This document shows positions 1 to 33,638 of a stretch of DNA of 33,638 nt, in pieces. This DNA comes from Chlamydiia bacterium (lineage in GTDB: Bacteria > Chlamydiota > Chlamydiia > Chlamydiales > SM23-39). The stretch's first letter is position 1; every line of letters begins with the position of its first letter. The DNA lies in assembly GCA_016213175.1 (NCBI GenBank), contig JACRBF010000009.1, forward strand, positions 1 to 33,638. Direction: 5' to 3'. The position numbers and the translations under genes are program-made. Under the pieces are notes generated by a model that saw only the letters and a program-made list of their open reading frames with translations, had not been told where the DNA came from and ran no database searches.

Positions 1-143
1 CCCAAAGCAAATCGATTCAAATCCTCTCAAATCGAATAAAAAAGCGAGGTTAATATTAAGTCAATATTGACCTCGACTTTTTTATTCGATTTTAGAGAGA
101 TTTCAATTCGATTTTCTTGGGTGACTTTGAGGTGGAACGGGTA
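1..143. repeat. Family A palindromic repeat, copy 1 (left end cut by window edge)
   Basis: This is an imperfect long palindrome whose centre is near 58-62. The left arm starts at the window edge with CCCAAAGCAAATCGATTC, and the right arm ends at 143 with GAGGTGGAACGGGTA. Compared with the complete copy at 8376-8540, about 22 bases are missing at the left. The right arm overlaps the 3' end of nusB (92-143). The base pair after the element is TA, as beside most other copies. No transposase is encoded, so this looks like a MITE or another non-autonomous palindromic element. Confidence 0.9.
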
Positions 144-535
144 TACACTGCGTCAAGAATGGCGTTCACAAATTGGGAACTTTCCGGAGTGCCGAATTTA
201 CGGGTCAAACGGATGGCCTCAGCAATTGCCACCTTATGAGGCAATGAAGGTTCATAGAAAAGTTCAAAGAGCCCAAGGCGCAAAGCGCACTTTTCAGCAA
301 GAGAGATACGATCGAAATGGTATTCCCTCGATGAGACACGAATCTTCTCGTCGATCTCTCCCAGCTTGTCTACCACTTGCATCGCTTTCAGACGCGCTTC
401 CATTACCGCCTTGCGAGTGACTTTAAGCTCTCCCATAAGCATGAGCGCCGTATCATCCGAACCATCCGGCACAAACTCTGTGCTAAAAAGAATTTGAAAA
501 ACAATCTCGCGAAATTTCTGTGGGGGCAATGACAT
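92..535 (-). CDS. nusB: Transcription antitermination factor NusB
   Basis: The 147-residue product matches NusB in length and layout. It is all-helical, starts with a segment like PQKFREIVFQILFSTEF, and ends with the conserved KFGTPESSQFVNAILDAV region that closes the fold. NusB binds boxA RNA together with NusE (S10) and acts in rRNA antitermination in the cytoplasm. The start is an ATG at 535. The oddity is the C-terminus: after Ala-Val-Tyr, the last 16 residues (TRSTSKSPKKIELKSL) and the stop codon are encoded by the family A repeat, replacing whatever tail the gene once had. The conserved core appears complete, so the protein is probably functional. It is followed upstream by dps on the same strand, 48 nt away. 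Confidence 0.88.
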   Translation of the reverse strand: MSLPPQKFREIVFQILFSTEFVPDGSDDTALMLMGELKVTRKAVMEARLKAMQVVDKLGEIDEKIRVSSREYHFDRISLAEKCALRLGLFELFYEPSLPHKVAIAEAIRLTRKFGTPESSQFVNAILDAVYTRSTSKSPKKIELKSL

Positions 536-583
536 ACAAGGCTACCTCGGGGGAGGACTATAGCATAAATGGGGAATTTGTAA

Positions 584-1054
584 TTAGACCTCCAAATGAG
601 CCCGCAGCATCCAGGCAGCTTTTTCGTGGATTCCCAGTCTTTTAATGAGTAAATCCGCAGACGCCTCATCATGAAATTCTTGAAATTTTCGAATAAGAGG
701 TTTACCCTCTCGGGCAATCAATTCATGCCCCTCAAGTAATTCTTTGACCATCTTTTTCGATTCCAGCTTCCCCTTCGGCTCTGAGATCGTTGTGTTTTTG
801 GCAAAGGCGCTAAAAGAGGCCTCCGCATAAAACCCAACAGCGCGAATCCTTTCCGCAATTTCATCAACGGCATCTGCTAGATCTTCATACTGCTTTTCAA
901 AGAGTAAGTGGAGTGGAAAAAATTCAGGTCCTATGAGATTCCAATGGAAATTCTGGGTTTTGAGATAGAGAGCATAGGTATCTGCCAGAACTTTTTGCAT
1001 TGCCTCTGCAATACTCTTACAGGCGGGCTTCGAAATTCCAAGTTGCACTTCCAT
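584..1054 (-). CDS. dps: Dps-family ferritin-like DNA-protection protein
   Basis: The 156-residue protein has the Dps ferroxidase signature: His37 in NFHWN, His49 twelve residues later, then Asp64 and Glu68 in DAVDEIAERIRAVG. In Dps dodecamers these residues form the inter-subunit iron site, which oxidises Fe(II) with peroxide and stores it, protecting DNA. The start at 1054 was chosen over an upstream in-frame ATG at 1129 because a GGAG motif lies 6 nt before it and family N-termini begin near here; the upstream extension looks like leader sequence. The gene is divergent from the exonuclease gene, with a 95-nt shared upstream region. Dps is an oxidative and iron stress protein, and the lack of a basic tail suggests iron storage rather than strong DNA binding. 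Confidence 0.9.
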   Translation of the reverse strand: MEVQLGISKPACKSIAEAMQKVLADTYALYLKTQNFHWNLIGPEFFPLHLLFEKQYEDLADAVDEIAERIRAVGFYAEASFSAFAKNTTISEPKGKLESKKMVKELLEGHELIAREGKPLIRKFQEFHDEASADLLIKRLGIHEKAAWMLRAHLEV

Positions 1055-1149
1055 ATGTATCTCCAATAGACATCTCTCCCATATCAAATGCCAAATTTCC
1101 TTGCAAAAGACAATATATGCTGGGTACACTCCATCCCTTGAGGATCTCT

Positions 1150-1737
1150 ATGCTGGGTGTGTTTCTCGATACAGAAACTAACGGTCTCAATGCGCAAGTG
1201 CATAAAATCTTAGAGATTGCCTATAAGATCGTCGATCTTGAAACGGGCGCCCTGAAAGACTCTTTCCAAACCGTCGTCTATCAACCGATTGAACTCTGGG
1301 AAAAGAGCGATCCAGAGAGTCTTCGGATCAACGGCTTTACCTGGGAAGAAGTAGCTCAGGGGAGAAGTCCACAACAGATCGCCCAACAGATCACTGATGC
1401 CTTTTCCCTCTGTGGAGTGCAGAGAAAAAAAGCGGTCTTTATCTGCCAAAACCCCTCTTTCGATCGCGTCTTCTTCTCCCAGCTCATCAATCCCGATACG
1501 CAAGAGACACTGAATTGGCCGTACCACTGGCTCGACCTTGCCTCCATGTATTGGGGGATCGCCATGCAAAAGGCCAAAAAAAATCAAGCGCCGCCTCCCT
1601 GGAAAACAGGATTATCCAAGGATTTCATCGCATCCACCTACCAATTGCCCGAAGAGGCCAAACCCCACCGAGCCATGAACGGCGTATCACATCTCTTGCT
1701 ATGCTACGAAGCGGTGGTCGGATTCTTGAGTCAATAG
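1150..1737 (+). CDS. DEDD-superfamily 3'-5' exonuclease (DnaQ/RNase T-like)
   Basis: The 195-residue protein has an ExoI motif FLDTETNGL (Asp7, Glu9), an ExoII-like segment CQNPSFDRVFF (Asp105), and an ExoIII-like segment PHRAMNGV with His173. This indicates a metal-dependent 3'-5' exonuclease acting on DNA or RNA ends. The last catalytic Asp, normally five residues after the His, is not present (Gly178), so the activity is less certain, or another residue serves. The start is the ATG at 1150, preceded by TTGAGGATCTCT, which gives a GAGG ribosome site; a longer frame back to 1000 overlaps dps and is unlikely. A possible promoter (TTGCAA 1101-1106, TACACT 1125-1130, 18-bp spacer) lies upstream. 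The substrate cannot be assigned. Confidence 0.75.
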   Translation: MLGVFLDTETNGLNAQVHKILEIAYKIVDLETGALKDSFQTVVYQPIELWEKSDPESLRINGFTWEEVAQGRSPQQIAQQITDAFSLCGVQRKKAVFICQNPSFDRVFFSQLINPDTQETLNWPYHWLDLASMYWGIAMQKAKKNQAPPPWKTGLSKDFIASTYQLPEEAKPHRAMNGVSHLLLCYEAVVGFLSQ

Positions 1738-1757
1738 ACCTCCTGCGTAATTAAGGG

Positions 1758-1883
1758 TTCGTCGCTTTTCGGAGGATTTTTGGCCGATTTTCGATTCAAA
1801 ATTGGGGGGCAATACCAACTCCAGTATATTGCCCCCCAATTTTGAATCGAAAATCGGCCAAAAATCCTCCGAAAAGCGACGAA
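1758..1883. repeat. Family B palindromic repeat, intact copy with perfect 57-bp arms
   Basis: The arms at 1758-1814 and 1827-1883 are exact reverse complements over 57 bases, separated by a 12-nt apex. The right flank continues with GAAATCCATATCGG, which is shared with the copy at 18783. The element lies between the convergent exonuclease gene (ends 1737) and cydB (ends 1906). A transcript from either side would form a very stable hairpin, so it may protect 3' ends or terminate transcription, although no clear T-tract follows. Decayed relatives lie at 11046-11149 and 18783-18871. Confidence 0.93.
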
Positions 1884-1905
1884 ATCCATATCGGTGTTTG
1901 TTCTA

Positions 1906-2925
1906 TTAATAACTCGATTTGTCGAGCCTTACTTTGCCTTTGAAGATCCTGTAGATCCAGAAACCGTATCCGAGGACGAGAGGAACGCCAATGAGGACAA
2001 CAACGAGGAGATTTTTCAGCGTATTGGGGCTGGAAGCGGTATTGTAAATCGTCAAGCTTTTCACAACGGGATCGATCGAAGACAGGACGATAATAGGAAA
2101 CGTCCCAAAAGCATAGAGCATGAGGAGAAGCGCCATGCTGATGCAGGAAGAGATAAAAGCCCAACCGTCATTGCCTTTTTTCACCTGATAGGGGATATTC
2201 GCAATTACCACAAAAGCGGCAAGGGGAAAAATGAGCAGATAGGGCATCTGTTTGAACTGAGCAGTCATGTGGGGCATGTAAAGGAGCGTAGCAACGGTCA
2301 TTAGAAAATAGAAAATGAGGAAAGTGAGAATGGCTGGATTAATCCATCTGCGCACGGTTGCATGCGACTCCCCTTCGGTTTTCATAGTGAGATAGATCGC
2401 TCCATGCATAGCAAAGAGAGAAACTGCTGTAATGCCAATGAGAATTGGATAAGGACGCAGGAGGGTAGAAAAAGAGCCTGTAAAATCTTGAGAGCTGTTC
2501 AAAGGCACCCCCTCGATTAAATTGCCGATAATCAGACCGAGTGCAAAAGCAACGAGAATGCTCGCACCTGAAAATACGAGATCCCAAAGAAGTCTCCAGC
2601 TGGGTGACTCTTCCTTGCTCCGAAATTCGATGGCAACTGCCCGAAAGATCAAACCCGCAATCAAGAACATGAATAACGTGTAAAATCCAGAAAATACAGT
2701 GGCGTAGACATTGGGAAACCCGGCAAAAAGACCCCCCATCACAATGACGATCCACACCTCATTGCCATCCCACACAGGGCCGATCGCATTCAGAAAGGTG
2801 CGTCTTTGCAAATCGCTCCGGGCAAGGAGATGGAGAGCCCCTACGCCCAAGTCAAACCCATCCAAAACAGCATACATGAGGGCGGAAACTCCGATGACGG
2901 CATACCAAACTGCTTCAAGAGACAT
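1906..2925 (-). CDS. cydB: Cytochrome bd quinol oxidase subunit II
   Basis: The 339-residue polytopic membrane protein has the conserved N-terminus WYAVIGVSALMYAVLDGFDLG and the motif GPVWDGNEVWIV, both typical of CydB. Its length fits the shorter Bacillus-type subunit rather than the roughly 379-residue enterobacterial one. It pairs with CydA in the inner membrane to oxidise quinol and reduce oxygen to water with high affinity. The start at 2925 lies 3 nt after the cydA stop, and its ribosome site (AAGGAAAA) lies in the last cydA codons, so the two are translationally coupled. The stop at 1906 lies 22 nt from the family B palindrome. Confidence 0.95.
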   Translation of the reverse strand: MSLEAVWYAVIGVSALMYAVLDGFDLGVGALHLLARSDLQRRTFLNAIGPVWDGNEVWIVIVMGGLFAGFPNVYATVFSGFYTLFMFLIAGLIFRAVAIEFRSKEESPSWRLLWDLVFSGASILVAFALGLIIGNLIEGVPLNSSQDFTGSFSTLLRPYPILIGITAVSLFAMHGAIYLTMKTEGESHATVRRWINPAILTFLIFYFLMTVATLLYMPHMTAQFKQMPYLLIFPLAAFVVIANIPYQVKKGNDGWAFISSCISMALLLMLYAFGTFPIIVLSSIDPVVKSLTIYNTASSPNTLKNLLVVVLIGVPLVLGYGFWIYRIFKGKVRLDKSSY

Positions 2926-2928
2926 TCG

Positions 2929-4296
2929 CTATTTTCCTTGTAAAACGTTGCGATAGAGTGGGTCTTCGTATTGCACAAGAAGAGTCTCTGGACCGTGTTT
3001 GATCTTTCGATTGAGGAGAAAGATAAAGAGCGCAAATAAAAGGATATAGATCACTGTAAACATCGTCAAAGATCCTTGTACTTGACCCGATGTGATCGTA
3101 GCTGAAACGCCGTCGCTCGTCTTCAAGAGCTTCCACACAAGCCAAGGCTGTCTACCCACTTCCGTAGAAATCCAGCCTGCCTGCTGGGCGATATGGGGCA
3201 AAAGCACGGAACAGATCATGGTCCAAAGGAGCCAGGGGGATTTTTCAAGCCTACGCCGTTTCCAATACCAAAATCCTAATAAGACAATCAAAACCATGAG
3301 CGCCCACATCACAACCATCAAGTGATAGGTCTGGAACACGAGTGCCACATTCGGCCATTCTTTTCGATCAATTTGATCCAGTCCTGCAACGGGCGTATTC
3401 AGATCTCTATAAGTCATTACACTCAAAGCAGCCGGTATCTGCAGAGAATGGACTGTCTCAGCTTTTGTATCCACCCAACCAATCACCGAAACCGGGGTAC
3501 TAGGCACTGTTTTGTAGAGCCCTTCGAAGGCAGCAAGTTTCGCTGGCTGAAATTGAGCGATGAGCCGCGCGCTCCGATCTCCTGAGAGGAGTTGCAAAAA
3601 GAGCGATACTATGGCTACAAATAGGCCCAACTTCATCATAGAACGGGCGATCGGCTGAAATTTTTTCCTCAGTAAGTAGTAGGCGCTGACGCTAATAACA
3701 AAAAAGGCTCCCGTAAGCCAGCAGCCAAGCAGTACATGCAAGAGACGATCCAGAGAGGAAGGATTGAACACCATCTCCCAAAAATTTGTCACAACAGCAC
3801 GCGGGCCTATCGGCGTTTGTTCAATGACATACCCCGCAGGCGTCTGCATCCAAGAATTGGCCACGATGATCCATACGGCGCTAAAATGGGCGCCAAGGGC
3901 CACGCAAATCGTGGAAAAGTAGTGCATCTTGGGACTCACCCGTTCCCATCCAAACAGCAAAACCCCCAAAAATCCCGCTTCTAAGAAAAAGGCGAAAATC
4001 CCCTCCGCTGCAAGGGCGCTGCCGAACACGTCTCCCACAAAACGTGAATACCTGGCCCAATTCGTCCCAAACCCAAATGTCTGTACAAGCCCCGTTGCCA
4101 CCCCTAAAGCAAACGTAAGCGCAAAAATTTTGACCCAGAAACTGGTCATCTCCTTGTAGTGGACTTTTTTCGTCTTCATGTAGATCCCTTCCATGATCAC
4201 AAGCATGAGCCCAAGCCCGATGCTGATCGGCGGATAGAGGTAATGAAAACAGGTATTCAACGCATACTGCACACGCGAGAGCATGACGACGTCCAT
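2929..4296 (-). CDS. cydA: Cytochrome bd quinol oxidase subunit I
   Basis: The 455-residue protein begins [19 protein letters not shown]. His18 corresponds to the haem b595 ligand, and a second His lies in [17 protein letters not shown], the expected b558 ligand region. The segment [12 protein letters not shown] is the family's conserved GRQPW motif. It is the haem-bearing quinol-oxidising subunit of the low-oxygen terminal oxidase. The start has a strong ribosome site (GGAGGCTGA then ATG). It is the first gene of a cydAB operon. The upstream region (4297-4458), shared with the divergent TolC-like gene, holds a 15-bp inverted repeat. CydA and CydB are typical chlamydial respiratory components, consistent with a micro-oxic intracellular niche. 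Confidence 0.96.
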
Positions 4297-4322
4297 TCAG
4301 CCTCCGAAAACGATAGGTAATC

Positions 4323-4386
4323 CCATTTATCAAAAATAACTTTGCATTTGACGCAGCTGAAATACAAATTGATTTTTGATAAATGG
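4323..4386. repeat. 15-bp perfect inverted repeat in the cydA/TolC divergent region
   Basis: CCATTTATCAAAAAT at 4323-4337 is repeated as its exact reverse complement at 4372-4386, with 34 nt between. It lies in the 162-nt region between divergent cydA and the TolC-like gene. It could be a hairpin in either 5' leader, a pair of operator half-sites, or the remnant arms of a small palindromic element. No recognised regulator site was matched. Confidence 0.7.
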
Positions 4387-4458
4387 TATAAGCGAGTGTG
4401 TTCACTTTTTCTTTTAAAGTCAATCGGCTCTCAGTTATAGACAGAAAAAGAGGGCCTC

Positions 4459-5910
4459 GTGAAAATCTTTGTCGTTTGGTTATCTTTAGGCGCTGCGACC
4501 TTGCTCACTGGGGAAGAGATCGCTCTTAACCGGCTTTCTCTTTCCGATGCTGAGACGCTTGCCCTCGATTGCAATAAGCAATTTCTGATCGCAAAAGAGG
4601 GCACCCTCCAGGCGTTAGAACGTAAGCTTCAGGCAGTCTCGCGCTGGCTCCCCTCAATCCATTACAGCGCTGAATTGAGAGGTACGCAAAAAAAGGAAGA
4701 TTTTTTCAATCTCTACAGCGCCACCAAACCATTTATTCCCAGCCACACGGGATACAGCAGCCTATTTCAATTGGACCAACCTCTTTTTTCAACCGATTTG
4801 ATTTTTGGACTTAAATCGAAAGCGTTAGAGGCGGAGAGTTACCGTTGCCAACAGGCTAATACAAAAAACGAACTCCTCCTCGCAGTAAGACAGAGCTATT
4901 ATGCCGTCGTCTCTTTGGATATTTCTCTCCAGATCCAAAGGGTTAATATCGATTATCTCTCTTACGCCTTGAATCAAGAACAGGGCAAACTCGATGCAGG
5001 CAATTCAACCCCCTATGAGGTCAATCAGAGCAAAGTGGTCGTCGCAAATGCGATTTCGAGTTATTACACCACTTTAAGGGATCTAAAAAACGCCCGCAAT
5101 GCGTTCGTGCTCACGCTAGGAATAGACCCCCTTTTAGAACCGAAAATCCAACTCTCTACAGCCACTATCCCTCTCCTCTCGATTCCCGAAATTGCTCGTA
5201 AATTGCACGAGCTCGAAATAAAATACAGCTACCCAAGCGATACGTTTCCTACTACGGAAGAGATGCTTGCGCACATTGATCGGATCGAGGCATTGCGAGA
5301 ACTAACCGTATTTTCAGAAAAAGAAGTGCAGCAATACCTAGATTTAGCTATTTCGCTACGCCCTGACTTGCACACGCAAAAATTGCAAATCGGCGTTGCC
5401 GAACAAAACTTACATGCCAAACAAGGACATTACCTTCCCAAAATTACTGGCTACATCCGTTTCGGTTATAACGACAATCAGTTAGGACCTCAATCCTTTG
5501 GTTCCGAAGCCTATCATTGGGTTGGAGGGATGAACTTAAGCTGGAATCTCTTCGATAGTTTTTTACGCGAGCACGAAGTGAGAGAGGCCAAGTCGATGAA
5601 GCAGTCGTCTCGCATTAGCTACGAAAAAGAATTCCAAAAAATCGAAGTAGAAATACGAAATGGCCTCTATCAGCTCGAAGAGACGATGCTTGCATACCTT
5701 TCATCAAGCCAGGGAGTCTTTCTCGCGGAGCAAGCACGACTACAGGCCCAGGAAAAACTCGAATTCGGAAGAATCGCTCCCCTCGAATACCGAGACTCGG
5801 TCAATCTCCTTGCGATTGCGCGTAATCAGCTTAACCGAGCGAGCTTTGAACTCATCGCCGCCTACTACCAACTGCGCTACGCAATCGGCCTCGACACCGA
5901 AGAATTATGA
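4459..5910 (+). CDS. TolC-family outer membrane efflux protein
   Basis: The 483-residue protein has an N-terminal signal sequence (MKIFVVWLSLGAATLL), then two long helical repeats typical of outer membrane efflux proteins. Signatures include LSLSDAETLALDCNKQFLIAKE at the start of the first half, RPDLHTQKLQIGVAEQNL in the second, and the beta segment HYLPKITGYIRFGYNDNQ. Trimeric TolC proteins form a barrel and a periplasmic tunnel joined to RND, ABC or MFS pumps or type I secretion systems. The start is a GTG at 4459 with AAAGAGGG before it. No inner membrane pump or adaptor gene adjoins it, so the partner must be elsewhere. Its stop overlaps the convergent cyclophilin gene by 6 nt. Confidence 0.88.
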   Translation: MKIFVVWLSLGAATLLTGEEIALNRLSLSDAETLALDCNKQFLIAKEGTLQALERKLQAVSRWLPSIHYSAELRGTQKKEDFFNLYSATKPFIPSHTGYSSLFQLDQPLFSTDLIFGLKSKALEAESYRCQQANTKNELLLAVRQSYYAVVSLDISLQIQRVNIDYLSYALNQEQGKLDAGNSTPYEVNQSKVVVANAISSYYTTLRDLKNARNAFVLTLGIDPLLEPKIQLSTATIPLLSIPEIARKLHELEIKYSYPSDTFPTTEEMLAHIDRIEALRELTVFSEKEVQQYLDLAISLRPDLHTQKLQIGVAEQNLHAKQGHYLPKITGYIRFGYNDNQLGPQSFGSEAYHWVGGMNLSWNLFDSFLREHEVREAKSMKQSSRISYEKEFQKIEVEIRNGLYQLEETMLAYLSSSQGVFLAEQARLQAQEKLEFGRIAPLEYRDSVNLLAIARNQLNRASFELIAAYYQLRYAIGLDTEEL

Positions 5911-6468
5911 AGCTTTAACATATGCTTTAATGATCTTGAGAGGCTCCACAGGACGATCGCGTGGATCTGTTTTCACCATCTCCATCTTTTTGACAATCTC
6001 ATAACCCGCAGTGACTGCACCAAAAATCGTATGGCGCATATTAAGCCAGGGCGTGGCTGCTGTCGTGATAAAGAACTGACTTCCATTGGTCGCAGGTCCA
6101 CGGTTAGCCATAGCCAAGAGCCCTGGTTTATCAAATTTAACACTGGCTACGCATTCATCGGCAAAGGGTTTGCCCCAGATAGATTCCCCACCAGAGCCTG
6201 TACCTGTCGGATCACCGCCCTGAATCATAAAACTTTTAATCACCCGATGAAAGACGATTCCATCGTAGTAGTGCTTTTCAACAAGTCCCAGAAAATTTTC
6301 ACAAGTCTTCGGAGCCACATCCGGCATTAACGCAATTTCGACATTTCCTAGAGATGTTTCAAAGACGACAACGGGATTTTTCACAACGGGATTCTCCTGA
6401 GTCTGAATGTTCATAAAGGGGAAGGACGCAATGAAAAATAAAAAAATCGCTCGAAAGATTAAAACCAT
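5905..6468 (-). CDS. Exported cyclophilin-type peptidyl-prolyl isomerase
   Basis: The 187-residue protein has a signal peptide (hydrophobic residues 2-19) followed by a complete cyclophilin domain (about 32-185). Active-site residues by family alignment are Arg75, Phe80 and Gln83 in FHRVIKSFMIQGGD, Trp141 in PWLNMRHTIFG, and His146. It should speed proline isomerisation during folding of exported proteins, in the periplasm. The start at 6468 was chosen because GGGGGGAGGT directly precedes the ATG and the signal peptide begins there; an in-frame ATG at 6513 adds a polar stretch lacking family similarity. The gene is convergent with the TolC-like gene, overlapping by 6 nt, and divergent from the phosphate permease gene. 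Confidence 0.92.
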   Translation of the reverse strand: MVLIFRAIFLFFIASFPFMNIQTQENPVVKNPVVVFETSLGNVEIALMPDVAPKTCENFLGLVEKHYYDGIVFHRVIKSFMIQGGDPTGTGSGGESIWGKPFADECVASVKFDKPGLLAMANRGPATNGSQFFITTAATPWLNMRHTIFGAVTAGYEIVKKMEMVKTDPRDRPVEPLKIIKAYVKAS

Positions 6469-6495
6469 ACCTCCCCCCGTAACCTCGACTTTGTT

Positions 6496-6520
6496 ACTAA
6501 AATTTGGAGTCAATTTTAGT
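6496..6520. promoter_or_regulatory. 9-bp inverted repeat, possible operator
   Basis: ACTAAAATT (6496-6504) and AATTTTAGT (6512-6520) form a perfect inverted repeat around a 7-nt centre in the region between the divergent cyclophilin and phosphate permease genes. The size and symmetry suit a dimeric repressor site. The regulator is unknown. Confidence 0.45.
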
Positions 6521-6562
6521 GCAAAAGAAAATAAAAAGGGAAGAAAAATATGTTATTGCGCT

Positions 6563-7570
6563 ATGACTGATGCGATGGACATCCTCGTCATTCTCATTGT
6601 TCTTTTGGGACTCTTTTTTGACTACACAAACGGCTTTCACGATGCGGCTAATGTAGTTTCTACAGTCATCGCTACACGCGCCCTCGCCCCTCTCTCTGCT
6701 ATTGTGATGGCAGGGGTGCTTAATTTTATAGGAGCGACCCAAATCAGCGGAGTGGCCGAAACGATTGCCACTGGTCTTGTCAAAGCAGCAGATGCCACGC
6801 AAATCGTTGTCTTATGCGCTATCGGAGGCGCTATCTTCTGGAATCTATTGACTTGGTACTATGAAATTCCCAGCAGTTCCTCTTACGCCCTCATCGGTGG
6901 ACTCATTGGTTCCGCTTGGGCGCACGCGGGATACGATACGATTCTGTGGCAAGGAGTCATTTCCAAAGTCGCAATCCCCATGGCAGCCTCTCCGCTCATC
7001 GGCTTTCTCATCGGCCTTGGATGTATGAAAATTTTGTTCTACTACTTCAGCAAACGCCCCAGCGCAGCGGATAAGAGCTTATTCCGGCACTTACAAATCG
7101 GTTCTGCCTGTTTTGTCGCTTTGTCACACGGACTCAACGATGCCCAAAAAAGCATGGGACTCATCACCCTCGGCCTCTTTACGGGAGGCTATATCCACAC
7201 CCCTGAGATCCCCCTTTGGGTGATTTTAGCGTGCGCCGCTGTCATCGGACTAGGTACCGCATCAGGAGGTTTTCGGATCATTAAAACCATGGCCTTTTCG
7301 ATTACCAAAATCACCCCAGTGCAGGGATTTGCCGCTGAAACATCCGCCTCTATCGTCATTCTCATCGCAAGCTTTCTTGGTATGCCGGTCAGCTCTACCC
7401 ATGTCATTGCAGGGGGGATTACTGGCGTTGGCACCGCCAAAGGGCGCAGCGCCGTCCGCTGGAGTACTCCTAAAAAACTCGTAATCGCCTGGGTGCTTAC
7501 GCTCCCAGGAGCAGGCATTGTGTCTTGGATTACTTATATGCTCACCCATCTTATCGTCAAAACATATTAA
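6563..7570 (+). CDS. PiT-family inorganic phosphate transporter
   Basis: The 335-residue membrane protein carries the two internally related PiT signatures, FDYTNGFHDAANVVSTVIATRAL near the N-terminus and VALSHGLNDAQKSMGLITL in the second half. Each holds the invariant Asn/Asp pair, given here as two separate motifs. PiT proteins are phosphate symporters with about ten membrane helices. The start is uncertain: ATG at 6563 and ATG at 6575 both precede the first helix (DILVILIVLLGLFF), and neither has a strong ribosome site. The frame is open back to 6407, but that region lies opposite the cyclophilin signal peptide and is not conserved sequence. A PiT permease is also known in Chlamydia. No phoU-like neighbour is seen. 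Confidence 0.9.
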   Translation: MTDAMDILVILIVLLGLFFDYTNGFHDAANVVSTVIATRALAPLSAIVMAGVLNFIGATQISGVAETIATGLVKAADATQIVVLCAIGGAIFWNLLTWYYEIPSSSSYALIGGLIGSAWAHAGYDTILWQGVISKVAIPMAASPLIGFLIGLGCMKILFYYFSKRPSAADKSLFRHLQIGSACFVALSHGLNDAQKSMGLITLGLFTGGYIHTPEIPLWVILACAAVIGLGTASGGFRIIKTMAFSITKITPVQGFAAETSASIVILIASFLGMPVSSTHVIAGGITGVGTAKGRSAVRWSTPKKLVIAWVLTLPGAGIVSWITYMLTHLIVKTY

Positions 7571-7591
7571 ATACAAGCAACTTACGTATTT

Positions 7592-7616
7592 TAGCGCTCT
7601 GATCGTCACAGCGCTA
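7592..7616 (+). terminator. Weak hairpin after the phosphate permease gene
   Basis: TAGCGCT (7592-7598) and AGCGCTA (7610-7616) can pair around an 11-nt loop, followed by GGTTTATTG. The stem is short and the T-run poor, so termination is only possible. Confidence 0.35.
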
Positions 7617-7622
7617 GGTTTA

Positions 7623-7652
7623 TTGACATTTTTCAACCACTTGTGATAGAAT
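7623..7652 (+). promoter_or_regulatory. Sigma-70-type promoter for the SWIM-like gene
   Basis: A perfect -35 TTGACA (7623-7628) and a -10 TAGAAT (7647-7652) are separated by 18 bp. Transcription would start near 7659, about 28 nt before the ATG at 7687. This is one of the best consensus promoters in the window. Confidence 0.7.
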
Positions 7653-7686
7653 CTAAAGGAAGAGACATCTTTAAGGTCGCTGCCCT

Positions 7687-8373
7687 ATGAAAATCACCCC
7701 CAGCATACTAAGTATACCTCCTTATATATCAACGACGTGGAGAAATATCTCTGCTCTCCTTTCCGTAGAGGAGGAAGGGAGGTTCCGTCTCATCCTCTCA
7801 CTCCATGGGGGACAGAAAGTCGAAATTCCCAACCTCGACAAGGCCACCGTTACCGCCATCTTAGAAGCGCACGCCAGCTTTGCCGACCCGAGAGAGATTT
7901 CTCAGCAAACGCCCCCGACCCTCCCAACAAATCTGGTTAATTTCAACCTCCCCTTTGTACAAGAACACGGAGACACTCTGGATTCTGCAGCCGTGCTGCT
8001 ACAGCACAATCCGAGCCAAGTTCATTTTCCACAGCTCCCTCCCAGCGTACTGAAAAAAATCGCAGCTATAGCCAAAGCGTTCGGCCCTGAATACCTCACA
8101 GCTCTGGAAAAACCGCAACCCCACTGCAATTGCGTCTATTGCCAAGTCATGCATGCTGTGCAGACAGAAGGCCTTGCACCTGAGGAAGAGGAGATCTCTG
8201 CCAAGGATCTCGCATTTCGCGATTGGGACGTCGAACAGACAGCAGATAAGGTTTACACTGTCAAAAACCCCCTCGACACCAATGAACATTATAGCGTCTT
8301 TTTAGGGGAACCGCTCGGATGCACATGCGGTCATAAACATTGCGAACACATCCGCGCAGTACTTAATACCTGA
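7687..8373 (+). CDS. Hypothetical protein with two Cys/His clusters (C-terminal SWIM-like)
   Basis: The function of this 228-residue protein is not recognised. Two putative zinc sites can be seen: Cys147, Cys149, Cys152 and His156 in CNCVYCQVMH, and Cys212, Cys214, Cys219 and His221 in CTCGHKHCEH. The second has the CxCx4CxH spacing related to SWIM zinc fingers, which act in DNA, RNA or protein binding. The N-terminal 60 residues include a beta-rich stretch (FRLILSLHGGQKVEIP), and the middle has a Pro-rich linker. There is no signal peptide or membrane segment. The ATG at 7687 follows a strong promoter with a weak AAGG ribosome site. Its stop codon abuts the left end of a family A repeat. Confidence 0.72.
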   Translation: MKITPSILSIPPYISTTWRNISALLSVEEEGRFRLILSLHGGQKVEIPNLDKATVTAILEAHASFADPREISQQTPPTLPTNLVNFNLPFVQEHGDTLDSAAVLLQHNPSQVHFPQLPPSVLKKIAAIAKAFGPEYLTALEKPQPHCNCVYCQVMHAVQTEGLAPEEEEISAKDLAFRDWDVEQTADKVYTVKNPLDTNEHYSVFLGEPLGCTCGHKHCEHIRAVLNT

Positions 8374-8375
8374 TA

Positions 8376-8540
8376 TACCCGTTCCACCTCAGAGGCGCCC
8401 AAAGCAAATCGATTCAAATTCTCTCAAATCGAATAAAAAATCGAGGTTAATATTAAGTCAATATTGACCTCGACTTTTTTATTCCATTTTAGAGAGATTT
8501 CAATTCGATTTTCTTGGGTGCCTTTGAGGTGGAACGGGTA
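8376..8540. repeat. Family A palindromic repeat, complete copy 2
   Basis: This 165-bp element begins TACCCGTTCCACCTCAGAGG and ends with the matching inverted sequence at 8540. The two arms pair almost throughout, with the centre near 8457 (TTAATATTAAGTCAATATTGA). It is the reference copy for defining the family. It lies between two plus-strand genes, directly after the stop codon of the SWIM-like gene. The base pair to its left is TA, while to its right a second element end begins after TC. Confidence 0.93.
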
Positions 8541-8542
8541 TC

Positions 8543-8560
8543 TACCCGTTCCACCTCAAA
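8543..8560. repeat. Extra family A terminus, head-to-head with copy 2
   Basis: TACCCGTTCCACCTCAAA at 8543-8560 is the exact reverse complement of 8523-8540, the right end of copy 2, with only TC between. The sequence after it (ATGGCGATTTTACGG) does not continue the element. It is therefore a solitary terminus, either from a second insertion mostly deleted or from an aberrant excision. Confidence 0.8.
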
Positions 8561-8669
8561 ATGGCGATTTTACGGCGGCGAATCGTTGTGCAACTGGCTC
8601 ATTGAAAAAACTCTTGGTGATAAAAAGAGAACTGACTACTATGCTCTTTGGACTCCAAGGAGTAAGCTC

Positions 8670-9890
8670 ATGCCCTATTCAGTTTGTACGAAAATCGGTC
8701 TTTTTACTCTCATTTGCTGCGCATCTTCCATGCATGCATCGCCCCCTTCTACCCCAGCCTCCCAAACAAGCTCTGCAAAGAAAACGGAACATTACAAGTC
8801 ATTTACAGGAAAAGTTGCAGCGAGCAAAGTACGCCTTCGACTTAAACCGGATTTAGACAGCCACATCTTACGCCAAGTGAACAAGAACGAGCTTCTGCTT
8901 GTTGTCGGAGAAGAGGGCGATTTTTATGCGGTAGAACCACCCAAAGATACTAAAGGTTTTGTCTTTCGTAGTTATATCCTCGATGACAAAGTAGAAGCTC
9001 AAAGAGTCAATGTGCGTCTTGAACCCCATGTCGACGCGCCGATCATCGGACAACTGCATACTGGAGATACGGTAAAAGGACAACCCTGCGCCCTCAATCA
9101 TAAATGGCTAGCAATCGCACCACCGAAAGGAACTCGCTTTTATGTATCGAAGGAGTATCTCGTTCAAGCAGGCGGACCCGATTATATCGTGACCATGGAA
9201 AGGCGCAAGGCCCAGGTCGAGGAAATTCTCAATTCCGCGTTCCTCATGGCAGAGACAGAGTGTAAAAAGCCTTATGAAGAGATGTCCCTTCAACCGGTCA
9301 GCGAAAAATTCCAGACCATTTTACGCAGCTTTTCCGATTTTCCCGAGGCCCTCTCTCAGGCAAAAGAAGCGCTTGCCCTTTTGAAAGAGACGTACCTCAA
9401 TAAGAAAATTGCCTTTCTGGAAGCGAAAGCGGAACTATCTCCTACTGCGAAAGAAGAACTCCTCGCCAAACACAGGGCCGAAAATACGGACCTATTTATC
9501 AATGCCCCTGTCATCGTTGATCCCAATCTCTGGAACAAGCGCCCTACGAAACAGGAAACGGGAGGAAAACCCCATACCTGGAGCGCATTGGAAGAATCAC
9601 TCTATTTGAGCTGGACAGCGTTTCATTCGGACAAGAAAATCGATGATTATTATATGGAACAAAAGGCCAATGCCGCCGTACTGAGCGGCCGCCTTGAACC
9701 ATATACAGATTCAGTCAAAGATCGTCCTGGAGACTTTCTCTTACGGAATGACCAAGGCATTCTTGCGTATCTCTATAGCACACAGATTGATCTCTCCCAA
9801 TACATTGAGCAAGAAGTTACCGTCTCGGTCAGCCCAAGACCCAATAACCATTTCGCCTTTCCCGCCTATTTTGTGTTAGGGGTTGAATGA
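8670..9890 (+). CDS. Exported protein with two bacterial SH3-like domains
   Basis: The 406-residue product begins with a signal peptide (MPYSVCTKIGLFTLICCASS), then a Ser/Pro/Thr-rich linker. Two SH3-like repeats follow: about residues 45-105 (VRLRLKPDLDSHILRQVNKNE) and 107-165 (VNVRLEPHVDAPIIGQL). The middle is helical (about 175-290), and the C-terminal part is a compact domain with TWSALEESLYLSWTAF and a beta-rich end. SH3_3 domains often bind peptidoglycan or cell-envelope peptides. The ATG at 8670 was chosen because AAGGAG lies at the right distance and a signal peptide starts there; the frame runs back to 8514 through the family A repeat, but that part is repeat-derived. The function is probably envelope-related. 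Confidence 0.82.
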   Translation: MPYSVCTKIGLFTLICCASSMHASPPSTPASQTSSAKKTEHYKSFTGKVAASKVRLRLKPDLDSHILRQVNKNELLLVVGEEGDFYAVEPPKDTKGFVFRSYILDDKVEAQRVNVRLEPHVDAPIIGQLHTGDTVKGQPCALNHKWLAIAPPKGTRFYVSKEYLVQAGGPDYIVTMERRKAQVEEILNSAFLMAETECKKPYEEMSLQPVSEKFQTILRSFSDFPEALSQAKEALALLKETYLNKKIAFLEAKAELSPTAKEELLAKHRAENTDLFINAPVIVDPNLWNKRPTKQETGGKPHTWSALEESLYLSWTAFHSDKKIDDYYMEQKANAAVLSGRLEPYTDSVKDRPGDFLLRNDQGILAYLYSTQIDLSQYIEQEVTVSVSPRPNNHFAFPAYFVLGVE

Positions 9891-9949
9891 TGAGACAACC
9901 GGCAAAACAATCCACTGCGACCGGTTGCGTTTGGTGTATATCGAATGTA

Positions 9950-10354
9950 TTATTTGTTCATTGAATATATGAATAAACTCACTGCGGCAAAGAGTCCAGC
10001 AAATAGAGGGAGAGCAATGCTTTTTTCCTGTGTCCAGCGAAGTTGTCTCTGCATCTCCCTGCACTCCTGTAGTTTTCTGGATCGTTCAAATATGTTTTTT
10101 ACATCTAACGCTTCTCTTTTCTGAACCAGGGCAGCGCGGAGCTGCGCAATCTGATTATAAAGCGCTTCGATTTTTTGAAGCCGCTCAGAGAATGATTGTT
10201 CATGCAGCTTGTATTGTGCGATATGTGCATCGGCCAACCGTTCGATTTGAGCGCTATTGAGACATCCAAGCCGCCTCGCTTCCTCAAGGGTGCTCCGAGG
10301 AGGTTCATATTGGGATGGAGAAATAGTAAAATTACGATCAAAGTGAATAGACAT
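9950..10354 (-). CDS. Hypothetical coiled-coil protein with C-terminal membrane anchor
   Basis: The function of this 134-residue protein is not recognised. Residues 35-110 are strongly helical with heptad character and many Gln, Glu, Arg and Leu residues, and residues 113-131 (ALPLFAGLFAAVSLFIY) form one membrane helix, followed only by SMNK. This tail-anchored layout resembles many small chlamydial membrane or inclusion-associated proteins, but no bilobed inclusion-membrane domain is present. The ATG at 10354 has no clear ribosome site; the upstream sequence is AT-rich with a TATATTATA stretch that could act as a -10 element. It is convergent with the SH3 gene, separated by 59 nt. Confidence 0.65.
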   Translation of the reverse strand: MSIHFDRNFTISPSQYEPPRSTLEEARRLGCLNSAQIERLADAHIAQYKLHEQSFSERLQKIEALYNQIAQLRAALVQKREALDVKNIFERSRKLQECREMQRQLRWTQEKSIALPLFAGLFAAVSLFIYSMNK

Positions 10355-10583
10355 AAAACAAGTATAATATAACTATTTTTAAATTACAAATCAATTAAAC
10401 GTCATTGATAAAATGAGCTTATCCCAGTAATCTATCCATCCAAAAAGTTATCAGGTCGAAGGTCAAAAAACCTCTCCAGTAACGCGCCCTTCTCTCCCAG
10501 CGAACAGCTAGCCGCCTGAATTTTCTCTGCAGCCAAGAAATCGCAATTCATGTTACAATTACTGGCAAACCCGGGAGGAACAA

Positions 10584-11051
10584 ATGGCCGTAAGTATCTC
10601 GAGTCATGCGATGTCGCGCCTGGGCACATGGAGAAATCCGCAAGGAATTGAAAAAGAGCCAGAAATAATAAATCGCACATGCCACACAACGATAGAATTT
10701 AATTTTGAACCAAGGTCAAAAATAAATTATCCAAAGCACATTTTGAAGGTAATTGCCACTGAAGTAGGATTAGGCGTCCTCGCTACTACGGCGATTATAG
10801 AAACGATCGCATATGCGAGCCTAACCTTTCTCTCTCTTTGCCTATTCCCAGTCACCGATAGACCCTGCAAATTCTTTGCACACCTATTACAAAGCAGCGC
10901 ATTCACCGTAATTTGGTCAGTTGCTGACTTTCTTTATTACAACTTGTTTTATATTAATATTTTAACACAAGAAAAAAATGCTCGTCTATTCGCTAGCTAT
11001 ATCCAATGCAGCCCACCAATGTCAGTAGACACTTACAACTGCGCTCACTAA
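10584..11051 (+). CDS. Hypothetical membrane protein
   Basis: The function of this 155-residue protein is not recognised. About 50 polar N-terminal residues are followed by two hydrophobic segments (about 58-89 and 101-124) and a short Cys-containing tail. A long hydrophobic hairpin like this resembles the bilobed domain of chlamydial inclusion membrane proteins, which is only a suggestion. The start is well supported by GGGAGG (10573-10578) ahead of the ATG at 10584, and an extended -10 (TGTTACAAT, 10551-10559) lies upstream. The final His codon and TAA stop lie within a family B repeat, exactly as in the unrelated gene ending at 18788. The 229-nt region before it holds no gene that I can support. 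Confidence 0.62.
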   Translation: MAVSISSHAMSRLGTWRNPQGIEKEPEIINRTCHTTIEFNFEPRSKINYPKHILKVIATEVGLGVLATTAIIETIAYASLTFLSLCLFPVTDRPCKFFAHLLQSSAFTVIWSVADFLYYNLFYINILTQEKNARLFASYIQCSPPMSVDTYNCAH

Positions 11052-11149
11052 GAGACCGTTAACGGATTTGGTTTCTATCGATTTTCGGGACCTTTTGAGC
11101 CGATTTTCGATTCAAAATTGGGGGGCAATATCAACATCCAGTATATTGC
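11046..11149. repeat. Family B palindromic repeat, copy truncated after the apex
   Basis: This copy runs from CACTAAGAGACCGTTAACGG through CCGATTTTCGATTCAAAATT and the G-run to the apex (ATCAACATCCAGTATATTGC), where it stops after only 8 nt of the right arm. The outer left arm is diverged from the copy at 1758, but the inner 40 nt are nearly identical. It lies between the convergent 155-residue membrane protein gene and rmuC and contains the stop codons of both. Confidence 0.85.
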
Positions 11150-12303
11150 TTCGTAACAACCATCGTACGGGCTACCTTTTCGATTTGCTCAGCCTCGGGC
11201 AGATCCCTCACGATGTGACCGGTTTCTTTCAACTTACGAGCGCTGACGAGTACGCGTGATTCGAAAGAGGCTGCACTCTGATTGAACGCCTCGACAGCCC
11301 CATTTAGATTTTTGCCAACCTTATTCCAATGCTCGCAAAATACGCCAATCCTCTCGTAGAGTTCTAACCCCAACTGAGAAATTTCCTTGGCGCTTTTAGA
11401 CAATCCCTCCTGTTTCCAGGTGAGTGCTATAGCGCGTAAAATAGCGATAAGCGTAGTGGGTGTTGCCACTAAAACATTATGATCAGCGCCCGTTTCGATG
11501 AGCGATGGATCCACTTGAAGCGCTGCACTGAAAAAAGCCTCAGCAGGTAAAAAAAGAATCACACACTCAGGCGCAGCATCAAATTGTTTCCAATATTCTT
11601 TGGCGGACAGATCTTTAATGTGTTTACGTAATGAAGAGGCGTGCTCTTGCAACTTTACTTTTCGAAGGGATTCATCCCCTGCATCGGATGCATCGAGATA
11701 GGAATGTAGCGGTGTTTTCGCATCAATGACGATGTGCCTTTGTCCAGGAAGGCGGATAAGAAGATCGGGACGCCAGACTTTGCCGTTATCCTCAACCATT
11801 TTTTGTTCGAAGAAATCGCAATGATTCAACATCCCCGCAAGCTCCACCACACGTCTGAGGTGCACTTGTCCCCACGATCCGCGCATCTGTGGAGAGCGGA
11901 GAGCCTGCACTAAATGAGCCGTTTCTCTTCGCAGTTCATTTTCTGAGGCCACCAACCCTTCGAGTTGCTTTGAAAGCGCGGCATAGGCGCCCTCGCGCCT
12001 TTTTTCCAAATCGCGCTGGTGTCCATCGAGTTTTTGCAGCGCCTCTTTAAGAGGTTGCACAGAGGAATCTATCGCTTTTTGACGCCCCTCCAAATCGACC
12101 TTCGCGCTCTCTTGATATTTTTCCAAAGAGTTTTTGGCCAAATTCAAAAAAACGCGTGAATTTTGTTCGGCTACCTCAAAAGAGAGCGCCTGAAAAGCAT
12201 CTTTCATTTGCGCCTCGGACAGTTTGAGGCGCCTGTGAATGGCAAATCCTAAGCCAGCAACGCACAAAAGGAAGCAAAGACTGCCGAATAAAACCCAAAT
12301 CAT
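11131..12303 (-). CDS. rmuC: DNA recombination protein RmuC homologue
   Basis: The 390-residue protein has an N-terminal membrane helix (IWVLFGSLCFLLCVAGLGFAI), a long coiled coil (about 30-125) and the RmuC domain (about 130-340). The domain includes GSWGQVHLRRVVELAGM, RPDLLIRLPGQRHIVIDAKTP and ECVILFLPAEAFFSAAL. The PD...IDAK pattern resembles restriction-type nuclease folds. RmuC is linked to limiting DNA inversions at short inverted repeats, which is notable in a window rich in palindromes. Its last residues (QYTGC) and stop lie in the apex of a family B repeat. The start codon overlaps the pssA stop by 4 nt (ATGA), implying coupling; pssA is upstream in the operon. Confidence 0.92.
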   Translation of the reverse strand: MIWVLFGSLCFLLCVAGLGFAIHRRLKLSEAQMKDAFQALSFEVAEQNSRVFLNLAKNSLEKYQESAKVDLEGRQKAIDSSVQPLKEALQKLDGHQRDLEKRREGAYAALSKQLEGLVASENELRRETAHLVQALRSPQMRGSWGQVHLRRVVELAGMLNHCDFFEQKMVEDNGKVWRPDLLIRLPGQRHIVIDAKTPLHSYLDASDAGDESLRKVKLQEHASSLRKHIKDLSAKEYWKQFDAAPECVILFLPAEAFFSAALQVDPSLIETGADHNVLVATPTTLIAILRAIALTWKQEGLSKSAKEISQLGLELYERIGVFCEHWNKVGKNLNGAVEAFNQSAASFESRVLVSARKLKETGHIVRDLPEAEQIEKVARTMVVTKQYTGC

Positions 12304-13145
12304 CCGTTATTCTCATAATCATCCGGTTCCGGTTCAAAGTCTTCCAATGTCTTCGATCTTTTCCCTGCGATCAGTCGAATGAGGGAAAGTACAAGCGCCA
12401 CTACTACATAGCTCCACGCAGCAAGCGCTAAGATAACGGCGAAAAAATACAGGATGCCATAGAGGACAAAGACGGCCGTAATTACGGTGAGGAATGCGAG
12501 GTGAAACGAGGGAATTCTAAAGTGGAGCATTTTGAGACTGGGGAATTTTAGCCTGCACACCATCAGGTAGCCCAAAAACACCATCACACAAGTAAGGGTA
12601 ATAGAAAGCTGCGGTTTAGAAAGGTCGATCCACTGTTTCAGCCAAGGAGAGAGGAAGAGCAAATTCGCAGAGACAGCAGCCGCAGCCGCAGCCGGAATCG
12701 GCAAACCGGTGAAGTGCTTTTTCTGTGCCACTTGTAAATCGATGTTTCCCTTTGCCTCAGAAGTTTTTACGCTAAATCGCACAAGACGGAGCACGCCGCA
12801 TAGGGAATAGATCATGGCACCTGTCGCGCTTGCAAAAGAGAGTAAAGTTCCCTGTTCAAGAGATAATGTCTTCAGCATCAGAACGGAAGGAGCGACTCCA
12901 AAGGAGACTGCATCGGCGAGAGAGTCGAAGACAAAACCAAATTCACTCTCTGCATGAATGGCTCTTGCTAAAGCCCCATCGATGAAATCAGCAAAGGCCG
13001 CCACAAGAAGTAAAAAAGCCGATGTTTGCACAACCTCGTAATCTCCTCCACCAGGCTCTAACATGTTGATCTTGAAGATAACAAATAGACCGCAGGCAAG
13101 AGAAAAAGCCGTCACAATATTTGGAACGAGGTAGACACGCTTCAT
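12300..13145 (-). CDS. pssA: CDP-diacylglycerol-serine O-phosphatidyltransferase
   Basis: The 281-residue polytopic membrane enzyme carries the full CDP-alcohol phosphatidyltransferase motif: Asp56-Gly57, Ala-Arg, Gly70, Asp74 and Asp78 in DGALARAIHAESEFGFVFD plus SLAD. It makes phosphatidylserine from CDP-diacylglycerol and serine, the first step to phosphatidylethanolamine. The segment PNIVTAFSLACGLF near the N-terminus is typical of the bacterial PssA type. The start at ATG 13145 fits family N-termini (MKRVYLVPNIVTAF), but its GAAGG is very close to the ATG; an upstream GTG (13169) or TTG (13193) is possible. It overlaps rmuC by 4 nt, the same order as in Chlamydia. It is divergent from nrdA. 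Confidence 0.93.
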   Translation of the reverse strand: MKRVYLVPNIVTAFSLACGLFVIFKINMLEPGGGDYEVVQTSAFLLLVAAFADFIDGALARAIHAESEFGFVFDSLADAVSFGVAPSVLMLKTLSLEQGTLLSFASATGAMIYSLCGVLRLVRFSVKTSEAKGNIDLQVAQKKHFTGLPIPAAAAAAVSANLLFLSPWLKQWIDLSKPQLSITLTCVMVFLGYLMVCRLKFPSLKMLHFRIPSFHLAFLTVITAVFVLYGILYFFAVILALAAWSYVVVALVLSLIRLIAGKRSKTLEDFEPEPDDYENNG

Positions 13146-13298
13146 ACCTTCAGAGTAACAGGTTTTCACAAGGCAAGGAAGAGCCTTTTTCAAGGCATAA
13201 GAAGACCCCCTTCCTTTTTAACGCTTTTTTCGCTACCTTCATCCTCCATATCGCTGTAAGCCAGAAGCCTGTATTTTTTCTGGACTTGAAAAGAAAGA

Positions 13299-13347
13299 CT
13301 ACAATATATAGTGTATCTAGAACACAATGCCCTACCAGATATGGTAG
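13299..13347 (+). promoter_or_regulatory. Probable tandem NrdR boxes upstream of nrdAB
   Basis: CTACAATATATAGTGT (13299-13314) matches the NrdR box consensus acaCwATATATwGtgt at 14 of 16 positions, including the whole core. A second, weaker site CTACCAGATATGGTAG (13332-13347) is nearly palindromic and begins 33 bp later, three helical turns, as in classic paired NrdR boxes. NrdR is the ATP/dATP-sensing repressor of ribonucleotide reductase genes. A possible -35 TTGAAA (13287-13292) with TATAGT inside the first box would let bound NrdR block RNA polymerase. Confidence 0.75.
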
Positions 13348-13385
13348 GTATGGCAAAAAAGAATCTCACAAGAACGGGGCGATCT

Positions 13386-16300
13386 ATGACGAGAAAAACT
13401 GATACGACGACGTCTTTTTTAGAATCTATTCCCACAAAGACAGCCTCCAAAAAAGGGGCGGCTTCCAGGGAAATTTCTTATGCAGTTGTGAAACGGAATG
13501 GAACTCTTGTTCCCTTCAAGCGCGAACGCATTTTGAAGGCGATTGAATCAGCTTTTCGAGACACCAAAAATACTCCAGCACCTGCTTTCTTGGAGCCTGA
13601 ATGCCAACAAGCCATTGAACAGATCACCGATCTCGTCGTGAAACAAGTGCTCCACCTGGCTGCCAAGGGAGCCTCCCTCACTGTGGAAGGAATCCAAGAC
13701 GTCGTCGAAGTATCGCTCATGAAACATGGCTATCACGATGTTGCGAGAGACTATATTCTTTACAGAGACAGTCGCAAAACCACACGCGAAGGCTCCGTCC
13801 TCAATTTAAAGATTTTCCGCAGAGATAAGACCACCCCCGCCCGTTTCAACCCCATGCGGATCGCCTCCTCGATCGAAAGAGCGTTCCGCAGAGCGCGCAA
13901 TATCGAAGAACAATCGCCCGATGAAGTGATTGCCTCAGTCAATCTCCTCACGCGGCGCATCGTCTCAGAAATTGCCGACATTGCAGCAAAAGGAGATCTC
14001 CTCTACATCGACATGGTGGAGGATCGGATTGAGCGCGAACTCATGGGAGAAAAATATTTCGATGTAGCCAAGCAGTACATCCTATACAGGGCGGAAAAAG
14101 CCAAGCGGCAAGAAACTCTGCAGCCTTCCCCGACGCCTACTGATGAAAATATTCCCGTTCGTCAATTTGATATCCTCACAGCCGATAGCGGCATTCTCAC
14201 AATCACCGAAACCATGTTAAAGGCCAAACTCTCCTTCGCCTGCCGTGGACTAGGAGCGCAAGTATCCGTAAATGAACTCCTTGAAACTGCTGTAACGCAG
14301 TTCTATAGCGGCATGAAGGAACATGAGGTCGATTTAGCTACGATTTTCTCAGCCAAATCGAAAATCGAAAAAGATCCTGCCTATGCGCTAGTAGCATCCC
14401 GTCTTCTCCTCGATGTGCTCTACCGCGAAACGGTAGGATTGCCCTCTTCAGACTCGACCCTGCCCAAGGCGCACCGCACCTATTTTAAAAAATATGTGAA
14501 GCAAGCAATCGGCCTTGCCAGACTCTCTCCCAAACTCCTTGATTTCGATCTCGATGAACTGAGCCACGCGATGGATCTTACCCGTGACGATCTCTTCGGC
14601 TATCTCGGTTTGCAGACGCTCTACGACCGCTATTTCATCCATCAAGAGCAACGCAGACTAGAAACGCCGCAAATTTTCTGGATGCGTGTTGCGATGGGGC
14701 TATCTCTCAATGAGGGCGAACAGAAAAATAAACGGGCGATCGAATTTTACAATATCCTCTCCGAATTCTATTTCACCTCAAGCACCCCCACCCTTTTCAA
14801 CGCGGGTACGCTCCACTCTCAACTCAGCTCCTGCTATCTCTCAACAATCAAAGACGATCTTCACCACATCTTCAAGGTGATCGCAGACGATGCGCAGCTC
14901 TCCAAGTGGGCAGGCGGCATCGGCAACGATTGGACTCATGTACGCGCCACCGGTGCCAGCATCAAAGGAACGAACGGAACCTCCCAGGGCGTAATCCCCT
15001 TCTTAAAAGTCGCAAACGATACAGCAGTAGCAGTCAATCAGGGAGGAAAACGCAAGGGCGCAATGTGCGCGTACTTAGAGACTTGGCATCTCGATATCGA
15101 GGATTTTCTCGAGCTGAGGAAAAATACGGGCGACGAGCGCAGGCGCACGCACGACATGAATACGGCCAATTGGATTCCCGATCTCTTCATGAAGCGGGTA
15201 CGGGAAGGCAGCATGTGGACCCTTTTTAGCCCAAGCGACGTACCCGATCTCCACGATCTCTATGGAACTGCTTTTGAAAAGCGCTACAGCGCTTACGAAA
15301 AACTCGCAGAGGATGGAAAACTCAAGCTCCACAAAAAAGTGGAGGCAGTGCAACTGTGGCGCAAAATGCTCAGCATGCTCTTTGAAACAGGCCATCCTTG
15401 GATCACATTCAAAGATCCTTCCAATATCCGTTCGCCTCAGGATCATGTAGGCGTTGTCCACTCCTCCAATCTCTGCACGGAGATTCTCCTCAACTCCTCG
15501 GAAAGCGAAACCGCTGTTTGCAACCTTGGCTCCATCAATCTTGCCAAACACACGACAGCTAAAGGACTCGACGAGGCGCGTTTAGGCCAGACGGTAAAAA
15601 CAGCTATCAGAATGCTAGACAATGTGATCGATATCAATTTTTACCCCACTGTAGAGGCCAAAAACTCCAACCTGCGCCACCGTCCTGTAGGTCTTGGCCT
15701 TATGGGATTCCAAGATGCTCTCTACCTACAAAACATCAGTTTTGCCAGCCACAAGGCTGTCGAATTTGCAGATAAAAGCATGGAGATGATTGCTTATTAT
15801 GCGATTCTCGGCTCTTCAGAACTTGCGGCAGAACGAGGCGCCTATCCTACCTATAAAGGATCGAAGTGGGATAAAGGGCTTCTTCCCCTAGATACGATCG
15901 AGCTTCTTGAGCAGGAGCGCGGAGTCAAGATAGACATCGACCGCTCTATGTCGATGAACTGGGAGCCTGTCAGAGCCTCCATCAAAAAACACGGGATGCG
16001 CAATTCCAATACGATGGCCATCGCACCCACGGCAACCATCGGCAATATTTCCGGCGTTGTGCCTGCAAATGAACCGATTTACAAACACCTTTTCGTCAAA
16101 TCGAATCTCTCGGGAGAGTTCACCATTGTAAATCCTCACCTAGTCAACACACTGAAACAGATCAATCTCTGGGATGAAGAGATGATCGACGATCTCAAAT
16201 ATTTCGATGGAGCAATCCGAGAAATTGAGAGAATCCCCACAGAAGTAAAGAACCTATTTCTCACCGCCTTTGAGATCGAGCCAGAGTGGATTCTAGAGGC

Positions 16301-16604
16301 CGCTGCAAGACGGCAAAAATGGCTGGATATGGGGCAATCGCTCAACCTGTATCTCGCAGAACCAAGTGGCAAGAAGCTTCACCAAATGTATATGCTCGCC
16401 TGGGAAAAGGGGTTGAAGACGACCTACTATCTTCGAACTCTCGGCGCTACCCAGATCGAAAAATCGACCATGGATATCAATAAGCGCGGCCTGCAACCCC
16501 GTTGGATGAAAAATAAATCAGCCTCGAGCAATGTACAAGTTGTTCGAGATGAAGAACCCCCCAAGGCATGCACTTTGGGCGAAGCATGTGAAAGCTGTCA
16601 ATAA
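13386..16604 (+). CDS. nrdA: Class I ribonucleoside-diphosphate reductase, large subunit
   Basis: The 1072-residue catalytic subunit reduces ribonucleotides to deoxyribonucleotides. It starts with two ATP-cone domains (about residues 30-120 and 130-240), as in chlamydial NrdA, for allosteric control by ATP and dATP. Catalytic residues are Cys483 (SSCYLST), Cys697 in SSNLCTEI and Cys712 in [10 protein letters not shown]. Tyr1014 and Tyr1015 of the radical path lie in KTTYYLRT, and the swinging C-terminal thiols are in [11 protein letters not shown] (Cys1062, Cys1068, Cys1071). The start is uncertain: ATG 13386 follows a GGGG motif, while ATG 13350 lies right after the second NrdR box. It is followed 11 nt later by nrdB. 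Confidence 0.95.
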
Positions 16605-16615
16605 AAGGGAAAGTT

Positions 16616-17653
16616 ATGGCAAAAAACCAAGGCTCTGAACAACGGATCGACGTTTCCCAAAAACGGCTGATTAACTGTCACGCAGTCGACGTGAACCAAC
16701 TGATGCCACTCAAGTACAAATGGGCCTGGGAGCACTACCTCAACGGCTGCGCCAATACCTGGATGCCGAGCGAAGTGCCGATGGGCAAAGATATCGAGCT
16801 TTGGAAATCGGATAAACTCTCCGAAGACGAAAGGCGCGTCATCATGCGCACGCTCGGATTCTTCTCGACTGCAGAAAGTCTCGTCGGGAATAACATCGTC
16901 CTCGCTATTTTCCGCCACATCACAAATCCAGAAGCACGCCAGTATCTCCTCCGTCAAAGCTTTGAAGAGGCTGTGCATACACACACCTTCCTCTACATCG
17001 TCGAATCGCTCACTCTGGATCAGGGAGAGGTGTTCAATATGTACAACGAGATCAACTCGATCCATTCCAAGGATCATTTCGAGATGCAACTTACCGAAGA
17101 GATTCTCAAACCCAATTTCTCTACAGCCACAAAAGAAGGGGCCCAGAAATTTCTCGAGAACCTCATCGGCTACTACATCATCATGGAGGGCATCTTCTTT
17201 TATAGCGGCTTCGTAATGATCCTCTCCTTTTTACGCCAAAACAAGATGGTGGGCATCGGCGAACAATTTCAATACATCCTGCGCGACGAAACCGTCCACC
17301 TTAACTTCGGTATCGATTTGGTTAATGGAATTAAAGAGGAAAACCCCTCTCTTTGGACGCCAGAATTTCAGAAAAAAATCACGGCGACAATCCAGGAAGC
17401 GGTAGAATTAGAAATTTTCTATGCGCAAGACTGCCTGCCCCGCGGCATTTTGGGGCTCACTGCCCCGATGTTCCGCGATTATGTGCAACATATTGCAGAT
17501 AGACGTCTTGAAAGGATCGGGCTAAAAGCTGTCTATAAATCGAAAAATCCCTTCCCCTGGATGAGCGAAACAATCGATCTTGGGAAAGAGAAGAACTTCT
17601 TCGAGACCCGGGTGACTGAGTATCAATCTTCATCCAATCTCGTATGGTCGTAA
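16616..17653 (+). CDS. nrdB: Class Ic ribonucleotide reductase small subunit
   Basis: The 345-residue ferritin-like subunit generates the radical or oxidant needed by NrdA. The segment [10 protein letters not shown] gives metal ligands Glu118 and His121, with Phe125 at the position of the Escherichia coli radical Tyr122. The first ligand is Glu87 (AESLVGNN), where class Ia enzymes have Asp. Both changes define class Ic, known from Chlamydia, which uses a Mn(IV)/Fe(III) pair instead of a tyrosyl radical and so resists radical scavengers such as nitric oxide. The ATG at 16616 follows AAAGGGAAAG. It is cotranscribed with nrdA and probably under NrdR control. The stop at 17653 is followed by a strong hairpin. 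Confidence 0.97.
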
Positions 17654-17688
17654 AAACGCAAGAATCCCCCCGATGGGGGGATTCTTGC
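17652..17688 (-). terminator. Strong hairpin terminator between convergent genes
   Basis: GCAAGAATCCCCCC (17658-17671) pairs perfectly with GGGGGGATTCTTGC (17675-17688) around a GAT loop. Read on the minus strand, the stem is followed by GTTTTTACG, so it is an intrinsic terminator for the small exported protein gene. On the plus strand no T-run follows, but the stem may still protect or end the nrdAB transcript. Confidence 0.85.
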
Positions 17689-17701
17689 AAAATGGCAAAG
17701 C

Positions 17702-17914
17702 TTATTTCTTAATTTTCTTCCCTTTGTTTCCGCAGCCGCAGCCTGACTTGTCATCAGTCTGCGCATCGGCTGCCAGAGCAGCTTCTTGTTCTTCGGTATT
17801 CAATACAATCTCTTCATTTTGAGGAACTACAGGCGCGGCTGGCTCATTGGCTGAATTAGCAAAAGCGGCCACTGTAGCAAATGTTACAAAAACTGCAGAC
17901 ATAAGTTTACGCAT
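17702..17914 (-). CDS. Small exported Cys/Gly-motif protein
   Basis: The function of this 70-residue protein is not recognised. Residues 1-19 form a signal peptide (MRKLMSAVFVTFATVAAFA, cleavage near AFA-NSA). The mature part is acidic (NEEIVLNTEEQEAALAAD) and ends in a short SGCGCGNKGKKIKK tail with two Cys in a CGCG motif and a basic end. The Cys pair could bind metal or form disulfides. The ATG at 17914 was chosen because it starts the signal peptide and GGAG lies 10 nt upstream; the longer frame back to 18037 is rich in basic residues and unlikely. It has its own terminator, which supports real expression. It may be a small periplasmic protein. Confidence 0.7.
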   Translation of the reverse strand: MRKLMSAVFVTFATVAAFANSANEPAAPVVPQNEEIVLNTEEQEAALAADAQTDDKSGCGCGNKGKKIKK

Positions 17915-18138
17915 AAATTTCAATCTCCATTGTGTTTGGATCTCTTCGAGAAACCGTTTTAAAAAGACTCTCTTAAAAACCCTTATGGGTTCCATGCTAC
18001 GAAAAAAGTCTTTTTCAATGGTAGCAAAAAAGCGCACACACTAGCCACATAAAATATTTAAATTATAATAAAAATAAAAAGTAATAATTGAAATTATAAT
18101 TTTTTATAGTACAATCAAATTAAAAAGTGGAATACCTC

Positions 18139-18396
18139 ATGGACAAGACTACACCTTCCCGAACGCCTGCTGACGAAGCTTCTTCGCGTGCAGACCTAAT
18201 CTCTAAAGAGCTGGAAGTCAATAGAGAAGAGCAAATTTTACTCACAAAACGGATTCGTATGATGACCGAATCGATAAACGATATTTCCTCCGACGACCCC
18301 CAATATAGTACCCTTGCCGCTCAAATCCAAATGGATAAGATAGAGATAGATGAATTAAAAATAAGAGAGCTTAGTTTATTAAAAAATATTAATTGA
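18139..18396 (+). CDS. Small hypothetical coiled-coil protein
   Basis: The function of this 85-residue protein is not recognised. After a Ser/Thr/Pro-rich start it is predicted to be nearly all helix, with charged heptads (ISKELEVNREEQILLTKRIR and later MDKIEIDELKIRELSLLKNI). There is no signal peptide or membrane segment. The ATG at 18139 is preceded by GTGGA; an in-frame GTG at 18127 would add four residues. The upstream 100 nt are very AT-rich. Small charged coiled-coil proteins in chlamydiae include secretion chaperones and effectors, but nothing specific supports that here. Confidence 0.5.
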   Translation: MDKTTPSRTPADEASSRADLISKELEVNREEQILLTKRIRMMTESINDISSDDPQYSTLAAQIQMDKIEIDELKIRELSLLKNIN

Positions 18397-18452
18397 CAAT
18401 TACAGACAAAACAATAATAAAATAAATACAGAAGGCAATAAGGGAGGAATCT

Positions 18453-18788
18453 ATGCGTTGGCACAAACCACACAAAAAAAAAGCAATCCCAAAGCATAAA
18501 AGGGTAAAACGGAGAAAAATCGCCATCTCCTCTCATCAAACGGAAACGCAAAGGAACCTGAAAGCCCATTGGAGTGCTTATCGCAGTTTACAGAAAAAAG
18601 CCGATCTTGCTTGGGAAAAACTCTACACTGACATTCAGAAACATGCTCCTTGGAACGTACTCTCTAAAGATCGCAACAACTTGCTGCTCATTCTGGGGGA
18701 GTGCGATTACATGTCCAAAGAATGTCTACGCTGCGCTCCTGCCGCCTTGCAAAGCCGCCAAAACACTGCTATTTACCCAAGACACTAA
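18453..18788 (+). CDS. Small basic hypothetical protein
   Basis: The function of this 111-residue protein is not recognised. The first 25 residues are very basic (MRWHKPHKKKAIPKHKRVKR), suggesting nucleic acid or membrane surface contact, followed by a helical region with Trp residues. A Cys group (CDYMSKECLRC) lies near the end. The start is well supported by AGGGAGGAATCT before the ATG at 18453. The terminal His codon and TAA stop coincide with the left boundary of a family B repeat, so the natural C-terminus may have been altered. It lies 56 nt after the coiled-coil gene on the same strand and may be cotranscribed. Confidence 0.58.
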   Translation: MRWHKPHKKKAIPKHKRVKRRKIAISSHQTETQRNLKAHWSAYRSLQKKADLAWEKLYTDIQKHAPWNVLSKDRNNLLLILGECDYMSKECLRCAPAALQSRQNTAIYPRH

Positions 18789-18871
18789 GAGATTGTTAAC
18801 GGATATGGATTTCGTCGCTTTTCGGAGGATTTTTGGGGTTTTTTGAACAATTGCTTTAATTGGGGGGGATG
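18783..18871. repeat. Family B palindromic repeat, decayed left arm
   Basis: CACTAAGAGATTGTTAACGG starts the copy and GATTTCGTCGCTTTTCGGAG follows, matching the outer arm of the intact copy at 1758-1883 very closely to about 18837. Beyond that, a weaker match continues (AATTGGGGGGGATGA) to the apex. The right arm is reduced to a CCCCC run. The decayed inner part overlaps the inferred promoter of the M16 protease gene. Confidence 0.75.
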
Positions 18872-18880
18872 AGATAAAAT
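18851..18880 (+). promoter_or_regulatory. Possible promoter of the M16 protease gene
   Basis: TTGCTT (18851-18856) and TAAAAT (18875-18880) are 18 bp apart. Transcription would begin about 18887, nearly at the ATG (18891), so the mRNA could be leaderless. This agrees with the absence of a ribosome site. A GGGGG/CCCCC pairing spans the -10 region. Confidence 0.4.
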
Positions 18881-18890
18881 TCCCCCGTCT

Positions 18891-21845
18891 ATGACTCGAT
18901 CGACCCAACATCCGTTCTCCGCAGGAAAGCTCTATCGAGATTTCCGCATTACCAAATCGTTACCTCTCGCCGAATTGCAGAGCACGCTCATCGAATTAGT
19001 TCATGAGCCGACAGGCGCGCGCGTGATCCATATCGCAGCAGACGATCCAGAAAATCTCTTCTGCCTCTCCTTTCAAACGCGTCCCTGCAGTTCCAATGGC
19101 GTCGCACATATCCTGGAACACACCGTGCTCTGCGGCTCAAAACGCTATCCCGTCAAAGATCCCTTTTTTTCCATGACGCGCAGAAGTTTGAATACCTTCA
19201 TGAACGCACTCACAGGATCCGATTTTACCTGTTATCCGGCCAGCTCTCAAGTGCAGCAAGATTTCTACAACCTTCTGGAAGTATACCTCGACGCCGTCTT
19301 TCACCCAGAATTGAAGCTTCTCAGCTTTTTACAAGAAGGGCATCGTTTCGAGTTTGCTGAGCCGCAAAATCCTCAGAGCTCGCTCCAATGGCAAGGCGTC
19401 GTTTACAATGAGATGAAAGGGAACCTCTCCTCGAGCGAAAGTAGACTGTGGAGAGCTGTATTTAAATACCTTTTACCTGATCTCCCCTATGCTTACAATA
19501 CAGGAGGCGATCCCAAAGACATTCCTAATCTCGCCTATGAAGATCTGATCGAATTCCACCGCGATTTTTACCACCCTTCCCGTTGCCTGTTTTTCTTTTA
19601 CGGGAACATCCCCCTCTCCCAACATCTGGATTTCATCGCATCGAAGGCACTGACAGGAGCAGGAAAATGCGCTCCTCTCCCTCCTCTCCCCTTGCAACCC
19701 CGCTTTTCTACTCCCATTTCCGTCTCAGAAGCCTACCCCGTTTCAGCCACAGAACCTCTAGACAAGAAGACCCTATGCGCCTTTGCATGGCTAACCGCCC
19801 CTGTCACGCAACAAGGAGAAATTCTCGCCTTATCGCTCCTCGATACCCTCCTAATGAATGACGACGCCTCTCCTTTGCGCGCAGCGCTCCTTAAATCAGG
19901 ACTCTGTACACAGGCATCTTCATCTCTTGACGTTGAGATGAGCGAAGTGCCATGGCTGCTCGTCTGTAGAGGATGTGAAAAAGAGGGAGCGGAGCCACTC
20001 AAAAACCTTCTTCTTAATACGCTCCGAACTATTGCGGCTAGCCCTCCTCCCGCGGACCAGATTGAAGCAGCCCTTCATCAGCTCGAATTCCAGCGCATCG
20101 AAATCAGCGATGATGAAGGGCCTTTCGGCCTGACCCTCTTTATGCGGGCAGCCCTTATTGCTCAACATGGATGTGAACCAGAAAATAGCCTCTTAATCCA
20201 TACCCTCTTTAAGGATTTGCGAGCGAAACTTGCTGATCCCGAGTACATCCCACACCTCATACGCCACCACCTCATCGACAATCCCCATTTTCTTACCCTC
20301 ACTCTTCTGCCAGATCCTAAGCTCGAACAAGCCGAGGCTGCAGAGGAGAGAGGGAGGCTGGATCGCATTGCGCATCAAATGACGGAACAAACAAAGAAGC
20401 ATATCCTCTTGCAATCCGAAAAGCTTTCCGCCTATCAAGAAACCACGGAAAACCAATCTCTCGACTGCCTACCTAAGCTCTCCTTAAAGGATGTGCCAAT
20501 AAAAATTCGTGATTTCCCTCTACAACAATATCCTGAAGGAAGGCTTACGACATTCCATCATTCTTGTTTTACCAATAATGTACTCTACGCCGATCTGCTC
20601 TTTGATCTCCCCTACATTCCTGCCGCAGACCTTCCTCTTGCCTCCCTCTTTGTTCGCCTTCTCCCTGAGATGGGCTGTGGAGGCAAAAGCTACACAGAAA
20701 CGCTGCGCAAAGTGCAAGCCTATACGGGAGGCATTGGCGCTACCTTATCTCTCCATGTTTCGGAAGAAGATCCCAATCAATGCCGCCCCTCCCTGTCTCT
20801 TAAAGGGAAGGCGCTTGCCCGCAATAGCAAAGAACTTCTGCAACTCTTTTCCGATCTCTTTTCCACCCCCGATTTTACGGACAAAGAACGCATTCAAGAG
20901 CTTCTCTCTAAACACGCAACTGTCTTGCAAAGCCAGTTGACCCGAACCGCCCTCAATTATGCCATACAAACCTCTCTTAGCGGTTTTTCCTCTGCCTCCT
21001 ACGTCTTTAACTTATGGAACGGTCTTCCCTATTATCAGGCCGTGCGAAAATGGGTTGAAGATATCGATCTCCTCACGGAAGGGCTACAGCGTATCCAGAA
21101 AACAATCCTCGGCGTCGGTGCTCCCCACTTAGTTCTCTCTTGTGATCATCCCTTATTTGAAACTCTGCACAGAGAACGGTTTTTCGGCCTGGCAGAAAGC
21201 CTCCCCGATAAACCGCTCACGCCCTGGCGCGGGAACTACACATTACCGAAAAATTCCTCTCAAGCGCGCTGCATCCCTTCCCCCGTAGCCTTTACTGCTT
21301 GGGGAACCCGCACCATCGCCTACCGAGACAGCGCCTCGCCGCTCCTCCTACTCTCTACAGAGCTGATGCAAAATACGATCCTCCACAAAGAGATTAGAGA
21401 AAAAGGCGGCGCCTACGGAGCGGAGGCATCGTATACTCCTTCCACTGGCAATTACTACCTCTACTCATATCGCGATCCTCAACTCTCAAAGACATTAGCT
21501 ACCTTCCGTACCGCTATCGAAAAAATTGCGGCAGGTAAGTTCAATGAGCGAGAGCTCGAAGAGGCCAAACTGTGCGTCTTGCAATCCTTAGACGCCCCAA
21601 TCACCCCGGGAGGCAGAGCCATAGTCGCCTATTCATGGCAAAGAGCCGGCAGAACCCGGGAAATGCGGGAGACCTTCCGTAACACAATCCTCTCCGCCCG
21701 ATCCGATGAGGTCGCAAACGCCCTCCGCGCATTTGTATTACCCCAAGAAAAAATCCTTGTCTCCTTCCTTGGGGAGGACCTTCTTGAAAAAGAAAAGGAT
21801 AAAATCCAGCCGCCCCTCTCTATTTTATCTCTTGAATCCCCCTGA
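18891..21845 (+). CDS. M16C (PreP-like, insulinase family) zinc metalloprotease
   Basis: The 984-residue protein has the inverted zinc motif HILEH (His73, Glu76, His77) in GVAHILEHTVLCGS and the distal Glu174 in VVYNEMKGNLSS. These are all hallmarks of the one-chain, two-lobed M16C peptidases such as presequence protease. Late in the sequence, REKGGAYGAEASYTP supplies the substrate-binding Gly/Tyr region. Such enzymes degrade unfolded peptides of up to about 70 residues inside a closed chamber. No signal peptide is seen, so it probably acts in the cytoplasm. The ATG at 18891 has no ribosome site and may be read from a near-leaderless transcript. An orthologue precedes htrA in Chlamydia, as here. 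Confidence 0.93.
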   Translation: MTRSTQHPFSAGKLYRDFRITKSLPLAELQSTLIELVHEPTGARVIHIAADDPENLFCLSFQTRPCSSNGVAHILEHTVLCGSKRYPVKDPFFSMTRRSLNTFMNALTGSDFTCYPASSQVQQDFYNLLEVYLDAVFHPELKLLSFLQEGHRFEFAEPQNPQSSLQWQGVVYNEMKGNLSSSESRLWRAVFKYLLPDLPYAYNTGGDPKDIPNLAYEDLIEFHRDFYHPSRCLFFFYGNIPLSQHLDFIASKALTGAGKCAPLPPLPLQPRFSTPISVSEAYPVSATEPLDKKTLCAFAWLTAPVTQQGEILALSLLDTLLMNDDASPLRAALLKSGLCTQASSSLDVEMSEVPWLLVCRGCEKEGAEPLKNLLLNTLRTIAASPPPADQIEAALHQLEFQRIEISDDEGPFGLTLFMRAALIAQHGCEPENSLLIHTLFKDLRAKLADPEYIPHLIRHHLIDNPHFLTLTLLPDPKLEQAEAAEERGRLDRIAHQMTEQTKKHILLQSEKLSAYQETTENQSLDCLPKLSLKDVPIKIRDFPLQQYPEGRLTTFHHSCFTNNVLYADLLFDLPYIPAADLPLASLFVRLLPEMGCGGKSYTETLRKVQAYTGGIGATLSLHVSEEDPNQCRPSLSLKGKALARNSKELLQLFSDLFSTPDFTDKERIQELLSKHATVLQSQLTRTALNYAIQTSLSGFSSASYVFNLWNGLPYYQAVRKWVEDIDLLTEGLQRIQKTILGVGAPHLVLSCDHPLFETLHRERFFGLAESLPDKPLTPWRGNYTLPKNSSQARCIPSPVAFTAWGTRTIAYRDSASPLLLLSTELMQNTILHKEIREKGGAYGAEASYTPSTGNYYLYSYRDPQLSKTLATFRTAIEKIAAGKFNERELEEAKLCVLQSLDAPITPGGRAIVAYSWQRAGRTREMRETFRNTILSARSDEVANALRAFVLPQEKILVSFLGEDLLEKEKDKIQPPLSILSLESP

Positions 21846-21860
21846 AATATCCGCTATACT
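21832..21860 (+). promoter_or_regulatory. htrA promoter
   Basis: TTGAAT (21832-21837) and TATACT (21855-21860) are separated by the ideal 17 bp. The -35 lies in the last codons of the protease gene, so htrA can be expressed separately from it. Transcription should start near 21867, about 22 nt before the ATG. Confidence 0.72.
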
Positions 21861-21888
21861 ACCCCCTTTCAACAGTGAGGACTTCCCT

Positions 21889-23319
21889 ATGAAAAAGCAG
21901 TGGATGATTGCATCCTTGATCACATGCCTTTGCCTCTCTTCCAATTTTGCAGACAGCATCAAAAATCAGGCCGTGCAAGGGGCCAATCTCCTCGAACAAA
22001 CCTCGCAAGCATTTACCCGCATTGCCGAGCAGGCAATGCCAGCTACGGTGTTCATCAAAGCAGAAGTCACGCAATCCCAACCAGAATATATGAACCCCTT
22101 CGACATGTTTGGAGACGATTTCCTCCACAGGTTCTTTAATCAACCGCAAAATCCCCAGATGCAACAGCAGCCACAACTCGCTGGCGGTTCAGGTTTTTTG
22201 ATCTCCTCAGATGGATTCATCGTCACTAATAACCACGTCATCAAAGATGCAAAAAACATCACAGTCACGCTGAACGATGGACGCGAATATCCTGCAATCG
22301 TAAAAGGATCTGATGCGCGCACCGACCTAGCCCTTCTCAAGATAGACGAGAAAAATCTTCCCTATTTGACCTTCGGCGATTCCGACAACCTGAAAATTGG
22401 GGAGTGGGTCGTTGCCATCGGAAATCCTTTCGGTATTGGCGCTACCCTTACTGTAGGCGTTGTCAGTGCAAAGGGAAGGCAGGATCTAGGCATTGCCTCC
22501 TACGAAGATTTTATCCAGACCGATGCGGCCATCAATCCTGGCAACTCAGGCGGCCCTCTTCTCAATCTCCAAGGCCAAATCATTGGCGTGAATACAGCGA
22601 TCTTTACCCGTAGCGGCGGTTATATGGGCATCGGCCTTGCCATCCCCAGCTACATGGCCAATAACGTAATCGATCAGATTCTCAATACAGGCACAGTCAC
22701 TAGAGCCTATCTCGGCGTGATTCTGCAACCCGTCGACAAGGAATTGGCCGATGCCTTAAGTCTCGACACCCAAGAAGGAGTTCTCATTTCCGATGTCGTG
22801 AAAGGCTCTCCTGCTTCCAAAGCGGGACTGCAACCAGGCGACATTCTCTTGCAATACAATGGCAAGCCCGTGAAAACTGTTGCAAAACTGCGCAATGAAA
22901 TTGCGATGATGAGTCCAGGCAAAGACGTGCCACTGCAACTCCTCCGCAACCATAAAAAGCTGACACTGACCATCACTCTAGGCTCCCTTGAAGGCGAAGC
23001 AATCTCCGGAGAGCTGATCCAAAAGATTGGTATCGACGTCGAAAATCTAACCCCAGAAACAGCAGCCCGCCTCGGCTACAACTCTCTCATTGACGGCGTG
23101 GTCATCTCCCAGATTAAAACAGGCTCGCCCGCCGCAGCAGCAGGCCTACGCCCCGGCTACCTCATTACCGGCGTCGCCATCGATTGGAACAATCAAAAGC
23201 CTGTGAAAAATACTGCCGACTTCGAAGAGGCCCTGAAAGAATTAGGGGATAAGAAACATATCATCTTGATTGTCAGACACAAGAATTTCCAGAGATATTA
23301 CACAATTAAAGTGGGATAA
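21889..23319 (+). CDS. htrA: HtrA/DegP-family serine protease-chaperone (protease Do)
   Basis: The 476-residue protein starts with a signal peptide (MKKQWMIASLITCLCLSSNF, cleavage near FA-DS). The trypsin-like domain carries His116 (IVTNNHVIKD), Asp146 (ARTDLALLKI) and Ser220 (NPGNSGGPLL). Two PDZ domains follow, at about 265-355 and 375-470. HtrA oligomers degrade or refold misfolded envelope proteins in the periplasm; in Chlamydia the protein is required for replication under stress. The length is close to chlamydial HtrA (about 497). The ATG at 21889 has GAGG upstream and its own promoter. It lies 43 nt after the M16 gene, the same pairing as in Chlamydia. Both enzymes deal with misfolded or surplus peptides. 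Confidence 0.97.
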   Translation: MKKQWMIASLITCLCLSSNFADSIKNQAVQGANLLEQTSQAFTRIAEQAMPATVFIKAEVTQSQPEYMNPFDMFGDDFLHRFFNQPQNPQMQQQPQLAGGSGFLISSDGFIVTNNHVIKDAKNITVTLNDGREYPAIVKGSDARTDLALLKIDEKNLPYLTFGDSDNLKIGEWVVAIGNPFGIGATLTVGVVSAKGRQDLGIASYEDFIQTDAAINPGNSGGPLLNLQGQIIGVNTAIFTRSGGYMGIGLAIPSYMANNVIDQILNTGTVTRAYLGVILQPVDKELADALSLDTQEGVLISDVVKGSPASKAGLQPGDILLQYNGKPVKTVAKLRNEIAMMSPGKDVPLQLLRNHKKLTLTITLGSLEGEAISGELIQKIGIDVENLTPETAARLGYNSLIDGVVISQIKTGSPAAAAGLRPGYLITGVAIDWNNQKPVKNTADFEEALKELGDKKHIILIVRHKNFQRYYTIKVG

Positions 23320-23391
23320 GCAGCATAATAATTATTTTGAAAATATAACTTAATCATGTTATTATTAACTAGCAATACCAAAGGTTGTTTT

Positions 23392-23559
23392 ATGATTCCA
23401 GTTGAAGGTCCCTTGTATAATCCGAGAGAGCGCCTGCGACGCATGGGAGTACCGCAAGACCACCATAACCGCCATATCTACCGAGTTCGGCAAGGACTTT
23501 GCCATCGACTCCGACAGGTGATAGATACTGTGTACGATTTTGTTTTAAGATTATTGTAA
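23392..23559 (+). CDS. Possible small basic protein
   Basis: This is a 55-residue frame whose function is not recognised. It is rich in Arg and His (NPRERLRRMGVPQDHHNRH) with an amphipathic helical end (RLRQVIDTVYDFVLRLL). AAAGG lies 8 nt before the ATG at 23392, and an AT-rich region lies ahead. It fills the gap between htrA and the convergent lipoprotein gene. No family resemblance was noticed, so it may be a true small gene or a chance frame. Confidence 0.4.
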   Translation: MIPVEGPLYNPRERLRRMGVPQDHHNRHIYRVRQGLCHRLRQVIDTVYDFVLRLL

Positions 23560-23582
23560 CTCGAGTTTCATAGATCTCAAAT

Positions 23583-24020
23583 TCAGTGGTTGCCGACGCA
23601 GTCCATGAGCTGCAAGATCCGGTCGAGAACGATTTGCGCTTCGAATGAAGAGGTTCCTTGCTGCATCATCCGATAAAGAGTTTCTCTCTCTTCTCGAAAG
23701 AGGTCAGCTTTATTCTGGGATGACCTCTTTGAAGAATTGTTACGTAAAGATTCTTCATAGGCGTCGATTTGTCCGCGAATGAGCGCAATTTGCGCCGCGT
23801 GCATTTCATTGCTAAGTTGCTCAACTTGAACAGCAAGATTTTTCTGCTCTTTTTTTGCCATCGAGAGTTTTTTACTCAGCAAGGCAATTTTCTGCTTCTG
23901 TTTTGTGACTGGCAGATCTTGGGTTGTTATAGAAGGAGGTCCGCAAGAGACAAGACAAATACCACACAGAATCCCGATTATATACCCGTTCAACCTCAAA
24001 GGCACCCAAGAAAATCGCAT
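23583..24020 (-). CDS. Coiled-coil lipoprotein with repeat-derived N-terminus
   Basis: The 145-residue product has a type II signal peptide: a basic and aromatic N-region (MRFSWVPLRLNGY), a hydrophobic core (IIGILCGICLVS) and a lipobox Cys26 (LVSC). The mature part is a long coiled coil (about 40-95, KQKIALLSKKLSMAKKEQKN and onward), then a linker with SSKRSSQNK and a helical end. It is probably anchored to a membrane facing the periplasm. The function is not recognised. The start codon, its GAGAG ribosome site and about 13 codons come from a family A half-repeat. An in-frame TTG at 23993 would give a shorter but still workable signal peptide. It is downstream of the M50 gene, 67 nt away. Confidence 0.7.
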   Translation of the reverse strand: MRFSWVPLRLNGYIIGILCGICLVSCGPPSITTQDLPVTKQKQKIALLSKKLSMAKKEQKNLAVQVEQLSNEMHAAQIALIRGQIDAYEESLRNNSSKRSSQNKADLFREERETLYRMMQQGTSSFEAQIVLDRILQLMDCVGNH

Positions 24021-24055
24021 TGAAATCTCTCTCAAATGGAATAAAAAATCGGTTT
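23983..24055. repeat. Family A repeat, single arm (copy 3)
   Basis: TACCCGTTCAACCTCAAAGG starts the arm, and the sequence follows the family to about 24055, where it departs with GGTTTTTGACAACG. Only one arm is present, so the palindrome is lost. Along the minus strand it reads ATGCGATTTTCTTGGG, the same variant as copy 4 (ATG rather than ATT). TATA precedes it, as beside other copies. Confidence 0.85.
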
Positions 24056-24087
24056 TTGACAACGTCTTCGACTTTGTACATAGTGCA

Positions 24088-25230
24088 TCATGGGAGCGGA
24101 TCGATAAATTTACGAAACTCCGAGTCATTCTTCACAGCAGCAAAAGTCTCTTCCCGTAGAAGATTTTCTAAATCGACATGTCCCTGCTGCAAAGCCGTCT
24201 GCAACCAGCCTCCAGAAGGCTCTGGCTGCCTAAGGTAGGCAAAAGCACGGGCATTGCGCACGGCAGTCTCTACAGTAGGGGAGGCTTGATAGCTATCGCT
24301 CGCAATTTCAGCCACAAGCAGATAATTTTTCTGATTCGATGCGAGCTTGTGCAAAAGACAAAGAAAGTCCCCAGACAGGTGTCCCTTGATAGGGAGTAGG
24401 AGATCATAGGCCTCTTTATGCTTTCCTTCCTGCTCATCCAAAAACGCCAAATATTGGCTCGCGGCGACAAAGAGCAGTCCCTCAGAGACTCTGTGACGCA
24501 CCTCCTCAAAATCCCTTTTTGCCTCTGCCTTTCTTCCCTCTCTTAAGGCAGTTTCTCCCGCAATCATCAGCTCCCTATTCGCCTCGTCGCGATCACTGCG
24601 GCTGGCATATCTGCTCTTACGCCAAGAGTCAAAACTTTGAAAAGCGAAGAGAAAAAAAATAGCTCCGACCAAAAAGGCAGACTGAATCAGAAAATAGAAT
24701 GCGATCAGCGCAGCCACAATCGCACCAATGAGAAGAGAGGCTTTAAACCCCTTTAAGCCAAAGCTGGCTTCTAAGACAATACGCAAAAGCTGCCCTCCAT
24801 CGAGAGGAATCACGGGCAAGAGATTGACGATCGTCCAAAAAAGGTTAGCCATTTGGGTGGCCTTCAAGATCCCCTGAACGGTTGGCCAAGCAGATAGGTT
24901 ACACTGTAAAAGCAAGCTCGCAAAAAGAAAGAGGAAAAAACCGAACAGAGGCCCATTGAACGTGATAAGAAATTGCTGCCAGAAGCGAAGATTTTTCCCC
25001 TCGTAGGAGGTCACGCCGCCGAGTGCTACGAGTTGGATCTGGGGCTTTTGCCCGAAGAAAAGAGCAGTGAGCGCATGGCCGAATTCATGGATCAACACAG
25101 AAAAAAAAATAATTCCCACCCAAACGACTATGCCCATAAAGGAGGCTGTATAGATCCATCCGATGAAGGCAGCAAAGAGCCAGAAAAAGGGGTGAATCGT
25201 AATCGGAATACGTCCTGGAATCGTAAGCAT
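24088..25230 (-). CDS. M50 site-2-protease-like membrane metallopeptidase
   Basis: The 380-residue protein has an intramembrane protease half and a soluble C-terminal half. The zinc motif HEFGH gives His48, Glu49 and His52 inside a hydrophobic helix, and the distal metal ligand Asp144 lies in NLLPVIPLDGGQ. A conserved early His13 (TIHPFF) is also typical. Residues about 205-380 are helical and look like tetratricopeptide-type repeats, probably for substrate recognition. Such enzymes cleave membrane-spanning regulators or signal peptides. The ATG abuts the sucD stop (TAAATG), so it is translated from the sucCD transcript. An unrelated role is therefore likely to be coexpressed with the TCA enzyme. 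Confidence 0.85.
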   Translation of the reverse strand: MLTIPGRIPITIHPFFWLFAAFIGWIYTASFMGIVVWVGIIFFSVLIHEFGHALTALFFGQKPQIQLVALGGVTSYEGKNLRFWQQFLITFNGPLFGFFLFLFASLLLQCNLSAWPTVQGILKATQMANLFWTIVNLLPVIPLDGGQLLRIVLEASFGLKGFKASLLIGAIVAALIAFYFLIQSAFLVGAIFFLFAFQSFDSWRKSRYASRSDRDEANRELMIAGETALREGRKAEAKRDFEEVRHRVSEGLLFVAASQYLAFLDEQEGKHKEAYDLLLPIKGHLSGDFLCLLHKLASNQKNYLLVAEIASDSYQASPTVETAVRNARAFAYLRQPEPSGGWLQTALQQGHVDLENLLREETFAAVKNDSEFRKFIDPLP

Positions 25231-26106
25231 TTAGCTCTCTATGGCCTTTTTCACGGCAAGCCCCATCTCCGCAGGATTTCTTGTAATTGTAGCACGCGCC
25301 TTACGAAACGCTTCGTACTTTTGTTCAGCCGTCCCTTTTCCACCCGAAATGATCGCCCCAGCATGTCCCATCCGCTTGCCCGGAGGCGCTGTAGTCCCCG
25401 CAATGAAAACAGCCACTGGTTTCTTGCAGTGCTGCAAAAGCCAATCCGCCGCCATCTCTTCAGCATCGCCCCCGATTTCCCCAATGAGTAAAATAGCCTC
25501 TGTTTCAGTATCTTGCTGAAACAGCTGGAGGACATCGATGAAATTGGTGCCGTTCAGCGGATCGCCTCCGATTCCTACGCAAGTCGATTGACCAAGCCCC
25601 AACTGGGAGGTCTGCCATACTGCCTCGTACGTAAGCGTACCCGATCTCGAAACGATACCCACCTTCCCTTTTTTATGAATGTAACCCGGCATGATGCCGA
25701 TTTTACACGCGCCGGGCGTAATAATTCCAGGACAATTGGGACCGATCAGGCGCGATGTCTTAGAACTACTCATCACCCGTTTGACCTCGAGCATATCGCG
25801 CACCGGAATCCCCTCCGTAATGCATACGATCAGAGGAATACCAGCATCTTCCGCCTCTAAAATAGCATCTGCGCAATAGGGCGCTGGGACAAAAATCAGT
25901 GTCGCATCGGGATGCACAGCCTTTTTTGCCTCCCAAACTGTATCGAAAACAGGGACACCAAGCACCTCCTGCCCCCCTTTGCCTGGAGTAACTCCCCCCA
26001 CCAGATGAGTCCCATACTCTTGGCATTGCTCTGCGTGGAAACGCCCCGCCTGCCCCGTAATCCCCTGTACAATCAATCGAGTCTGCTTATTAATCAATAT
26101 GCCCAT
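25231..26106 (-). CDS. sucD: Succinyl-CoA synthetase alpha subunit
   Basis: The 291-residue subunit contains the N-terminal CoA-binding domain ([27 protein letters not shown]) and the phosphohistidine loop [17 protein letters not shown] with His248. It works with SucC to convert succinyl-CoA to succinate, with substrate-level formation of ATP or GTP. Length and motifs are normal. The ATG at 26106 follows an 80-nt gap after sucC. It is the middle gene of sucC-sucD-M50 on the minus strand, matching the adjacency of sucC and sucD in Chlamydia, whose TCA cycle is partial. Confidence 0.97.
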
Positions 26107-26173
26107 GTCTGAACCTACTCTCAGTAAAAAGTTTCAGTCGATTCTTGTGTTCTTAAAACTGTCTGCAATCTTG

Positions 26174-26189
26174 GACTCTTAGACTCTTA
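26174..26189. repeat. Tandem octamer at the sucC stop codon
   Basis: GACTCTTA occurs twice in tandem (26174-26181 and 26182-26189). The second copy includes the sucC stop codon, so the duplication repeats that stop context. It looks like a small slippage event, without visible effect. Confidence 0.6.
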
Positions 26190-27350
26190 TCTTTTCAACG
26201 CTTGGACTGCGATTTCAGCAGCTCTTTGCAGATTTTCCGCAGTACCAATCTTCAGGTGGCTTTCTCGAAAAAGACGCCTCCCTTCTTCTACATTCGTCCC
26301 CTCTAGACGGACAACGATAGGAAGGGTGATACGCTGCTCTTTGGCCGCATGAATCACCCCCTCAGCAATTGTAGCGCAGTTCATGATGCCGCCGAAGATA
26401 TTCACTAGGATTGCCTTCACTTTCGGATCAGAGAGGATAATCCGAAAGCCCGCAGATACCTTCTCTTTCGAAGCGCCGCCTCCTACATCGAGAAAATTAG
26501 CAGGCGCCCCTCCGCACAGCTGAATCATATCCATCGTCGCCATCGCAAGACCCGCTCCATTGACCATACAACCGATATTGCCATGCATTGCAATGTAGGC
26601 AAGATCGAATTCTTTCGCAGCAGCCTCCTGCGGAGAGACCTGTGTAGGATCATAGAAAGAGCCGATCTCCGGTTGCCTAAATAGCGCATTATCATCGATG
26701 CTTAATTTGGCATCGAGCGCCACAATTTCCCCCTCTTCCGTCTTGATGAGAGGATTAATCTCTAATAAAGAGGCATCTTTCTCGATAAAGCATTGGGCAA
26801 TTCCTGCAGCAATGCGCGCCCCCTGCTTTGCTTCCTCTCCCTTCCAGCCCATGAACTTGCATAACCTGAGGATCTGATAAGGGCGCAATTTACCACTGAA
26901 ATCGAACGGCATTTGTAAAATCTTTTCCGGATGCTTGACCGCAATCTCCTCGATCTCCATTCCCCCTTCCGGCGAAGCGATTAAAAGAGGTACTGCCTTT
27001 GCGCGGTCGATCAACGCTCCAATGTAATACTCTTTTGCAATCTGCATCGGCTTTGAAATAAGCACCTGATGCGCGATAACACCCTCTGGGCCTGTCTGTT
27101 GGTTGACCATCTTCATCCCAATGAGCGCCTGGGCGATCTGCGCAATCTCCGCGCGCGTCTTGGCAAACGTAACGCCGCCCGCTTTTCCTCTGCCGCCCGC
27201 ATGCACCTGGATCTTCACAACTGCCTGATCGAGGCAAAGCATCTCCGCCACTTTCCGCGCCTCCTCAACACTCGAGGCCACCCCAAATGGAGGGATCGCA
27301 ATCCCATAGCGTTCTAACACTTTCTTAGCCTGAAATTCATGCAAATTCAT
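26187..27350 (-). CDS. sucC: Succinyl-CoA synthetase beta subunit
   Basis: The 387-residue subunit begins [17 protein letters not shown], the family hallmark, and has the ATP-grasp segment [17 protein letters not shown]. The C-terminal ligase domain contains [14 protein letters not shown] and [17 protein letters not shown], which contact the phosphohistidine loop of SucD. It determines the nucleotide used. The length is normal for the Escherichia coli type (388). The ATG at 27350 is divergent from ftsY with 51 nt between the starts, so both promoters must lie in or near this short region. It is the first gene of the sucC-sucD-M50 transcript. Confidence 0.97.
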
Positions 27351-27401
27351 AGATACTCCCCAGCAAACTCCTTATCTGTTAGAATCCAATTTCGAGCAAC
27401 T

Positions 27402-28316
27402 ATGATGCGCAATTTTTTCAAAAAACTCCTCTCTCCTTTCTCAAAAATGAAGTCGTTGCTCGGGCAAAAGCTGCGCCTTCTCTTTTCCCGCACACCTGAC
27501 AACGCCGCTTTCGACGAACTCGAACAGATGTTTTATGAAGCCGACCTAGGACCGCAAATAGCAGGCAAGCTCGTAGACCATCTGCGGCTGCTCTCTTGCA
27601 AGCATCCTAATCCCGATGCCTACCTTGCATTGATTAAAGAAGAGCTACTAGCGGTTTTTACCTCCATTAAACAAGAGCAAAAGCTCCCCATGCATACACC
27701 GCATGTGATCCTCGTCGTGGGAGTCAACGGTTCAGGAAAAACGACAACGCTTGCGAAATTAGCCCGTTTCTACCAGGCAGAGGGCAAAAAGGTACTCATT
27801 GCAGCAGGAGATACGTTCCGTGCGGCTGCGGTAGAACAGCTAGAGGCCTGGGGCGCTCGTTTAAATATCCCCATCGTGAAATCACAGCCGAACGGAGACC
27901 CCTCCGCAGTGGCGTTCGATGCTTTAGCCTCAGCCAAAGCTCAAGGACTCGATATCGTCCTCATCGACACCGCAGGACGATTGCAGAATAAAACCGATCT
28001 CATGCAAGAGCTTGCTAAAGTGCGAAGAGTCTGTCAGAAACAGATCGAGAGAGCTCCTCACGAAACTCTCCTCGTTCTTGATGCCACCGTCGGTCAAAAT
28101 TCCCTCGATCAAGCGCGCACCTTCCATCAATTTACCCCCATTACAGGGATCGTCCTTTCCAAACTCGATGGCTCTGCCAAAGGGGGCATCGCTGTGCCGA
28201 TTTGCCAAGAACTCAAAATCCCCATCCAATGGGTAGGCCTCGGAGAAGATGCAGAGGATCTCATTCCCTTTGATCCCGAAAGCTATCTCAATGCACTCCT
28301 CGGCATGACCAAATGA
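27402..28316 (+). CDS. ftsY: Signal recognition particle receptor FtsY
   Basis: The 304-residue GTPase has an N domain (about 30-95), Walker A GVNGSGKT (107-114), the insertion DTFRAAAVEQL typical of SRP GTPases, DTAGR (189-193) and SKLDGSAKGG (253-262). It receives the Ffh-ribosome complex at the membrane for co-translational insertion. It lacks the long acidic A domain of Escherichia coli FtsY; instead a basic amphipathic start (MMRNFFKKLLSPFSKMKSLL) probably binds membrane lipid. The start may be ATG 27402 or 27405. It is divergent from sucC, as in the Chlamydia gene order. Confidence 0.96.
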   Translation: MMRNFFKKLLSPFSKMKSLLGQKLRLLFSRTPDNAAFDELEQMFYEADLGPQIAGKLVDHLRLLSCKHPNPDAYLALIKEELLAVFTSIKQEQKLPMHTPHVILVVGVNGSGKTTTLAKLARFYQAEGKKVLIAAGDTFRAAAVEQLEAWGARLNIPIVKSQPNGDPSAVAFDALASAKAQGLDIVLIDTAGRLQNKTDLMQELAKVRRVCQKQIERAPHETLLVLDATVGQNSLDQARTFHQFTPITGIVLSKLDGSAKGGIAVPICQELKIPIQWVGLGEDAEDLIPFDPESYLNALLGMTK

Positions 28317-28373
28317 CCCCTTCCCAGGATACCCGTCGTATGATACTCTCTTTGTCGATTCGGTTTTTTCTTT

Positions 28374-29057
28374 ATGCGCAGCCTCCATCCTTGGCCTACA
28401 TTCCCCTCCAACCTCACCCCACCCGCTACCCGTCCCCTTGCGCTTTTATTCATCCTTCAAGAATGGCTCTCCCTCGTCCAGTTGACAACACACCTCAAGC
28501 AACTCTCAGCAGATAATCTCTTAGCGATTGCGAAATATCTGGACAAACTACTCCTCTCTTCTCTCAACAATCCCTTCACGCAGACAGGTGGATCTCTAGA
28601 CAAATTGTGCTTTTACTGCGGCATTTTGCTCCAAGCATCGAATATCAGCGATGAGACCATTCCCACCCTTTTGGAAACGATGCGTAATGCCACTGTCAAA
28701 GTGAGAACCAAGCACCTCTCCTGGAGCAAGCAAGCTGCGCAAGCCAAGGAAGAGGTACGGCAAGAATTATTCCAATTTAAACAAAATCTACGCCAAAATC
28801 TCAGCTCTTTCTTCTCAGCGCTTTTCCCATTTCTGCAAGAGACCTACATGGACGAGAACGTATTACTCTATCTCATCGAACATCGAGAGGCATTCAACCT
28901 CTTTCTCGGGCCAAGAGCGATTGAAAACCTCCTTCGCATTTTTTTCCCTGCAGGGATTGATTCTCTCCGAGAAACCATTTGCAATGGGTATACGCGCAGG
29001 GGATTTGCCGCCTTCTATACGCAGCAAGAGCCCCTTCTCAGCGCTCTTGATTGGTAG
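28374..29057 (+). CDS. Hypothetical helical protein
   Basis: The function of this 227-residue protein is not recognised. It is predicted to be mostly helical with many Leu and Phe residues, for example LSADNLLAIAKYLDKLLLSS and FFSALFPFLQETYMDENVLL. A Cys pair (CFYC) lies near residue 80. There is no signal peptide; the first 40 residues are Pro-rich with a short hydrophobic stretch (ALLFILQEWLSLV). The ATG at 28374 has no ribosome site, and an in-frame stop lies shortly upstream (28341-28343), so a later start is possible. It begins 57 nt after ftsY on the same strand and may be part of that transcript. The downstream 199 nt hold a large palindrome. Confidence 0.6.
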   Translation: MRSLHPWPTFPSNLTPPATRPLALLFILQEWLSLVQLTTHLKQLSADNLLAIAKYLDKLLLSSLNNPFTQTGGSLDKLCFYCGILLQASNISDETIPTLLETMRNATVKVRTKHLSWSKQAAQAKEEVRQELFQFKQNLRQNLSSFFSALFPFLQETYMDENVLLYLIEHREAFNLFLGPRAIENLLRIFFPAGIDSLRETICNGYTRRGFAAFYTQQEPLLSALDW

Positions 29058-29086
29058 GTCTAGTGCTCTATCAGAGTCTTGCTATG

Positions 29087-29250
29087 ATATCCCGAACGTG
29101 ATTCAATGGTCGGATTTAGGCTGATGTGAAAGCTCTCTCGGTTCAACAATCATAAGTTGCTCAATATTAGAAATATGAGGCAACTTACGATCGTTAAATC
29201 GAGAGGCTTTGACACAACCGAAAGCCCAATTCTTGAATCACGTTCGGTAT
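29087..29250. repeat. Third long palindrome (about 164 bp), single copy here
   Basis: The outer arms ATATCCCGAACGTGATTCAA (29087-29106) and TTGAATCACGTTCGG (29233-29247) pair. The inner arms around 29134-29160 (CTCTCGGTTCAACAATCATA) and 29177-29206 also pair, with an apex at about 29167-29171. Pairing between the outer and inner blocks is looser. The sequence differs from families A and B, so it is a separate element. It fills most of the gap between the two hypothetical genes, and its right end touches the likely start region of the next gene. Confidence 0.82.
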
Positions 29251-29256
29251 AGATCT

Positions 29257-30063
29257 ATGGCATCTTATATCACAGAGGCTCTCGATTTGATTCGTGCAGG
29301 CAACCTCCTCTTAGAAGAAGAGAAAACCATCTTTGCCTCTCCTGAAGATGCCGCCTATTTCCGCTCTAGAGCATCTTCTACCCGCCACGCCGCCTCTCCC
29401 TCTATTCCCCCTTTCAACCCAGTACCGATTCCCGAACCAGTAGCACGCGAGCTCCAGCCGCCGCCTGCGCCATTGCCCGTCAAAGTGGAAGCGCTCTTAC
29501 AACACATCCCTCTCGAAAAACCACCTCAGCCTGTGCAGAGGGCGGAGCTGCCTACGCCAGACAAACTCCCCGTAGGGCATCTACGCGCCCTCATTACAAA
29601 AATAGCTCCCGGATATCCGCTCGTAGATCACCCGCCGCCCGATCAAATCGCACGTCAAATTGCCAATCGATGGAAAACAAAAAATCAATCAGCGCCTATC
29701 TCGGTTCTTTCCCACGGGGAAAACCCGCAACACAAGGCGCTTCTCGAGGCCATTACCAACGCTCTTGACATCTCCTTCGATTCCGCCCGCTTGATTCAGG
29801 CAGAACCGATTGAAAAAGAGAAACAGTGGGAACAGTTCCTCTCCGCCGAAAACCTGAAACACATCGTGATCTGCGATGCGACTCTTTGGCAGTTAAACCA
29901 TTTAAGGCAATTTTATAAAGAAGTGCCCGCGCAAGGAATACGGACTCTGGGCGCACACCCACTCTTTCTTTTACCCGACCTCTCTCTTTACCTCAAAGAT
30001 CCCCTTCTCAAGCGCTCTCTTTGGAAAGCTTTATGCCAAACATTTTCGCCGAAATCCTCCTAG
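29257..30063 (+). CDS. Hypothetical protein with possible UDG-like C-terminal domain
   Basis: This 268-residue protein is not securely identified. The N-terminal 40 residues are helical (ASYITEALDLIRAGNLLLEE), then a long Pro-rich linker (about 55-115) leads to a C-terminal domain (about 150-268). The end GAHPLFLLPDLSLYLKDPLLKRSLWKAL recalls, in its HP...LL...P..K...W..L pattern, the closing motif of family 4 uracil-DNA glycosylases, but the catalytic GE-A-PG motif is not seen. It may therefore be an inactive, protein-binding version. The start at ATG 29257 was chosen because the frame before it runs in the palindrome; TTG 29209 is the alternative. It overlaps priA by 31 nt, implying coupling. 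Confidence 0.6.
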   Translation: MASYITEALDLIRAGNLLLEEEKTIFASPEDAAYFRSRASSTRHAASPSIPPFNPVPIPEPVARELQPPPAPLPVKVEALLQHIPLEKPPQPVQRAELPTPDKLPVGHLRALITKIAPGYPLVDHPPPDQIARQIANRWKTKNQSAPISVLSHGENPQHKALLEAITNALDISFDSARLIQAEPIEKEKQWEQFLSAENLKHIVICDATLWQLNHLRQFYKEVPAQGIRTLGAHPLFLLPDLSLYLKDPLLKRSLWKALCQTFSPKSS

Positions 30064-32246
30064 ACCAAAACCTCGCAAAGAGGCTCGATTATTCGATTCC
30101 CGAAGAGTGGAAAGAATCTTCTCAAGTAGGGATGCGCGTAGAAGTTCCTTTGAAGGGAAATCTCGTAAAAGGAACCATTGCGGCACTGAAAACAAGATCC
30201 TCCATTCCTCATGTACGCCCCATTGCGCGTCTTTTATCTACAGAATCGGAATTAAGCGATGCGCAGTGGGCGCTTGCTCACTGGATGTCCCGCTATTATA
30301 TGACTCCCCTTCAAAGAGTTTTGAAATGTTTCATCCCACCCAATGTACGTAAGGACGTACAAGCAAAGACCCAAGTTTTTTTAACGCTTGCCATCAGTAA
30401 AGAAGAGGCACTCAGAGAGTGCGAACGGTTACGTACGAAAGCCCCTCAAATAGCCTCTGCGTTAGAAGCCGCGCTCCAATGGAAAAAGGGATGCTGGGCC
30501 GCCTCGTTCGCAAAAGAAGAGAATATTCCCAAAAAGACAATCGACCAACTCATCAAGCAAAAAATCTTTGCATCCAAAAAAATGGCCCTAGGCACAGACC
30601 TTCTGCTCAACGAAGAATTTTTTCTCGCAAAACCGAAAACATTGAATGACGAACAAGCCAAATGCCTCAAGGCGATCTCTCAATCCCTCAGCACAGGCGT
30701 CTTCGCCTCTCATCTACTCCACGGCGTTACAGGAAGCGGTAAAACCGAAATCTATCTTCAAGCAATTCAAATGGCCCTAGATCAAGGAAAGGGGGCAATC
30801 CTCCTCGTCCCCGAAGTCTCTCTCACTTCGCAAACGATTGAACGGTTCCGCTCCCGTTTCTTAGAAAAAATTGCCGTCCTTCACCATAAACGCAGTCTAG
30901 GAGAAAGGAGCCATTCATGGACCCTTTTGCGTACAGGAGAGATCCGCATCGCAGTGGGGGCAAGATCTGCCGTTTTCGCCCCCATGAAAAATCTCGGACT
31001 CATCATCGTCGATGAGGAGCACGACAGCTCCTACAAACAAAGCGATGAAATCCCCTGCTATCACGCCCGTAATATTGCCGTGATGCGCTCTCATCTCGAA
31101 AAGGCCGTCGTGGTGCTTGGCAGCGCTACCCCTTCGATCGAATCGCGCTACAATGCAGACATCGGGAAATATCAACTCCATACCCTGAACGCACGTGCAG
31201 CCTCTGCAAAACTCCCCTCTATACGCATTATCGATATGAAGGAAGTCTATCTCGTCAATGGGGGCTTCACTCACTTCTCAGGGGAGCTGATCGATGCGAT
31301 CCAAACCCGCATCCAAAAAGGGGAACAGACGCTTCTTTTCCTCAATAAGCGGGGATACCATAGGCTACAGATCTGCGCCTTCTGCCGCAACATTGTCAAA
31401 TGCCCCCATTGCGACCTTGCACTCACATTCCACAAACAGGAAGAAGAGCTGCGCTGTCACCTATGCAGCTATCAGCAAAAGGCCATACGAAAATGCCCCT
31501 CTTGCCAAAGCACAGATCCCTTAGAATTCAAAGGATTTGGCACAGAGCATGTAGAGCGCTCTCTCCATGCACTCTTTCCCTCAATCCGAACCCTCAGAAT
31601 GGATCGCGACACAACGCACAAAAAGGACAGTCATGAAGAGCTATTCAAACAATTTCGCGCCCATAAGGCAGATGTCTTAATCGGAACGCAAATGATCGCC
31701 AAAGGCTTCCATTTTCCTTCCGTCACCCTCGTAGGCGTTTTGAACCCCGATGCGATGCTGCATATCCCTGATTTTCGTTCCACGGAATCGACCTTTCAAC
31801 TGCTCACTCAAGTAGCAGGACGCTCCGGGAGATCTGAACTTGCGGGCGAAGTGATCCTGCAAACCTTTCTTCCGCACCACCCGATCATCCAACTGGCAGC
31901 CTCGCAAGATTACTCCTCTTTCTATAAAACAGAAATCGAGGAGAGGCGCATGTTCGGCTATCCCCCATTTACCCATTTTATCAAAATCCTCTTTACATCG
32001 AATGATCTCGAGACAGCAACAACAGCTGCCCACAAAGCGCACGCCTACCTCGTTCCCTTGCTGCCGTTGCAAGCTACAGCTCTTGCCCCTTCCCCCTCAG
32101 GACACGCCAAAATCAAAGATCTGCATCGGATCCAATTCCTCATTAAGACCCCACGGATTGAACCCCTGATTGCCTTACTTACAGAACTACCCAGCTTCGG
32201 CGCTCAAATAAAGATCGATGTCGACCCGTTATCCACATTCTTCTAA
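30033..32246 (+). CDS. priA: Primosomal protein N' (replication restart helicase PriA)
   Basis: The 737-residue helicase has an N-terminal 3'-DNA-binding domain (from IFAEILLDQNLAKRLDYSIP), Walker A GVTGSGKT (231-238), and the DEEH box in IIVDEEHDSSYKQ (327-330). Four Cys pairs follow (448/451, 457/460, 475/478, 488/491), the two zinc sites inserted in the helicase domain. Motif VI is seen in QVAGRSGRS. PriA recognises stalled forks and reloads the replicative helicase. The start at ATG 30033 was chosen because GGAAAG lies at a good distance and the family begins here; the TTG at 30021 adds four residues. The 5' end overlaps the preceding hypothetical gene by 31 nt. Confidence 0.96.
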   Translation: MPNIFAEILLDQNLAKRLDYSIPEEWKESSQVGMRVEVPLKGNLVKGTIAALKTRSSIPHVRPIARLLSTESELSDAQWALAHWMSRYYMTPLQRVLKCFIPPNVRKDVQAKTQVFLTLAISKEEALRECERLRTKAPQIASALEAALQWKKGCWAASFAKEENIPKKTIDQLIKQKIFASKKMALGTDLLLNEEFFLAKPKTLNDEQAKCLKAISQSLSTGVFASHLLHGVTGSGKTEIYLQAIQMALDQGKGAILLVPEVSLTSQTIERFRSRFLEKIAVLHHKRSLGERSHSWTLLRTGEIRIAVGARSAVFAPMKNLGLIIVDEEHDSSYKQSDEIPCYHARNIAVMRSHLEKAVVVLGSATPSIESRYNADIGKYQLHTLNARAASAKLPSIRIIDMKEVYLVNGGFTHFSGELIDAIQTRIQKGEQTLLFLNKRGYHRLQICAFCRNIVKCPHCDLALTFHKQEEELRCHLCSYQQKAIRKCPSCQSTDPLEFKGFGTEHVERSLHALFPSIRTLRMDRDTTHKKDSHEELFKQFRAHKADVLIGTQMIAKGFHFPSVTLVGVLNPDAMLHIPDFRSTESTFQLLTQVAGRSGRSELAGEVILQTFLPHHPIIQLAASQDYSSFYKTEIEERRMFGYPPFTHFIKILFTSNDLETATTAAHKAHAYLVPLLPLQATALAPSPSGHAKIKDLHRIQFLIKTPRIEPLIALLTELPSFGAQIKIDVDPLSTFF

Positions 32247-32285
32247 ACAAGTTGCAAAGTCGAGTGAGCCAATTGCCTCGAGTAC

Positions 32286-32504
32286 TTAACTGGCAGAAAC
32301 TCTTTCATTAATGCGTTGCTTAATCCCACGCCAGTTCGTAATTTGATAGATCGCTGCAGCAGCAATTACAATATAGAAAAATCGATCTAGAAAACGACTG
32401 TCGAAGATAAAATGAATCAGGTCAAAATCGAATATACCAATTACGCCCCAATTGAGTGCACCAATCCAAATCAAAATCAGCGATGCGATGTCTAATTTTT
32501 TCAT
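32286..32504 (-). CDS. DUF378 small membrane protein (second of a tandem pair)
   Basis: The 72-residue protein has two membrane helices (LASLILIWIGALNWGVIG-type start and FFYIVIAAAAIYQIT). It carries the DUF378 hallmark GALNWGVIGIFDFDLI, known from YuzA-like proteins of unknown function. It ends in a short basic tail (RGIKQRINERVSAS). It lies 10 nt after its paralogue on the minus strand, so the two are one operon made by tandem duplication. The two differ mainly in the loop and tail, suggesting they may form a heteromer. There are 39 nt between it and the convergent priA stop. Confidence 0.85.
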   Translation of the reverse strand: MKKLDIASLILIWIGALNWGVIGIFDFDLIHFIFDSRFLDRFFYIVIAAAAIYQITNWRGIKQRINERVSAS

Positions 32505-32514
32505 ATTCTTCCTC

Positions 32515-32730
32515 TTATTCGTTATCTGTAAATTTCATAGACCATTCACCAGCAAACCAGTAAATCACTTTGAAAAGCCCTGCAACTCCAAAAATGATGT
32601 ACACTAGTCGATCTGCCAAAGCCCCTTCTACTAAAAAATCGACTAAATCAAAATAGAACACTCCAATAACACCCCAATTCAATGCTCCAATAATGATCAA
32701 GACCGTTGCAATAATATCCAGACCTCGCAT
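32515..32730 (-). CDS. DUF378 small membrane protein (first of a tandem pair)
   Basis: The 71-residue protein is a paralogue of the next gene: MRGLDIIATVLIIIGALNWG aligns with its first helix, VIGVFYFDLVDFLVEG with the loop, and RLVYIIFGVAGLFKVIYW with the second helix. The tail here is acidic or neutral (AGEWSMKFTDNE) rather than basic. The function of DUF378 is unknown. The ATG at 32730 has an AAAGGTAAAG ribosome region. It is upstream in a two-gene operon. A 75-nt region separates it from the next minus-strand gene, enough for its own promoter. Confidence 0.85.
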   Translation of the reverse strand: MRGLDIIATVLIIIGALNWGVIGVFYFDLVDFLVEGALADRLVYIIFGVAGLFKVIYWFAGEWSMKFTDNE

Positions 32731-32805
32731 GAACTTTACCTTTGCTGTGTTTCTTTACCCGTTATCACACCCATTTTTTTGTGTATATAAGAAAAGTCAC
32801 TCCCA

Positions 32806-33456
32806 TCAAAAAATTCGCAAAGGACTCAAGATAACCTCTATATCATCCACAGGATTGAAGAACCCCTCAATATAAGAGCCGATCCCTGCCTCGTGAAAGA
32901 TTTTTTGAATGACCCCCGATGTGGGAAAACCGCGCACGCCGTCAATATCAGTCAATTCGAGCCGATCGAAATGCCGTTTCTCCACTTCCCCAAAGAGAGA
33001 GGCTCCGTGAACTTCCAGGTTGAAATCGACAAGAACCAATTTACGAATCGTTACATGCCGTAAGCTTCTATTCTTCGGCATTCTCTGTGCAATCACCGTC
33101 CAATTGTTGCTGGAGTGATTCGTAAAATCTACACTGAGAAAACTCTGCTGGATCTCCAGCTGATCGATGACTGTCGTTGGGCCGAGAAGTTGAGAGAGTG
33201 CATAAGAAGCGTCAATTTTTGACGCTTTGAAAGCAGTCAGATTCTTAAATTCCCTGGGATTTTTCACTCTAAAACCGTACATGTGAGTCTGCTTAGGCCA
33301 AATCCCAATCCAATCCACCGAAACGGGAACACGTAACTTATGCGTTAAATAGGCCCCGAAAAGAGGCGCCTTGACAAGCCACAGGAATACAATTCCTGCC
33401 ATACAAGCAAGAAGCGCGATTTTCCAGCTATGAGCAAGCGCTTGTTTATGAACCAT
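32806..33456 (-). CDS. Single-pass membrane protein, possibly AsmA-like
   Basis: The 216-residue protein has one N-terminal membrane helix (about 12-30, IALLACMAGIVFLWLVKAP), then a beta-rich domain with repeating strand motifs. Examples are VSVDWIGIWPKQTHMYGFRV, KIDASYALSQLLG and VIDQLEIQQSFLSVDF, reminiscent of the repeating beta-groove units of AsmA or TamB lipid-transport proteins. The protein is shorter than those families, so this is a weak guess. It probably faces the periplasm from the inner membrane. The ATG at 33456 has AAGG close before it. Its 5' region contains a family A repeat 20 nt upstream, which could influence transcription. Confidence 0.68.
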   Translation of the reverse strand: MVHKQALAHSWKIALLACMAGIVFLWLVKAPLFGAYLTHKLRVPVSVDWIGIWPKQTHMYGFRVKNPREFKNLTAFKASKIDASYALSQLLGPTTVIDQLEIQQSFLSVDFTNHSSNNWTVIAQRMPKNRSLRHVTIRKLVLVDFNLEVHGASLFGEVEKRHFDRLELTDIDGVRGFPTSGVIQKIFHEAGIGSYIEGFFNPVDDIEVILSPLRIF

Positions 33457-33476
33457 TACCTTGTAGACACCCTCTA

Positions 33477-33638
33477 TACCCGTTCCATCTCAAAAGTGCC
33501 CAAAGCAAATCGATTCAAATCCTCTCAAATCGAATAAAACAGCGCGGTTAATATTAAGTCAATATTGACCTCGCTTTTTTATTCGATTTTAGAGAGATTT
33601 CAATGCGATTTTCTTGGGTGCCTTTGAGGTGGAACGGG
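33477..33638. repeat. Family A palindromic repeat, copy 4 (right end at window edge)
   Basis: The element starts TACCCGTTCCATCTCAAAAG and runs to the end of the window, lacking only the final TA of the complete copy. Differences from copy 1 include AAAACAGCGCGG in place of AAAAAAGCGAGG and ATGCGATT in place of ATTCGATT, so the two window ends are distinct copies and not a simple overlap. Its left flank is TA. The plus strand contains an ATG at 33603-33605 that could start a gene beyond the window. Confidence 0.9.

What the first reader, a model, noticed from the sequence alone, without database searches (positions are those of the whole stretch)
8376..8540. Family A: a 165-bp, fully palindromic MITE-like element at gene edges
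Three near-complete copies, one half copy and one solitary end occur in 33.6 kb. Whole-element palindromy with TACCCGTTCCACCTCA ends, TA beside most copies, and no coding capacity suggest mobilisation by a transposase encoded elsewhere, with a TA target. Its density implies many copies genome-wide. Such elements are little described in chlamydiae.
Basis: partly seen in the sequence, partly recalled or inferred. Interest (0 to 1): 0.8.

Follow-up and report, generated by a model that had tools for sequence, protein, structure and literature searches.

The report
IS630-driven palindromic mini-transposon (MITE) family
The 165-base palindrome is a real, multiplied mini-transposon with no genes of its own, present in about 40 copies in this chlamydia-like genome, most probably moved by an IS630-type insertion sequence whose ends lie at the broken contig ends of the same genome; it is a new member of a known kind of bacterial mobile repeat.

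Summary
The window has the complete element (8376-8540), two copies cut by the contig ends, one half copy and one lone end. Genome-wide there are about 43 places, 24 of them complete (163-167 bp, mean 5.5% apart), plus many lone ends. Of 85 ends, 93-96% abut TA.

The genome looks transposase-free to an IS630 profile, but that is an assembly artefact: 23 ends of one IS630 element sit 67-138 nt from contig ends and encode the two termini of an IS630 transposase. Its terminal repeats follow the MITE's layout (16/26 plus the shared TA; shuffle p=6e-5). The same clade in relatives matches up to 19/26; other IS630 ends do not. In sister genus g23 an IS630 remnant and a MITE share a 22-base end.

MITE and IS use the same hot spots; 18 of 23 IS ends lie in or against another MITE. 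Empty sites exist: a paralogous one inside this window, and an orthologous one at nusB in relatives.

The element centre is a bidirectional terminator-like hairpin. Closest known: pneumococcal RUP with IS630-Spn1. New member of a known kind; transposition itself not shown.

The parts
8376..8540 (+). Complete family A element (165 bp palindromic MITE); reference copy
8374..8375 (.). TA next to the left end (target dinucleotide)
8543..8558 (+). Lone left end TACCCGTTCCACCTCA abutting the complete copy (remnant of a second, tandem copy)
8440..8480 (.). Central hairpin with A-run and T-run on either side: bidirectional intrinsic-terminator-like core
1..143 (+). Family A copy, left 22 bp missing because the contig starts inside it; right end inserted in the TA of the last conserved Tyr codon of nusB
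92..535 (-). nusB; its last 16 codons (TRSTSKSPKKIELKSL) and stop are encoded by the element
23983..24050 (+). Half copy of family A (one arm, intact outer end)
23583..24128 (-). ORF reading through the half copy; the element may supply the ATG and n-region of a lipoprotein-type signal peptide (MRFSWVPLRLNGYIIGILCGICLVSC)
   Evidence: translation; start assignment is inference
33477..33638 (+). Family A copy, end missing because the contig ends inside it
11048..11135 (+). Family C repeat carrying the empty TATA site (CATCCAGTATATTGC) that holds family A in contig C48 (L016)

Best explanation
Family A is a non-autonomous DNA transposon (MITE) of the IS630/Tc1-mariner type. A transposase of one chlamydial IS630 clade recognises the first ~28 bp of each end (layout TA-NNN-GTTCCACYTSAARGNNRCCCAA), moves the element and inserts it at a TA, which is duplicated. 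The likely helper is the multi-copy IS630 of this same genome, whose interior is missing from the assembly. Insertions survive mostly at gene ends and in other palindromic repeats, because there the element's central hairpin, with T-runs on both strands, is at worst a harmless bidirectional terminator and stop-codon supplier. Shown: copy number, constant size, TA flanks, empty sites, helper termini, end similarity, shared hot spots. Inferred: actual binding and transposition by that helper, and terminator activity.
For: About 43 copies in the genome, 24 complete at 163-167 bp, mean divergence 5.5%. TA at 93-96% of 85 outer flanks. Paralogous empty site: the window's C2 repeat CATCCAGTATATTGC against CATCCAGTATA-[A]-TATTGC. 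Orthologous empty site: nusB ends without the element in relatives, while here it is cut at the TA of ..LDAVY. Helper in the same genome: 25 hits of the IS end, 23 of them 67-138 nt from a contig end. Its left end runs into MRSLRTLPEHEKKDLEAILKRT (59% identical to the IS630 transposase N-terminus of G129) and its right end encodes GFFADKVHRLRRLLTQRINDNFQIIQLNPIQL (66%). The G129 transposase passes the NCBIfam IS630 cut-off, 197 against 100 bits, and carries DDE_3. End similarity of A to this clade: 13-19 of 26 beyond the TA; to the other IS630 groups tested: 8/26, 8/20 and 4/24. In genus g23 the transposase remnant L066 and MITE L036 share CTCGTTCCACTCCAAAGATGCC exactly. A and IS insert at the same C-loop and D-end TATA sites.
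Against: The helper IS in this genome has only 16/26 end identity to A (outer bases GTGC against CCCG), and no autonomous element with A's exact ends was found. The IS interior is not assembled, so an intact transposase in this genome is unproven. TA specificity and nesting could also arise with another IS630. Copies differ by 5.5% on average, so movement need not be ongoing.
Confidence: 0.85

Rival explanations
1. Family A is mobilised not by the IS630 found at the contig ends but by another, lost or unassembled IS630 copy whose ends are exactly TACCCGTTCCACCTCA; the present IS only shares its targets. (A variant of the best explanation: same mechanism, different helper copy.)
For: 16/26 end identity is modest, while relatives show an IS-MITE match of 22 bases in genus g23. 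L174 holds one A-like body with the IS-type end TAGTGCTTCCACTT, suggesting that ends can switch.
Against: None of the end-A sites read (about 100 listed; the non-MITE ones read) leads into a transposase; all run into A bodies or truncations.
Confidence: 0.3
2. The repeat is a functional host element (a dedicated bidirectional terminator or RNA-processing site) copied by recombination, not a transposon.
For: Strong conserved hairpin with compensatory changes (22 pairs changed on both sides against 5.9 in shuffles); T-runs after the core on both strands in 24/24 copies; excess of gene 3' ends facing it (15:5 within 30 bp, p=0.02).
Against: Precise TA duplication, nested insertion into other repeats and IS, ends homologous to an IS630 clade, and insertion inside the nusB reading frame point to transposition. 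Covariation can also come from the two arms copying each other.
Confidence: 0.05
3. Members of the Rickettsia-type palindromic elements (RPE) that insert in-frame into proteins.
For: Similar size and palindromy; a few copies contribute codons to genes (nusB, the lipoprotein-like ORF).
Against: No copy of the 30 examined lies inside an ORF that continues on both sides; copies sit at gene edges with a TA duplication and IS630-type ends.
Confidence: 0.02
4. Assembly artefact: chimeric joins at contig ends create the apparent repeat.
For: Many copies are at contig ends and the genome is an 86%-complete draft in 61 contigs.
Against: Many complete copies are internal with different sequence on both sides (e.g. 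8376-8540, C12, C25, C48, C35), and independent genomes hold relatives (JAJXYX01 contigs).
Confidence: 0.01

Closest known systems
RUP (repeat unit of pneumococcus) with IS630-Spn1
   Same: Short non-coding repeat, about 100 copies, TA target, ends similar to a resident IS630, reported tendency to sit in or near IS elements (PMC2229807; PMC3049150).
   Different: RUP is 107 bp; A is 163-167 bp, palindromic from end to end, has a bidirectional terminator-like core, and nests reciprocally with the helper IS and two other palindromic families; different phylum.
SPRITE (pneumococcal Rho-independent-terminator-like element)
   Same: Terminator-like hairpin repeat enriched at gene 3' ends (PMC3049150).
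   Different: SPRITE has no recognised IS partner; A has IS630-type ends and TA flanks.
Correia / NEMIS elements of Neisseria
   Same: Up to 156 bp between 26-bp inverted repeats (PMC3049150); TA flanks and addition of codons or stops to genes from my own knowledge and PMC2229807.
   Different: Not compared by sequence here; A is a whole-length hairpin.
IS630-type transposons of chlamydiae (compare the transposase-rich Rhabdochlamydia genomes, PMC9723776)
   Same: Transposases related to the helper are widespread in the order (44 of 148 genomes hit).
   Different: That paper describes transposases, not MITEs (no occurrence of 'MITE').

Membership tests
MITE (miniature inverted-repeat transposable element) | Short (<~600 bp), non-coding, terminal inverted repeats | tested here: met
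   163-167 bp, whole-length inverted repeat, no transposase
MITE (miniature inverted-repeat transposable element) | Multiple copies of constant size with precise boundaries | tested here: met
   24 complete copies of 163-167 bp; end motif 123 sites against 12 control
MITE (miniature inverted-repeat transposable element) | Target-site duplication and empty sites | tested here: met
   TA on 93-96% of 85 flanks; empty sites in C2 and at nusB of relatives
IS630/Tc1-mariner-type non-autonomous element | TA target dinucleotide | tested here: met
IS630/Tc1-mariner-type non-autonomous element | Ends shared with an IS630-family autonomous element | tested here: met
   Similar rather than identical in this genome: 16/26 with the resident IS (shuffle p=6e-5), up to 19/26 with clade members; 22-base identity within genus g23
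IS630/Tc1-mariner-type non-autonomous element | Helper transposase in the same genome | tested here: inconclusive
   Both termini of a multi-copy IS630 transposase are present at contig ends; interior not assembled, so an intact gene is not shown
IS630/Tc1-mariner-type non-autonomous element | Transposition by that transposase | not testable with these tools
   needs in vitro or in vivo assay
RUP | RUP sequence (107 bp) and IS630-Spn1 ends | not tested
   Sequences not aligned here; different length and phylum; the resemblance claimed is of mechanism only
Rickettsia palindromic element | In-frame insertion inside protein-coding genes | tested here: not met
   0 of 30 copies spanned by an ORF
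Rfam RNA family | Match to a known structured RNA at gathering score | tested here: not met
   No hit in the window

The most novel reading that the evidence does not exclude
The palindromic MITEs and their IS630 helper form a self-targeting landing-pad system: the TATA edges and hairpin loops of the MITEs are preferred insertion sites for both MITE and IS, and the bidirectional terminator cores insulate neighbouring genes, so that the transposon load of this reduced genome is steered into its own repeats. A 79-nt flank that continues into A in one contig and into the IS in another hints that this may still be going on in the population.
Probability: 0.25. Interest if true: 0.62.

Novelty: new member of a known kind. 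Interest (0 to 1): 0.42.

Why it matters
I found no description of IS-paired MITEs for chlamydiae in the papers searched. Here one draft genome holds at least four repeat classes (A, C, D and the IS) that nest in one another. Many contig ends fall in them, and they hide the transposase from profile searches, so transposon load in such genomes is underestimated. The pairing of two MITE families with two IS630 clades, and the shared insertion hot spots, make target choice by IS630 transposases directly testable.

Tried and rejected
PF13358 profile search of the own genome gave no hit. It was first read as 'helper absent', then overturned by the contig-end analysis. Idea of a core motif shared by all MITE families: within this genome the core lies in family A apart from one 3-mismatch site that I did not read (other sites read). 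Outside the family it recurs in D-like palindromes of G051 and G087; left as unexplained. Most matches to the A end outside the family, are a conserved coding sequence (reading DYPFHLKG by eye), not transposon ends. No match in plasmids or viral contigs, no Rfam family. The pattern scan of named genomes returned only MAG BP7.bin23, so the host could not be named. RPE-like in-frame insertion was rejected. A composite transposon (A-IS-A) could not be tested because IS interiors are unassembled.

Full report
WHAT IS THERE. The 165-bp element at 8376-8540 begins TACCCGTTCCACCTCA and ends with the inverse. It matches its own reverse complement at 85% over its whole length and folds at -97.6 kcal/mol (z -16.6). 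The window also holds copies at 1-143 and 33477-33638, both cut by the contig ends, a half copy at about 23983-24050 and a lone end at 8543-8558. Genome-wide there are about 43 places, 24 of them complete with sizes 163-167 bp and mean pairwise divergence 5.5%. Shorter internal-deletion forms exist (89 bp in L200; a ~31-bp end-to-end remnant in L193), as do many one-ended remnants. The end motif occurs at 123 sites (<=3 mismatches) against 12 for the control.

IT IS A TA-TARGET MOBILE ELEMENT. Among 85 distinct ends, the two bases outside are T and A in 93% and 96%. A paralogous empty site lies in this window: the family C repeat at 11048-11135 reads CATCCAGTATATTGC, and in contig C48 (L016) the same sequence reads CATCCAGTATA-[A]-TATTGC. 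An orthologous empty site is at nusB. Here the conserved end ..FVNAILDAVY is cut at the TA of the Tyr codon and continues TRSTSKSPKKIELKSL-stop, encoded by the element. Relatives of the same family end with their own short tails; of 20 found, 17 were read at this place, and only one (G023) has any end-like sequence near, 92 bp beyond its stop and of its own type.

THE HELPER. A profile search found no IS630 transposase in this genome. That is misleading. A second end sequence, TA|TAGTGCTTCCACTTGAGGTGCACCCAAAA, first seen beside A copies, occurs 25 times. In 23 cases the contig stops 67-138 nt further in, the mark of a collapsed multi-copy IS. The left version opens a reading frame MRSLRTLPEHEKKDLEAILKRT and the right version encodes GFFADKVHRLRRLLTQRINDNFQIIQLNPIQLG-stop. 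These are 59% and 66% identical to the two ends of an IS630-family transposase from G129, which scores 197 bits against a cut-off of 100 for NCBIfam IS630 and carries DDE_3. Nine left and 14 right ends imply about 14 copies. Its closest relatives in the order (G018, G061, G129; G147 degraded) have ends of the same layout as family A: 15-19 of 26 positions after TA (13 for the more distant G054), against 4/24, 8/20 and 8/26 for other IS630 ends. Family D, another repeat of this genome, instead matches the IS630 of G100 (18/26; 5-9 to the first clade). In genus g23 a decayed transposase C-terminus (L066) is followed by an end sharing 22 identical bases with a MITE of the same genus (L036). The resident IS itself is 16/26 to A (shuffle p=6e-5), so I cannot exclude that a lost sister IS with A's exact ends did the work.

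NESTING. A and the IS use the same places: the TATA in the loop of family C, the TATA at the ends of family D, and each other's edges. 18 of 23 IS ends lie in or against A, C or D (12, 3, 3). Even if those repeats offered 30% of tolerated sites, this has p=2e-6 (the 10% and 30% figures are my assumptions). [quoted passage not shown] One 79-nt flank continues into A in contig C24 and into the IS in contig C19. This is compatible with a polymorphic insertion in the sampled population but needs reads.

WHAT IT DOES TO GENES. None of 30 copies is spanned by an ORF of 120 aa or more. Genes face the element with their 3' ends more often than their 5' ends (15:5 within 30 bp, p=0.02; hand tally, test). 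The core CGAGGTTAATATTAAGTCAATATTGACCTCG is followed by a T-run on both strands in 24/24 complete copies, so it resembles an intrinsic terminator in both directions; the consensus scan listed only the + strand one, and activity is untested. Pairing is kept by paired changes (22 pairs changed on both sides against 5.9 in shuffles; at most 53% of cells paired when slid, against 97%). This shows that the two arms stay complementary, by selection or by copying between arms. At 23583-24128 the half copy may give the ATG and n-region of a lipoprotein-like signal peptide (inference).

DISTRIBUTION. Relatives of A occur in several other genera of the same family (G014, G018, G023, G024, G026, G028, G030; 73-84% over long matches), and A-like ends in G016, G021 and one genome of another family (G125). 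Not in plasmids or viral contigs.

VERDICT. A genuine IS630-type MITE, well supported, working like pneumococcal RUP. New member of a known kind; what stands out is the tight mutual nesting with its helper and the terminator-like core.

Noticed in passing
window 1745-1900, 11048-11135, 18799-18836: Family C: another palindromic repeat (57-bp perfect arms at 1758-1883), up to about 45 places in the genome; its loop TATA is an insertion hot spot for A and the IS.
   Followed up: partly
window 29088-29251: Family D: 164-bp palindromic, TA-flanked repeat, about 37 places; ends match a different IS630 clade (G100, 18/26).
   Followed up: partly
L129, L130, L132 (G051, G087): D-like palindromes of other families carry nearly the same AT-rich centre (AATATTAANTCAATATT) as family A although their ends differ; why a centre should be shared is unexplained.
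   Followed up: partly
L013 1-79 and L161 (contigs C24 start, C19 end): Same 79-nt flank followed by A in one contig and by the IS630 left end in the other: candidate population polymorphism.
   Followed up: partly
L003 1-176, L136 end (contigs C43 start, C61 end): A second collapsed repeat at contig ends looks, by eye, like the C-terminus of an IS30-type transposase.
   Followed up: no
window 23583-24128 (-): Half copy of A seems to supply start codon and n-region of a lipoprotein-type signal peptide.
   Followed up: no
L174 1354-1410: A-like body carrying the IS-type terminal bases TAGTGCTTCCACTT, an intermediate between MITE and IS ends.
   Followed up: no
L014, L010, L209: Family E: 40-bp palindrome TAGTGCTTTAAAATTCTATYAATAGAATTTTAAAGCACTA at TA sites, abutting A copies.
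   Followed up: no
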